Shown here: positions 1 to 64,000 of the stretch, one piece after another
Numbering within the stretch: the first letter of the stretch is position 1
Layout: every line of letters starts with the position of its first letter
Assembly (NCBI RefSeq): GCF_000007725.1
Contig: NC_004545.1
Span: forward strand, 124,001-188,000
Direction: 5' to 3'
DNA: 64,000 nucleotides
From: Buchnera aphidicola str. Bp (Baizongia pistaciae)
GTDB lineage: Bacteria; Pseudomonadota; Gammaproteobacteria; Enterobacterales; Enterobacteriaceae
Notes under the pieces: model-generated
The model's input: only the letters and a program-made list of their open reading frames with translations
Databases searched by the model: none
What the model was told of the DNA's origin: nothing
Translations under genes and position numbers: made by a program

Positions 1-1
1 A

Positions 2-691
2 TGGAAAAAAAATTCATCGTTAGTACAATTGTTAGGATTGTGTCCTGTATTAGCAATTACAGTAAATGCTATTAATGCTATTGGTTTAGGTTTAGCAACT
101 ACTTTAGTATTAATTTGCTCTAATGCAACAATTTCTTTAATTAAGAACAATATTCAAAAAGATTTTCGTATTCCTATTTATATAATTATTATTAGCTCTG
201 TAGTTAGTTCTATTGATTTAGTTATTAAAGCTTATGCATTTAATTTATATCAGTCATTAGGAATTTTTATCCCGTTAATTATTACTAATTGCATTGTTTG
301 TAATCGTGCTGATTTAATTGCTGTTCATAATTCTGTTTTAGTTTCTATTTTAGATGGATTGAGTATAGGTTTAGGTTCTACGTTAACAATGTTTTTATTG
401 GGATCAATTCGTGAAATTATAGGTCACGGAACGCTGTTTTTTGGGATTGAACATGTATTAGGTGAGTCTTTTAGGTTTCTTTATATTGAAGTACTAGATA
501 AAAATTCAGTATTTTTATTGTTTGCATTTCCATCTGGAGCTTTTATGATTTTAGGTATTGTATTAGCAGGAAAAAATTTTTTAGATGAAGTTTTGGGTAT
601 TATAGAACATAAAAATGTTTGTGTATGTTCAAATAAAGTTTTAGTTTATAAAGATGGAAATAAAAAAATTGAATCACAAAAATCGTTATAA
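2..691 (+). CDS. rsxE: Electron transport complex subunit RsxE/RnfE, 5' end outside window
   Basis: Integral membrane subunit of the Rsx/Rnf complex, an inner-membrane electron carrier that in E. coli helps keep SoxR reduced. The frame is already open at base 2 and its first residues (WKKNSSLVQLLGLCPVLA) match E. coli RsxE from about residue 13, so the gene starts upstream of the window and the ATG at base 29 is internal. About 229 residues are visible, with the hydrophobic helices of the family and its conserved segments (GLGLATTLVL, LYQSLGIFIPLI, TNCIV, LGSIREIIGHGTLF). It ends inside the start of nth, which matches the rsx-nth order of E. coli. Identity is firm; only the N-terminus is missing. 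Confidence 0.95.
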   Translation, partial: WKKNSSLVQLLGLCPVLAITVNAINAIGLGLATTLVLICSNATISLIKNNIQKDFRIPIYIIIISSVVSSIDLVIKAYAFNLYQSLGIFIPLIITNCIVCNRADLIAVHNSVLVSILDGLSIGLGSTLTMFLLGSIREIIGHGTLFFGIEHVLGESFRFLYIEVLDKNSVFLLFAFPSGAFMILGIVLAGKNFLDEVLGIIEHKNVCVCSNKVLVYKDGNKKIESQKSL

Positions 692-1301
692 AATTTTAAA
701 AATGTTTTCAAATATTTATATTAACTTTAAAACTGGTTTGGTATTTACTTCTAATTTTGAATTATTAATTTCTGTAATGTTATCGGCACAAACTACTGAT
801 CGTATGGTTAACAAAACAACGCAAAGATTGTTTGGTATTGCAAACACACCTTCTGGTTTTATTTCAATAGGATTACATGCTATTAGAGAAAATATAAGGA
901 AATTAGGTTTATATAACAAAAAGTCTAGTAATATATTACGGACGTGTGAAATTTTATTAAAAAGATATGGTGGTAAAGTACCAAATAATAGAGAGGATTT
1001 AGAATCTTTGCCAGGAGTAGGTAGAAAAACAGCGAATGTTATTTTAAATGTTATATTTAAAAAAAAAACTATTGCAGTAGATACTCATGTTTTTCGTTTA
1101 TGTAATCGTATTGGTTTTGCAAAAGGAACAACAGTTTTGACAGTAGAAAAAAAACTACTGAATATAGTTCCAGAAAAATTTAAGTTAAATTTCCATGCTT
1201 GGTTTATTATGCATGGTCGTTATATTTGTACATCTCGTGTGCCAAAATGTTCAAAATGTATTATTAGTAGTTTGTGTGAATTTAAAGATAAAAACATATA
1301 A
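654..1301 (+). CDS. nth: Endonuclease III (DNA glycosylase/AP lyase)
   Basis: Base-excision repair enzyme that removes oxidised pyrimidines and cuts at abasic sites. The helix-hairpin-helix (LPGVGRKTA) carries the catalytic Lys at residue 125 and VDTH carries the catalytic Asp at 143, matching E. coli K120 and D138 with a constant offset of five. The C-terminal 4Fe-4S motif C-x6-C-x2-C-x5-C is intact. It overlaps the end of rsxE by 38 bases, so it is probably translationally coupled to it. The ATG used here adds five residues compared with E. coli; a TTG at 669 (giving MNHKNRYKIL, like E. coli MNKAKRLEIL) is an equally plausible start. Confidence 0.95.
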   Translation: MEIKKLNHKNRYKILKMFSNIYINFKTGLVFTSNFELLISVMLSAQTTDRMVNKTTQRLFGIANTPSGFISIGLHAIRENIRKLGLYNKKSSNILRTCEILLKRYGGKVPNNREDLESLPGVGRKTANVILNVIFKKKTIAVDTHVFRLCNRIGFAKGTTVLTVEKKLLNIVPEKFKLNFHAWFIMHGRYICTSRVPKCSKCIISSLCEFKDKNI

Positions 1302-1589
1302 TAAGATATTATATTAATTATTCATTATATTAATATGAAAAGTGTTGTCGTATATGTATGTGTTTAAATTAATTTTTAAAAATCATCTTTTTATTAGTTT
1401 TAATTTAAATAATTAAAATATATTTTTTAATTACAATGTTAAAATATGATCATAATTTTTATGTTCATAATTATAAATAGAAATTTTTTTAAAAATATGC
1501 TAGTTTTATAAATTGTGATTTTAATTGTATATCAATAATGATTGATTAATATAATAATTATTTATAAAATTTTTGTTTTAGGATAATTT

Positions 1590-2864
1590 ATGTTAACTGA
1601 TACGTTAATTCAAGAGTTTCAAGATAGAAATTTAATTTCTCAAATTACAAATGAAATAGATTTAAAAAATATTTTGTTACATAATAAGATTTCTTTATAT
1701 TGTGGCTTTGATATAACTGCTGATAGCTTACATGTTGGCCATATTTTACCATTATTATGTTTAAGAAGATTTCAAAATTTAGGTCATAGACCGGTCATAT
1801 TAATGGGAGGTGGTACAAGCTTAATTGGTGACCCTAGTTTTAAATTGTTAGAAAGACAATTAAATTCGATTGAATTAGTTCATACTTGGAAACAAAAAAT
1901 TACAAAGCAATTGTCATTATTTTTAAAGTTTAATGTAGGTAAAAATAATGCTTTAATTGTAGATAATTATGAATGGTTTAAAAATATCAATGTTCTAACG
2001 TTTTTGAGGGATATTGGAAAACATTTTTCTATTAATCAAATGATAGTTCGTGATGCTATTCAAAGAAGAATTAAACGTTTAGACCAGGGTATTTCATTTA
2101 CTGAATTTTCTTATAATTTATTACAAGCTTATGACTTTTATTTTTTGAATAAACAATTAGATGTGATTTTGCAGATTGGGGGATCAGATCAATGGGGAAA
2201 TATTATTTCTGGTATTGATTTAATTCGACGTTTGCATAAAAAACGTGCATATGGAATTACTGTTCCGTTATTAACGAAAAAAGATGGTAGAAAGTTTGGA
2301 AAAACTGAATTAGATACCATTTGGCTAGATAAAATGAAAACTAGTCCTTATAAATTTTATCAATATTGGATGAATATATCTGATTCGGATATATATAGTT
2401 TTTTAAAGATGTTTACTTTTTTAAGTTTGTCTGAAATAAAAGCTTTAAAGGATACAACTAAACCAACAGAATTAAATTCTGTTAAAAAAATTTTAGCTGA
2501 GTATTTAACTAACTTAGTACACGGTTCGAACGAGGTTCGAGCTATTCAGCGTATTACATCCAGTCTTTTTTCTGGTAAATTTTCTGAAATGAAAGAAACT
2601 GATTTTTTTCAATTGGAGCAGGATGGAATGCCATCTGTTCAATTATATAATTCAGGTAATCTTCAACAGTTATTAGTATATTCAAGATTAGCACTGTCGC
2701 GGTCTCATGCAAAAAGTATGATTGTTTCAAATTCTGTTCGCATTAATAATATTATTCAGAACAATCCCTTTTATATTTTGTGTAATCGCGATAAAATGTA
2801 CCATAAGTACACTTTGTTATCGCGAGGTAAAAAAAATTTTTGTTTGTTATGTTGGACAAAATAA
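1590..2864 (+). CDS. tyrS: Tyrosyl-tRNA synthetase
   Basis: Cytoplasmic class I synthetase that charges tRNA-Tyr. It has 424 residues, the same as E. coli TyrS. The first signature, HVGH at residues 48-51, corresponds to E. coli HLGH, and the KMSKS-type loop KFGKT is at 235-239. The tyrosine-site segments (YCGFD, QIGGSDQWGN) are conserved. The C-terminal S4-like RNA-binding region (SRSHAKSMI...VRINN) is recognisable. The start is preceded by GGATAA. It stands alone, about 290 bases after nth and facing sufA; its E. coli neighbours are not kept here. Confidence 0.97.
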   Translation: MLTDTLIQEFQDRNLISQITNEIDLKNILLHNKISLYCGFDITADSLHVGHILPLLCLRRFQNLGHRPVILMGGGTSLIGDPSFKLLERQLNSIELVHTWKQKITKQLSLFLKFNVGKNNALIVDNYEWFKNINVLTFLRDIGKHFSINQMIVRDAIQRRIKRLDQGISFTEFSYNLLQAYDFYFLNKQLDVILQIGGSDQWGNIISGIDLIRRLHKKRAYGITVPLLTKKDGRKFGKTELDTIWLDKMKTSPYKFYQYWMNISDSDIYSFLKMFTFLSLSEIKALKDTTKPTELNSVKKILAEYLTNLVHGSNEVRAIQRITSSLFSGKFSEMKETDFFQLEQDGMPSVQLYNSGNLQQLLVYSRLALSRSHAKSMIVSNSVRINNIIQNNPFYILCNRDKMYHKYTLLSRGKKNFCLLCWTK

Positions 2865-2930
2865 AATTTTTTGGTAAACCGATGAAATGTATTATTTGTT
2901 AAGTTATTAAATTTTAATAAATATTTTTAT

Positions 2931-3317
2931 TTAGAATTCGAAACTATTACCGCATCCACAAAAATTTTTAATTTTTGTGTGAGAAAATTTAAAAGAATAA
3001 TTTAGTCCTTCTTTTACAAAATCTATTTTTACGCCATCCAGCATGTGTAATTCGTTAGTGTTAACAATTATTGAAACGTCATTAGCATAGAAAATAATTT
3101 CCGATAAATTGGTAGACGTATCTACAACTTCTTCCATACAGTATTTAAATCCTGCGCATCCTGTTTTTTTAAGTCTTAATTTTATTTTTTTTTTATTTTT
3201 TTTTGTTAAAAACAAAATTTGTTTTTTGGCTGAAGAAGTTATTTTGATACCTTGTGTATTTTTTATTTTATTATTTTGGGGTGAAATTAATGTGATACAG
3301 GAATTTTTGTGAGTCAT
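2931..3317 (-). CDS. sufA: Iron-sulfur cluster A-type carrier SufA
   Basis: A-type scaffold/carrier that hands Fe-S clusters to apo-proteins. The three ligand cysteines of the family are present: C54 in TGCAGF, and C120 and C122 in the C-terminal CGCGNSF. The sequence is closer to SufA than to ErpA or IscA: KKTGCAGFKY, DFVKEGLNYSFKF and NFCGCG align with E. coli SufA segments, and in E. coli sufA lies near ydiK and aroH, as here. At 128 residues it is slightly longer than E. coli SufA because of a lysine/asparagine-rich N-terminus. No other suf gene is adjacent, so it must work with cluster-assembly genes elsewhere. Probable clients in this window are the Nuo subunits and Nth. Confidence 0.9.
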   Translation of the reverse strand: MTHKNSCITLISPQNNKIKNTQGIKITSSAKKQILFLTKKNKKKIKLRLKKTGCAGFKYCMEEVVDTSTNLSEIIFYANDVSIIVNTNELHMLDGVKIDFVKEGLNYSFKFSHTKIKNFCGCGNSFEF

Positions 3318-3798
3318 TTTAATTCCTAAAAGTAGTGTTGTTAGTTTAATATTATTAATTTTAAAAAATTAAAATAAAATTTTATGTTACAAAATTTAAT
3401 TAAAAATCGTATTATGTTATATAAATAAGGTATAATTATTTATTGAAACATTTTATTTTACGTTTTATATACATATTTATTTTTTTATGTAAACATTATT
3501 TTAAATGTATGATTAAGTAAAATTAAATATTTTATATGTTAATAACATTTTTATTTGATTAAGATATATAAATATAATTGTATTATACAATTTTAAATGA
3601 GATTTTAAAGATTGTTTTTTGAAATTAACGATTTATATTTTATTTTCAGTGTTTTTTGGATTTTATATAATAAAATATATAATTCGATGTTTATTCCTAT
3701 ATTTAAATTGTATCTTTGATTGATTATTAGATTATATATGGTTGTGTATATGTAATATAATACAATGGAAGAAACTATAAAAAAGGTATAATATTCGT
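3318..3798. other. Intergenic region, no gene recognised
   Basis: About 480 bases of very AT-rich sequence between the divergent sufA and ydiK. It must hold promoters for both, but -10-like TATAAT strings are too common in this composition to choose one. AAAAAGG just before 3799 is a plausible ribosome binding site for ydiK. I see no RNA gene, repeat or protein remnant. Confidence 0.5.
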
Positions 3799-4905
3799 AT
3801 GCAAAATCCGAGAGAAGGTATGGATTTACCTCAGGTTATTTTTTCTTTAGTTTTTATTTTTATTATGATTATTTCAAGTTTATGGATTATGCGTCCATTT
3901 TTTTTAGGATTTGCATGGGCTAGTATGGTGGTAGTAGCAACTTGGCCAATTTTTTTAAAATTACAGATATTGCTGTGGGGAAATCGTGCTTGTGCTGTAG
4001 TTATGATGACTTTTTCTTTGTTGTTAGTTTTTATAATTCCTATAGTATGTTTAGTAAATAGTTTAATAGATAATAGTACTTCAGTAATTAGTTGGTTAAG
4101 TTCAGATAAATTTAGGTTTCCAAGTTTGGAATGGCTTCAGGATATTCCTATTATTGGTATAAAATTATTTTCTAGTTATCAAAAGTTATTAAATGAAGGT
4201 GGAGCTGAATTAATTACCAAAGTACAACCGTATATGGGAAAAACTACTGAATTTTTTGTAATTCAAGCTGGGCATTTTGGTAGATTTATATTGCATTTAA
4301 TATTTATGTTGATTTTTAGTGCATTATTATATTGGAATGGAGAAAAAGTTCAAAGTGTTATTCGGCATTTTGCTATTCGATTAGGTTCAAAATCAGGTGA
4401 TTCAGTAGTTTTATTAGCTGGTCAAGCTATTAGAGCAGTAGCTTTAGGGGTTGTAGTAACAGCTTTAGTACAAGGTATATTAAGTGGTATAGGATTAGCT
4501 ATTTCTGGAATACCGTATTCTTCTTTATTAATGATGTTGATAATTATTTTTTGTCTAGTTCAATTAGGCCCGTTACCTGTATTAATTCCTGCTATAATAT
4601 GGCTATATTGGAATGGTAAAACTACATGGGGTACTGTGTTATTAATTTGGAGTTGTGTAGTATGTATTTTAGATCATATATTACGCCCAATTTTGATACG
4701 TATTGGTGTAGATTTACCGACAGTATTAATTTTGTCAGGTGTAATTGGAGGTTTAATCGCATTTGGAATGATTGGATTATTTATTGGACCAGTAGTATTA
4801 ATTATTTCATATCGTCTTATTTCTTCCTGGATGGATGAAATTCCAGCTCCTAATTCATTATCTAAAAAATCGGTGCAACAATTGTTATTTAAAAAAAAAA
4901 ATTAA
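3799..4905 (+). CDS. ydiK: AI-2E family inner-membrane protein YdiK
   Basis: Polytopic inner-membrane protein of the PerM/AI-2E exporter family. The substrate is not established. Its 368 residues match E. coli YdiK (370) along the whole length, including LGFAWASMVVVATWP, AIRAVALGVVVTALVQ, LVQLGPLPVLIPAIIWLYW and LSGVIGGLIAFGMIGLFIGP. Alternating hydrophobic stretches indicate about seven to eight membrane helices. It sits between sufA and aroH, in the same neighbourhood as in E. coli. Retention of such a close copy in a shrinking genome suggests a real transport role, but that is inference. Confidence 0.95.
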   Translation: MQNPREGMDLPQVIFSLVFIFIMIISSLWIMRPFFLGFAWASMVVVATWPIFLKLQILLWGNRACAVVMMTFSLLLVFIIPIVCLVNSLIDNSTSVISWLSSDKFRFPSLEWLQDIPIIGIKLFSSYQKLLNEGGAELITKVQPYMGKTTEFFVIQAGHFGRFILHLIFMLIFSALLYWNGEKVQSVIRHFAIRLGSKSGDSVVLLAGQAIRAVALGVVVTALVQGILSGIGLAISGIPYSSLLMMLIIIFCLVQLGPLPVLIPAIIWLYWNGKTTWGTVLLIWSCVVCILDHILRPILIRIGVDLPTVLILSGVIGGLIAFGMIGLFIGPVVLIISYRLISSWMDEIPAPNSLSKKSVQQLLFKKKN

Positions 4906-5440
4906 TAAAAAGCGTTAATACAGTCTTAATTTATTAAGTTGTTTATGAATATATTTTTGTATGAAAATTAAAAGTAGTAATAAAAATATAATTTTATTAA
5001 TTTTTATATTTGTATTGTAAATAATAGATTTAACGGAAAATTGATATTTATACGGTTTAAATGAAAGTTTTGAATGTTTGTTTTTTTTTAAAATCAACAT
5101 TTAGTTACGTATATATATTAATACATTTTATATTTTAAAAGTTGTCTAATTATTTTTAGATTAATTTTAAATAATATTTACTTTAGAACTAAAATATATT
5201 TATATTTAAATATCAATTTTCAAGACAACATTATATATAAATTTTATATTTGTGCGTAATTTTAAAAGATAATGTATTATTAGTTGTATCTAGAGTTTTA
5301 TTCTAATTTTTGATTCTAAATTTCATTAGAATGAGTTTGTGCATTTTTTTTTTGAATATTAAAAATTTATTTATAACTATATAGAGTGATAGATTTTCAT
5401 TTATTTTTCTTAAAACAGAGATTTTTATTTAGTGAATAAT
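4906..5440. other. Intergenic region between ydiK and aroH, no gene recognised
   Basis: About 535 bases of AT-rich DNA. A 61-codon lysine/isoleucine-rich open frame on the reverse strand (4915-5100) resembles nothing I recognise and looks like a chance product of composition. A hairpin close to aroH is listed separately. No protein remnant could be identified. Confidence 0.45.
5300..5332 (+). promoter_or_regulatory. Hairpin in the aroH 5' region
   Basis: An 8-base perfect inverted repeat (ATTCTAAT / ATTAGAAT) with a 17-base loop, extendable by weaker pairs. A run of ten T begins about 11 bases downstream (5344-5353). It lies about 110 bases before the aroH start. It could be a weak terminator for ydiK transcripts or a leader structure. 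The stem has few GC pairs, so chance is a real alternative. Confidence 0.25.
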
Positions 5441-6487
5441 ATGAAAAAAACAGATGAATTGCGAACAATACGCATTGACCCGTTAGTTACTCCAGCTGAA
5501 TTAGCACAACGTCATGTTATAACTCCTTCAATTATGGATACTGTTATTTCAACGAGAAAAAATATTGCTAATATTATGACGGGATTAGATCCTCGTTTAC
5601 TTGTCATTATAGGACCTTGTTCAGTACATGATCCTGTTGCTGCAGTAGAATATGCTGGAAGATTACAAGTATTGCGTAAGAAATATGAATCGCGTCTTGA
5701 AATTGTTATGCGAACTTATTTTGAAAAACCTCGTACAGTAATAGGTTGGAAGGGGCTAATTTCAGATCCTGACCTTAATGGTAGCTTTCACGTAAATAAT
5801 GGTTTATCGATAGCTAGAAAATTATTGTTGGACATTAATAAGTTAGGAGTTCCAGCTGCGACTGAATTTTTAGACATGGTAATAGGACAATTTATTGCTG
5901 ATCTCATTAGTTGGGGCGCTATTGGTGCGCGTACTACTGAAAGTCAAATTCATCGTGAAATGGCATCAGCATTATCTTGTCCTGTAGGTTTTAAAAATGG
6001 TACGGATGGTAATATAAGAATTGCTGTAGATGCTATTCGTGCTGCTAGTGTAGAACATTTATTTTTAGCGCCTAACAAATATGGTCAAATGACTATTAAT
6101 TATACCAGTGGAAATCCCTTCGGTCATGTTATTATGCGCGGTGGAAAATCTCCAAATTATCATGCTAAAGATATTGCTATTGCAATAAAATACTTACACG
6201 AATTTACTCTTTCAGAGTATTTGATGATAGACTTTAGTCATGGAAATTGTTTAAAACAACATCGTCGTCAATTAGATGTGGGTGAATCTATTGCTAAGCA
6301 GATAAGAGATGGATCAACAGCTATTTTTGGTGTTATGATTGAAAGTTTTTTAGAAGAAGGTTCTCAAAAAGTTATTGACAATAAATCTTTAGTATATGGA
6401 AAATCTATTACTGATCCTTGTTTGGGTTGGAATGATAGTGCATTTTTACTTGAAAAGTTGGCAAATGCTGTTGATAGTAGATTTTAA
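5441..6487 (+). CDS. aroH: 3-deoxy-D-arabino-heptulosonate-7-phosphate (DAHP) synthase
   Basis: First enzyme of the shikimate pathway: condenses phosphoenolpyruvate with erythrose 4-phosphate to make DAHP for aromatic amino acids, a main product that Buchnera supplies to its host. It matches the AroH paralogue best (N-terminus KKTDELRTIRIDPLVTPAEL) and has 348 residues from the ATG at 5441, the same length as E. coli AroH. A GTG at 5432 would add three residues. Conserved segments include IGPCSVHD, RTYFEKPRT, GWKGLISDPDLNGS, GARTTESQ, GFKNGTDG and DFSHGNC. A strong terminator follows. Neighbourhood (ydiK before, thrS after) agrees with the E. coli aroH locus. Confidence 0.96.
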   Translation: MKKTDELRTIRIDPLVTPAELAQRHVITPSIMDTVISTRKNIANIMTGLDPRLLVIIGPCSVHDPVAAVEYAGRLQVLRKKYESRLEIVMRTYFEKPRTVIGWKGLISDPDLNGSFHVNNGLSIARKLLLDINKLGVPAATEFLDMVIGQFIADLISWGAIGARTTESQIHREMASALSCPVGFKNGTDGNIRIAVDAIRAASVEHLFLAPNKYGQMTINYTSGNPFGHVIMRGGKSPNYHAKDIAIAIKYLHEFTLSEYLMIDFSHGNCLKQHRRQLDVGESIAKQIRDGSTAIFGVMIESFLEEGSQKVIDNKSLVYGKSITDPCLGWNDSAFLLEKLANAVDSRF

Positions 6488-6497
6488 TTTTTTTTAT

Positions 6498-6530
6498 AGA
6501 TACCAGTTAGAGTAACTGGTATCTGTTTTG
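6498..6530 (+). terminator. Rho-independent terminator after aroH
   Basis: A 12-base perfect stem (AGATACCAGTTA / TAACTGGTATCT) with a 3-base loop at 6510-6512, followed by GTTTTG. It begins 10 bases after the aroH stop. It is unusually stable for this AT-rich sequence and is the clearest terminator in the window. Confidence 0.9.
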
Positions 6531-6662
6531 TAGATTATTAGTATATAAGAAAGTAAAGTAATATTTCAAAATTAGTTTATCGAAAATATTATTACTTGCT
6601 CTAAAATATTATTTTTAGAAAAGATCTATAATAATGTAAAAATTAGTAATTAAGGATCAATA

Positions 6663-8594
6663 ATGCCTACTATTAAGTTTATTGATGGTACTTGTCGGGT
6701 ATATCCGGGTTCTATTTCAGTATTAGATATTTTGAAAGATGTTTCTCCTAATTCAGTTCAAGATTTTATGTTTGGATGTGTTAATGGAATTAGCGTAGAT
6801 CGAAATGCTATTGTAACTAATGATTCTATTGTGAAATTTGTATATAAAACGGATCAGTCTACTTTGGATATTATACGTTATTCTTGTATATGTTTATTAG
6901 GGAAAGCAGTTAAAAAATTGTGGCCTAGTTCGAAAATTGGAGAAAGTGATGTTTTAGAGAATGGTTTTTTTTGTGACATAGAAGTAGATTTTTCATTTAA
7001 TGAAACAAGTTTACATTTGTTAGAAGCATGTATGCGACAAATGATTAATAAAAAATATAAGATATATACAAAAACGTTTTCTTTAAAAAAAGCTAGTACT
7101 ATTTTTAAAAATAGGAATGAGACTTACAAATTGTTTTTATTAGATAGGTTAGTTAATTTTTCTAATCAAGTTGTATCTTTGTGTTTTCATGAAGAGTATA
7201 TAGATATTCAAAAAAAGATTTCTGTTCCAAATATATTTTTGTGTCGTAATTTTAGATTACAAAAGTTTTCTGGTGTATATTGGAAGGGAAAAAGAGAAAA
7301 TAAAGTATTACAACGCATATATGGCACTTCATGGATTACGCGAATTCAATTAGAAAAACATTTAGATAACGTTAAAAAATTGGATTCAAGAGATCATAGA
7401 AAAATTTCTAAAATATTAGATTTATATCATATTCAGGAAGATTTACCAGGAATGATTTTTTGGCATAGAAATGGATGGATTGTTTTTCAAGAATTAAAAA
7501 AACTTATTCGTGTTAAACTAAGAAAATATAATTATCAAGAAGTTAAAACTCCTGTCATGATGAATAAAAAAATATGGAAAGATAGTGGTCATTTAGATAA
7601 TTATAAAGAGTCCATGTTCATGGTATGTTCCAGTAATTTTGAGTATGGAATAAAACCTATGAATTGCCCTGGGCATGTACAAATTTTTAACCATGTTGTT
7701 CGTTCTTATCGTGATCTTCCAATTCGTATTTCAGAATTTGGTAGTTGTCATCGTAATGAGCCTTCGGGTGCATTGCATGGTTTGATGCGGATTAGAAATT
7801 TTACTCAAGACGATGCACATATTTTTTGCCGAGAGGATCAAATATGTAGCGAGGTTAGCAACTGCATACGAATGGTGTATGAGATATATAAGATATTTGG
7901 TTTTAAGAAGATTCTAGTTAGATTATCTACAAGACCTAAAAATAGAATTGGAAATGATAATATATGGGATAAAGCTGAAAATGATTTAGCTACGTCATTG
8001 CGCGAAAGTAAGATAGAATTTGAGTATCAGCATGGAGAAGGGGCTTTTTATGGTCCAAAAATTGAACTGTCATTATTTGATTCTTTAGGACGTGTTTGGC
8101 AGTGTGCTACTATACAATTAGATTTTTGTTTACCAATAAATTTAAAGGCATTTTACATTGATCATAATAATGAACGTAAAGTTCCAATTATAGTTCATAG
8201 AGCGGTATTAGGTTCTATTGAAAGGTTTATTGGTATTTTGATAGAAGAGTACATAGGAAACTTTCCAACGTGGTTAGCTCCCATCCAAGTAGTTTTAGCT
8301 AATGTTAATAGTAATCATCTTCAATATATTAAACTATTATATAAAGAATTTTATGCTTTGGGAATTCGTTCAGAAATAGATTCAAGAAATGAAACTATTA
8401 GTTATAAAATTAGAGAACATATTGCACGTAAAATTCCTTATATAATTATTTGTGGTGATAAAGAGGTAAAAAATAACACGATAACACTTAGAACTAGGTC
8501 TGGGAAGAATTTTTACTGCATAGATGTTCAATTTTTTATTTCAAAGCTATGTAAAGAAATTAATAGTTATAGTTGTAGTCTAATGGAGGAATAA
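6663..8594 (+). CDS. thrS: Threonyl-tRNA synthetase with degenerate editing site
   Basis: Class II synthetase that charges tRNA-Thr. It has 643 residues against 642 in E. coli, with TGS domain (about 1-62), editing domain (about 63-225), catalytic core (about 243-535) and anticodon-binding domain (about 536-643). The zinc ligands of the active site are kept (KPMNCPGH, DDAHIF, VHRAVLGS), as is RNEPSGALHGL. The proofreading site is not: E. coli H73 and H77 are Y73 and C77, and C182 and H186 correspond to Q183 and S187. Aminoacylation should work, while hydrolysis of Ser-tRNA-Thr should not (inference). The ATG follows AAGGATC. It heads a thrS-infC-rpmI-rplT cluster; infC starts three bases after its stop. 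Confidence 0.97.
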   Translation: MPTIKFIDGTCRVYPGSISVLDILKDVSPNSVQDFMFGCVNGISVDRNAIVTNDSIVKFVYKTDQSTLDIIRYSCICLLGKAVKKLWPSSKIGESDVLENGFFCDIEVDFSFNETSLHLLEACMRQMINKKYKIYTKTFSLKKASTIFKNRNETYKLFLLDRLVNFSNQVVSLCFHEEYIDIQKKISVPNIFLCRNFRLQKFSGVYWKGKRENKVLQRIYGTSWITRIQLEKHLDNVKKLDSRDHRKISKILDLYHIQEDLPGMIFWHRNGWIVFQELKKLIRVKLRKYNYQEVKTPVMMNKKIWKDSGHLDNYKESMFMVCSSNFEYGIKPMNCPGHVQIFNHVVRSYRDLPIRISEFGSCHRNEPSGALHGLMRIRNFTQDDAHIFCREDQICSEVSNCIRMVYEIYKIFGFKKILVRLSTRPKNRIGNDNIWDKAENDLATSLRESKIEFEYQHGEGAFYGPKIELSLFDSLGRVWQCATIQLDFCLPINLKAFYIDHNNERKVPIIVHRAVLGSIERFIGILIEEYIGNFPTWLAPIQVVLANVNSNHLQYIKLLYKEFYALGIRSEIDSRNETISYKIREHIARKIPYIIICGDKEVKNNTITLRTRSGKNFYCIDVQFFISKLCKEINSYSCSLMEE

Positions 8595-8600
8595 AGTATT
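8585..8600 (+). promoter_or_regulatory. Ribosome binding site and AUU start of infC
   Basis: GGAGGA (8585-8590) followed by seven bases and ATT at 8598-8600. The strong Shine-Dalgarno paired with a non-canonical start is the arrangement behind IF-3 autoregulation in E. coli and fixes the start in place of the internal ATG at 8754. Confidence 0.85.
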
Positions 8601-9143
8601 AAAGGTGGAAAAAAAAAAATACAAATAATAACAAAACCAAATAAGATAAATCATGAAATTGGTGCAGAAAAAGTACGTCTTACTGATGTTAATGGTCGTC
8701 AGATTGGTATTGTTACTTTAAAAAGTGCTTTATATAAAGCAGAAGAAGTAGGTATGGATTTAGTAGAAATTAGTCCTAATTCTGAACCTCCAGTATGTCG
8801 TATTATGAATTATGGCAAGTTTTTGTATGAAAAAAGCAAATCTATAAAAGAACAAAGAAAAAAACAAAAGGTTAGAAATATTAAAGAAATTAAATTTAGA
8901 CCAAATACTGATGAAGGAGATTATAAAGTTAAACTACGCAATTTAGTACGATTTTTAGAAGAAGGAGATAAAGTTAAAGTTACTTTACGTTTTCGTGGAC
9001 GTGAAATGGTACATCAAAAATTAGGGATTGATGTTTTAAATCGTATTAAAAGTGATTTAATTGAGCTGGCAGTAGTAGAAGTATTTCCTTCTAGAGTAGA
9101 AGGACGTCAGATGATTATGATTTTAACATCTAAAAAGAAGTAA
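8598..9143 (+). CDS. infC: Translation initiation factor IF-3 (AUU start)
   Basis: Binds the 30S subunit, prevents premature 50S joining and checks start codon-anticodon pairing. Reading from ATT at 8598 gives 181 residues beginning KGGKKIQ, matching E. coli IF-3 (180 residues, KGGKRVQ, also AUU). Starting at the first ATG (8754) would delete the N-terminal domain ([14 protein letters not shown]). A strong GGAGGA lies at 8585-8590, inside the end of thrS. Conserved C-terminal parts include [23 protein letters not shown] and EGRQMIMIL. In E. coli the AUU start lets IF-3 repress its own synthesis, so the same control is likely here. An 11-A run (8609-8619) lies in codons 4-8. Confidence 0.96.
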
Positions 9144-9188
9144 AACGTAATTGCAGTAATTAAATTTATTTCCTATTGGAATTTGAAG

Positions 9189-9386
9189 ATGCCTAAAATT
9201 AAAACATTGCGTAGTGCAGCTAAGCGTTTTAAAAAAACCGAATCTGGTAAATTTAAACGAAAACAAGCACATTTAAGACATATTTTAACAAAGAAGAATA
9301 CTCATTATAAGCGTCATTTACGTTCAAAAGTAATGATTTCTAAAAAAGATATTCAAAAAGTTCGTTTATTTTTGCCGTATTTATGA
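9189..9386 (+). CDS. rpmI: 50S ribosomal protein L35
   Basis: Small basic protein of the large ribosomal subunit. From the ATG at 9189 it has 65 residues, as in E. coli, and keeps [22 protein letters not shown] and the C-terminal LPY. A TTG two codons upstream is less likely as start. ATTGGAA shortly before the ATG is the probable ribosome binding site. It lies between infC and rplT, the order conserved in enterobacteria, where L20 controls rpmI-rplT translation. I could not identify the L20 operator in this sequence. Confidence 0.97.
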
Positions 9387-9428
9387 GTTTAGTTTTTAAA
9401 ATTTCGTACGAAAAAAGAGAGAAACATT

Positions 9429-9809
9429 ATGGCTCATGTTAAAAGAGGAGTAATTGCTAGAGCTCGCCATAAAAAAGTATTAAAACAAGCTAAGGGTTAT
9501 TATGGTGCTCGATCTCGCACATATAGGACAGCGCGTCAAGCGATTATTAAAGCAGGACAATATTCTTATAGAGATCGTCGTCAACGTAAACGTTATTTTC
9601 GAAAATTATGGATAACGCGAATTAATGCGGCAGTACGTGAAAATCAAATTTCTTATAGCAAATTTATGTACGGTTTAAAGAAAGCATCGATTGCTGTAGA
9701 TAGAAAAATGCTTTCAGAACTTGCTATTTTTGACAATGTATCTTTTTGTTCATTAATAAAAAGTTCTAAGGATGCTTTAACAAGCATTGAACTTAACAAA
9801 AATTTGTAA
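9429..9809 (+). CDS. rplT: 50S ribosomal protein L20
   Basis: RNA-binding large-subunit protein needed early in 50S assembly, and autoregulator of the rpmI-rplT unit in E. coli. The basic N-terminal region is nearly identical to E. coli ([38 protein letters not shown]). It has 126 residues against 118, with a short non-conserved tail. The ATG follows AAAAAGAGAG. Last gene of the thrS cluster before the terminator at 9864-9886. Confidence 0.97.
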
Positions 9810-9863
9810 ATTTTTATGTATGAATATATTTTGTAAAAGTTTAAATAAATAGTTTTTTTTTAG

Positions 9864-9886
9864 GCCTCCATATTGGAGGCTTTTTT
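9864..9886 (+). terminator. Rho-independent terminator after rplT, probable relic of the pheST attenuator
   Basis: A 7-base perfect stem, GCCTCCA / TGGAGGC, with loop TAT, then six T. It lies 55 bases after rplT and about 95 before pheS. E. coli has at this place the pheM leader peptide and the attenuator controlling pheST, whose terminator stem is similar in sequence. Here the only short frame before the hairpin (from 9817) is six codons without Phe, so termination is probably no longer coupled to Phe-tRNA charging. Confidence 0.85.
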
Positions 9887-9981
9887 CAATATAATTAGTA
9901 TTATTTAATAATAAATAATAATTTTAAATAATTTAATAATAAACAATAATATATTGTGAATTTTATAAGAGAATATTAACA

Positions 9982-10968
9982 ATGTGTGATGCGCTAAAAT
10001 CTATTAAAAAAATTAAAAAAGAAATTCAACGAACTACTACTGTTGAGGAATTAAAGACATTACGAATTAAATATTTAGGAAAAAAGGGCTATTTAGCTTC
10101 AAAAATGCAAAAATTGTTTTCTTTATCATTAGATAAAAAAAAAATATATGGGTCAATTATTAACAAATTTAAATCAGATTTGAATATTGAATTAGATTTA
10201 CATAAAAAAATTCTGGACATGATTGCAGTATCGTCTCTTAATAAAAAAGAAAAAAATTTTGATGTATCATTAATTAGTCGTAAAAATGATATTGGAACAA
10301 TACATCCTATTACGTATGTTATTAGTAGTATAGAAAATTTTTTTTTAAAATTAGGGTTTTCAGTTATAACAGGGTTTGAGATAGATGATGATTATCACAA
10401 TTTTGATCTTTTAAACATTCCTAAATATCATCCAGCTAGAGCGGATCACGATACTTTTTGGTTTGATGCTAATCGTTTACTTCGAACTCAAACTTCAAAT
10501 ATGCAAATTAGAACTATGAAAAATGAAACTCCTCCTATTAAAATTATAGTTCCAGGTAAGGTATATCGAAACGATTATGATGCTACTCATACTCCAATGT
10601 TTCATCAAGTTGAAGGACTAATAGTAGATCATGATGTTAATTTTTTTCATTTAAAATGGATTATTGAAATGTTTTTAAAATTTTTTTTTAATAAAACAGT
10701 AAAAATTAGGTTTAAATCGTCGTATTTTCCTTTTACAGTATTGTCAGCAGAAGTAGATATATTAGGAAATAATAAAAAATGGTTAGAGGTTTTAGGTTGT
10801 GGTATGATTCACCCTAAAGTGTTGTCTAATGCTAATATAAATCCTAAAATGTATTCTGGTTGTGCTTTTGGGATAGGAGTAGAAAGAATTACTATGCTAC
10901 GTTATGGAATATCTGATATTCGAGTTTTTTATGAAAATAATTTAAAATTTCTTACACAGTTTAAATAA
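9982..10968 (+). CDS. pheS: Phenylalanyl-tRNA synthetase alpha subunit
   Basis: Catalytic subunit of the alpha2-beta2 PheRS. It has 328 residues (E. coli 327). The N-terminal coiled coil (about 1-85) is followed by the class II core, with RTQTSNMQIRTM, VYRNDYDATH and FHQVEGL (motif 2 region) and the phenylalanine pocket in GCAFGIGVERITMLRYG (motif 3), where the pocket alanine that excludes bulkier amino acids is kept. It lies 14 bases before pheT, so the two are co-transcribed. Confidence 0.97.
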   Translation: MCDALKSIKKIKKEIQRTTTVEELKTLRIKYLGKKGYLASKMQKLFSLSLDKKKIYGSIINKFKSDLNIELDLHKKILDMIAVSSLNKKEKNFDVSLISRKNDIGTIHPITYVISSIENFFLKLGFSVITGFEIDDDYHNFDLLNIPKYHPARADHDTFWFDANRLLRTQTSNMQIRTMKNETPPIKIIVPGKVYRNDYDATHTPMFHQVEGLIVDHDVNFFHLKWIIEMFLKFFFNKTVKIRFKSSYFPFTVLSAEVDILGNNKKWLEVLGCGMIHPKVLSNANINPKMYSGCAFGIGVERITMLRYGISDIRVFYENNLKFLTQFK

Positions 10969-10982
10969 GATGAGTACTAATC

Positions 10983-13391
10983 ATGGAATTTAGTGAAAAA
11001 TGGTTATTAGATTGGTTAGGTTTTTCTATTAGCAATGTTTTTTATGAACAAATGACTAAATCTGGTATAGAAGTTGAAGCAATTGCTAAAATATCAAAAA
11101 ATTTTGAACGAGTAATTGTAGGAGAAGTTGTTGAACGTTTATATGTAAACACTATGCATAATATAGTTTTTTTAAGAGTAAAACTTTCAGAAAAAAAAAT
11201 GATTTTTAGTATATCTTCTAATGACATAGAATTTTCACGTGGAACAAAAATAGCTATAGCTACTCAAGATTCTAAATTATTTAATAATAGATTAATTAGT
11301 ATGTTACGATTTAAAGAAAAGATTTCAGAAGGTATGGTATGTTCATTTAAAGATTTAGGTATTCTAAATATTAAAAATAAAATAGTTGAAATATGTTCTG
11401 AAGTTCCTGTTGGAACTGACATTAGTAAATTTTTGTGGTTTGATGATGATCGTATTATTAAAGTTAGTAGCGCTCCAAACCGTGCCGATGGAATGAGTAT
11501 TTTAGGTATAGCAAGAGATATGTCAGCATTAAATAATTTATGTTTACCTACATTAAAAGAATATCATATTAATATTACTAACCATGAAAAATTTAGAATT
11601 TTAATTAATATACCTGATGTTTGTTTAAATTTTATTGGACGTACTATCCAAAGCGTTAATTTAAATAGGCAAACTCCTCTTTGGATATTAGAAAGACTTA
11701 GAAGATCTTCTATTAGTTCAGAAAATGTTTTGGTAGATATTATTAATTATGTATTGATAGAGTTAGGACAACCAATTTTTTCATTTAATATTCATGGAAT
11801 TGTTCAGAATATAATTATCAGAACTGCCCGAGATAATGAACAGTTTTTTGATAGTTGTTCACAAAGAGTGCCTATTGATAAGCGTACTATATTACTTTCT
11901 GATGACAAAGAAATATTAGTATTGGGAAATCATACTAATTCTTATAATTCGAGATTGTCGTTGAGTTCTCATAATATATTTTTAGGATGTGCACTTTTTA
12001 ATCCAGAATATATAAATAATGATTCGCATTTTAATTTTGGATTTAAAAATAAAATTACAGAATATTACTCTAGAGGAGTAGATTCAGATATTCAATATAA
12101 GGCATTAAATTATGTAACATATTTGGTGTTAAAAATTTGTGGAGGTAATGCTAGTAATGTTGTTTTAGCAAATTCGTCAAGAGTTACTGTTATTCAAAAA
12201 AAAATATTTGTGTTAAAAAAAACGCTTCATAGATATGTTAATAACATTATTAGTGATACTTTAGTAGTAAAATATTTATTACAATTAGGGTATTTAGTTG
12301 AAAAACAAAAACATTGTTGGTTAGTTATTCCTCCTAGTTGGAGATTTGATATCCAAATTCAAGAAGATGTAATTAGTGATTTAGTGCGTGTTTTTGGATA
12401 TCATAACATTCCTGCTTGCGCGTTAGTTACTAATTATAAATTAGTACACGATGATAATATATATACGTCTTTGAATAGAATAAAATTATTGTTAGTAGAT
12501 TTAGGATATAATGAAGTAATTACTTATAGTTTTGTAGATTCTCAAATACAAAAATATTTGTTTCCTAAGAGGAAACAATTTTTTTTATTAAATCCTATTT
12601 CTCGTAAAATGTCGTCTATGAGATTATCTTTGTGGAATGGTTTGTTGTCTAGTGTTTTATATAATCAAAATAGACAAGAGAAAGTCATGCGTTTTTTTGA
12701 AAGTGGGTTGTGTTTTGAAGAGGATGGCAACGAATATTTAGGAGTTAAACAGGATTTGTACTTAGCTGGCGTTATTAGTGGTTATAAGAATGAAACGGAT
12801 TGGAGATCGTTTAACAAGATAGTTAGTTTTTATGATTTAAAAGGTGATATAGAATTAATTATGGCTTTATTAAGAAAATTAGATAAAGTATCATTTAAAA
12901 AAATGTTATTTCAAAATTTATGTCCTAAACAAAGTGCAGCTATTTATTTTGAACGTGAAATGATTGGTGTTATTGGAGTAATTAGTTCTAATATTTCAAA
13001 AAAAATGGGTTTAAAATATAAAACTATTGTATTTGAATTAATATGGAAAAAAATTGCTCAAAGTAATGATTATAGAATTCGAGATGTATCTTTATATCCA
13101 AGATGTTCAAGAGACATTTCTATTATTGTTAATGATTCAATTGCAGCTGATGAAATTCTTAAAGTTAGTAAAAACGTTTTTTTAGATAAAATTGTTGAAG
13201 TTAAATTATTTGATGTTTTTTATGGAAAAAATGTAGGATTAAACAAGAAAAGTTTATCATTGAGATTTATATTTGGAAGTAGTAAAAGAACGTTGTCAGA
13301 GGAAATAATTTCAAATTGTTTAAATGAATGTATACGAATTTTGCAAGAAAAATTTAATGCGATATTGAGGGATCGAAATTTTTTATTTTAA
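10983..13391 (+). CDS. pheT: Phenylalanyl-tRNA synthetase beta subunit with degenerate editing domain
   Basis: Structural and tRNA-binding subunit of PheRS that normally also hydrolyses Tyr-tRNA-Phe. It has 802 residues (E. coli 795) and aligns end to end. The B5 domain and class II-like core are well kept (WRFDIQIQEDV, MRLSLWNGLL, FYDLKGD). The B3/B4 editing domain is not: counting against E. coli gives H265 to F266, G318 to N319, E334 to G335 and A356 to I358, and GQPMHAFD has become GQPIFSFN. The N-terminal OB-fold, where E. coli has HPNADKLRV, is also poorly conserved. Complex assembly and charging are probably intact and proofreading probably lost (inference). In E. coli ihfA follows; here there is none. 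Confidence 0.96.
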   Translation: MEFSEKWLLDWLGFSISNVFYEQMTKSGIEVEAIAKISKNFERVIVGEVVERLYVNTMHNIVFLRVKLSEKKMIFSISSNDIEFSRGTKIAIATQDSKLFNNRLISMLRFKEKISEGMVCSFKDLGILNIKNKIVEICSEVPVGTDISKFLWFDDDRIIKVSSAPNRADGMSILGIARDMSALNNLCLPTLKEYHINITNHEKFRILINIPDVCLNFIGRTIQSVNLNRQTPLWILERLRRSSISSENVLVDIINYVLIELGQPIFSFNIHGIVQNIIIRTARDNEQFFDSCSQRVPIDKRTILLSDDKEILVLGNHTNSYNSRLSLSSHNIFLGCALFNPEYINNDSHFNFGFKNKITEYYSRGVDSDIQYKALNYVTYLVLKICGGNASNVVLANSSRVTVIQKKIFVLKKTLHRYVNNIISDTLVVKYLLQLGYLVEKQKHCWLVIPPSWRFDIQIQEDVISDLVRVFGYHNIPACALVTNYKLVHDDNIYTSLNRIKLLLVDLGYNEVITYSFVDSQIQKYLFPKRKQFFLLNPISRKMSSMRLSLWNGLLSSVLYNQNRQEKVMRFFESGLCFEEDGNEYLGVKQDLYLAGVISGYKNETDWRSFNKIVSFYDLKGDIELIMALLRKLDKVSFKKMLFQNLCPKQSAAIYFEREMIGVIGVISSNISKKMGLKYKTIVFELIWKKIAQSNDYRIRDVSLYPRCSRDISIIVNDSIAADEILKVSKNVFLDKIVEVKLFDVFYGKNVGLNKKSLSLRFIFGSSKRTLSEEIISNCLNECIRILQEKFNAILRDRNFLF

Positions 13392-13599
13392 CAAAAAGGT
13401 TTATATTAAAATATGGCTGTTTTTTTATATAAATTTTTTATATTTATATTTGTTTATTTTAATTATTGGTACTAAGAATAAAACGTAGTTTTAATATCGG
13501 AGTTATCGTCTTGAGTATAATTTTAATATTCAATGTAGTATTTAAGAAAATGTTTAAAAAAACATAGAAAATTTTTTATTAACGTTATTTATAGGAAAA

Positions 13600-13950
13600 A
13601 TGATGGATAATTTTATTTCACATATTTATGCTGTAGAAAATAGTACTACTATTCCTAGTAGCAATTCGTATTCTCTTATATTTATGTTATTGGTATTTTT
13701 ATCAATTTTTTATTTTATGATTTTTCGCCCTCAAAGAAAAAAGATTCAAGAACATGATAGATTAATAAAATCTTTGTCATATGGTGATGAAGTTTTTACT
13801 TCTAGCGGTTTTGTAGGAAAAATAGTAAAGATAACAAAAACAGGTTATATTGTTTTAGAGTTAAATAATAATGTTGAAGTTTTCGTTAAGTCTGATTTTA
13901 TAGTATCTATATTTCCAAAGGGTACGTTAAAAAATATGAAATCAATGTAA
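13600..13950 (+). CDS. yajC: Sec translocon accessory protein YajC
   Basis: Small inner-membrane protein that associates with SecDF-SecYEG. It has 116 residues (E. coli 110): a short periplasmic N-terminus, one membrane helix at about 25-45 (SLIFMLLVFLSIFYFMIF), the conserved FRPQRKK that follows the helix, and a cytoplasmic domain with SYGDEVFTSSGFVGKI. In E. coli yajC is followed by secD and secF; here it stands alone and faces glyS. The frame starts ATG ATG; GGAAAA just upstream supports this start. Confidence 0.93.
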   Translation: MMDNFISHIYAVENSTTIPSSNSYSLIFMLLVFLSIFYFMIFRPQRKKIQEHDRLIKSLSYGDEVFTSSGFVGKIVKITKTGYIVLELNNNVEVFVKSDFIVSIFPKGTLKNMKSM

Positions 13951-14134
13951 AGACATGGATGGATAATTTTTTATATGTTTTAAAATTATCTTAGTAATTT
14001 AAATAATTATGCGAACATTAAATTTTTATATTTTTTATTGCTTGTTTTATATTTAGTTAAATATTATATTAGAATTTTTTTTTAAGTTTTTATAAAAAAC
14101 TTTAATAGGTTATTTTAAGTATTTTTAGACATGT

Positions 14135-16228
14135 TTATATAGTAATGTTAATATTTATATTAGAAAAATTTGAAATAGTAAAAAATAAATTTTGTATTTT
14201 AAATAAAATTGCTAAACGATTATTTTTAATAGAAACAATTTTGTGGTTTATCATTACTTTGTTAAAAAATTCATGGATTAATTGACAAAAAGAATTTAGC
14301 GTAAGCATCATTGATATGTATGTTTCTTTTGAAAAAGGATGTTTATATTTTTTTTCAATAATATTTAATTGTTCAATTAATTTAATTTCTTCGATTTGTT
14401 CAAGAGTTTTCATGTTAATATTGAAGGATATATTTTCTTTAAATTGTTTCAATATATTAGAGACTCGTTTTTGAGTTATTATTAAATTTTGAAGAATTTT
14501 TGGATGGTTTTTAAAAACATAGGTTATGGCTTTTATTTTAGGATCTATGTTAGTTAATATTTTTGTATTATTTTCTAATATTGATTTTATAATTGAATGA
14601 TTGTATTTGTTTTTATCATATATTGAATATATTCTATTAAATAAAAATTGAATTTCTTTTTTTAAAATTATGTCTGAGTTATTTATTTTTTTATATGTTT
14701 TTAGTGATTTTTCTAGTAAATCATATAAATTTATATGTATATTTTTTTTTATAATAATACGCATTATTCCTGTTGCTAAGCGTCGTAATGAAAAAGGATC
14801 TTTTTCGCTTATATTATAATTCTTATTGATACTAAATAATCCTGTTAAAGTATCTATTTTGTCTGCTAATGCTAATGAGTACGAAATAGTATTAGACGGT
14901 AAATTATCTTTAGAAAATTTTGGTTGATATTGTTCTTTAATTGCTATAGCTATATTTTTAGGCTCTAAATCATGTAACGCATAGTACATTCCTATTATTC
15001 CTTGACATTCAGGGAATTCAAATGTCATATTAGTTACTAAATCGCATTTAGATAAATCAGCAGCTCGTATACAATCATTTACATTAGCGTGCGTAAATTT
15101 TGAGATCCAGGTTATTAATTTTTTTATTCTATGTGTTTTATCTAATAGAGTTCCAAGAGTATCATGAAATATAATTTTTTTTAATAAAGGTTTATAGTCT
15201 ATTAATTTTTTTTTTGTATCTTTTTTAAAGAAAAATTCAGCATCAACAAATTGGGCGTGAATTACTCTTTCATTTCCGCGGACAATATTATTAGGATAGC
15301 TAGTTTCGATATTAGATACAACGACAAATGAGTTTAAAATTGTACCATTATTAGTGCTATATATTGGCAAACATCGTTGTTTTTTTTCTATTATGTGTAC
15401 TAATATTTCTTGAGGAAGGTTTAAAAATCTTTTTTTAAATGTAGCAAGAAGTATGGTAGGCCATTCTACTAACGCTGTAATTTCTTCTAGCAATGTAGTT
15501 TTTATTTTTAAGATACCGTTGACGGATTGAGCTGCAATACTAGCATGTTTTTGAATTTTATGTTTTCGTGCATCGTAATCTGCAATTACCTTTCCTGAGT
15601 TTAGTAAAAGCTCAGGATATTGATAAGCGTGATTTAGGATAATTTTATTATTAGTCATAAATTTGTGTCCAGACAATAATCTATTTGTTTCTAATCCTAG
15701 TACATTATTACGTATAATTTCATGATTTAAGAGCATAATTACGTTTCGAACTGGTCGAGAGAATTGAATATCATTATTACTCCATTTCATAAATGTAGGA
15801 ATTGAAATATTTTTAATAGCTAAACGACATAGTTCTATAAGAATTTCTTGAATGGATTTTTTATTTGTAATTTTTGAACACGTTACCCATGAACCTTTAT
15901 TTGTATTTAAGTAAGTAATTTCATGTATTTTGATATTCATTTTTTGCATCCAAAATTTCATGATAGAAGTAGGGTTTCCAAGTTTGTCAAATGCATTTTT
16001 TATTGAAGGCCCCTTAGTTTGTAGGTAAAAATTTGTATCGGAAGTATTAATATCTAAAATCATTACTGCTATTCTTCTAGGTGTTGCAAACCATTTTGTT
16101 TGTTTATATTTCAAGTAGTATGTTTTAGATTTTTCAATAATTTGTTTATTAAAAGATTGTGCGATTGCTTTTAATGATTTAGGTGGAAGTTCTTCTGTTT
16201 CTATTTCTATTAAAAAAGTGTTTTTCAT
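14135..16228 (-). CDS. glyS: Glycyl-tRNA synthetase beta subunit
   Basis: Beta subunit of the bacterial alpha2-beta2 GlyRS; contributes tRNA recognition. It has 697 residues (E. coli 689). N-terminal [13 protein letters not shown], the central SRPVRN, and [14 protein letters not shown] / [10 protein letters not shown] (HD-like region) are conserved. The C-terminal anticodon-binding part is recognisable but more diverged. AGGA precedes the ATG. It follows glyQ with a 45-base gap in one transcript and converges on yajC. Confidence 0.96.
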
Positions 16229-16273
16229 AATTAATTAGTCCTACTATTAATTTAAACTTTTAAAAAAATAAAT

Positions 16274-17152
16274 TTATTTTTGTTTTTTGTAGTAATTTGT
16301 TGCAATCATTTTAGATGTATTACGAATATTTAATATATGTGTTTGACGTTGTGTAGTGGAAAACTTTTTTTTAGCATCTAGTAAATTGAAATAGTGTATA
16401 GAATAAATTAAATGTTCATATGCCGGAAACAATAAATTGTTAAACAATTTCATAATTCTATTTGACTCTTGTAAATGTTTTTCAAATAAGTCGAAATGTA
16501 GTTTAGAATCAGCGTATTTAAAGTTGTATGAAGAATGTTCAATTTCATTATTTAGAAATAAATCACCATAAGTAATAATATTATTATTCATATCTTGATT
16601 CCAAATAACATCATAGATGTTAGATTTATTTTGTATATGCATAGCAATTCTTTCTAAACCATATGTAATTTCAGTAGTGATTGGATTACAATTTATCCCC
16701 CCTACTTGTTGAAAGTAAGTAAATTGTGTTACTTCCATACCATTTAACCAGACTTCCCATCCTTGTCCCCATGCGCCTAATGTTGGATTTTCCCAATTAT
16801 CTTCTACAAATCTAATATCGTTAGTTTTACAGTCAATATTTAATTTTTTTAATGAATTTAAATATAAACATTGTATATTGTGTGGAGATGGTTTTATAAT
16901 TACTTGAAATTGATAGTAGTGTTGTAATCTATTTGGATTTTTTCCGTATCTTCCGTCTGACGGTCGCCTAGATGATTGTACATATGCCATAGATATTGGT
17001 TTAGAACCAATTGTTCCAAAAAAAGTTTTATTATGAAATGTTCCTGCTCCTACAGATATATCTAGTGGTTCAATAATAGTACAGTTTTGATTGTGCCAAT
17101 ATTTTTCTAGTGTACAAATTATTTCATAGAATGTTGTTGAAGTGTTCATTTT
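16274..17152 (-). CDS. glyQ: Glycyl-tRNA synthetase alpha subunit
   Basis: Catalytic alpha subunit of GlyRS. From the ATG at 17152, preceded by AAGGAAAA, it has 292 residues (E. coli 303); an ATG at 17176 would add eight residues but has no comparable ribosome binding site. Highly conserved stretches include [55 protein letters not shown] and [10 protein letters not shown]. First gene of the glyQ-glyS unit, divergent from nfo. Confidence 0.96.
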
Positions 17153-17477
17153 TTCCTTTTTAAAATTACTTAGCATATATAATTTAATTACACAACTATA
17201 TATTTTATTTGGTATTATTATTCAAAAAAAATTATATTTTCATTTAAATATATTTATACGAAGTTTTTTAATTATTTCATGAATTTTAAAATTGCTTTAT
17301 ACTACTTAAGTATATATCAAATCAATATTAACGTTCTATAGATGATATGTATTATTTACTGGTTATCTTTTAATTTAATTTAAAAATACAAACATTTAAG
17401 TTAATTTTAAAAATTATATTTTTTGTTTTGTTATTTTTTTAAATAAATATTTTAAAGTTTAATAGATAGGAAAAAAA
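17153..17477. other. Intergenic region between divergent glyQ and nfo
   Basis: About 325 bases with no open frame or RNA gene I can recognise. It must carry promoters for both directions, but composition is too AT-rich to place them. GATAGGAAAA before 17478 is the probable ribosome binding site of nfo. Confidence 0.45.
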
Positions 17478-18314
17478 ATGAAATACATTGGTGCGCATGT
17501 TAGTGCTGCAGGAGGTTTAGATCAAGTAATATTTCGATCTAAAGAATTAGGCGCAACGGCTTTTTCATTTTTTTTGAGTAATCCGTTAAGGTGGAATTTA
17601 ATACAATTTCGTGATGAAACAATTAAAAAATTTATATTTTTATGTAAAAAATTTAATTATGTTTCTGATCAAATTTTACCTCATAGTAGTTATTTAATTA
17701 ATTTAGGACATCCTTCTGATGAACATTTAAAAAAATCTAGATTATTATTTGTCAATGAGATAATTAATTGCAAAAAATTAAATTTGTCGTTATTAAATTT
17801 TCATCCTGGGAGTCATCTGCGAAAAATAAGTGAACAACATTGTTTAATAAGGGTAGCTGATTCAATTAATTTTGCTTTGCAGAATACTGTTGGAGTAAAA
17901 TTAGTAATTGAAAATACAGCTGGACAAGGGTCTAACATAGGTTATTGTTTTGAACACTTAGCTCAAATTATTCATAAAGTTAAGGAAAAAGATCGTATTG
18001 GGATATGTTTAGATACGTGTCATTTGCATGCATCGGGGTATGATCTTAAAACAGAATTAGGATGCAGACAAACATTTAAAGCATTTAATGATATTGTTGG
18101 ATTACATTATTTATCTGGGATGCATATAAATGATTCTAAAACAAAGAGGAATAGTCGTATTGATCGTCATCATAATTTAGGACAAGGTTATATTGGAAAA
18201 TCTTCAATTAGATGGATTATTAGAAACATTAATTTTAAGCTTTTTCCAATGATTTTAGAAACAACGAATAATAAACTTTGGAAAGATGAAATAAATTGGA
18301 TTAATTCATTATAA
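17478..18314 (+). CDS. nfo: Endonuclease IV (AP endonuclease)
   Basis: Zinc-dependent repair enzyme that cuts 5' to abasic sites. It has 278 residues (E. coli 285). N-terminus MKYIGAHVSAAGGL is nearly identical. Metal-ligand segments are kept: LPHSSYLINLG, NFHPGSH, VIENTAGQGSN, LDTCHLHASGYD, GMHINDSK, DRHHNLGQG and ILETTNN. With Nth at the start of the window it is one of two base-excision repair enzymes seen here. The ATG follows TAGGAAA. Confidence 0.97.
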   Translation: MKYIGAHVSAAGGLDQVIFRSKELGATAFSFFLSNPLRWNLIQFRDETIKKFIFLCKKFNYVSDQILPHSSYLINLGHPSDEHLKKSRLLFVNEIINCKKLNLSLLNFHPGSHLRKISEQHCLIRVADSINFALQNTVGVKLVIENTAGQGSNIGYCFEHLAQIIHKVKEKDRIGICLDTCHLHASGYDLKTELGCRQTFKAFNDIVGLHYLSGMHINDSKTKRNSRIDRHHNLGQGYIGKSSIRWIIRNINFKLFPMILETTNNKLWKDEINWINSL

Positions 18315-18439
18315 ACATAATTAATATTAAGTATTATAGGTATAATGTTATTTATGTTAAATATTTAAAGTTTTTTTCTAATTTATAAATTCTATAGTAA
18401 ATTATTTGTTAATATATTAATTAAACTGAGTAAATAATA

Positions 18440-18733
18440 ATGTTAACTATTTATGGAATTAGTCGTACTAAATGTGGTAAAAAAGCTAGTCGCAGATTGC
18501 GTTTACAGAATAAATTTCCAGCTATAATTCATGTTTCTTTAATTTCTAATATTTCTATTGAGTTAAGTCAAAATGATTTTATTAATATAGAAATGAAAAA
18601 TTCTGATTTTTATAAGAGTGAAGTTATTTTAATAGTAGATAAGGTTAAATATATTGTTAAAATACAGGAAATTCAAAGACATGCATTTAAGTCTAAAATA
18701 TTACATATTGATTTTTTAAAAGTTAGTGTATAA
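18440..18733 (+). CDS. rplY: 50S ribosomal protein L25
   Basis: 5S rRNA-binding protein of the large subunit. It has 97 residues (E. coli 94), the short form without the CTC domain. ASRRLRLQNKFPAII near the N-terminus and EIQRHAFKSKILHIDFLKV at the C-terminus match E. coli. The middle is diverged. It stands alone downstream of nfo and faces yabI. Confidence 0.94.
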   Translation: MLTIYGISRTKCGKKASRRLRLQNKFPAIIHVSLISNISIELSQNDFINIEMKNSDFYKSEVILIVDKVKYIVKIQEIQRHAFKSKILHIDFLKVSV

Positions 18734-18786
18734 TGAATAAAATTCACGTTTAAAATTGATAATTTTATGTTTATTAAGAAATGTTT

Positions 18787-18864
18787 TCGGCACGTAATTT
18801 AATTTGATATCATACTGACATGATTTTAGTCAGTAAATTCAAAATTTTAATGTTTTCGTGCCGA
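18787..18864. other. GC-rich nested inverted repeat between rplY and yabI
   Basis: An outer 8-base stem, TCGGCACG (18787-18794) / CGTGCCGA (18857-18864), encloses an inner hairpin ACTGAC / GTCAGT (18814-18819 / 18829-18834). The 9-mer ATGTTTTCG occurs directly before or within each outer arm (18781 and 18851). The element is about 78 bases long and lies between two convergent genes. There is no T run after it on either strand, so it is not a classical terminator. Its size and 7-8 base closing stem recall a tRNA, but D and T arms are not recognisable. It may be a termination/processing signal, a small RNA, or a decayed RNA gene. Confidence 0.4.
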
Positions 18865-18970
18865 TTATGGTAGTAAATATAATTTAAATTTTAGTATAAT
18901 TATTAATTTTGATACACAAGTCAATTTTAAAATTTATAAATTAGGTTTATTGAAAATATGTATTAAATCT

Positions 18971-19744
18971 TTATTGAGAAGAGATTAATATTTTCCATAG
19001 TATTTTTCGAAAAAAAATCAGTGTAGAGTTAGATTGTATATATATCATAATTGTTATTCCAGCAGATAATGAAATAGTTAGAAGTAAACATAAATTTACA
19101 TTAGATATATATATTTTTTTTTTACCAGTATCAGTGTATCTTTTCCAAAGTTTCCATAATAAGAATATTCCTAACCATATTAATAATATTGCAGCTAAAA
19201 ACTGAATTTTAAAATATGTATTTTCGCTATAATTAGTAGTGTTACTAATAGCTATTCCAGTAAAAATTCCAGGTAAAAAATATATTGGTGGCCATAATAT
19301 ACATCCTAATATATTTGGTATGATAAACGTTTTTAACGATATGTTTAACATACCACAAACCATAGGAACTAAGGGTCGAGTAGGTCCTATAAATCGGCCT
19401 AGTAATATTGTTGTAATAGGATAGTTTGTTAAGGTGTTTGTTATTTTATCTAAAACAACGTTATTATTTTTTAATAAATGAAGATTTGTTATGCATTTTT
19501 TGAATTTAAAACCGCAATAATAAGAAATCCAATCTCCGCACATACATCCAATTATTCCTACTATCCAAGCTGGATAAAAGCTTAATGTTCCATTACCTAT
19601 TAATGTTCCTAAAATAGACATCAGGACTATTCCAGGTAAAAAAAGACCAACTAGTGCTAGCGATTCCAAAAAAGTGACTATCAACACCATAAATAGAGCA
19701 TATGAGATAGATTTTGTTATGAAATATAAAAACCAAGTTTCCAT
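18971..19744 (-). CDS. yabI: DedA family inner-membrane protein YabI
   Basis: Member of the DedA (SNARE-associated/VTT) family; some members flip lipid carriers or support envelope and proton-motive force. It has 257 residues (E. coli YabI 254) and matches it specifically: FLESLALVGLFLPG, GDWISYYCG, GRFIGPTRPLVPMVCGML and GCILWPPIYFLPG. It has about five to six hydrophobic segments. GAGAAAAT precedes the ATG. Retention is notable because several DedA paralogues exist in free-living relatives. Confidence 0.94.
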   Translation of the reverse strand: METWFLYFITKSISYALFMVLIVTFLESLALVGLFLPGIVLMSILGTLIGNGTLSFYPAWIVGIIGCMCGDWISYYCGFKFKKCITNLHLLKNNNVVLDKITNTLTNYPITTILLGRFIGPTRPLVPMVCGMLNISLKTFIIPNILGCILWPPIYFLPGIFTGIAISNTTNYSENTYFKIQFLAAILLIWLGIFLLWKLWKRYTDTGKKKIYISNVNLCLLLTISLSAGITIMIYIQSNSTLIFFRKILWKILISSQ

Positions 19745-20270
19745 ATTTTCTCGTTTTTTATTTGTATAATATGTTTATTTTATTATTTTTTTAAATATTT
19801 ATTAATTTGTAGAATATGAATCAGTTTTAAAAAAGTGTTAAATTTTATGGTATTTTTTTAAAGTTTAGATTTGTTTAAAAAAAAAATTTATAAAATTATT
19901 TGTATACATTTAATTTTTAAAGAATTTTTGTTAGCAAATTGAAAAATTTATAATAAGCATATTTTAGGGTGACTTGTAACGTTAGAGTGTGTAAGACAAA
20001 TACAATAATTAGTATAGGTTATAAATTTTTAATAATAATATTTAGATAAAAATTTACGTTATTTTAACTAGTAATTTATTTTTTATAAAAATAATGTGTT
20101 TTTGAATTTTTACAAATAAAAATAATAGCATAAAATTTTTGCTAATTTTTAAATAAATACTTTAATATTACGCGATAATATGTAATTATGATATAAATAG
20201 CGTAGTAAATTATAAAAATTAAATTTTTGTTTAATAATTTTTTAATAAAACACATTGTTATTTTAAAAAT
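19745..20270. other. Intergenic region between divergent yabI and ksgA
   Basis: About 525 bases without a recognisable gene. In E. coli surA and pdxA lie upstream of ksgA; I translated parts of this stretch and found no convincing remnant of either. A weak 5-base hairpin (TAGCA/TGCTA at about 20126-20144) ends in five T but has too few pairs to call. Confidence 0.4.
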
Positions 20271-21053
20271 ATGGTTAAAAAAAATACGTTTTTTGCTAAT
20301 AAAAATTTAGGTCAAAATTTTTTGGTAGATTCTGAAGTTATTAATAGGATTATTAATGTTATTAATCCAAAAAGTCATGATTTTATGATAGAAATTGGTC
20401 CTGGATTAGGCGCGTTAACTTATCCTATTTGTAAAATATTACATAAATTATTCGTTATAGAACATGATAATAATTTAGGGACTAGATTATTAAAAGACAT
20501 TAGTAATATAGAGGTTTTTGTAGAAGACGTTTTAAAATTTAATTTTTTAAATTTAATAAATAATAGTTTTAAATCTGTACGTATTATTGGAAATTTGCCG
20601 TATAATATTTCTATTCCAATATTATTTTATCTGTTTAAATTTCATAATAACATTATAGATATGAATTTTATGTTTCAAAAGGAGGTAGCAAGTAAGTTGT
20701 TGGCTATACCTGGTACAAAAAGTTATAGTCGTTTAAGTATTATAGCGCAATATTATTGCGACATAGATTTTTTGTTTGACGTAGTTGCTCAATCTTTTTA
20801 TCCTATACCCAAAGTAACTTCTTCTTTTGTACGATTAGTACCTCGAAAAGTTTTTAATTTATACGTAAGAGATATAAATCAATTAAGTAATGTAACAGCG
20901 TTAGCTTTTCAACAAAGAAGAAAAATAGTAAAAAATAGTTTATCTTCTTTATTTAATGATGATGCATTAAGGAAGTTAGGTATTGATCCTTTATTAAGGG
21001 CGGAAAATTTGTCTGTAAAACAGTATTGTTTATTATCAAATCACGTTTGTTAG
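20271..21053 (+). CDS. ksgA: 16S rRNA (adenine1518-N6/adenine1519-N6)-dimethyltransferase
   Basis: Dimethylates two adjacent adenines in the 3' hairpin of 16S rRNA, a late checkpoint of 30S maturation. It has 260 residues (E. coli 273). NLGQNFLVD, the AdoMet motif EIGPGLGALT, catalytic NLPYNISIP, FMFQKEV and FQQRRKIVKNSL are all present. It is followed by apaH, as in E. coli, while the upstream genes of that operon are absent. Confidence 0.97.
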   Translation: MVKKNTFFANKNLGQNFLVDSEVINRIINVINPKSHDFMIEIGPGLGALTYPICKILHKLFVIEHDNNLGTRLLKDISNIEVFVEDVLKFNFLNLINNSFKSVRIIGNLPYNISIPILFYLFKFHNNIIDMNFMFQKEVASKLLAIPGTKSYSRLSIIAQYYCDIDFLFDVVAQSFYPIPKVTSSFVRLVPRKVFNLYVRDINQLSNVTALAFQQRRKIVKNSLSSLFNDDALRKLGIDPLLRAENLSVKQYCLLSNHVC

Positions 21054-21168
21054 ATTACAATATTTTTTATAGTTCGCGTGATATTCATGTTGTTGCTATA
21101 CAATTTTATTGTGTTAAACATTTTAATAATTTTAAGTATTTATTGAATTAATATAGGTTTTTAAAATA

Positions 21169-22005
21169 ATGAGTACATATTTCATTGGTGATATTCATGG
21201 TTGTTTTAATGAATTAATGCATTTGTTAGAAAAAGTATCATTTGATGCTAATTCGGACGTTTTATGGTTAACTGGAGATTTAATTAATCGAGGTCCTAAA
21301 TCTTTAGAAGTATTACGTTTTGTTTCTTCTTTAGGTGATAATGTAAAAATGGTATTAGGAAATCATGACGTAAATTTAATTGCGTTGTATGCTAGTATTA
21401 AGAATAGTAAAAAAAGTAGTTTAATGAATAATTTATTAAAATCTCATGATATTGATTATTTAATTTATTGGTTACGGAAACAACCATTGTTTAGAGTAGA
21501 TCATAAAAAAAAGATAATTATGTCGCATGCTGGCATGTATCCGTATTGGGACATACAAACAGCTTCATGTTATGCAAAAAAAATAGAATCTATGTTATGT
21601 AATCATAATTATGATACATTTTTAGATTTTTTGTATAATAATAGTGACATTAAGAGTAAACTTTATGAATGTACTGTGTTTAAAAATCGAGAATTAGAAT
21701 GTTTAAAGTTAGCTTTAAATGTATTCACAAGGATGCGTTATTGTCTTCCAAATGGAGAATTAGATATGACATGTAAACAATCTCCATCTAAAAATATATC
21801 TTCTTTATTACCTTGGTTTTTTATTAAGAATTCATGTTTAGAAGATTATTGTGTTTTTTTTGGACATTGGGCTTCATTAGAAAAGAATATTACTCCGAAA
21901 AATATAATTTCGTTAGATACTGGATGTTGTTGGGGAGGTATTTTAAGTATGTTTCGTTTAGAAGATAAAAAATGGTTTGTTCAAGAATCTGAGATAAAAA
22001 AATAA
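21169..22005 (+). CDS. apaH: Bis(5'-nucleosyl)-tetraphosphatase, symmetrical
   Basis: Hydrolyses Ap4A to two ADP; a calcineurin-like metallophosphatase, also linked to removal of Np4 caps from RNA in E. coli. It has 278 residues (E. coli about 280). Metal-site motifs GDIHGC (7-12), GDLINRG and GNHD are intact, as are MSHAGMYP and FFGHWASL towards the C-terminus. It ends five bases from the convergent folA. Confidence 0.96.
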   Translation: MSTYFIGDIHGCFNELMHLLEKVSFDANSDVLWLTGDLINRGPKSLEVLRFVSSLGDNVKMVLGNHDVNLIALYASIKNSKKSSLMNNLLKSHDIDYLIYWLRKQPLFRVDHKKKIIMSHAGMYPYWDIQTASCYAKKIESMLCNHNYDTFLDFLYNNSDIKSKLYECTVFKNRELECLKLALNVFTRMRYCLPNGELDMTCKQSPSKNISSLLPWFFIKNSCLEDYCVFFGHWASLEKNITPKNIISLDTGCCWGGILSMFRLEDKKWFVQESEIKK

Positions 22006-22010
22006 AAATT

Positions 22011-22505
22011 TTATGTAATTTTTTTTAATATTTTAAACGTAACATAAAAACTATTTTTAGTTTTCTCGTGTTCTATTATTTTTTTTTTAAAAATAATTTT
22101 CCATGGTAAGTGGTCATAGGTTGGAAAATATGTATCTCCTAGAATGTATTTTTCAATATGTGTAATATATAATTTATTGGCAGAAGTTAGCATTTGATTA
22201 TATAAATTACTTCCACCAATAATCATAATTTCATTTTTATATAAAGCAGATTGGATAGCTTTACTAATAGAATTTACAAATAAAACGTTTGTATTTTTTA
22301 TATTTTTTTGTCTAGTCAGAACAATATTTTGTCGCATAGGTAAAACACGTCCAATGGATTCCCAAGTTTTTCTACCCATAATTATACTTTTTTTTATGGT
22401 ATGTTTTTTAAACCAAGATAAATCTTTAGGTATATTCCAAGGTATTGAATTTTTTTGTCCAATTACTAAGTTTTGCGACATAGCAACAATAATACTAATA
22501 TTCAT
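22011..22505 (-). CDS. folA: Dihydrofolate reductase
   Basis: Reduces dihydrofolate to tetrahydrofolate with NADPH. It has 164 residues (E. coli 159). The proton-donating acid is D28 in IPKDLSWFKK. NSIPWNIP, IIMGRKTWESIG, MIIGGSNLY and DTYFP are conserved. With folC at 52994 it maintains the reduced, glutamylated folate pool. Convergent with apaH, probably sharing the short termination region. Confidence 0.96.
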   Translation of the reverse strand: MNISIIVAMSQNLVIGQKNSIPWNIPKDLSWFKKHTIKKSIIMGRKTWESIGRVLPMRQNIVLTRQKNIKNTNVLFVNSISKAIQSALYKNEIMIIGGSNLYNQMLTSANKLYITHIEKYILGDTYFPTYDHLPWKIIFKKKIIEHEKTKNSFYVTFKILKKIT

Positions 22506-22589
22506 AGTTTTTTAAAATATTTGTATAAAAAGGTTATTTTGTTTTAAATTAGATTAAAATAATTAAATTCAACTAACTTTGAACGCGGT

Positions 22590-25500
22590 TTAATTTGTAG
22601 ATTTTATCTGATGATGCATTTTTTGTAAAGATGTGATATATTTTTTTGGATTAGAAGTAATTGCCATAATTGTTGCACGTGCTCCATTTATTGTAGTATC
22701 ATAGTGAATTTTATCTTGTAGGGCACTATTATAAATAATTTTTGAATCTTTAATAGTTTTGTTAGAATCTGTAGTGTTAATGATGTATACATATTCATTA
22801 TTTTTTAGTCGATCTTGTATATCTGGTTTTCCTTCTTGTATTTTATTTACTAAGCGGGCATTTATTCCAGAATTAATTAGTGATAAAGCTGTTCCAGTTG
22901 TAGCATCTAATTTGAATCCAATATTTTTTAATTTTTTTGCTAGTGATACAATATTTTTTTTATCACTGTTTTTAACAGATATTAATACTCTTCCAGATTT
23001 TTTCATGTTTGCTTGTGCTGCTAGCATAGCTTTTGAAAATGCGTCTTTAAAATTTTTTCCAATACCCATAACTTCTCCAGTGGATTTCATTTCTGGTCCT
23101 AATTCAGGTATTACTCCAAAAAATTTGTTAAATGGTAATACTACTTCTTTTACTGAATAATGTGATGGTATAATTTCATGTATGCAGTTTTGTTCTAATA
23201 ATGTTTTACCGATCATTACGCGTGCAGCAATTTTAGCTAAGGCTACACCAGTAGCTTTTGATACAAAGGGTATTGTTCTTGCTGCTCTAGGATTAACTTC
23301 AATAATATATATATTTTCATTTTGTATGGCAAATTGAACGTTCATTAACCCTTTTACAGACAAAGAAAGAGCTAGTTTTTTTACTTGTGATCTAATTTCA
23401 TTTTGAATATTTTTATTTAGAGTATATGCAGGCAGTGAACAAGCTGAATCTCCGGAATGTATACCTGCTTGCTCGATATGCTCCATAATTCCTCCAATAA
23501 AAACATGAGTACCGTCGCAAATAGCGTCTACATCTACTTCAATGGCATTTTCTAAATAATGATCTAATAAAATAGGAAACTTTTTAAAGTTAATACATAC
23601 ATTGTTAAAAAAATTTGTTAAATTTTTTTCATCATAAACAATTTCCATTGATTGTCCACCTAAGACATAAGATGGTCTAATCATAATAGGATATTTTATA
23701 GATTTTGCTTGAATAATTGCTTCTTGTAAATTTGTAACTGTAGCATTTTTAGGTTGTTTTAGGTTTAACATTGATACAATTTTTTGAAATCTTTTTCTAT
23801 TTTCTGATTTGTCGATAGAATCCGGACTAGTACCTATGATAGGAACGTTTGCTTGTTCTAATTCTTTAGCTAATTTTAATGGTGTTTGTCCTCCGTATTG
23901 TATTATTACTCCATATGGTTTTTCTATTCTAACAATTTCTAAAATTGTTTCTAAAATGATTGGTTCAAAATATAATCGATTAGAAATATCATAATCAGTG
24001 GATACTGTTTCTGGATTACAGTTAATCATAATTGTTTCAAATCCATCTTCTCGAAGTGCCTGTGCTGCATGCACACAACAATAATCAAATTCAATTCCTT
24101 GTCCAATTCTATTAGGCCCTCCACCTAAAATAATAATTTTTTTATTATTGTTATTAGGACTAGATTCACATTCATCTTCCCAAGTAGAGTACATATATGC
24201 TGTATCATTTGCAAATTCAGCTGAACATGTGTCAATTCTTTTATATACAGGATGAAGTTTTAAATTATATCTAATACTTCTAATTTTTTTTTCAGAATTG
24301 TTGCTAAGTTGTGCAATACGTAAGTCAGAGAATCCTTTTTTCTTAAAATATTTAAAATGATTGTAACGTATTTTATTGATGTCTATTTTTTGAATTTCTT
24401 GTTCGATGTCAATTATTTCTTTAATTTGAAATAAAAACCATTTGTCAATTAGAGTCAAAGAAAAAATTTCAGACATTGGTATCGACATGCGAAATGCATC
24501 TGCAATATACCATAATCTTTCTGATCCTGCTTCTTTTAGCTCATTTTTTATTTTTTTTATGCTTTTTGATGTATATTTCTTAATTTTTGAATTAAATCCA
24601 CTTACTCCTATTTCCAAACTTTGCATGGCTTTTTGTAGAGATTCTTGGAATGTTCTTCCAATAGCCATTACTTCTCCTATAGATTTCATTTGTGTAGTTA
24701 GTCTGTCGTTACATCCCAAAAATTTTTCAAAATTGAATCTTGGTATTTTTGTGATAACATAGTCTATGGATGGTTCAAAAGAAGCAGTAGAGTTAATTCC
24801 AATAATGTCGTTTTTCAACTCGTCTAATGTTAATCCTACAGCTAATTGTGCTGCGATTTTTGCAATTGGAAACCCGGTTGCTTTAGAAGCTAACGCTGAA
24901 GATCGTGAAACACGAGGATTCATTTCAATAACAATCATATCGCCGTTATCAGGATTTATGGCAAATTGCACGTTAGCGCCACCCGTTTCTACGCCGATTT
25001 CTTTTAATATTGAAATAGATGCATTTCTCATGTTTTGATATTCTTTATCAGTTAAAGTTTGTGCGGGTGCTACAGTGATGGAATCACCTGTGTGTATACC
25101 CATTGGATCTATGTTTTCAATAGAACAAACAATAATGCAGTTATTATTTTTATCTCGAACTACTTCCATTTCATATTCTTTCCATCCAATTAATGATTCA
25201 TCAATTAATAATTCTTTAGATGGAGACAATTTTAATCCTTCTGTGCAAATGTTTTTAAATTCTTCATAGTTGTGTGCAATTCCTCCACCACTCCCTCCCA
25301 TAGTGAAAGATGGTCGAACAATTGCAGGAAATCCTATTTTATCAATGACATTATGTGCCATATTTATATTATGTACAATTTCGCATTTTGCTGTTTTTAA
25401 TCCTATTTTATTCATAGATTTTTCAAATAATTTTCTATTTTCTGCTTTTTTTATTGAGTTAATAGTAGCTCCTATTATTTCTATTTTGTGTTTTTTTAAA

Positions 25501-25820
25501 ATTCCGTGATTATCCAAATCTAAGACGCAATTTAAAGCAGTTTGACCTCCCATAGTTGGTAATATAGCATCTGGATGTTCTTGTTGAATTATTTTTTTTA
25601 TTATGCTCCAGTGAATAGGCTCAATGTATGTAGAATCAGCCATATCAGGATCAGTCATGATTGTAGCAGGATTTGAATTAACTAAGATTATTTTATATCC
25701 AAGTTCTTTGAGAGCTTTACATGCTTGTGCACCTGAGTAGTCAAATTCACATGCTTGTCCAATGATTATTGGCCCTGCTCCAAGAATTAAAATTGATTTA
25801 ATATCATTACGTTTAGGCAT
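22590..25820 (-). CDS. carB: Carbamoyl-phosphate synthase large subunit
   Basis: Makes carbamoyl phosphate from bicarbonate, ammonia (from CarA) and two ATP, for arginine and pyrimidine synthesis. It has 1076 residues (E. coli 1073). Two homologous ATP-grasp halves are seen (about 1-400 and 553-935), with the first at [20 protein letters not shown] and the second at [20 protein letters not shown], an oligomerisation domain between, and an MGS-type allosteric domain at the C-terminus. AAGGAAAA precedes the ATG, and the gene starts eight bases after carA ends. Confidence 0.98.
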
Positions 25821-25828
25821 TGTTTTCC

Positions 25829-26992
25829 TTATATAATTGTTTTTTGTTGTGAATTATATGATTTTTTCATGAGTTTTATAAACTTATCAAATAATATCAT
25901 AGAATCATGAGGCCCTGGGCTAGCTTCCGGATGTCCTTGAAAGCTAAATGCATGTTTGTCGTTTCTTTGCAGTCCTTGTATAGATCCGTCAAATAATGAA
26001 ATGTGAGTTATATTTATGTTTTTAGGTAAGTTATTTGTGTCAACTGTATAGTTATGGTTTTGAGAAGTAATCATAACAGTGTTAGATTTTAATTCTTTAA
26101 CAGGATGATTGCTACCATGATGACCAAATTTCATTTTTATTATTTTTGCTCCGCTTGCTAATGCTAGTAGTTGATGTCCTAAACAGATGCCAAAAATAGG
26201 GATATTAATTTTTAAAAATGCATTAATTGCATTGAGAGCATAAGTGCATGATCTTGGATCACCTGGTCCATTAGATAGAAATATACCATCTGGAAGTATT
26301 TGTAGAACTTTTTCAGCAGAAGTGTCAGCAGGTATTACTGTTAAATAACAATTTCTATGTGTTAACATGTTTAATATATTTTTTTTGACTCCAAAATCAT
26401 ATACTACTACATGCCATATTTTTTCTTTTAATTTAGCGTTTGTAATATTATTATTTTTTTGTTTATTTACATTTTTTTTCCAAATATAAAACTTTTTGGT
26501 ACTAACTTGTTTTACTAGATCTTTATTAGTAATAGGATTATCTAATATATTTATGTGTTTTAGTACATTTATAATACTGTGAATTTTTTTGGTAGTTATA
26601 TAACCGTATTGTGAACCTGTTGTTCTAAGTATACGTGTTAATTTTCGTGTATCGATGTTAGATATAACAATTATTTTTTGATTTAATAAATAGTTTAGTA
26701 AACTCATTTGACTTCTGTGATTGCTATAAATAGATGAGATGTCTCTTACAATTAGTCCTTTTGCATGAATTACATTAGATTCACAATCGTTTTTGTTGAT
26801 TCCAACGTTACCTATGTGGGGGTATGTAAAAGTAATAATTTGATTAGAATAAGATGGATCTGTTAAAATTTCTTGATATCCTGTCATAGATGTATTAAAA
26901 ACAATTTCTCCGTATGTTTCTCCCTGGATACCTACTGATTTTCCGTAGAATATTGTCCCGTCTTTTAAAACCAATGTTGCTGATATTTCCAA
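25829..26992 (-). CDS. carA: Carbamoyl-phosphate synthase small (glutaminase) subunit, UUG start
   Basis: Class I glutamine amidotransferase that feeds ammonia to CarB. It has 387 residues (E. coli 382). The nucleophile Cys is in [12 protein letters not shown] and the His/Glu pair in [11 protein letters not shown]. Reading starts at TTG (26992), preceded six bases upstream by AGGAG; E. coli carA also starts with [18 protein letters not shown] matches the E. coli N-terminus (KSALLVLEDGTQFHG), confirming the start. Forms carA-carB with 8-base spacing. Confidence 0.97.
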
Positions 26993-27003
26993 AGTTTTCT
27001 CCT
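26990..27003 (-). promoter_or_regulatory. Strong ribosome binding site for the UUG start of carA
   Basis: On the reverse strand AGGAG (26999-27003) lies six bases before TTG (26990-26992). There is no ATG nearby in frame that would preserve the conserved N-terminus, so this decides the start. Confidence 0.8.
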
Positions 27004-27160
27004 TTCTTAGGACATGTTTAATAATAAGTTATATAATTTTTGTAGAAGGATATCAAATATTTTGATGAATAAAGTTTTATCTAACGTTTTTATTGTAAAC
27101 AAAATTAAGATTTTTGTCTATTTGAGTTATTTTTCATATTTTAAATAATTTTAATAAAAT

Positions 27161-27979
27161 TTAAATATTAAGTATGTGATTCATGTTAAATAAACCATTT
27201 TTATAATTTTTTGAAAATAACCAAATTGCAGCTTGAATTGCGCCTTTGGAGAAAATGGATCTACTTATTGCTTTGTGTGTAATTTCAATATGCTCTCCAG
27301 AATTTGCAAAAAGTACTTTGTGTTCTCCAACTATATTTCCAGCACGTATTGAAGAAAATCCAATTTCGTTGTTAGCTCTTGATTTCATGGAACTATGTCT
27401 TTCATAGATAGCTTGTTTTGAAAAGTCCCAATTCATAGTTTTGCATATTTTTTTTCCTATTTCTAATGATGTACCTGAAGGTGCATCTATTTTTTTGTTA
27501 TGGTGTGCCTCTATAATTTCAATATCAGTATTTTTTCCTATTATTTGTGTTGTTTTTTCTAATAATGAAATCATTAAATTAATTCCGATACTATAGTTAG
27601 ATGATTGAACAATACCTATTTTTTTAGATAAAAGTTTAATTTTTTTTTGTTCTTCTTGAGTAAATCCTGTTGTTCCAATAATTATATTTTTTTTCGCTAC
27701 AGCACAGATTTCTAAATTTTTCAATGTTGTTTTCGGGTTTGTAAAATCTATTAATATATCAAACTTATTTATATTTTCTTCTAAAGAATTCGTAATAGGA
27801 ATATTTATTTCTCCTATTTTAGTTATTTTTCCTACATTTTTTTGAACATAGGGCGAGTTATTTTTTACTATAGCTGCAGTTAAAAAGACATTTTTTGTAT
27901 GGTAAATTTCATGAATCAGGTTTATTCCCATCTTTCCAAGTGCACCTGAAATAGCTATATTTAGTGTTGTTTTTTTCAT
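27161..27979 (-). CDS. dapB: 4-hydroxy-tetrahydrodipicolinate reductase
   Basis: NAD(P)H-dependent step of the diaminopimelate/lysine pathway, needed for peptidoglycan and for lysine supplied to the host. It has 272 residues (E. coli 273). N-terminal nucleotide-binding GALGKMGINLI, GTTGFT, and the catalytic segment EAHHNKKIDAPSGTSLE with its His and Lys are intact. It sits between carA and the ispH remnant; the intervening E. coli genes (rihC, fkpB) are absent. Confidence 0.97.
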   Translation of the reverse strand: MKKTTLNIAISGALGKMGINLIHEIYHTKNVFLTAAIVKNNSPYVQKNVGKITKIGEINIPITNSLEENINKFDILIDFTNPKTTLKNLEICAVAKKNIIIGTTGFTQEEQKKIKLLSKKIGIVQSSNYSIGINLMISLLEKTTQIIGKNTDIEIIEAHHNKKIDAPSGTSLEIGKKICKTMNWDFSKQAIYERHSSMKSRANNEIGFSSIRAGNIVGEHKVLFANSGEHIEITHKAISRSIFSKGAIQAAIWLFSKNYKNGLFNMNHILNI

Positions 27980-28081
27980 AATTTAGTTTTTTATTATTTA
28001 ATTTTTATTGTCTATGAATTGAATTTGGTTATTTATTTCTTAGTATTTTTAGAAGACGAAATATAACATTTTACTTTTTCT

Positions 28082-28939
28082 TATCAATTTTTTAACACTT
28101 TTAAATTATTTTTATGATTTAATATATTAGGAGTAGATTCACTTGCTATTGTTCTTATAGTTTTTGAACTTTTAATGAGCGTTTTTTATATCATGTGTTG
28201 AATTGATTAAAAATATTTTTTTTGATTATGTATTAATTTTGCTAATTGATTAGCATTATAAGAATTCGTAGATCTAATGACAAGAATAGTGTCTAATTTT
28301 TTTCGAGATATGTTTTATAGCTGTTTTTCTATTAATAGTTGCATAACATATATTATTTTCATGTGAATTAATGATTGCAGGAAATTTTTTTCTCAGAATG
28401 GTTATAATAGGATATATTTTTTCTGAAGAGAGTGTTATTTGAGCAGTAATTATTGAATTTCTTGTATTTTTGATTGTTAATTTTATTGCGTATTTTTTAG
28501 ATTTGACTATATAAATTGAGTTTTTTAGGTTTTTTTGATATCGTTCTAATGTTCCTTGTATTTTAGGGTGTTGAGAGTTTTCTATTAGTATTACGTTGTA
28601 TGTGTTTTTGTTTTTATAATGTATTTTTTTATGAACCTTTTTAACTAATGGACAAGTTGCATCTATTATAAATATTTTTTTTTCTAATGTTGTTTTTTTA
28701 ATTTTATTAGGTACGCTGTGTTTTGAAAGCATTAATTTTGAACTTTCTAGAATAGAATTAATATTTTTAGAAAAAATTACTCCTTTTAATTTTAAATTAT
28801 TAATAATGTAATTATTATGTACGATTTTGTGATTAACGTAAATTAGTTTTCCCCACGTTTTTAATGCTAAATTTACGATAGATAATGCACGTTTTGTTTC
28901 TACGCAGAAACTTCGCGGATTTTCTAATAAAATTTTCAT
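28082..28939 (-). pseudogene. ispH: Decayed ispH (4-hydroxy-3-methylbut-2-enyl diphosphate reductase)
   Basis: Remnant of the last MEP-pathway enzyme. An open frame of 221 codons (28274-28939) matches E. coli IspH residues 1 to about 210 ([30 protein letters not shown]), then stops early. The lost C-terminus continues in other frames: one extra A in the A7 run at 28297-28303 (sense) shifts into [20 protein letters not shown], a second shift gives FLINSTHDIKNAH, and a third gives IRTIASESTPNIL, which ends near 28082. Three shifts plus loss of the conserved HPE (now HPK, E. coli E126) and of GFCAG (now SFCVE) argue against a functional enzyme. It keeps its E. coli neighbours dapB and lspA. Confidence 0.88.
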
Positions 28940-28994
28940 ATATAGTTTTGTTAACCTTAATAAAATAAGGTGTAGAATGTTCTATATCAATAGT

Positions 28995-29486
28995 TTAATT
29001 TTTTAAAAAATATTTGTTGTGGTATATAAATAAAACACTGCCTATAAAAATGCTAACATCAGCTATATTAAACGTAGCAAAATGCCAATTATTAATGTGA
29101 AAATCTATAAAATCTATTACGTATCCAAGATAGCATCGATCAATGAAGTTTCCAATAGCACCACTAATTATAAATGCACTGGGAATGTTGTAGAAGAAGT
29201 TTTCTATAGTAGTATTATTATACATCGTTTTGAGTATTATTAATATCGCAATGCTACTTATTAGACACAAGATATAATTTTTTTCTCCAGGATTGTTTGA
29301 AAAAAAATTAAATGCAGTTCCATAATTACGAACGTAAAAAATATTCATTATACTAATTAATGGTTTTTTTTCATGTAGTAAAAGGTTATTTATAATCCAT
29401 TTTTTACTTACTTGATCTAAAATTATTATATTTGCTATAAAAAAAAATAAAATTAATATACGATTATATATGAGTGGTATTTTCAT
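28995..29486 (-). CDS. lspA: Lipoprotein signal peptidase
   Basis: Inner-membrane aspartic protease that removes signal peptides from prolipoproteins. It has 163 residues (E. coli 164), with four hydrophobic segments. The two catalytic aspartates are present in GNFIDRC and FNIADVSI; ILDQVSKKWI and RNYGTAFNFF are also conserved. Its start ATG overlaps the ileS stop codon by one base (TAATG), as expected for coupled ileS-lspA. Confidence 0.96.
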   Translation of the reverse strand: MKIPLIYNRILILFFFIANIIILDQVSKKWIINNLLLHEKKPLISIMNIFYVRNYGTAFNFFSNNPGEKNYILCLISSIAILIILKTMYNNTTIENFFYNIPSAFIISGAIGNFIDRCYLGYVIDFIDFHINNWHFATFNIADVSIFIGSVLFIYHNKYFLKN

Positions 29487-32305
29487 TATAAAAATTGGCG
29501 TAATTCACCTGGTCCTATTGTATTTAAAATGCAACGTTTACAAATTTCATGATTTTTATTATTTTTTATTTTAGTAATAATATGCCAGCATCTAGGACAT
29601 TTAATTCCATTCATTTTTTTTATTATTGTTTTGAAATTTGTAATAGTTTCGCTTTGAAATGCATCTTTTGGGGCTTCATAAAAGTTTTTTATTTCTACTT
29701 TAGAAGTTATAAATAAAAATTTTAGTTCTTTATTAAGTAATTTAAGATTGCACTTAATTGTTTCATTTACATATAACGTCATGTGTGCTTCAAGAGATTT
29801 TCTTATTATTTTGTTTTGTCGTGCATGTTCTAATGCTTTATTGACTTCGGTTTTAATAATTAGTAACTGATTCCAATATTCGTGATTCATTGTATCTTTA
29901 TGATTTAAATCGAATAATTGATTAGACCATAGTTCTAAAAATACGAATTTGTTTTTATTTGTTCCAGGTATGTATTCCCATAATTCATCAGAAGTAAAAG
30001 GTAAAATAGGAGTAATCCATTTTACGAATGCTGTTAATATTAAGTACATAGCAGTTTGACAACTTCTTCTAGCTATACTATTTTTTTGTGTGGTATATTG
30101 TCGATCCTTAATTATTTCTAAGTAAAAAGTTCCCATATCTAACGAACAGAAATTCATTAAGTATTTTATTACGTCATGAAAATTATAATTTTTGTAACTT
30201 TTAATTATTTTTTTTTGAATATGTAATGCTTTTCCTATTGCCCATTTATCTAATATTATCATGTTTTTAGCATTGATTAAATCGTTTTCTGGATTAAATT
30301 CGTGCAAATTTGCTAAAAGAAATCTGGCAGTGTTTCTAATTCTTCTATAGTAATCTGATATGTGAATTAATGTTTCTTGAGAAATTGACATTTCTTTTGA
30401 ATAGTTTGTAGATGCAGTCCATAGCCGTAATATATCTGAACCTAATGTATTAATTACTTCTGAAGGATGAACAGTATTTCCAATAGATTTTGACATTTTT
30501 TTTTTGTTTTTATCTACTACGAATCCATGCGTGATTACTTTTTTATAGGGAGTTTGATTGCTTATAGCAGCAGATATAATTAGAGACGACATAAACCACC
30601 CTCTATGCTGATCAAGTCCTTCTATATATAAGTCTGATATATTATTATGTTGGTGTTGTATTTTGTTGTATATATTTGAAAGTTGAATAGAACCTGATTC
30701 AAACCAAACATCTATTACGTCCGTGACTTTTTTATATTGTTTAAATAGTTCACCTAAGAATGATTTTTCTGTGATATCAAACCATGCTTGAATTCCATTA
30801 GTTTCTATGTTTTGAATGATTTTTTGCGATAGTTTTATAGTATCGGGATGTAATTTTCCAGTTTTTCTATGAATAAAAATAGGAATTGGAACTCCCCATG
30901 TTCGTTGTCTTGAAATACACCAATCTGGTCGATTGATAATCATTTCAATCATTCTATTTTTACTCCAATGAGGGATCCATTTTACTTCTTGAATATATTT
31001 TATGCAACGATTTCTCAAATTATTGTGATTTATGTTAATAAACCATTGCTGGGTAGCTCGAGAAATAATCGGAGTTTTATGTCTCCAACAATAAGGGTAA
31101 CTATGAACAAGTTTTTCGCTGTGTAGTAATGCATTATTATTGTTTAATAATTTTATGACTATTTTAATAGATTTAAAAATATTGATATTGTTTAATTTAG
31201 GATGGATATTATTTAAAAAGTGTCCTTTTTTATCAATTGTTGGTGTGAAATTAATATTGTTTTTTTTACAAGCATAATAATCGTCTTGTCCAAATTCTGG
31301 TGCTGTATGTACTATTCCGGTTCCTAACTCTTGGGTAACGTGGTCAGCTAAAATTACTGGAATTGTAGTATTTAAAAATGGATGTATAACTTTTAAATTT
31401 GATATGTTCTTTCCTAGAAATATATGTATTTTTTTCCATTTTTGAATTCCCATTTTATTCATAGTATCAGGTACTGATTTTTCGGATATAATAAATAAAT
31501 TATTATTAGTCTGTATTAATTGATATTTAAAGTTAGGATTTAAAGCGATAGCTTGACTGGCAGGTAAAGTCCAAGGAGTAGTAGTCCATACGACTAAGTG
31601 TATATCTTGATTATGATCATTTTTAAAAATTTGGTTCCAAAAATTAATGTTATGTGCTAATTTAAATTTTATTATAATAGAATTAGATAATTTGTTGTGG
31701 TATTCAACTTCTGCTTCAGCTAATGCTGATTTACAGTTTATACACCAATGTACAGGTTTAAAATCTTGATATACGTATCCGTATTTGAACATTTTCATTA
31801 GTGTACGTGCTATGTTTGCTTCGTTTTTAAAATTCATAGTTAAGTATGAATTTTCCCAATCTCCGAATACTCCTAATCGGATAAATTCTAGTTTTTGATT
31901 ATTAACTTGGGATTGTGCATAATTTCTGCATTTAATTCTAAATTCTTTTTTGGTGATAAGTATATTTTCTTTTTTAATAGTTTTTTCTACTTTATGTTCA
32001 ATAGGTAACCCGTGACAATCCCATGACGGTGTATAGTAGGTATCGAATCCTGATAAGGTTTTAAATTTAATAACAATGTCTTTTAGTATTTTGTTGATGG
32101 CATGTCCTATATGAATATTCCCGTTTGCGTAAGGTGGTCCATCATTCAAAAAAAATTTCTTTTTTCCTATATTTTGTTTTTTAATTAATGAATATATATT
32201 GTTATCATTCCATTTTTTAAGGATAAATGGTTCTTTTTTCGATAAATTTCCTTTCATAGAAAAATTAGTTTTAGGTAAGTTTAATGTTGTTTTGTAATCT
32301 TTCAC
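29486..32305 (-). CDS. ileS: Isoleucyl-tRNA synthetase
   Basis: Class I synthetase for tRNA-Ile. It has 939 residues (E. coli 938). HIGH signature in GNIHIGHAINK (about 70) and KKMSKSIGN (about 600) are intact. The CP1 editing domain keeps VVWTTTPWTLPAS and GTGIVHTAPEFGQDDY with the key Asp; E. coli N250 is Ser here, a mild change. The C-terminal zinc site (CPRCW and CKRC) is complete. So proofreading looks preserved, unlike in ThrRS and PheRS. First gene of ileS-lspA, divergent from rpsT. Confidence 0.97.
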   Translation of the reverse strand: MKDYKTTLNLPKTNFSMKGNLSKKEPFILKKWNDNNIYSLIKKQNIGKKKFFLNDGPPYANGNIHIGHAINKILKDIVIKFKTLSGFDTYYTPSWDCHGLPIEHKVEKTIKKENILITKKEFRIKCRNYAQSQVNNQKLEFIRLGVFGDWENSYLTMNFKNEANIARTLMKMFKYGYVYQDFKPVHWCINCKSALAEAEVEYHNKLSNSIIIKFKLAHNINFWNQIFKNDHNQDIHLVVWTTTPWTLPASQAIALNPNFKYQLIQTNNNLFIISEKSVPDTMNKMGIQKWKKIHIFLGKNISNLKVIHPFLNTTIPVILADHVTQELGTGIVHTAPEFGQDDYYACKKNNINFTPTIDKKGHFLNNIHPKLNNINIFKSIKIVIKLLNNNNALLHSEKLVHSYPYCWRHKTPIISRATQQWFININHNNLRNRCIKYIQEVKWIPHWSKNRMIEMIINRPDWCISRQRTWGVPIPIFIHRKTGKLHPDTIKLSQKIIQNIETNGIQAWFDITEKSFLGELFKQYKKVTDVIDVWFESGSIQLSNIYNKIQHQHNNISDLYIEGLDQHRGWFMSSLIISAAISNQTPYKKVITHGFVVDKNKKKMSKSIGNTVHPSEVINTLGSDILRLWTASTNYSKEMSISQETLIHISDYYRRIRNTARFLLANLHEFNPENDLINAKNMIILDKWAIGKALHIQKKIIKSYKNYNFHDVIKYLMNFCSLDMGTFYLEIIKDRQYTTQKNSIARRSCQTAMYLILTAFVKWITPILPFTSDELWEYIPGTNKNKFVFLELWSNQLFDLNHKDTMNHEYWNQLLIIKTEVNKALEHARQNKIIRKSLEAHMTLYVNETIKCNLKLLNKELKFLFITSKVEIKNFYEAPKDAFQSETITNFKTIIKKMNGIKCPRCWHIITKIKNNKNHEICKRCILNTIGPGELRQFL

Positions 32306-32974
32306 TATTGTTCCTTAAATTTTATGTTTTTAATTATTGTTATTTAAATGAAATTTACAATTTTAAATATCTTGATAATTTTTTGAATTTTCAGTTATGA
32401 ATTTGGATTTCAGTTTTGATAATAGTATTGTGCTATGTGTTTATGTATAAATTTATATCGATATTTAATTGATAATTTTAAATTTTTTATTAGAATTTTT
32501 TAAATTAATAGAATTTATTTAGTTGAGTTAATTACGACAATTTCTACTAAAATAAGTATAATGTTTTTATATATGTTGTTTTAATAGATATTACATTATT
32601 TTTATATTATATTATAAGTTAGATATGAAGTTGTTATAATAAATATTATTATATTATAGAGTATAAAGTGTAAGTGAGAATTAATTTATTTTGTTATGTT
32701 TTTTATGTTTAGATATAAAATTGGTTTGATGTTTTAGATATTTAATATTTTTTTATAATTTTGATATATTTTTTATTTTTATATTTTGTAAAAGTAATGT
32801 TATTAATGTTAATTTTCTTAGTATATCAATATTGTTGAATATTTTAACATTTTTTTTATGATGGTAAAAATGTAATCACGTATAATTGATGTTTTAGCAA
32901 GTTTGTTCTAGTATAATTATTATATAAATATTTTTTTTTTAATAATTGATATTTTTATTGAATAGGAGTAAATT
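32306..32974. other. Intergenic region at the ribF position, no gene recognised
   Basis: About 670 bases between divergent ileS and rpsT. In E. coli ribF occupies this position, on the ileS strand. I translated much of the reverse strand: one stretch near 32440 (NLY..., then LSKLKSKFITENSKNYQDI) is faintly like the RibF C-terminus, but too weak to call a pseudogene in this composition. No intact frame is present. A TATAAT at about 32916 could serve rpsT. Confidence 0.4.
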
Positions 32975-33235
32975 TTGGCTAATATTAAATCTTCTAAAAA
33001 AGATTCGATAAAATCAAGAAAAAAGAAAAAATTAAACGCAAGTAAAAAATCCATGATTAAAACTCTTATTAAAAAAGTTAAAATCGCAATACTATCGGGC
33101 GATAAATTAAAATCAGAGTTAGCGTTTAGTAAAATTCAGCCAATTTTAGATAGATATTCAGCAAAAGGTTTAATTCACAAAAATAAAGCAGCACGACATA
33201 AATCGAATTTAAAATGCAAAATTAATGCATTATAG
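32975..33235 (+). CDS. rpsT: 30S ribosomal protein S20 (UUG start)
   Basis: 16S rRNA-binding protein of the small subunit. It has 86 residues (E. coli 87). The start is TTG at 32975, giving ANIKSSKKD, against E. coli MANIKSAKKR, whose gene also starts with UUG; TAGGAG lies six to eight bases upstream. [24 protein letters not shown] in the C-terminal half is almost identical to E. coli. In E. coli the UUG takes part in autoregulation by S20, so the same may hold here. Confidence 0.96.
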
Positions 33236-33274
33236 AATAGTTGTTTTTAATAATATTATGTATTTTAATCTAAT

Positions 33275-33306
33275 TTGCTTCCATATAACTTTTTTTATGG
33301 AAGCAA
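33275..33306. terminator. Bidirectional terminator between rpsT and dnaJ
   Basis: An 11-base perfect stem, TTGCTTCCATA / TATGGAAGCAA, with a 10-base loop, between the convergent ends of rpsT (33235) and dnaJ (33317). The following T run is short (TTTG) on the plus strand. Position and stability support termination of both transcripts. Confidence 0.75.
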
Positions 33307-33316
33307 TTTGTAGAAT

Positions 33317-34468
33317 TCATCTTGTGAGATCGTCGAAAAATCTTTTGACACCTTCAAAAAATCTTTTAGATTTTGGACTATTTTTTTCACCTTTAAATCC
33401 GTTAAAACTTTCTCCTAATTTATATAAAAGATCTTTTTGGAGATCGTTTAAATTTACAGGAGTTTCTACTATAATTCGGCATAGCAAGTCTCCTTGTCTA
33501 TTATTATTTCTAATAGATTTTACACCTCTTCCTCGAATTCGAAGTAGTTTTCCTGATTGAGTTTCGCATGGTATTTTTAATTTTACTTTTCCATCTAATG
33601 TTGGTACTTCAATTTCACCGCCAAGTGCGGCCATAGAAAAACTTATTGGAACTTCGCAATATAAGTTGTTTTCTTCGCGTTCAAAAATAGGATGTTTTTT
33701 GACATTTATTTGAACATATAAATTACCAGCCATTGCTCCATTTTCACCAGCTTCACCTTCATTGTTTAAGCGTATTTTATCATTTGTATCCACTCCTGGA
33801 GGAACTTTGACTGATAATGTTTTTGATATTTCTATGCGTCCGTTTCCATGACAACGTCGACATGGATCTCTAATAAAGTTACCCTCTCCGTGACATTGTG
33901 GACAAGTTTGTTGCACGGTGAAAAATCCCTTTCGCATTTGTATTTGTCCGTTCCCTCGACATGTCGGGCAAAATTGAGGTTTAGTTCCTGTTTTTGTTCC
34001 ATATCCGTAACATGTAGGACATTTTTGCAAAGTTGGAATTTTAATTTCTTTTATAGTCCCGCGTACAGCTTCTTCTAAGGTTAAAGTCATGTCATAGCGT
34101 AAATCTGAGCCTTGTCGCTCTGATTTTTGTTTTCGAGTTCCTCCAAAAATATCACCAAACACATCTCCAAAAATGTCGCTAAAATCAGAATTGCTACTAA
34201 AACTATGAGTAAAAGTATTATTATTTCCTGTTGAGTTTCCTTGTTCAAATGCAGAATGACCATATTGGTCATATGCAGTACGTTTTTTTGGATCTATTAA
34301 AATTTCGTAAGCTTCTTTTATTGTTTTAAACTTTTCTTCAGAATTTTTGTTACCTGGATTTCTATCAGGATGATACTTCATAGCAAGTTTTTTGTATGCT
34401 CTTTTTATTTCTCGCTCGTCAGATGATTGAGTAACTCCTAAAGTTTTATAGTAATCTTGTTTTGACAT
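33317..34468 (-). CDS. dnaJ: Chaperone DnaJ (Hsp40)
   Basis: Co-chaperone that delivers substrates to DnaK and stimulates its ATPase. It has 383 residues (E. coli 376). The J domain with HPD in [10 protein letters not shown] is followed by a Gly/Phe-rich linker, four CxxCxGxG zinc repeats at about 140-205 and the substrate-binding C-terminal domain. The start at 34468 ([11 protein letters not shown]) has a GGA ribosome binding site and fits E. coli AKQDYYEILGV; an ATG seven codons upstream is unlikely. It lies downstream of dnaK on the same strand. Confidence 0.97.
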
Positions 34469-34496
34469 TATTTTTTCCTGACCGTGCATGTTATAT

Positions 34497-34527
34497 CACG
34501 AGCATAATATTAAGATTTATGCTCGTG
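34497..34527 (-). other. Stable hairpin between dnaK and dnaJ
   Basis: An 11-base perfect stem, CACGAGCATAA / TTATGCTCGTG, with a 9-base loop, flanked by further complementary bases. In the direction of dnaKJ transcription no T run follows, so it is more likely an mRNA-stabilising, processing or partial attenuation structure that lowers dnaJ relative to dnaK than a full terminator (inference). Confidence 0.6.
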
Positions 34528-34589
34528 TGATATTTTTGTACATATCTAGTTGCATTTTGTTGTAATATTTATATTATGTTTATGTTCTA

Positions 34590-36506
34590 TTATTTTTTTT
34601 GATCTTTTACTTCTTCAAATTCTGCATCCACTACATTTTCTTCAGGTTTAGACGATGATGGACTGTTTGAATTAGAAGATTCGGATGTTTGTTTTGGTTT
34701 ATTTTTTTCTATAAGTTTTGTTGATATTTTTAACACTTCTTGAATTTTTTCTTCAATTTTAGTTTTATTTTCTCCTTTTAAGGCAGTATCTAATTTATTT
34801 AATGCTTCATTTATTTCTTTTTGATCGTTAACGTTTATTGTTTTTTCTAAGTCTTTTAATTGCTTTTTAGTACTATGAGAAATTTGATCTCCTTGATTTC
34901 TAACTTTTACTAATTCTTCAAATTTTTGATCAGATTCAGAGTTTTGTTCAGCATCTAAAATCATTTTTTTAATTTCAGTTTCATTTAATCCAGAAGATGC
35001 TTTGATAGTAATTTTTTGTTCTTTTCCGGTGTTTTTATCTTTCGCAGAAACATGAAGAATTCCATCAGAATCAATATCAAATGTTACTTCAATTTGTGCC
35101 ATTCCTCTTGGTGCTGGTTGAATTCCATCTAAATTAAATTGTCCTAAAGATTTATTATCGATAGATCTTTTTCTTTCTCCCTGCAATACATGTATAGTTA
35201 CTGCTGTTTGATTATCTTCTGCAGTAGAAAATATTTGACTGTGTTTAGTTGGTATAGTTGTATTTTTACTTATTAATGTTGTCATAACACCACCCATTGT
35301 TTCAATTCCTAGTGACAATGGTGTTACATCTAATAATAAAACGTCTTTTACTTCTCCGGATAATACTCCTCCTTGAACTGCTGCTCCTACTGCTACTGCT
35401 TCGTCTGGGTTAACATCTTTTCTAGGTTCTTTTTTAAAAAATTCAGCTACTTTTTTTTGAACCATTGGCATTCTGGTTTGCCCACCTACTAATATAACAT
35501 CATCAATATCAGATATAGATAATTTTGCATCTTTTAAAGCAATTTTTAATGGTTCTATAGAGCGTGTTATTAAATCTTCTACTAATGACTCTAATTTGGA
35601 TCGAGTAACTTTAATATTTAAGTGTTTAGGCCCGGTTGAATCAGCTGTTATATAGGGTAGATTTACATCTGTTTGTTGTGTAGAAGATAATTCTATTTTT
35701 GCTTTTTCTGCTGATTCTTTTAGTCTTTGCATGGCTAATGAATCATTTCGTAAATCAGTACCTTGATCTTTTTTAAAATCTTCTACTAGGTAATTTATTA
35801 ATCTATTATCAAAATCTTCTCCACCTAAGTGTGTATCTCCATTTGTAGCTAAAACTTCAAAAGTTTTTTCCTTATCCACATCATCTATTTCAATAATAGA
35901 GATATCGAAGGTTCCCCCTCCTAAATCGTATACTGCTATAGTTTTGTTACCTTTTCCTTTATCTAAACCGTATGCTAAAGCTGCAGCTGTGGGCTCATTA
36001 ATAATTCTTTTTACTTTTAAACCAGCGATTCTTCCTGCATCTTTGGTTGCTTGTCTTTGAGCATCGTTAAAATATGCAGGTACAGTTATTACAGCTTCTT
36101 GTATTGATTCTCCTAAGTAATCTTCTGCGGTTTTTTTCATTTTTTTTAATATTTCTGCAGAAATTTGAGGTGGTGCTAATTTTTTATTTTTAATATTAAT
36201 CCATGCATCTCCATTTTCTGATTGAATAATTTTATATGGCATAATTTTTATATCACGTTGTACTTCATTATCCGTAAATTTTCTTCCAATCAATCGTTTA
36301 ATAGCAAAAAGCGTATTTTTTGGATTTGTTATAGATTGTCTTTTTGCAGGTTTTCCTATTAGAATTTCATTATCATTAGTATATGCAATAATTGACGGAG
36401 TTGTCCGATCACCTTCAGAATTCTCTAATACACGTGCTTTGTTACCATCCATTATAGCTATGCAAGAATTTGTTGTTCCTAAATCAATTCCGATAATTTT
36501 ACTCAT
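34590..36506 (-). CDS. dnaK: Chaperone DnaK (Hsp70)
   Basis: ATP-dependent chaperone. From the ATG at 36506, preceded by GGAG at ideal spacing, it has 638 residues, exactly as in E. coli; an ATG four codons upstream would put the ribosome binding site inside the gene. ATPase motifs [23 protein letters not shown] and LVGGQTRMP are present, followed by the linker [15 protein letters not shown], the substrate-binding domain and a C-terminal lid ending in an acidic tail EEVKDQKK. First gene of dnaK-dnaJ, with a sigma-32-like promoter upstream. Confidence 0.98.
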
Positions 36507-36597
36507 TAAAGTCTCCATTATTTCTTTTTTATATGTATATTGTAGATAATTATTTTGTGTTTATGACAATTAAAATATAATTTTTTCTGAACAATAA

Positions 36598-36627
36598 ATA
36601 GATGGGGTCTTTTTTTTAATCATCAAG
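36598..36627 (-). promoter_or_regulatory. Sigma-32-type heat-shock promoter of dnaK
   Basis: On the reverse strand CTTGATG (36621-36627) and CCCCATCTAT (36598-36607) are separated by 13 bases, close to the sigma-32 consensus CTTGAAA-N11-16-CCCCATNT. The C run is conspicuous in this AT-rich sequence. It lies about 90 bases before the dnaK start, a usual distance. Confidence 0.8.
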
Positions 36628-36779
36628 GTTAAAATAAAAATAAACTTGTTCTTGTTTTTATAAGTAAACATAAACATGTTAGCATATTCACATAAATTTA
36701 TTTTGTTTTCATTAGGAAATTATGATTAATTAGTTTAATATATTTATATTAGAATTAATAAAATGATGTTGTGTCTATT

Positions 36780-37178
36780 ATGTTGAAAAGTAGTGTTATT
36801 GCAGCTCAGTATTGGGCTTTTTTTACATTTTTTTTTATCGCTGTTAGTATTTGCGTTTTTATGTTGTCTATAAGTTGGATATTGGGAGGAAGGTCTTCGT
36901 CTAGGTATAAAAATACTCCATTTGAATCTGGAATAGTACCTACTAATACTACCAATATGTATTGTTCTGTAAAATTTTATTTAGTAGCAATATATTTTGT
37001 TTTATTTGATGTGGAAGCGTTGTATTTGTATGCATGGTCGGTAAGTATTGTAGAGTGTGGATGGATAGGATTTATTGAGGCATTAATTTTTATTTTATTT
37101 TTATTGTCTGGATTAATATATTTAATATCTTCTAAGTTGTTAGTTTGGAAATCTAAAAATAATATTCATGTTACTTAA
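36780..37178 (+). CDS. nuoA: NADH-quinone oxidoreductase subunit A
   Basis: Small membrane subunit of complex I at the joint between membrane and peripheral arms. It has 132 residues from the ATG at 36780 (a GTG at 36771 would add three). Three membrane helices are seen. The conserved loop KNTPFESGI after helix 1 and [22 protein letters not shown] in helix 2 match E. coli. First gene of the nuoA-N operon, divergent from dnaK; it overlaps nothing if nuoB starts at 37204. Confidence 0.95.
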
Positions 37179-37203
37179 ATTCATAGCTAAATGGACATTC
37201 TAT

Positions 37204-37872
37204 ATGAAATATACTTTAACACGTGTTAACATTTCTGATGATGATCAAAATTATCCTCGCGAAAAAAAAATTCAGGTATCAGATCCTACTAAAAAATATA
37301 TTCAAAAAAATGTTTTTATGGGAACCCTGAGTAAAGTTTTACATAATTTAGTGAATTGGGGTAGAAAAAATTCGCTTTGGCCGTATAATTTTGGTCTTTC
37401 GTGTTGTTATGTAGAAATGGTTACTTCATTTACTTCTGTTCATGATATTTCAAGATTTGGTTCTGAAGTGTTACGTGCGTCTCCTAGACAGGCTGATTTT
37501 ATGGTTATTGCTGGGACTCCATTTATAAAAATGGTACCTATAATTCAGCGTTTATATGATCAGATGTTAGAACCTAAATGGGTAATTTCTATGGGATCAT
37601 GTGCTAATTCTGGAGGAATGTATGATATATATTCAGTTGTTCAAGGTGTAGACAAATTTTTACCAGTAGATGTTTATATTCCTGGTTGTCCTCCTAGACC
37701 AGAAGCATATATACATGGATTAATGTTATTACAAAAATCTATATCTAAAGAGAGACGCCCACTTTCTTGGATTATTGGTGAACAAGGAATTTATAAAGCT
37801 AATTTTAATTCAGAAAAAAAAAATTTACGAAAGATGCGTAATTTAGTTAAATATAGTCAGGACAAAAATTAA
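37204..37872 (+). CDS. nuoB: NADH-quinone oxidoreductase subunit B
   Basis: Carries cluster N2, the last Fe-S cluster before quinone. The start at 37204 (MKYTLTRVN) matches E. coli MDYTLTRID and gives 222 residues (E. coli 220); an upstream ATG at 37168 would add twelve unrelated residues. Cluster ligands are kept in [21 protein letters not shown] and [11 protein letters not shown]. Follows nuoA closely in the operon. Confidence 0.96.
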
Positions 37873-37976
37873 TTTTTTTTGTAAAGGATAATAGTTGTTT
37901 TAAAATGTTTTGTACAAACTAGTAGTTTAATTGATATTTAAAAATATATTTTTAAGAATGAGATTATAAGTTATTT

Positions 37977-39770
37977 ATGAAAAAAGAAATTAAAAGAGAT
38001 GATGTTAATGTTATTGAAAAAGATTTTGGAAATAATAATTCTATTATTCTAAAATTGTTTAAAAAGTTTGGTGAAGATAGTTTTTTTATACAAACTACTG
38101 TAACAGATATAATAGTTTTATGGATTGATGGTTCACTGTTATTAGCATTAGCTAAGTTCTTATTAACGATAAATAATCCATATAATATGTTATTTGATTT
38201 ATATGGTATTGATGAGCGTATGCGTTTATATAAGCATAACTTACCTTTATCTCATTTTTCAGTAGTTTACCATTTTATTTCGATTAATCGAAATAGTGAT
38301 ATTATTTTAAAAATTGCATTATTAGAAGAAAAATTATCATTACCTACATTAACAAAACTTTATCCCAATGCTAATTGGTATGAACGAGAAATTTGGGATA
38401 TGTTTGGAATTTCTTTTGAAAATCATCCAAATTTGATAAGAATTCTGATGCCAAAAACATGGGTAGGTCATCCGTTAAGAAAAGATCATCCTGCTAGAGC
38501 AACTGAATTTGATCCTTACGTATTAAATAAATATAAAGAAGATATAGAAATGGAGGCACTAAAGTTTAAACCCGAAGAATGGGGAATGAAAAAAAACAAA
38601 CAAAGTAAATATATGTTTTTAAATTTAGGCCCTAATCATCCTTCTGCTCATGGCGCATTTCGAATTATTCTTCAGTTGGATGGAGAAGAAATAGTCGATT
38701 GTGTTCCTGATATTGGATATCATCATCGTGGTGCAGAGAAAATGGGTGAGCGTCAAACTTGGCACAATTATATCCCATATACAGATCGCGTAGAATATTT
38801 AGGTGGATGTATTAATGAGATGCCTTATGTATTAGCAGTGGAAAGATTAGCTGGCATTGAAGTATCTCAGAGAATAGAAGTTATTCGCATAATGTTATCA
38901 GAATTGTTTCGCATTAATAGTCATTTGTTGTTTATTTCTACATTTATTCAGGATGTTGGAGCTATGACTCCTGTATTTTTAGCATTTACTGATCGTCAGA
39001 AAATTTATGATTTAATTGAATTAATTACTGGATCGCGTATGCATCCAGCGTGGTTTAGAATAGGTGGTCTTGCTCATGATTTACCGAAGGGATGGAATGC
39101 TTTGTTAAAAGAATTTTTATTGTGGATGCCAAAAAGATTATTAAAATATATCAATGTAGCATTGAAAAATAGTATCTTAATTAGTCGTTCAAAAGGTATT
39201 GCTGAGTATAATAAACATGATGCGTTACTATGGGGTGTAACAGGTGCAGGATTACGTGCTACAGGTATAAATTTTGATGTTAGAAAAAAAAGACCATATT
39301 CTGGATATCAAAATTTTGATTTTGAAGTTCCAATAGGAGCTGGAATTAGTGATTGTTATTCTAGAGTTATGCTAAAACTTGAAGAAATTTGGCAAAGTCT
39401 CGCTATTTTAAAACAATGTTTAGAAAATATGCCAGAAGGTCCATTTAAAATGGATCATCCGAATACTACTCCTCCACATAAGGTGCGCACATTGCAGCAC
39501 ATTGAAACTATGATTTCGCATTTTTTAAAAGTTTCTTGGGGACCAGTACTTTCTTCTAATGAAAGTTTTAAAATGGTAGAAGCAACAAAAGGAATCAATA
39601 GTTATTATTTAATTAGCGATGGTAATACAATGAGTTATAGAACTAGAATAAGGACACCTAGTTTTCCGCATTTACAACAAATACCATCAGTTATTCGTGG
39701 TAATTTAATTTCAGACTTAATTGCTTATTTAGGAAGTATTGATTTTGTTATGTCTGATGTTGACCGTTGA
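37977..39770 (+). CDS. nuoC: NADH-quinone oxidoreductase subunit C/D fusion
   Basis: Fused NuoC and NuoD (NuoCD), the arrangement of E. coli. It has 597 residues (E. coli about 600): NuoC part at about 1-190 ([12 protein letters not shown]), NuoD part at about 205-597 forming the quinone site with NuoB ([68 protein letters not shown]). The C-terminal sequence expected of NuoD is complete. Confidence 0.96.
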
Positions 39771-39780
39771 AGTATACGAA

Positions 39781-40272
39781 ATGTCTAAAAAAATTGATAT
39801 TAAATTTAAATTAACTATACAAGAAAAAATAGAAATATTTAATATAATAAAAAATTATAGAACTGTTCGTTCTAGTTTGATAGAAATACTTAAATTCGTT
39901 CAAAAAAGTTATGGTTGGATTTCAAATGAATTGATTACTGAACTTGCATGTATATTAAAAATTTCAAAGTGTGATATAGAGGAAATAGCGACGTTTTACA
40001 GTCAAATATTTAGGCAACCTATAGGTCGAAATATAATAAAATATTGTGATAGTGTTGTATGTTATGTTAATGGCTGCGAAAAAATCAGATGTTCGTTAGA
40101 AAAAAATTTAAATGTGAATGTTGGAGAAACTACTAAAGATTTCAAATTTACATTATTACCTATATGTTGTTTGGGAAATTGTGACAAATCTCCAACGATT
40201 ATGATTAATGATGATCTTTATTCTAATGTAACTGAGTATTCAGTTATTGTATTATTGGAATCATATCAATGA
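39781..40272 (+). CDS. nuoE: NADH-quinone oxidoreductase subunit E
   Basis: Peripheral subunit with the 2Fe-2S cluster N1a. From the ATG at 39781 it has 163 residues (E. coli 166). The ligand pairs are in YCDSVVC and [22 protein letters not shown] of E. coli is [14 protein letters not shown] here. A frame upstream to 39739 lies within the end of nuoC and is not used. Stop overlaps the nuoF start by four bases. Confidence 0.95.
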
Positions 40273-41603
40273 AAAAACTATTATCGCGAACTTCAGAAAC
40301 ACATCCATTAACGTGGCGTTTAAATGCACAACAAGATACGGTTTGGATTAAAGAATATAAACGTAAAAATGGATATCGTGCTTTTGAAAAAGTAGTTAAT
40401 CATATGACCTCTGAGGATGTGATTGATTTAATAAAACAATCAGGACTTAAGGGACGTGGAGGTGCAGGGTTTTTAACAGGTTTAAAGTGGAGTTTAATGC
40501 CACCTTTAAATGATGAATATGGTTATACTAGATATTTGTTATGTAATGCGGATGAAATGGAACCGGGTACGTATAAGGATAGATTTTTAATGGAAAAGGT
40601 TCCTCATCAATTGTTAGAAGGAATATTAATAAGTGCATTTGCTTTGAGTGTTACTAAAAGTTATATCTTTTTAAGAGGGGAATATGTTAATACTGAGCGT
40701 ATTCTAAAACAATCAATTATTGAAGCTACTAATTATGGTTATTTAGGTAAAAATGTTTGTGGATCTAATCTAACCTTTGAAATTTTTATACATACTGGAG
40801 CAGGTCGTTATATTTGCGGTGAAGAAACTGCTTTAATTAATTCTTTAGAAGGTCGTAGAGCTAATCCTAGATTTAAACCTCCATTTCCTGCTTATGTTGG
40901 TCTTTGGGGAAAGCCTACATGTGTTAATAATGTTGAAACTTTGTCTAATGTTCCAGCAATTTTTCTAAATGGTGTTAAGTGGTATAAAGGTTTGTCTAAA
41001 AGTCTTGATACTGGTACAAAGATGATGGGTTTTTCAGGATCAGTAAAATTTCCTGGAATTTGGGAATTACCTTTTGGAATAACAGCGCGCGAAATATTTG
41101 AAAGGTATGCTGGAGGTATGAAAAATAATAAAAAGCTAAAAGTGTGGCAACCTGGAGGTGCAAGTACAAGTTTTTTGATTGATAAACATTTAGATGTACC
41201 TATGGATTTTGTTAATATTAAAAAAGTTGGTAGCAGATTGGGAACTGCATTAGCTATGGCTGTAGATGATTCTGTAAGTATAGTATCTTTAGTACGAAAC
41301 ATAGAAGAATTTTTTTCTAGAGAATCATGTGGATTTTGCACGCCATGTAGGGATGGTTTACCATGGATTGTTAAAATTTTAAAAGTTTTAGAACAAAAAA
41401 TAGGAGTTCCTGAAGATATTGAAATATTAGAACAATTGTGTGAGCAATTAGGTCCTGGACGTACTTTTTGCGCACACGCTCCGGGAGCAATAGAGCCCTT
41501 AAAGAGTGCTTTAAAATATTTTAGATTAGAATTCGAATTGTGTGTCAATTCCAATTCTACAATAAAATGTAAATATATTCATAGTTCTATATCAGAATAT
41601 TAG
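40269..41603 (+). CDS. nuoF: NADH-quinone oxidoreductase subunit F
   Basis: Binds NADH, FMN and cluster N3; the electron entry point of complex I. It has 444 residues (E. coli 445). [16 protein letters not shown] (about 60-75) and [20 protein letters not shown] (NADH/FMN) are intact, and the 4Fe-4S ligands are in [12 protein letters not shown] and in FCAHAPGA. Its ATG overlaps the nuoE stop (ATGA). Confidence 0.97.
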
Positions 41604-41731
41604 TTTGAAATTTTGGTATATAATTTTTTTGCAAAATTTAGTTAAAATTGTTTTGTTTTGTATTACGAATGTCAAAATATTAATTTGATCTTGAACAATA
41701 TATATTAATAATATGGAAGTAGAAATTTTTT

Positions 41732-44455
41732 ATGACTATAATTTTTGTAGATAATGAAGAATATAATGTAGATAAATCAGATAATTTGTTACAAGCTTGT
41801 TTATCATCGGGAATTAATATACCTTATTTTTGTTGGCATCCTGTATTAGGCAGTATAGGTTCATGTCGGCAGTGTGCTGTAACGATATACAAGGATCTTG
41901 AAGATAAGGTTGGACAATTAGTAATGTCATGTATGACCTCTGTTCTTGATGGAATGATTGTGTCAACTTCTGATAAAATATCTAGAAATTTTCGAAAAGG
42001 TATCATTGAATTATTAATGTTAAATCATCCTCATGATTGTCCAATTTGTGAAGAAGGAGGAAGTTGTCATCTTCAGGATATGACTGTGATGGCAGGACAT
42101 ACTGTTCGTCGTTATCGTTTTACTAAAAGAACGCACAAAAATCAATATTTAGGACATTTCATTACTCATGAAATGAATCGATGTATTTCATGTTATAGAT
42201 GTGTTAGGTATTATAAAGATTACTCAGGTGGTACTGATTTAGGTGTGTTTGGAATTAGTAATAACGTTTATTTTGGTCGTTACAATGATGGTTGTTTAGA
42301 AAGTGAATTTTCCGGAAATTTAGTAGAAGTATGTCCAACTGGGGTTTTTACAGACAAAACATATTCTAAAAAATATAGTAGAAAATGGGATATGCAATAT
42401 GCACCAAGTATTTGTCAGCATTGTTGTGTTGGATGTAATATTAGTGTAGGAGAAAAATATGGAAAGATCAGTCGAATAGAAAATAGATACCATAACGCTA
42501 TTAATCATTATTTTTTATGTGACTTGGGTAGATTTAGCTATGACTATTCTAATGTAGATGAGCGTTTAACGTATTCAATATATCGTTCTCAAAATAAAAC
42601 AAAAATAATTAATGATGTAAATAAAACTATTGATAAACTTGCAATGAAATTTAAAAAATCTTCTAAAATTATTGGTATAGGATCTTGTCGTGCTAGTGTA
42701 GAAAGCAATTTTTCTTTACAAAAATTAGTAGGTTCGGAAAATTTTTATTTAGGTATATCACAAAAAGAATATGATTGTCTTATGTTAATCAAGGATATTT
42801 TAAAAGATAATCAGATTCATGTCCCAACGTTAAGAGAAATAGAAAAATCTGACGTTATTTTTTTGTTAGGTGAAGATGTTACGAAGACGTCGCCATTAAT
42901 TGCTTTATCTATTAGACAATCTATAAAGGGTCAAGTTAAGACACAAGATGTTTCTAAAAATATTCCTATATGGCATGCTGATGCGGTAAAAAATAGTTTT
43001 AGAAATAATAAAAACAAATTATTTATTACTAATTTAATGAATTCATCATTAGATGATATAGCTGATGAAAGTTATTATGCTTCTACATTTGATCAAGTAT
43101 TGTTAGGCGCAGAAGTATATAAATGTATTAGTAATAATTGTATTTCTAATGTTACTTTATTAAAACAAGATTTATTAAGTTGTGCTAAAAGAATAGCAAC
43201 TGCATTAACATTATCTAAATGTCCTCTAATTATTTCTGGTTCTCATTCTTATAATCTTGATTTAATAAAAGTATCTTTTAATATAGCTAAATCATTAAAG
43301 GTTATTGGTAAAAATGTAGGATTAATTTTATTATCTTCTAACGTTAATTCTATAGGTGTAAGTTTATTAGAAGGAATTTCTATAGAAAAAGTTATTAACA
43401 AAGTTTTATTGAAACAAATTGATAAAATAATAGTTTTAGAAAATGATTTATATAGATATTTACCTGAATCTATAGTAGATACTTTATTTAAATCATCTAG
43501 TTGTACTGTTGTTATAGATCATTTAAACACTCGTACATTAAAACAGGCTGATATAGCTATTCCAACATGTAATAGTTTTGAGAGTTCTGGTACAGTAGTT
43601 AATTATGAAGGGCGTGCGCAACGTTTTTTTAAAACATATCATCCAAATTCTAGTGAAAATAAAAAATCTATATTAGAAAGTTGGAAATGGCTTCATCTTT
43701 TATATTGCAAATTACATAAAATAAGTGTTTTTTGGCATTCGTTAGATGATGTCATTGAAGAAATTTCATTAAAAATTTTTAGTTTTAGTAAATTAAAAGA
43801 TGTAGCTCCTAATTCTTCATTTAAAATTTTTGGACAAAAATTGGCTCGGTCTCATCATCGTGCTAGTGGTAGAACTGCATTGTATTCTAATATAAATATA
43901 CATGAACCTAGACCACCACAAGATAATGATACTATGTTTTCTTTTTCTATGGAAGGATGTCAGAATGTTCAAAATTATTTGCCATATGTTCCATTTTCTT
44001 GGTTTCCAGGTTGGAATTCTGTTCAATCGTGGAATACATATAAAAAAATAAATAATGAAAATTACGGAAAACATTTGTTTCAAGATACAACAAAATTTGT
44101 ATTAACATATTATAAATTGAATTGTAAGAATGTTAATAAAATAGAAGATTTATATTTAATTGTTCCTTGTTATTTTTTGTTTTGTAATAATGAATTAGCA
44201 CAATATTCTCCAGTTATTCAGGAGAATGTATTAAAAAATGCTTATGGAATAATAAATACAGAAGATGCAAAAGTATTGTTGATAGAATCAGGTTCTAAGA
44301 TTGAATTTAGTTATTTAAATAAAAATTTTAGTATAAAAGTACAATTGTCTAAAGAATTTAAAAAAGGACAATTGGGTTTACCTTTAGGTATGGCTGATTT
44401 TCCATTTTTTTTAGCTGAAAAACAAGTAAAAGTATTTCGGAAGATAAGTATATGA
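41732..44455 (+). CDS. nuoG: NADH-quinone oxidoreductase subunit G
   Basis: Largest peripheral subunit; passes electrons from NuoF/E to NuoI. It has 907 residues (E. coli 908). The N-terminal 2Fe-2S ferredoxin domain ([19 protein letters not shown]), the His/Cys-ligated cluster ([16 protein letters not shown]), two further 4Fe-4S sites and the gammaproteobacterial N7 cluster (CQHCCVGC with a later Cys) are all present. The rest is a molybdopterin-oxidoreductase-like fold without cofactor. A 128-base gap precedes it, unusual inside this operon. The stop overlaps nuoH by four bases. Confidence 0.96.
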
Positions 44456-45420
44456 TTTTTTTACCAATAAGTTCAATTGAAACAAAAACATACATATTTC
44501 AATCAATAGTTATTTTAGTATGTGTGTTAATTACAGCTTCTATTATGAGTGTAGTGGAACGTAGAGTTTTAGGCTTGTTACAAAATCGTTATGGCCCAAA
44601 TAGAGTAGGTTGGCAAGGTACATTACAAGTAGTAGCTGATATGATAAAGCTTTTTTTTAAAGAAGATTGGATACCAACGTTTAGTAAAAAAATAACATTT
44701 TTGATTGCGCCAATTTTAGCTTTTATATCATTGTTATTAGTTATAACTATTATACCTTTGAGTCCTAGTATAGTAATTGTTAATTTAGATATTGGAGTTT
44801 TATTTTTCTTAATGATGGCGTCGCTATCTGTTTATTCTGTATTGCTTGCAGGGTGGTCTAGTAATAATAAATATGCTTTATTAGGATCTATTCGAGCTAC
44901 TGCTCAAACATTATCATATGAAGTGTTTTTAGGATTGTCTTGTATGGGTGTTGTTGCTCGTGCTAAATCTTTTAATATGATTGATATTGTTGATAGTCAA
45001 ATAGGTTTATGGAATATTATTCCTCAATTTTTTGGTTTTTTAGCATTTTTTATAGCTGGGTTGGCGTTATGTCATCGTCATCCTTTTGATCAACCTGAAT
45101 CTGAGCAAGAATTAGCAGATGGTTATCATATTGAATACTCAAGTATAAAATTTGGTTTATTTTTTATTGGTGAATATATTTCTATAATTGTAGTTTCTAG
45201 TTTAATTTCTACTATGTTTTTTGGAGGTTGGTTAGGTCCTTTATTTCCTTCATATTTTTGGTTTATATTGAAAACATTGTGTTTTATGATGATTTTTATT
45301 TTAATTCGTGCATCTTTACCTAGACCTAGATATGACAAAATGATGTTGTTTGGATGGAAAGTGTGTTTTCCATTAACATTAATAAATTTGATTTTTACTG
45401 CATTGATTATGTTATATTAG
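44452..45420 (+). CDS. nuoH: NADH-quinone oxidoreductase subunit H
   Basis: Membrane subunit next to the quinone cavity. It has 322 residues (E. coli 325) and eight hydrophobic helices. [35 protein letters not shown] and [19 protein letters not shown] (quinone-site loops) are conserved. Starts inside the end of nuoG (ATGA overlap). Confidence 0.97.
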
Positions 45421-45442
45421 TTATTTTTTAGAGAATATAATT

Positions 45443-45985
45443 ATGATTTTATTTAAATTCTTTCTTGCTTGTTTTAGTCAAATTAAGAGTGTTTGGTTGA
45501 CTTTTATTAATATTTTTTCTAAACGTGAAACACGAATGTATCCAGAAGAATCTTTATCTCTTTCATCTAGATATCGAGGACGAATTATATTATCTAGAAA
45601 TTCATTTGGTAAAGAACGTTGTGTTGCGTGTGGATTGTGTTCGGTAGTATGCCCAGTTAGTTGTATTTCTTTAAAGAAATCTACGTTAAAAAATAATAAG
45701 TGGTATCCAAAATTTTTTAGAATTAATTTGTCTCGGTGTATATTTTGTGGCTTATGTGAAGAAGCATGTCCAACATTAGCTATTCAATTAATTTCAGATG
45801 TTGAATTATCAGAATATAAAAGACAAGATTTAGTGTATGAAAAAGATGACTTGTTAATTTCAGGACAAGGAAAATATTTAGATTATGATTTTTATAAATT
45901 TTCGGGTGTAGAAGTAGGAACAAAGAACAAAGGAGAATTAGATTTTGAATCTCATCCTATTGATGTAAAGACATTATTACCATAA
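45443..45985 (+). CDS. nuoI: NADH-quinone oxidoreductase subunit I
   Basis: Ferredoxin-like subunit with two 4Fe-4S clusters (N6a, N6b). It has 180 residues, as in E. coli. The two motifs are [12 protein letters not shown] and [12 protein letters not shown]. The N-terminal amphipathic segment anchors it to the membrane arm. It follows nuoH by 22 bases. Confidence 0.97.
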
Positions 45986-45995
45986 GGAAAATATT

Positions 45996-46490
45996 GTGGA
46001 ATTTTTTTTTTATAGTTCTAGTTTAGCTACAATAGTTTTTACCGTTTGTTCTATATTTAGTAGAAATTTGATGTATTCATTATTATATTTGATACTTTCA
46101 TTTGTATTTACATCTTGTGTATTTTTTTCTTTAGGTGCAACTTTTGCTGCTGCATTAGAAGTAATTATTTATGCAGGAGCAATCATGGTATTGTTTGTTT
46201 TTTTTATTATGATGTTTAATTTTAAAAAATCTACTTTATATGCAGAAAAAATATTTGATAAAAATAATTATTATTATATAAATTTTTTGTTTTTGTTGTG
46301 TATTTTAATTTTTCCATTTTTTTTCATCTTATCATATTTATATAAAGAAAAAATATTTTATATGGTAGTTAGTACTAAACTGGTAGCAATAAAGTTATTT
46401 AGTGATTATATACTAGTCATTGAATTATCTTCTATAGTTTTGTTAAGTGCTTTGATAATTGTTTCGCATATTGGAAAAATTAGGCGTTGA
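45996..46490 (+). CDS. nuoJ: NADH-quinone oxidoreductase subunit J (GUG start)
   Basis: Membrane subunit between NuoK and NuoA. Starts at GTG (45996) after TAAGGAAAA, giving MEFFFYSSSL against E. coli MEFAFYICGL. It has 164 residues (E. coli 184) because the hydrophilic C-terminal tail is shortened. The conserved helix ALEVIIYAGAIMVLFVFFIMM is intact. Five hydrophobic segments are seen. Confidence 0.95.
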   Translation: MEFFFYSSSLATIVFTVCSIFSRNLMYSLLYLILSFVFTSCVFFSLGATFAAALEVIIYAGAIMVLFVFFIMMFNFKKSTLYAEKIFDKNNYYYINFLFLLCILIFPFFFILSYLYKEKIFYMVVSTKLVAIKLFSDYILVIELSSIVLLSALIIVSHIGKIRR

Positions 46491-46547
46491 TTAACCAGTA
46501 GTTTAACTATAATAGTTGGGATTGTAGAATAATTTGGAAATAATTAT

Positions 46548-46850
46548 ATGATACCTTTGTCTCATGGATTAATTTTAGCTTTTTTTTTATTTTCATTAGG
46601 TTTTGTGTCTTTAGTGATGCATAAGAATATACTGTTTATGTTGATTAGTTTAGAAATTATGATTAATTCAGCTGCGTTAGCATTGGTAGTAGTTGGGAAT
46701 TATTGGAATCAAGTAGATGGTCAAATTATGTATATTTTAATTTTGACTTTGGGGGCATCTGAATCGTCGATAGGATTAGCGCTACTAATTCAGTGTTATA
46801 GGCATTTTAAAACATTAAATATTGATAAATTAAGTGAGATGAATGGATGA
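46548..46850 (+). CDS. nuoK: NADH-quinone oxidoreductase subunit K
   Basis: MrpC-like membrane subunit with three helices, 100 residues as in E. coli. The two essential glutamates of the proton path are kept, in LEIMIN and in [11 protein letters not shown]. Its stop overlaps the nuoL start by four bases. Confidence 0.97.
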
Positions 46851-48712
46851 ATTTTGTTTATTTGGTAGTTTTATGTCCATTAGTTAGTTTTTGTTTATTA
46901 CTATTTTTCATTGATTATTTACCGAAAATGTTAGTTAAAAAAATAGGTATCGTATCTATTTTTATATCTATGATTATAACGTTTTATAGCTTGTTTGATT
47001 TTTTAAATTGTGGTAAACAGTGTGTATTTTATATACCATTATGGGTATGGATTTCTATAGATTATTTAAAAATTGATTTTAATTTTATGCTAGATGGATT
47101 ATCTATAACCATGTTAACAATGACAACAAGTATAGGATTTTTAATACATTTGTTTTCTAGTTGGTATATAAAGTTACAAGACGAATATACTCGATTTTTC
47201 TCTTATATGAATTTATTTATAGCTAGTATGGTTTTGTTGCTTTTAGCAGACAATTTACTTGTTATGTATATTGGATGGGAAGGAGTAGGATTGTGTTCGT
47301 ATTTGTTAGTTGGATTTTATTATTCGAAAATTAATTCTGGTTATGCTGCGATTAAAGGTTTTATAATTACAAGAATTGGAGATATTTTTTTAATATTAGC
47401 TATTTTTTTTATTTATAAAAATTTTGGAACATTAAATTTTAGGGAGTTAAAATTAATTTTTGAGACTACAAATGTAGTTGAAAATTTTAAATTTTTAAAT
47501 TATGTTTCGTTGTTTTTATTGATTGCAGCTATAGCAAAATCAGCACAGGTACCGTTACAAACTTGGTTGATAGATGCTATGGCAGGTCCAACTCCCGCGT
47601 CTGCATTAATTCATTCGTCTACAATGGTTACTGCTGGGGTATATTTAATTGCTAGGATGAATTTTTTATTTTCGTTGTCGCCAATAATATTGTACATTTT
47701 GGGTATAATAAGTTGTTTAACTATCATTATGTCTTGTTTATCTGCGTTGGTTCAAAAAAATATTAAATGTATTTTGGCATATTCTACTATGGGACAAGTA
47801 GGATATATGTTTCTTGCATTAGCTATGAAGGAATGGACGTTAGCAATTAATCATTTAGTTACTCACGCTATTTTTAAAACGTTACTTTTTCTTTCTGCAG
47901 GAGCAGTGATTATTTTGTTAAATAATGAAAAGAATATTTTTAATATGGGTGGATTGAGAAAAAAATTTCCTATGTTATATTTTTCTTTTTTAATTGGAGG
48001 AGCTTCATTAGCTTCATTTCCAATTTTAACGTCAGGATTTTATAGTAAAGGTAATATTTTGTTTTCAGCTTTAGAAAATAATTATTATTTGTTTTTAGTA
48101 CTTGGGTTGTTAGGTTCTGTATTAACATCCATTTATACTTTTAGAATGATTTTTTTAGTTTTTTGTGGAGCACAAAAATATCGTGCGCATTATGTCTTCT
48201 TTTCTAGAACTTTAGCTAATACCCTTCCTTTGTTAATATTAATATTATTATCAACTGTTATTTTTGTATTAATTCATTTGCCGTTATCCTCGGTTTTTTC
48301 TAAGACGACACCATCGTTTTTAATTAATAATAATAAATTATTATTTGAAATAGGATGTAGTGTATTATCTTTGTTGGGTATGTTTATATCTTACTATTTA
48401 TTTTTAGTCAACCGCATGTTAGTTGATTTGTTATTAAATACTAAATTAGGAAATTTTATATATAATTTTTGGTATGATTCTTGGGGTTTTAATTCTTTAT
48501 ATAATATTTTATGTGTTAATCCGTATTTATATGTTGCCAAGCGGTTAAAACATGATCCTATTAATATTTTTATGTCAATTCCTATTACCTTTTGTTTTTT
48601 TGTTAGCAAAAATTTAAAATATATACACAATGGGTATCTACGAGTTTATGTTTTTTCGATAATGTTTGGATTATTTTTATTTATATTAATGGCTATTAGA
48701 TTGTATAAATAA
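46847..48712 (+). CDS. nuoL: NADH-quinone oxidoreductase subunit L
   Basis: Distal antiporter-like proton channel with the long lateral helix. It has 621 residues (E. coli 613). [20 protein letters not shown] carries the essential Glu. [20 protein letters not shown] and [18 protein letters not shown] are nearly invariant. The C-terminal lateral-helix region is present though diverged. Overlaps nuoK (ATGA). Confidence 0.97.
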
Positions 48713-48822
48713 TATTTTTGTGTTTTATAGTTAGTTTTGAAAGTAAGGGGATATTTTATTTTTTTAAAATAATTTAAAAGTATCATAAAATTTTTTATTA
48801 AACAAAAGGGATATATTTAAGT

Positions 48823-50349
48823 ATGTTACTTCCGATGTTAGTTTCAATTCCCTTTTTTGGAGGGTTTTTGTGTTTATTATTCAATCAAAAAAATGCAAAG
48901 ATTTCTTATTATTTAGCCTTGACATCTATGGCACTTGTATTTATTTTGTCATTAATTTTGCTGTTTAATACTATTAATGTCATTGTTTCTAGTATTTCAA
49001 ATTCAAGTTGGAGCTTTGAATATATTGTTCCTTGGATTGAAAAGTTTGGTATTTCTTTTCATTTAGCTGTTGATAGATTGTCTATTTTAATGCTGAATTT
49101 GACTAGTATTTTGGGATTAGTATCTGTGTTTTGTTCTTGGAAAAAAGTTCAAAAAAATATTGGATTGTTTTATTTTGGTTTGTTGTGGACTCTAGGCTCA
49201 ATTATAGGTATATTTATTTCAGTTGATTTATTTTTATTTTTTTGTTTTTGGGAGTTAAGCGTTTTACCTACATATTTTTTAATGATCATGTGGGGATATA
49301 AAGATAATGATAGGAAGTTTTATTATAATAATATTTTTTCTGCTAATAAATTTTTTATTTATTCGCAGATTTCTGGTTTAGTGTTACTACTTTCAACACT
49401 AGTATTAGTATATACACATTATATTTATGATCATATTTTAACATTTGATTATGATGTTTTAAAACATACTTCAATGAATATTGTATTAGAAAGTTGTATT
49501 ATGCTTGGATTTTTTTTAGCTTTTGCAATAAAAATACCTATAGTTCCATTTCATAGTTGGTTGCCTGATTTTCATTGTTATTCTCCGGTTATAGGAGTTG
49601 TTGATATATCTGGAATTTTATTAAAAACTAGCATATATGCTTTAATGCGTTTTAATATTCCTTTATTTCCGCATTCTACTGAAATTTTTTCATCTATAAT
49701 TATGTTTTTTGGAATTATAACCATATTTTATGGTGCTATTGTATCTTTATTTCAAAATAATATTAAACGTTTTATTGCATATGTTTCTATATCTCATATG
49801 GGTTTTATACTTATTGCGATTTATAGTATTAATCAAGTAGCGTATCAGGGTGCAATAATACAACTTATATCATACAGTTTATCTACCGCTGCATTATTTT
49901 TGTTATCAGGACATGTATTTAAAAGTATTAGTACCTTTGATATAGATAAAATGGGAGGTTTGTGGTCAAAGTTAAGATGGATACCAGGTTTCTTATTAAT
50001 TTTTTCAATAATTAATTTAGGTGTTCCAGGAACAGGAAATTTTGTTGGAGAATTTATGATTTTTATGGGTTGTTTTAACTCTCATTTAATGATAGTTATT
50101 TTATCTATTTTCTCTTTAATATTATTAGCTTTGTGTTCTCTTATGTTTGTTCAAAAGATATGTTTTGGTCCTATTAATAATAGGTATGATTTTTTATGTG
50201 ATTTAAATGTAATGACGATCTGTGATTTTTTAATATTTGTTTTTTTATTGGTTTTAATATTAATAATTGGATTATATCCAAACATTATTATAGACGTATC
50301 ATATTCTCCATTATGTAGTATTCGTAATATTTTTTCAAATTTTATTTAA
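48823..50349 (+). CDS. nuoM: NADH-quinone oxidoreductase subunit M
   Basis: Antiporter-like proton channel subunit. It has 508 residues (E. coli 509), about fourteen helices. FWELSVLPTYFLMIMWG holds the essential Glu; FAIKIPIVPFHSWLPDFH and YVSISHMGFILIAIY are conserved. The middle loop (DNDRKFYYNNIFSANKFFIY) is more diverged. A 110-base gap separates it from nuoL. Confidence 0.96.
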   Translation: MLLPMLVSIPFFGGFLCLLFNQKNAKISYYLALTSMALVFILSLILLFNTINVIVSSISNSSWSFEYIVPWIEKFGISFHLAVDRLSILMLNLTSILGLVSVFCSWKKVQKNIGLFYFGLLWTLGSIIGIFISVDLFLFFCFWELSVLPTYFLMIMWGYKDNDRKFYYNNIFSANKFFIYSQISGLVLLLSTLVLVYTHYIYDHILTFDYDVLKHTSMNIVLESCIMLGFFLAFAIKIPIVPFHSWLPDFHCYSPVIGVVDISGILLKTSIYALMRFNIPLFPHSTEIFSSIIMFFGIITIFYGAIVSLFQNNIKRFIAYVSISHMGFILIAIYSINQVAYQGAIIQLISYSLSTAALFLLSGHVFKSISTFDIDKMGGLWSKLRWIPGFLLIFSIINLGVPGTGNFVGEFMIFMGCFNSHLMIVILSIFSLILLALCSLMFVQKICFGPINNRYDFLCDLNVMTICDFLIFVFLLVLILIIGLYPNIIIDVSYSPLCSIRNIFSNFI

Positions 50350-50370
50350 CTTACAAGGTTATAATTAATA

Positions 50371-51855
50371 ATGATTATTACTGGACAACAATTAGTTGCA
50401 CTATCTCCATTGTTAATTTTGATGTCAATTGCAATAGTTGTAATGTTATTTATTGCATATAATAGAAATCGTTATATTGTATTTTTACTGACTAGTTTTG
50501 GTTTTTTAAGTGTTTTTATCTCTCTTTTTATAGTTAAAAAAATAGTTCCAATACATGCGACTACATTATTTCATATAGATAAATATTCATTGCTATATAT
50601 TGGAATAGTTATTATTTCTAGTTTTTTAGCATGTATTTTTTCACATTATTGTTCATTAACGAATTATTTATATAATTTTGAAGAGTTTTATTTGTTACTT
50701 TTGTTTTGCACTATAGGTTGTGTGTCGATAATTATTTCTAATAACTTATGTACGTTTTTTATAGGTTCTGAATTAATTTCGTTGTCATCTATTGGTCTTA
50801 TTTCATATACTTTTTTTGAGAAAAAAGCACTAGAGGCATCTATAAAATATATGGTGTTATCTGGAATTATGTCAACGCTTTTATTATTTGGAATTGCATT
50901 GATATATTCTGTTTCAGGAAGCTTGGAATTTTCTAGTATAATTTATGAATTGACTATGATTACAAAATCATTTCATAATGCTATTATTTTGTTTTTTGGT
51001 GTTAGTTTATTTATTATTGCATGTTCTTTTAAACTGTCTTTGTTTCCATTTCATATATGGACGCCTGATGTATATCAAGGTATGTCATCTGAAGCATTAA
51101 TGATTTTTTCTACTTCAGTTAAAATAGCTATATTTAGTGTTTTGTTTAAGATATTTATTGTGTTGTCATATTTTCATATAGAAGAGGTATTTTATTATTT
51201 AGTAAGTATTATTTCATGTTTATCAATGATTTTTGGTAATATTATGGCAATAAATCAAACTAGTATTAAAAGGTTAATGGGATATTCATCTATTTCTCAA
51301 TTGGGATATTTATTTATTGTATTAGTAATATCCAGAAATATGCAATTTTCTTTAGAAGTAACAGGTATATATTTAATTAATTATGCATTATCTAATATTG
51401 GAATGTTTGGAATAATGTCTGTATTGTCTAGTTTATATAAAAATTTTAACGTTGATTCTATATTTTCTTATCGAAGTTTATTTTGGAGTAGTCCTATTCT
51501 TTCTGGTGTTATGACTGTTGTGATGTTGTCATTATCAGGTATACCAATGACAGTTGGATTTTTAGGGAAATTTTATTTAATGTCTTTAGTTGTGAAAGAG
51601 CATATGTGGTTATTCATTTGTTTATTTATAATTAGTACTATAATAGGTTTTTGCGCTTATTTAAAAATAATATCGTGTTTATTTGTAGCTCCTTCTGATA
51701 GTTATTGTCATAAAAATATAATTATTTCTTCTCAAAATATTAATAATAAGTTTTTAATAGGATTATTAACGACGATATCGATATTTGTGTTATTTCTTGG
51801 AATTTTTCCTCAAATTACCATACATTTAGTTAAGTATTTTTGGATTCAATGGTAA
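50371..51855 (+). CDS. nuoN: NADH-quinone oxidoreductase subunit N
   Basis: Third antiporter-like subunit of the membrane arm and last gene of the operon. It has 494 residues (E. coli 485). [15 protein letters not shown] carries the conserved Glu. [18 protein letters not shown] and [15 protein letters not shown] are typical. With this gene all subunits A to N are present and apparently intact. Confidence 0.96.
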
Positions 51856-51945
51856 TTAATACGTAATTAGTAATTATTAATAATGTTTTTAGTATGTATA
51901 TTTTGAGATATTAGTAGTTTTAATTATATAGGATTAAGATGCATA

Positions 51946-52911
51946 ATGGAGAATACTATAGGTACACCCACATTATGGTGTAGTTTTGGTGTATTTTTAA
52001 TAATTATCATAATTATTGAAATGAGTATACAAAAGATTTTTGTATATAAAGAAAGTGCTTTCAAGATAGCACTTTACTCATCGTGTATATCGATGTTGAC
52101 AGCAATCTTATTTGATGTATTAATTTGGATATATATAAAATTTACTGTGAATAGTTATTTAGCAAATATTAATTTTTTGACGTTTATATCAGGATATCTT
52201 TTAGAACAAAGTTTATCTATGGACAATGTAGCTATGTGGTTTTTTTTATTTCAGTTGTTTTCTATTTCTATGGTTCATCAAAGAGTTATTTTGTTTTATG
52301 GAACATTTTTAGCTTTAGTGTTTCGTAGTAGTATAATTTTTTTTGGTGTATGGTTATTGTCAAAATGGTCCTTTTTGTTTTATGTATTAAGTATAATTTT
52401 ATTATTTACTGGAATAATAACAATATTATCGAATGGTGTTAATAAGAAAACAGATGTTCAAAATACGTTTATTATGAGTTGGATATATAAGAAATTTAGA
52501 ATAACTAAGAATTTTTCCAAAAATAATTTTTTTACTAAAGAGAATGGAGTCATAGTTGCTACACCATTGTTTTTAGTACTAATATTAATTGAGTTAAATG
52601 ATATAATATTTTCAATAGATAGTATTCCAGCTATTTTTTTAATTACTAAGGATCCATTTATTATTATAACATCTAGTTTTTTTTCTATAATTGGTTTACG
52701 TTCTATTTATGTAATATTAGCTAATAGTATTCAAAAATTTTATATTATAAAATATGGAATTACGTTGATACTAATTTTTATTAGTATAAAAATATTATTA
52801 AAAGAATTTGTAGATATACCCATTATGTTATCTAGTTTCTTTATTGTATGTATTTTAGTTGCATGCTTTATAATAGAAAAATTTTTTTTTCAAGTTAAGA
52901 GTAAAAATTGA
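51946..52911 (+). CDS. alx: TerC-family membrane protein Alx
   Basis: TerC-family inner-membrane protein; E. coli Alx is a pH- and manganese-responsive Mn exporter. It has 321 residues, as E. coli Alx, and aligns throughout (IGTPTLWCSFGVFL, SGYLLEQSLSMDNVAMWFF, LVLILIELNDIIFSIDSIPAI, GLRSIYVILA). The acidic metal-binding pairs (SMDN, ELND, SIDS) are kept. About eight to nine helices. Only 90 bases separate it from nuoN, so the long Mn-sensing 5' leader of E. coli alx cannot be present. Confidence 0.9.
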   Translation: MENTIGTPTLWCSFGVFLIIIIIIEMSIQKIFVYKESAFKIALYSSCISMLTAILFDVLIWIYIKFTVNSYLANINFLTFISGYLLEQSLSMDNVAMWFFLFQLFSISMVHQRVILFYGTFLALVFRSSIIFFGVWLLSKWSFLFYVLSIILLFTGIITILSNGVNKKTDVQNTFIMSWIYKKFRITKNFSKNNFFTKENGVIVATPLFLVLILIELNDIIFSIDSIPAIFLITKDPFIIITSSFFSIIGLRSIYVILANSIQKFYIIKYGITLILIFISIKILLKEFVDIPIMLSSFFIVCILVACFIIEKFFFQVKSKN

Positions 52912-52993
52912 TTATATATTAGTATATTAATTTCCATATATAATGTATTTTATCTTAAAATATAATATATATTTATAAAGAATTTATATAGTA

Positions 52994-54274
52994 ATGATTA
53001 ATAAAAAATTAGCGAGATCATTTTCATTATATGAATGGTTGTATTATTTAGATCATTTTATGTTAGATAATATTGATCCAACTTTAAATCGAGTGTTTTA
53101 TGTTGCAAAGAAATTGGGAGTGTTAAAATCTAAAGCTTTTGTTTTTATAGTAGGAGGTACAAATGGAAAGGGAAGTACGTGTCATGTTTTAGAAAATTTG
53201 TTATTGAATTCAGGTTATCGTGTTGGGCTTTATACTTCTCCCCATTTAATGCGATATACTGAGCGCGTTCGTATTAATGGATTTGAATTAGAACATTTAT
53301 ATCATATATCTGCATTTAATGATGTTAAGTATTTTCAAAATGATGTTTTATTAACGCGATTTGAGTTTATTACTTTATCTGCGTTAATTTTATTTAAAAG
53401 TTATAATTTAGATATAATAATTCTTGAAGTTGGTTTGGGTGGTAGATTAGATGCTACTAATATTTTAAGTGCTGACGTTTCTGTTATTACTAATATAGAT
53501 ATAGATCATTCTAAAATTTTAGGAGTTAATCGTTCATCTATTAGTGTTGAGAAATCGGGAATATTTAGAAAAAATAAGATTGCTATTGTTGCAGATAATA
53601 ATTTTCCTAAGGTTGCTCAATATCTTGCTAAAAAAAAAAAAGTGCGATTACGTATTGTTAATATTGACTGGATTTATAAAAAAATTGAATTCGAATGGTC
53701 TTTTTGCAGTAGTAAAATAACTTGGTTGCATTTACCCTTACCTAGAAATGTGTCATTAGATAGCGTTGCTACAGCATTGTCTGCTGTTTCCGAATCTGGT
53801 ATTAAGATCAATCAAAAAGTTTTTAGAAGTTGTATTTCTGAAATAACTTTATGTGGTCGTTTTGAAACTATATCTTATAACCCAATTATTATTTTAGATG
53901 TAGCTCACAATCCTCATTCTGCTAGATATTTATTTAAAAAAATGTCTAGTTTTAAAAAAAATGGAAATATTTTTGCTGTAGTTGGAATTTTAAAAGAAAA
54001 AAATATTAAAGATATTGTTAGTCCATTAATTCCAATTGTAGATTATTGGTATTGTATTACATTATTAACACATCGTAGTGCCACTTCGTCAGAAATAATA
54101 AAATATTTACCTAATCATAATTCTCAAATTTCTAAAAATATGACAGTAGCTTTAGAAAAAATTTTTGATAAAGTTACAAATAATGATATAGTTTTGATAT
54201 TTGGATCGTTTATCACAGTATGTGAGGCTAATAAGTTTTTAGCAAACAAAGTTAAAAATTTTAAATTACTATGA
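52994..54274 (+). CDS. folC: Folylpolyglutamate/dihydrofolate synthase
   Basis: Adds glutamate to dihydropteroate and to reduced folates. It has 426 residues (E. coli 422). The P-loop GGTNGKGSTCH (about 55), TSPHLMRYTERVRING, EVGLGGRLDATN and LDVAHNPHSA are conserved. A 12-A run at 53630-53641 encodes four lysines and is a potential slippage site. Followed by cvpA, close to its E. coli context (folC-dedD-cvpA). Confidence 0.96.
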   Translation: MINKKLARSFSLYEWLYYLDHFMLDNIDPTLNRVFYVAKKLGVLKSKAFVFIVGGTNGKGSTCHVLENLLLNSGYRVGLYTSPHLMRYTERVRINGFELEHLYHISAFNDVKYFQNDVLLTRFEFITLSALILFKSYNLDIIILEVGLGGRLDATNILSADVSVITNIDIDHSKILGVNRSSISVEKSGIFRKNKIAIVADNNFPKVAQYLAKKKKVRLRIVNIDWIYKKIEFEWSFCSSKITWLHLPLPRNVSLDSVATALSAVSESGIKINQKVFRSCISEITLCGRFETISYNPIIILDVAHNPHSARYLFKKMSSFKKNGNIFAVVGILKEKNIKDIVSPLIPIVDYWYCITLLTHRSATSSEIIKYLPNHNSQISKNMTVALEKIFDKVTNNDIVLIFGSFITVCEANKFLANKVKNFKLL

Positions 54275-54314
54275 AACATTTATTATAAATACATATTACT
54301 TATTAGAATTGTTT

Positions 54315-54800
54315 ATGAATGTCATTGATTGTATTTCAATAATAGTTATTATTATTTCAGCTGTAATAAGTTTTTTTCGAGGATTTTTGCAAGAATTATC
54401 GTCTATATTTATATGGATCGTAGGTGTATGTGTCTTTTTTAGATATTATAGTTTTTTTTCTATATTTTCTACATATGTTCGTAACATTTTTTTAAAAAAT
54501 ATTATTTCTTATATAGTGTTTTTTGTATTTTTTTTGTTTTTTAAGAGTATATTTGATTATTGTATTATTATTTTTATTGAAAAATGTGGAATATCTTTAA
54601 TTAATAAAATATTTGGAATGTTTTTTGGTATTATCCGAGGTGTATTATTTTTGTGCATAGTTTTATTTTTCTTAGAATTATTAACAAATTTTGCTTATAA
54701 TAAATATTTTAAAAATTCATTTTTTGTACCTTATTTTAATTGTTTTATTAAAGTTGTTATTAAATATCTATTTAAAAAATATATATTATTTAAAAGTTAA
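54315..54800 (+). CDS. cvpA: CvpA family inner-membrane protein
   Basis: Inner-membrane protein with four hydrophobic segments; in E. coli needed for colicin V production and bile/envelope tolerance, molecular role unclear. It has 161 residues from the ATG at 54315 (E. coli 162); a TTG two codons earlier is unlikely. N-terminal IDCISIIVIIISAVISFFRGF and GMFFGIIRGVLF match E. coli CvpA. It lies 40 bases after folC. In E. coli purF follows; here it does not. Confidence 0.88.
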   Translation: MNVIDCISIIVIIISAVISFFRGFLQELSSIFIWIVGVCVFFRYYSFFSIFSTYVRNIFLKNIISYIVFFVFFLFFKSIFDYCIIIFIEKCGISLINKIFGMFFGIIRGVLFLCIVLFFLELLTNFAYNKYFKNSFFVPYFNCFIKVVIKYLFKKYILFKS

Positions 54801-54894
54801 ATTGTATGGTTGTGAGTTTATATTTTTTTAAATGTGATTATTACTCTTATATAAGATGCGAATGTTTTTATATTATAGTGATTAAGAAATTTTT

Positions 54895-54937
54895 GAGTAC
54901 AATAATTTTAATAAATGTGATTTATTTTATTGTACTC
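54895..54937. terminator. Bidirectional terminator between cvpA and prs
   Basis: An 11-base perfect outer stem, GAGTACAATAA / TTATTGTACTC, continues after a 4-base bulge into a 7-base inner stem AATAAAT / ATTTATT with loop GTG. It lies between two convergent genes. No separate long T run, but the paired region is long. Confidence 0.7.
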
Positions 54938-54981
54938 ATGTTTAAAAAGATGTATGTGTATTGAATTAATATTTTTTTATA

Positions 54982-55929
54982 TTAATGTTCAAACATAGCA
55001 GAAATTGATTCTTCATTACTGATTCTTCGAATAGCTTCTGCTAGCATACTAGACAATGTTAGTGTTCTTACGTTTGGTAGCTCTTGTATTATTTTAGATA
55101 ATGGAATTGTATCGCATACTACTACTTCGTCAATATTTGAATTTTGCAAATTTTTTACAGCATTTCCTGAAAAAATCGGGTGTGTAGCGTAAGCAAAAAC
55201 GCGTCTTGCACCCCTTTTTTTTAGTGCTTCAGCTGCTTGACATAAAGTTCCTCCAGTGTCAATCATATCATCTACTAATATACAATCTCGGTTAAAAACT
55301 TCTCCAATAACATGCATTACTTGAGAAAAATTAATGTGTGGTCTGCGTTTGTCTATGATCGCCATATCTGTATCATGAAGCAGTTTTGCGATTGCACGTG
55401 CTCGAATTACGCCTCCAATATCTGGAGATACTACTATTGGATTTTTTAGGTCTATTTTTAGCATATCTTCAAATAAGATTAAGCTTCCAAAAACATTGTC
55501 GACAGGTACGTCAAAAAAACCTTGTATTTGTTCCGCATGTAAATCTACTGTTAGTACTCGATCAATCCCAACACTTGAAAAAAAATCAGCAACTACCTTA
55601 GCTGTAATTGGTACTCGAGAAGAACGTACTCTGCGATCTTGTCGAGCATATCCAAAATAAGGTATAACAGCTGTTATTCTTCCTGCAGAAGCACGCCTTA
55701 AAGCGTCTACCATAACTACTAATTCCATTAAATTATCGTTTGTTGGAAAACATGTTGATTGAATAATAAAGACGTCACTTCCACGTACATTTTCATTTAT
55801 TTGAACATTAATTTCCCCGTCGCTAAATTTTCCAACAGAAGCATTTCCTAAATTAACATATAGCTTATTAGCAATAGATTCAGCTAATTTTGGTACAGAG
55901 TTTCCAGAAAACAATTTCATATCAGACAC
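54982..55929 (-). CDS. prs: Ribose-phosphate pyrophosphokinase (PRPP synthetase)
   Basis: Makes PRPP from ribose 5-phosphate and ATP for nucleotide, histidine and tryptophan synthesis. It has 315 residues, as in E. coli, and is among the best conserved proteins here: [50 protein letters not shown], and the PRPP loop [13 protein letters not shown]. In E. coli ispE is immediately upstream; here its remnant is. Confidence 0.98.
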
Positions 55930-56019
55930 GAGATAAACCTCAAAAATTCTTAAAATACATTAATTAATAGTGTAGTCAATATTATCAAGTTTATATTATA
56001 TAGATAAAATATTATTATA

Positions 56020-56844
56020 ATTTTTTGTGTAATATAAAAACATTGATGTCGTTTGTTATGAATTCGAAAATATTAAATGCTAATATAGACAATATTTTAT
56101 GCGCATGTGATTTGTTTATTGTCAAATTCAGGAAATATGTAAGATTTTGCACCAGTAATGCGTGAAGGAGTATATTGAGATAACCAAGTAAGTAGGTTAT
56201 TAATAAATTTAAATTTTTTAATTAAATTTTTACAATCATTATGAAATAGGCGTTTCAGTAATGATTGAATGCATCAAAATTGGAGAATTTTGTGTTAACA
56301 AAGGATCAGAAAAAATTTTTTAGTAGATATTCCAATTTTTGGATAGGAAATTAAGTACTATTTTGATTAGTATTATAAGGATAAAGAATGTTTTCGATTC
56401 CTTTTGCAATAGAAGTACGTCCCATAATAAAAATTAGAACAACTGCACCTAGTTTTTTACTAAAATAAGCTATTTTTTTAATCTAAATTTTGTTTTCCAT
56501 AATTGGTTTAGAGTAATTTATGTTGTTTTAGAATTAGATAATTTTCTTCCTAAACTGCCTTTTATTGGTATTTTTAAATAAATATTTTTTTCTAATTGTA
56601 GTGAGTTATTTTTAAAAGAATGTATTTTGTGTTTTAATAATTTAGCTTTTTGAACAATTATGTTATTTGAATTAGATATGCAGTTTACATTTTTTGATAA
56701 ATTTATTTTACTACTAGAATTCGTAGATATATAGATAAGATATTCGTAATTTAGTAACTAAAATAGAGTTTGTATATTATGATGTCTATGTCTATTAGGA
56801 TGAATTCTTGAGATATATAGGAATAAGTTAATTTTAGCTGGAGA
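56020..56844 (-). pseudogene. ispE: Decayed ispE (4-diphosphocytidyl-2-C-methyl-D-erythritol kinase)
   Basis: No open frame survives, but reverse-strand translation gives a collinear match to IspE. SPAKINLFLYISRIH (from 56844) matches E. coli SPAKLNLFLYITGQR. Then comes NIQTLF followed by a TAG where E. coli has Gln. Later pieces are LGAVVLIFIMGRTSIAKGI (E. coli LGADVPVFVRGHAAFAEGV), KIGISTKKFF in a shifted frame, and LLTWLSQYTPSRITGAKSYI near 56150-56200 (E. coli [20 protein letters not shown]). The GHMP-kinase loop GGGLGGGSSNA has become KGSLGRKLSN. At least one nonsense change and several frameshifts. It lies upstream of prs on the same strand, as in E. coli. The 3' limit is approximate. 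Confidence 0.9.
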
Positions 56845-57701
56845 TTTTCAAGTATTTATTATGATATGTTTTAATTATTAATATTTTATTTTTATTAAGT
56901 TTTGTTAATTTTTTTCAATAGTATAAGGATTGTTATTTTTTAGTACAAATGTTATAAAAATTATTTGTTATGAAATTTTAAAAAATTTAAAAACATATTG
57001 AAATTTTTAGTATGTATGTAAAAATATTTGTAAGTTAGGAAATATTATAATATTTAATTATAGTTAAAATTTTTAAATGTTAATAATGTAATTTAATAAG
57101 TAATTAGAATTTAGTTTTATGTAATAAAACCATTAGTTAAGACAAAATAGATGTAATATAAATCAAGTTTTTAGAATCATGAAATTACAACATGTTTAGA
57201 CACATACGCTATGTTTTAAAAGTATAAGAAAGATAGATTGATTATATTGTTTTTTAATTATGCGAATAGAATCTTCTTCTTAGATATTTTTTTTATTTAA
57301 TTATGTTTTTTTAAGTTTTATTTTCATGCATTTTTATAATTTCTGTTATATAAAGTTTAAAAGTTGTGGTGTTGTTTTAGTTGTTAGGATATGTTTTTTG
57401 TGTATATATTTTAAAAAGTATATATAATAATGTTTGTGTAGTGTACATATTATATATTATAGTTATTTGGTTGTGTTTTTTGTTTATATATAAAATTAAA
57501 AAGATTAGTTATATGTAATAGTTATTTTTGTTTAATCAGATTTAAATAAGTTAAGTAGTATTTATTAATCGCAATTAATAATATATTAAATTGTATCATA
57601 ATATAAAATTTTTTGTTCATGTGATTAATATATTTATAATAGGTAGGATATGTAATTTTCGTGTTTTATTGAATTAGCGTTAAAAAGGTATATTAAAACT
57701 T
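56845..57701. other. Long intergenic region before prfA
   Basis: About 855 bases of very AT-rich DNA. E. coli has lolB and hemA between ispE and prfA, but I could not recognise either in translations of this stretch. One perfect small hairpin is seen, GTTTTAT-GTA-ATAAAAC at 57114-57130. No RNA gene was identified. Together with the ispE remnant it makes 1.77 kb without a working gene, the longest in the window. Confidence 0.45.
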
Positions 57702-58790
57702 ATGAAAAGTTCTATGATGAAAAAATTAGAATCTTTGCATAGAAGATATGAAGAAATAGAAAGTATGTTATCAGATCGTACAGTTATTTCAAATCAAGAA
57801 AAATTTCGTGAATTGTCTCAAGAATATCTTAAATTATCTGATATTAATTATTGTTTTGTTCAGTGGAAAAATTGTAATCATGATGTAATTGAGACAAAAT
57901 TACTATTGTTAGATAGTGAATTACATGATGTAGCAGAACAAGAATTACAGATGTTATCTAAAAAAATGAAAAAGATAGAAACAGAAATACAAGTTTTGTT
58001 ATTACCGTGTGATCCTAATGATCAACAAAATTGTTTTCTGGAAATAAGATCTGCATCGGGTGGTGATGAAGCAGCTATATTTTCGGGGGATTTATTTCGT
58101 ATGTATATTAAATATTCTGAGTTTCAAAATTGGAAAACTAATATAATTCATATGACTCATAGTTTAAAGGGAGGATATAAAGATATTATTGTTAAGATAA
58201 CAGGTAAGGGTTCGTATGGAAAGTTAAAATTTGAATCTGGAGGACACCGTGTTCAAAGAGTCCCTAAAACAGAATCTCAAGGGCGTGTTCATACGTCTAC
58301 TTGCATAGTAGCTGTAATACCTGTAGTTCCAAAAAAGGAAATAGAAAAAGTTAATATTAATGATTTAAAAATTGATACTTTTCGTTCTTCTGGTGCTGGA
58401 GGACAACATGTTAATACAACAGATTCTGCTGTTAGAATAACTCATATTCCTTCTGGACAGGTTGTAGAGTGTCAAGACGAAAGATCACAACATAAAAATA
58501 AGGCTAAAGCATTGTCAGTTTTGGTTTCTAGAATTAAGGCAGCTGAATTATATAATCAACGTAAAAAAAACGCTATTCAACGACGTGATCTATTAGGTAC
58601 TGGTATGAGATCAGATAGGAATAGAACATATAATTTTGCTCAAAATAGAGTAACGGATCACAGAATTAATTTAGTGGTATACTGTTTAGATGAAGTATTA
58701 GATGGAAAATTAGATGTTTTAATAGAACCTATTATTCAAGAGCATAATGCAGATGTATTATCAAATTTATCTAATATTGAATTTTTATGA
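57702..58790 (+). CDS. prfA: Peptide chain release factor RF1
   Basis: Recognises UAA and UAG and triggers peptide release. It has 362 residues (E. coli 360). The GGQ motif is in [16 protein letters not shown] (about 230-245). The codon-recognition tripeptide, PAT in E. coli, is PKT here ([14 protein letters not shown]), within the PxT rule of the family. The coiled-coil N-terminus and C-terminal [17 protein letters not shown] are conserved. Its stop overlaps the prmC start by four bases. Confidence 0.97.
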
Positions 58791-59620
58791 AAATTAAAAA
58801 TTGGTTAAAATATGCATCTTTAAAATTAAAAAAAACTAGTTCAAGCCCTAATTTAGATGCAGAAATATTGTTAAGTTATGTATTAAAAAAGTGTAGAACT
58901 TGGATTATTAGCAATGATTTTATTAAATTAACTTACGATAATTTAATCGATTTAAATGTTTTATTGCAACGAAGAATGAATAGTGAACCTATTTCGTATT
59001 TAATTCATGTAAAGGAGTTTTGGTCTTTGCCGTTTTTAGTGTCGAATAGTACTCTAATACCTAGACCAGACACAGAAATTTTAGTTGAGAAAGCATTGAT
59101 TTATTTAAAAAACTTGAGTAATGCTAAAGTATTAGACTTAGGTACTGGTTGTGGATCTATAGCTTTAGCATTAGCCAGTGAGAGATTAGATTGTAAAATT
59201 ATTGGAATAGATTGTGTTAAAGAATCTATTAGTATAGCTAGTAAAAATGCTAAAATACTTAAATTAAAGAATGTTAGTTTTCTACATAGTATTTGGTTTT
59301 CTAAAGTAGATAATATGTTTGATATGATTGTCAGTAATCCTCCATATTTAAGTTTTAGTGAAATGAAAAATGTGGATAAAGAAGTATTATTTGAGCCTTT
59401 TATTGCATTGTTTTCATCTGAAAATGGGTTAGGTGCGATTCGTCATATCATAAAATATTCTAAGAAATATTTATATTCTAAAGCATGGTTATTAGTTGAG
59501 CATGGTTGGAAGCAAAAAGACAAAGTTCAAAGTTTTTTTTATAAATATAGTTTTATAAATATTAATACATATCGAGATTATTGTGATAGTGATCGTGTTA
59601 CAGTAGGACAAAAACAATAA
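58787..59620 (+). CDS. prmC: Release factor glutamine methyltransferase PrmC
   Basis: Methylates the Gln of the GGQ motif in RF1 and RF2. It has 277 residues, as in E. coli. The AdoMet-binding [16 protein letters not shown] and the glutamine-binding NPPYLS are intact; [15 protein letters not shown] precedes them. The ATG overlaps the prfA stop, so enzyme and substrate are made together. Confidence 0.96.
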
Positions 59621-59794
59621 CAGTAATAAGTAGTGTGTAAGTTTTAATATTTATTATTAAGTTATTTTTAGTAATATATATTTTTATATAACATTTTATA
59701 TGTATAGCGTATATTAATAAGATATTATATATAATTATGTAATTTTAAGATTTACTATATTTTAGTAGGTTAATATTAAAATTTTGGAAATATT

Positions 59795-60604
59795 ATGACG
59801 TACTTTTTAAATTCTGATTTTTCTAAATTACCATTGTGTGAATCTATTATTGAAGTATCACGAGCTATACGTCAAGATTTTCCTTCAAAAAGAGTCATAG
59901 AAGATTTAAAGCATAAAGTGGAAGTAGCTAGAAATTATGTTGTATCTGAAAATCTTCCATTTTTAAAATTAAGAAAGTTAATAAAATTATTTTATAAAAA
60001 TTGGAAGTTTGAATGTGCTAGCGGAATTTATAAGTTATCTGACGTTTTATGGCTGGATCATGTTTTAAAGACTCACAAGGGTACTGCTGTTTCGTTGGGT
60101 ATTATAATTTTGCATATCGCTCAGCAGTTAAATCTTCCTCTTATGCCAGTAATTTTTCCAACGCAATTAATTTTGCGTGCTGACAATGGCAATGGGAATA
60201 TGTGGTTAATTAATCCTTTTAATGGTGATACATTAAATAAACATGTACTCAAGGTTTGGTTAAAAGGTAATATTAGTCCTACAGCTGAATTATATAATAA
60301 TTATCTAAATAAAGTGCAGTATTTTGAAGTTGTTAGAAAAATGTTAGACATCTTAAAATCTGCTTTAATGGAAGAAAGGAATTTGGAATTAGCGTTAAAT
60401 GTAAGTAATGTTTTATTAAAAATTGATCCAAAAAATCCTTATGAAATTCGTGATCGCGGATTAATTTATTCACAATTAGAATGTGATCATGTTGCATTAA
60501 CTGATTTAATCTATTTTGTAGAGCATTGTCCTGATGACCCAATTAGCGAAATATTAAAAATTCAAATTCATTCTATGGAAAAAAAAGTAATTACTTTGCA
60601 TTAA
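59795..60604 (+). CDS. sirB1: SirB1 family protein (YchA)
   Basis: Protein of the SirB1/YchA family (transglutaminase-like fold with tetratricopeptide-like C-terminus); precise function unknown. It has 269 residues, as E. coli SirB1, with strong matches: LPLMPVIFPTQLILR, WLINPFNGDTLNKHVL, VWLKGNISPTAEL, NPYEIRDRGLIYSQLECDHV and FVEHCPDDPISEI. It follows prmC by 174 bases; sirB2, which lies between them in E. coli, is absent. Strong conservation suggests a needed but unknown role. Confidence 0.93.
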   Translation: MTYFLNSDFSKLPLCESIIEVSRAIRQDFPSKRVIEDLKHKVEVARNYVVSENLPFLKLRKLIKLFYKNWKFECASGIYKLSDVLWLDHVLKTHKGTAVSLGIIILHIAQQLNLPLMPVIFPTQLILRADNGNGNMWLINPFNGDTLNKHVLKVWLKGNISPTAELYNNYLNKVQYFEVVRKMLDILKSALMEERNLELALNVSNVLLKIDPKNPYEIRDRGLIYSQLECDHVALTDLIYFVEHCPDDPISEILKIQIHSMEKKVITLH

Positions 60605-61120
60605 TCATGTGTATTTTTTAGACGTTAGTTATATTTAGTAATATTTTAAAATTAAATTTTTTAAAATATTTAAGCATAATATTTTTAATTATATTTATTT
60701 AAAAAGAGTAAATGTAAATTGTATTATAGTTAATTTGAGAAAATTAATTAATGTTGTCGATAAATAATATAGTTATATATTAATTAATAGTTTTATACTA
60801 AATTTTAGTAATATTATATTATTTTATTTTGTGGTTTTAATTATTGTATTTTTATTTTAATAATTGGTAATTTTATATAATGTTTTGTTTTTATTGTGTT
60901 TAATAAAAATTAAATATATTTCTATAAATTTATGTATTTTATTATTACATTTTTTTATAAATTTTTTAAAGTTATATTTTTTGACGTGTCTGATTTTAAA
61001 AAAAAATATGTTAGTGTTTTATTACAGTGATTTAATGTTTTAAAAAATATAATATAGGTGTAAAATGAGATTATTTTTATCGTACATATTTTAAATTATA
61101 TTTAACTTTCATAGGAAATT
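60605..61120. other. Intergenic region before ackA
   Basis: About 515 bases, extremely AT-rich, with no open frame or RNA gene I can support. E. coli kdsA follows sirB1; no remnant was recognised. The ackA promoter must lie here but cannot be placed by eye. CATAGGAAATT just before 61121 is the likely ribosome binding site. Confidence 0.4.
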
Positions 61121-62323
61121 ATGTTTAATAAATTGGTTTTAATATTGAACTGTGGCAGTTCCTCACTTAAGTTTTCAGTAGTTAGTTCAGATAACTATAC
61201 AACGAAATTGAGTGGTATCGTTGAGTTTTTAAATTTATCTCAAATAAGATTTTTTTGGAAAATTAAAAAAAAAGAATATGTTCGCGTTATAAATAAAAGT
61301 AAATCATATGATTATGCTTTGAATTATATTTTAACAAAAATTCTAAAAGAAGAATCAAAAATTTTTAATAATATTGCATGTGTAGGTCATCGTGTTGTAC
61401 ATGGTGGGGTAAATCTTAATAAATCTGTTCTTATTACACAAGAGATAATTAAATTAATTACCGATGCATGTAGTTTTGCACCATTACATAATCCTATAAA
61501 TTTGTTAGGAATTAAAGCATCTCATGCTGTACTTCCGCATTTAAAAGAAAAAAATGTAGCAGTTTTTGACACTTCTTTTCACAGTTCTATTCCAAAATTT
61601 GCTTATTTATATGCTATTCCGTATAAGTTTTATAAAAAGTTTGGTATTAGAAAATATGGAGCACACGGTATTAGTTGTCAGTATTCTGTTTGTAGATCTT
61701 CTGAACTTTTACAAATTGAATTAACTTCTTTAAACATAATTATTTGTCATTTAGGTGGTGGTGCATCAGTGTCTGTTGTTAAAAACGGTGTATGCGTTGA
61801 TACTTCAATGGGCTTGACACCATTAGAAGGGTTAATTATGGGCACTAGAAGTGGAGATATTGATCCTTCAGTTATTTTTTTTATGAATAAACAATTAAAT
61901 TTAAGTATCTCAACAATAAATAATATTTTGATTAATAAATCTGGTTTATTAGGACTAAGTGGAGTTAGTAGTGATTTTCGTAATTTAGAAAGTGAATATA
62001 ATTCGAATATTAGAATAAAATTAGCTATAGATATGTTTTGTTATCGTTTGTCAAAATATATTAGTGGATATATGTCTGTTGTAAAAGGAAAATTGCATGG
62101 AATTGTTTTTACTGGAGGTATTGGTGAAAATTCTTCTTTAGTTCGTTCTATTGTTATTTCTAAGTTAGCTTTTTTGAATTTTAAATTAAACTCTGATATT
62201 AATATGTTGATGAAATCTGGTAAAGAAGGATTTATTAATATTAAAAATACTTTTCCTATATTAGTTATTCCTGCTAATGAAGAATTAATTATAGCAAAAG
62301 AATCTTTTTCTGAAATTAATTGA
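61121..62323 (+). CDS. ackA: Acetate kinase
   Basis: Transfers phosphate from acetyl phosphate to ADP, yielding ATP and acetate. It has 400 residues, as in E. coli. LILNCGSSSLKFSV (7-20), the acetate-site Arg in GHRVVHGG, the catalytic His/phosphate loop CHLGGGASVS and MGTRSGDIDPS are intact; TGGIGENSS binds nucleotide. It is followed after 53 bases by pta. Confidence 0.97.
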   Translation: MFNKLVLILNCGSSSLKFSVVSSDNYTTKLSGIVEFLNLSQIRFFWKIKKKEYVRVINKSKSYDYALNYILTKILKEESKIFNNIACVGHRVVHGGVNLNKSVLITQEIIKLITDACSFAPLHNPINLLGIKASHAVLPHLKEKNVAVFDTSFHSSIPKFAYLYAIPYKFYKKFGIRKYGAHGISCQYSVCRSSELLQIELTSLNIIICHLGGGASVSVVKNGVCVDTSMGLTPLEGLIMGTRSGDIDPSVIFFMNKQLNLSISTINNILINKSGLLGLSGVSSDFRNLESEYNSNIRIKLAIDMFCYRLSKYISGYMSVVKGKLHGIVFTGGIGENSSLVRSIVISKLAFLNFKLNSDINMLMKSGKEGFINIKNTFPILVIPANEELIIAKESFSEIN

Positions 62324-62376
62324 TATTACAAAAACTAATTTAAAGTTTATTGTATTTTTTTGAGGTGTAATAAATA

Positions 62377-64000
62377 ATGACACGAACAATAATGCTAGTT
62401 CCAATAGGGAAAAATATTGGACTAACTACTATTAGCTTAAGTGTAATTTCAGCTATGAAGCGTTGTAAGTTTAATGTCAAATTTTTAAAATCTGCTATTG
62501 AGTATTCTAATACTAATTATAATATTGATGATACTTCTTTAATTTTAAAAGATACGCAGTCTTTGTCTTACATTAATCCTTTAATTGTTGATTTCATTAA
62601 TCAATTTTCTTTAAAACAAATTAAGCAACGAATTGTAGATTATATTTTATCGAAAGTATATGCAAAAAAAGAAAAATATGACATTTTTTTAATAGAAGGT
62701 TTTGATACTAAATCTCATACTTATGTATTATCTAATGACATTAATTATTATATTTCTAAGAGTATAAATGTAGAAATAGTTTTTGTTTGTGCTGTAGATA
62801 GATCTAGTCAATTAGATATTAACAATATTGTTTATATTATAAATAATGTTTTTAAAAAAAATAAAAATATAAATATACGAGGTGTGATTATAAATGAATT
62901 ATGTCAAAAAGTACGCAATGATTATGGAAATGTTAATTTGTTCGATATGTTTAAAAGTTCAGTTAAAAAAATAAATTTTGGTGATGTCAAATATGATTTT
63001 TTATTTCAAAAAAATGGAATTGAAGTTTTAGGTTGTGTTCCATGGATTCATAAATTAATGGAACCATCAGTAAAAATTTTGTGTGATAAATATTTGGGAG
63101 CTAATATAATTTATGATCGATGCATGAATTCTCAGTATATCAAAACTTTTATTATTTATGATACGAACGAAGATATAAAAAATGCAAAAAAATTTCATCG
63201 TTCTTTGTTAATTATTCCTGCTATATCTAATGATAAAATAAAAGAAATATGTGTTCAAATAAACAAAAATAAAATTTTGATTAGTGCTATTTTATTAACA
63301 AATTTTTTAAATGTTCATGATAAGTGTACAGATTTTATTGATCAACTTAAAATAGCTAATTGTACTATTTGTTCTACACCCAACGATGTTTTTACGGTAG
63401 TGTCGTTATTACATAAATTTAATTTTAAATTAGATAACAAAAATTATCAGCTAAACATAATTGAAAATGATATGTCCAGACATATTAATTTGGATTGGAT
63501 TAGATCATTGAAACATTCATATCAATATAATAGTATATGTTTGCCTTCATTGTTTATATATAATTTAAAGCATTTAGCGAAAAAATTTATGAAAAATATC
63601 CTTCTTCCAGAAGGATGTGAACTTAGAATAATAAAAGCGGCTTCTATTTGTTCGAAGAATGATATAGCGTATTGTACATTATTAGGCAATCCTAAAAAAA
63701 TTAAAAACATAGCTGAGTCTAATAATATTGTTTTAAATTCTAATATAGAGATTATAGATCCAAAATTAATTAGAAAAAATTATGTTGAGCGTTTATGTCA
63801 TCTTCGCAGACATCATGGAATAACTTTAGCTCATGCTAATGAATTAGTTAAAGATAATTCTATTTTGTCTACGTTAATATTAGAATCTAAAAAAGTAGAT
63901 GGCTTAGTTTCTGGATCTATTGGTACGACTTCTAGTATTATTCTTCCTGCATTACAATTAATTAAAACGTCTCCGGGTTCTTCTTTAATATCTTCTGTAT
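62377..64000 (+). CDS. pta: Phosphate acetyltransferase, 3' end outside window
   Basis: Converts acetyl-CoA and phosphate to acetyl phosphate for AckA. The frame is open from the ATG at 62377 to the window end (541 codons; E. coli Pta has 714). The N-terminal P-loop-like domain begins [17 protein letters not shown] (E. coli SRIIMLIPTGTSVGLTS). A central DRTGG-like region follows, and the catalytic domain begins near 63590 ([17 protein letters not shown]). The segment matching E. coli GAVHTTANTIRPPLQL reads [16 protein letters not shown], replacing a conserved His and Arg. TGAGGTG lies before the start. Whether the rest is intact cannot be seen. Confidence 0.93.

Follow-up and report, generated by a model that had tools for sequence, protein, structure and literature searches.

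Threonyl-tRNA synthetase of Buchnera aphidicola (Baizongia pistaciae): loss of the proofreading residues and retention of the editing domain

The thrS gene of this insect mutualist raises the question of whether its threonyl-tRNA synthetase (ThrRS) can still remove serine from tRNA(Thr) and, if it cannot, why the domain that would have done so is still there. The window, by which we mean the whole 64,000-nucleotide stretch of DNA that was analysed, contains an intact open reading frame for a ThrRS of 643 amino acids (6663-8594, forward strand) without an internal stop. The protein belongs among the bacterial ThrRSs, as it has the class II core, the HGTP anticodon domain, the zinc residues and the N2 editing domain, and its Pfam matches are to tRNA_SAD (27.7 bits, cut-off 24), tRNA-synt_2b (180 bits) and HGTP_anticodon (69.6 bits). 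In phmmer it aligns along its whole length with E. coli ThrRS (1qf6_A; 784 bits), which bears out the collinearity claimed by the initial annotation except for one extra residue near 170; because of this residue the last two editing positions were numbered 183 and 187 there instead of 182 and 186. The boundaries of N2 were presumed to lie at 63-224 in E. coli numbering, and the parts of the gene are as follows.

6663..8594, forward strand: thrS, threonyl-tRNA synthetase, 643 aa (open reading frame, Pfam, phmmer to 1qf6_A)
6663..6848, forward strand: N1 domain, residues 1-62, retained (collinear with 1qf6_A; dN/dS 0.11-0.39)
6849..7337, forward strand: N2 editing domain, residues 63-225, recognisable as a domain, catalytic residues gone (Pfam, alignment, dN/dS)
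6879..6881, forward strand: codon 73, Tyr replacing catalytic His73 (alignment to 1qf6_A)
6891..6893, forward strand: codon 77, Cys replacing catalytic His77 (alignment to 1qf6_A)
7209..7211, forward strand: codon 183, Gln replacing catalytic Cys182 (alignment to 1qf6_A)
7221..7223, forward strand: codon 187, Ser replacing catalytic His186 (alignment to 1qf6_A)
7392..8267, forward strand: aminoacylation core, E. coli 243-534, zinc residues C334/H385/H511 retained (Pfam, alignment)
8106..8108, forward strand: codon 482 (E. coli 481), Ala replacing Gly in the CGTVQLDF motif (121-genome comparison)
8268..8594, forward strand: anticodon-binding domain and stop (Pfam)

Where an editing-competent enzyme has H73, H77, C182 and H186, the window ThrRS reads YCQS, and the phmmer alignment confirms the four replacements that had been proposed (H73 to Y73, H77 to C77, C182 to Q183 and H186 to S187). 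The motifs FHEEY, VPN and ENGF, named in the initial annotation as kept parts of the surrounding fold, are present in the translation. The aminoacylation core is likewise intact, as had been stated, with its Pfam core and anticodon matches and with C334, H385 and H511 of the active site conserved. The symbiont and E. coli enzymes therefore share the full domain order, the core and the zinc residues, but the E. coli enzyme has the editing residues and Gly481, whereas the symbiont has all four replaced and carries G481A.

All four residues are lost in each of the 11 genomes of the genus and kept in 21 of 21 large-genome relatives, that is, genomes of at least 2.5 Mb whose free-living status is assumed from size. 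As the same positions are lost in the ten other genomes of the genus, a sequencing error is not involved. In a quick tree built from the ThrRS core, in which branches are long and 29 of 96 inner branches open, the members of the genus group as a single clade (SH-aLRT 98), and loss in their common ancestor would be the simplest reading. Within N2 the loss of catalytic residues exceeds chance expectation: 29 of the 100 positions common to at least 20 of the 21 large-genome relatives are lost in every one of the 11 genomes of the genus, the four catalytic positions included (hypergeometric P 0.006). When the window ThrRS is taken alone, the same 100 positions give 48 losses including the catalytic four (P 0.05), and a stricter set of 58 positions gives 15 losses across the genus (P 0.003) and 24 in the window protein alone (P 0.025). 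According to excerpts of PMC4041444 all four residues are critical in E. coli ThrRS, and the editing kcat is lowered 7000-fold by H73A, 70-fold by H186A and more than 500-fold by C182A/S.

A free-standing deacylase, which the initial annotation had raised as a possible substitute, was looked for in the readable genome, the assembly consisting of 615,980 + 2,399 = 618,379 bases and the second contig of 2,399 bases, which reads N, lying outside the searches. There, tRNA_SAD (PF07973) occurs in AlaRS and ThrRS and in no third protein, PF02580 (DTD) has no match, and the single match to PF04073 is a frame of 587 aa that is ProRS; each of the ten further members of the genus likewise gives a single PF04073 match, the frames being 563-580 aa long, and PF08915 is absent from all 11. 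No free protein of the stand-alone ThrRS-ed, AlaX, INS/ProXp or DTD families was thus found in the readable genome. Since the four residues are lost throughout the genus and kept in the large-genome relatives, and since the readable genome yielded no stand-alone deacylase, the symbiont ThrRS has almost certainly lost its post-transfer proofreading of Ser-tRNA(Thr). All these searches were of symbiont genomes. Editing in trans by a deacylase that the host encodes would require import of the protein into the symbiont and is scarcely credible.

The loss is not special to this strain but is common to the genus and to most of the genomes of up to 0.65 Mb that were examined. Our table of the four residues covers 121 genomes: the 11 of the genus, 89 others of up to 2.4 Mb and the 21 large ones. 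Of the 89, 85 come from a draw of 246 genomes of the family, where they make up all genomes in that size range that do not belong to the genus; the other four represent other families and come from a second sample, which also supplied the 21 large ones. G037 and G053 (2.2-2.3 Mb) and further large genomes of the two samples stand outside the table. Genome sizes are rounded, and the size bins were built on rounded values. A ThrRS open frame of fewer than 500 aa, in which a four-letter readout is meaningless, was classed as gone or broken. Among the 60 genomes of up to 0.65 Mb one has an intact site, 3 have lost one residue, 10 three and 29 four, and in 17 the domain is gone or broken; with the genus set aside (n=49) the figures become 1, 3, 10, 18 and 17. 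Between 0.65 and 1.05 Mb (n=19) there are 7 intact sites, 5 with one loss, 1 with two and 3 with three, and the domain is gone in 3. Intact sites number 8 and single losses 4 between 1.05 and 1.65 Mb (n=12), and 8 and 1 between 1.65 and 2.5 Mb (n=9); every large genome is intact (21/21).

The second part of the question concerns the domain that remains. In the six closest pairs within the genus, which share genomes and so are not independent, N2 has a dN/dS of 0.19-0.34, similar to that of the anticodon domain (0.16-0.32); the core gives 0.07-0.14 and N1 0.11-0.39. The ratio of N2 to core distance is 2.47 in the genus and 2.20 in the 31 other genomes in which the enzyme is full-length and lacks three or four of the residues, against 1.52 in 14 small genomes with intact sites and 1.43 in the 21 large genomes. 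N2 is under relaxed yet clearly present purifying selection. In at least 10 of the 11 members of the genus, 30 of the 58 N2 positions common to all large genomes are kept, and K156 and D180 are conserved in all 11. The description of the domain in the initial annotation as catalytically hollow thus holds for the four residues, but it needs to be qualified, as the dN/dS of 0.19-0.34 and the conservation of K156 and D180 speak against simple decay. Purifying selection on an N2 that is catalytically dead suggests that it probably serves tRNA handling, being retained for its shape and its hold on the tRNA rather than for hydrolysis. In some lineages it is dispensable, since it is missing or disrupted in 20 of the 121 genomes, which belong to 13 genera (L043-L045 are examples of deletion among the relatives). 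The yeast mitochondrial ThrRS also works without post-transfer editing (PMC4267643, in excerpt), but it is without the whole editing domain, which the symbiont ThrRS retains.

Some residues near the pocket are derived in the genus and fixed or almost so, namely C104 and C173 (11/11) and Q182 and I185 (10/11). Pure decay does not predict the fixation of C104, C173 and Q182, and this counts against the explanation of tolerated loss that we favour below. It could be argued from them that the pocket has been refitted, with N/Y73, C77, C104, C173 and Q182 performing another hydrolysis or binding another ligand. Residue 73 varies in the genus between Y, N and S, however, residue 77 between C, Y and G, and residue 186 between S, P and A; the set in G007 is SGKP and positions 94-96 are scrambled. 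C104 also arises in other lineages in which editing is lost, and packing is a simpler account of fixed derived residues, so that a refitted pocket appears very improbable.

The region upstream of thrS was also considered. In E. coli, ThrRS acts as a repressor of the mRNA that encodes it, and this repression depends on the N-terminal region of the enzyme (excerpts of PMC7373986). Autoregulation as a reason for keeping N2 was rejected, as inspection by eye, which is not a formal test, revealed no tRNA-like stems in the 200 bases upstream of thrS in the 11 genomes. No Rfam family matched the window at its gathering score. A hairpin, GATACCAGTT...AACTGGTATC, lies at 6499-6523 directly after aroH; it looks terminator-like by eye, and similar ones occur upstream of thrS in several relatives.

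AlaRS of the same genome provides an internal comparison, as it has the same Pfam domain and the same four residue types and both enzymes guard against serine. It differs from ThrRS in that its HHCH set is intact, and all 11 genomes of the genus have retained the AlaRS editing residues. The comparison was extended to 59 of the 100 genomes of up to 2.4 Mb, hand-picked to cover genera. In these the AlaRS set is intact in 56 and the ThrRS set in 6. Fifty genomes have AlaRS intact and ThrRS lost (here even one changed residue counts as loss), 6 have both intact and 2 neither, AlaRS of one is unscored, and none has AlaRS lost with ThrRS intact. The exceptions are G110 and G156, where the AlaRS domain is absent, and G016, in which contig breaks divide the gene so that C and H alone can be read. 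By genus (n=42), 33 have AlaRS intact throughout and no ThrRS-intact member, 6 have some ThrRS-intact member, and 3 hold the two losses and the unscored case.

As the AlaRS site is nearly always kept and the ThrRS site nearly always lost, the contrast amounts to a natural ranking of the translation errors that a cell can bear. This ranking agrees with the growth of E. coli mutants as given in excerpts of PMC10057733, where ThrRS C182A hardly affects growth and mutation of the AlaRS Cys inhibits it at raised temperature; an excerpt of PMC11415595 lists ThrRS among the synthetases whose editing defects cause bacterial growth defects. The explanation that we consider quite probable is that loss of the four residues would remove hydrolysis of Ser-tRNA(Thr), and that this could be tolerated because replacement of threonine by serine is presumably mild. 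The AlaRS site of the same type would be kept because serine in place of alanine is likely to be harmful, and the N-terminal domain of ThrRS may persist because it still holds or positions tRNA(Thr). According to an excerpt of PMC11415595, errors do not necessarily become more frequent when an editing site is lost; this, and the place of ThrRS in that review's list of growth-affecting defects, count against the explanation. As conceivable consequences of the loss, the initial annotation proposed that threonine codons would be read with serine at raised frequency or that the host would keep serine low. As regards serine supply, serC and thrC are present in all 11 genomes of the genus. The product of serC also serves pyridoxal phosphate synthesis.

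Other synthetases of the genome were compared at residues that we take to be their editing sites. In PheRS beta (10983-13391), aligned to 3pco_B, R244, H265 and E334 are replaced, as in all 11 genomes of the genus; the columns of T354/A356 are shifted by gaps and were left out. Elsewhere, G106 keeps H265 without the other two and G226 has none of the three. LeuRS of the same genome (L055, 214-2799) has ISKPST for TTRPDT, and its second motif is degraded too, although T252 and the last Asp remain; the first motif is changed also in G008 and G010 and slightly in G006. The motifs of IleRS and ValRS are retained with small changes in the four genomes examined. It has been proposed in reviews, as excerpted, that in Mycoplasma and host-restricted bacteria mistranslation is itself selected for and gives a "statistical proteome". 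Selection of this kind for serine mistranslation is most improbable here, as a general gain from errors would not predict that AlaRS keeps its residues in all 11 genomes of the genus or that IleRS and ValRS keep their motifs in the four of four genomes examined, and losing the mild site fits tolerance.

The aminoacylation core has one feature peculiar to the genus. The CGTVQLDF motif carries Ala at position 481 in all 11 members and Gly in the other 110 of 110 genomes of the table, including all 51 in which three or four residues or the whole domain are lost. Of 22 listed core positions, 20 in the genus are as in E. coli; the two exceptions are 481 and 376, the latter a change from V to I at a site that also varies elsewhere. 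G481A is one event in one clade, and we regard it as a candidate for a change compensating for lost editing. The human cytosolic ThrRS, which is editing-competent, has Ala at 481. Fidelity might have been largely kept in the synthetic site in spite of lost editing, by a sharper choice of threonine over serine or by pre-transfer hydrolysis of Ser-AMP, perhaps tied to G481A, and there are two mitochondrial parallels (both in excerpts of PMC4267643): the yeast ThrRS, which has no editing domain, carries out pre-transfer editing, and the activation site of the human LeuRS is said to be more rigorous. Pre-transfer editing in yeast is insufficient against mischarging according to the same excerpts, however. 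With other lineages having lost editing without G481A, with Ala at 481 in the human enzyme counting against a role in fidelity, and with 20 of the 22 core positions as in E. coli and the zinc residues unchanged, we consider fidelity kept in the synthetic site to be unlikely. A broader proposal, that the genus has moved from two-site to one-site fidelity with the pocket rebuilt as a selected tRNA-binding module and G481A partly discriminating serine, seems more doubtful still.

The loss of the ThrRS editing residues is an instance of the known erosion of editing in host-restricted bacteria. No report on this Buchnera ThrRS was found in searches of the literature on Buchnera or on synthetase editing and mistranslation in endosymbionts. 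The survey by Melnikov et al. in 2018 reportedly took in bacterial genomes at large, and this ThrRS may well already be in its tables for that reason. Such losses in host-restricted bacteria are published (Melnikov et al. 2018, via excerpts of PMC11020763, PMC10057733, PMC11415595 and PMC7373986). The symbiont resembles the editing-degenerate synthetases of such bacteria, for example LeuRS, PheRS and ThrRS of Mycoplasma, in its small host-bound genome (618,379 bases), in having several synthetases affected and in having lost editing residues that large-genome relatives keep. It differs in being an insect mutualist and in the selectivity of its loss, with Thr and Phe lost, Leu degraded and the Ala, Ile and Val motifs kept. 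No Mycoplasma with three or more synthetase editing sites lost is known, two being the most, according to the excerpts of PMC7373986; three degraded sites in one genome (Thr, Phe and Leu), as they appear from sequence, would exceed that maximum. What the present analysis adds to the known erosion is the contrast between AlaRS and ThrRS, the purifying selection on a dead domain and the fixed G481A.

Thirteen genomes have lost exactly one residue, ten of them H73, two H77 and one C182. As so many have lost H73, the residue with the largest effect quoted for E. coli, the order of decay can now be studied. Several further patterns were observed. L089 and L078, two genomes of 0.3-0.4 Mb in g58, have lost H73 only, a decay far milder than in others of that size. 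Replacement of both H77 and H186 by Gln is a recurrent pair in many small genomes, e.g. L069, L070, L102, L106 and L098. In the pair L100/L130 of genus g140 one ThrRS has all four residues; in the other the matched stretch contains 11 in-frame TAA and one TGA, and the open frame spans only 415 aa, so that the loss appears recent. In L143 and L144, of about 0.26 Mb, thrS contains seven in-frame TGA, as if TGA were read as tryptophan.
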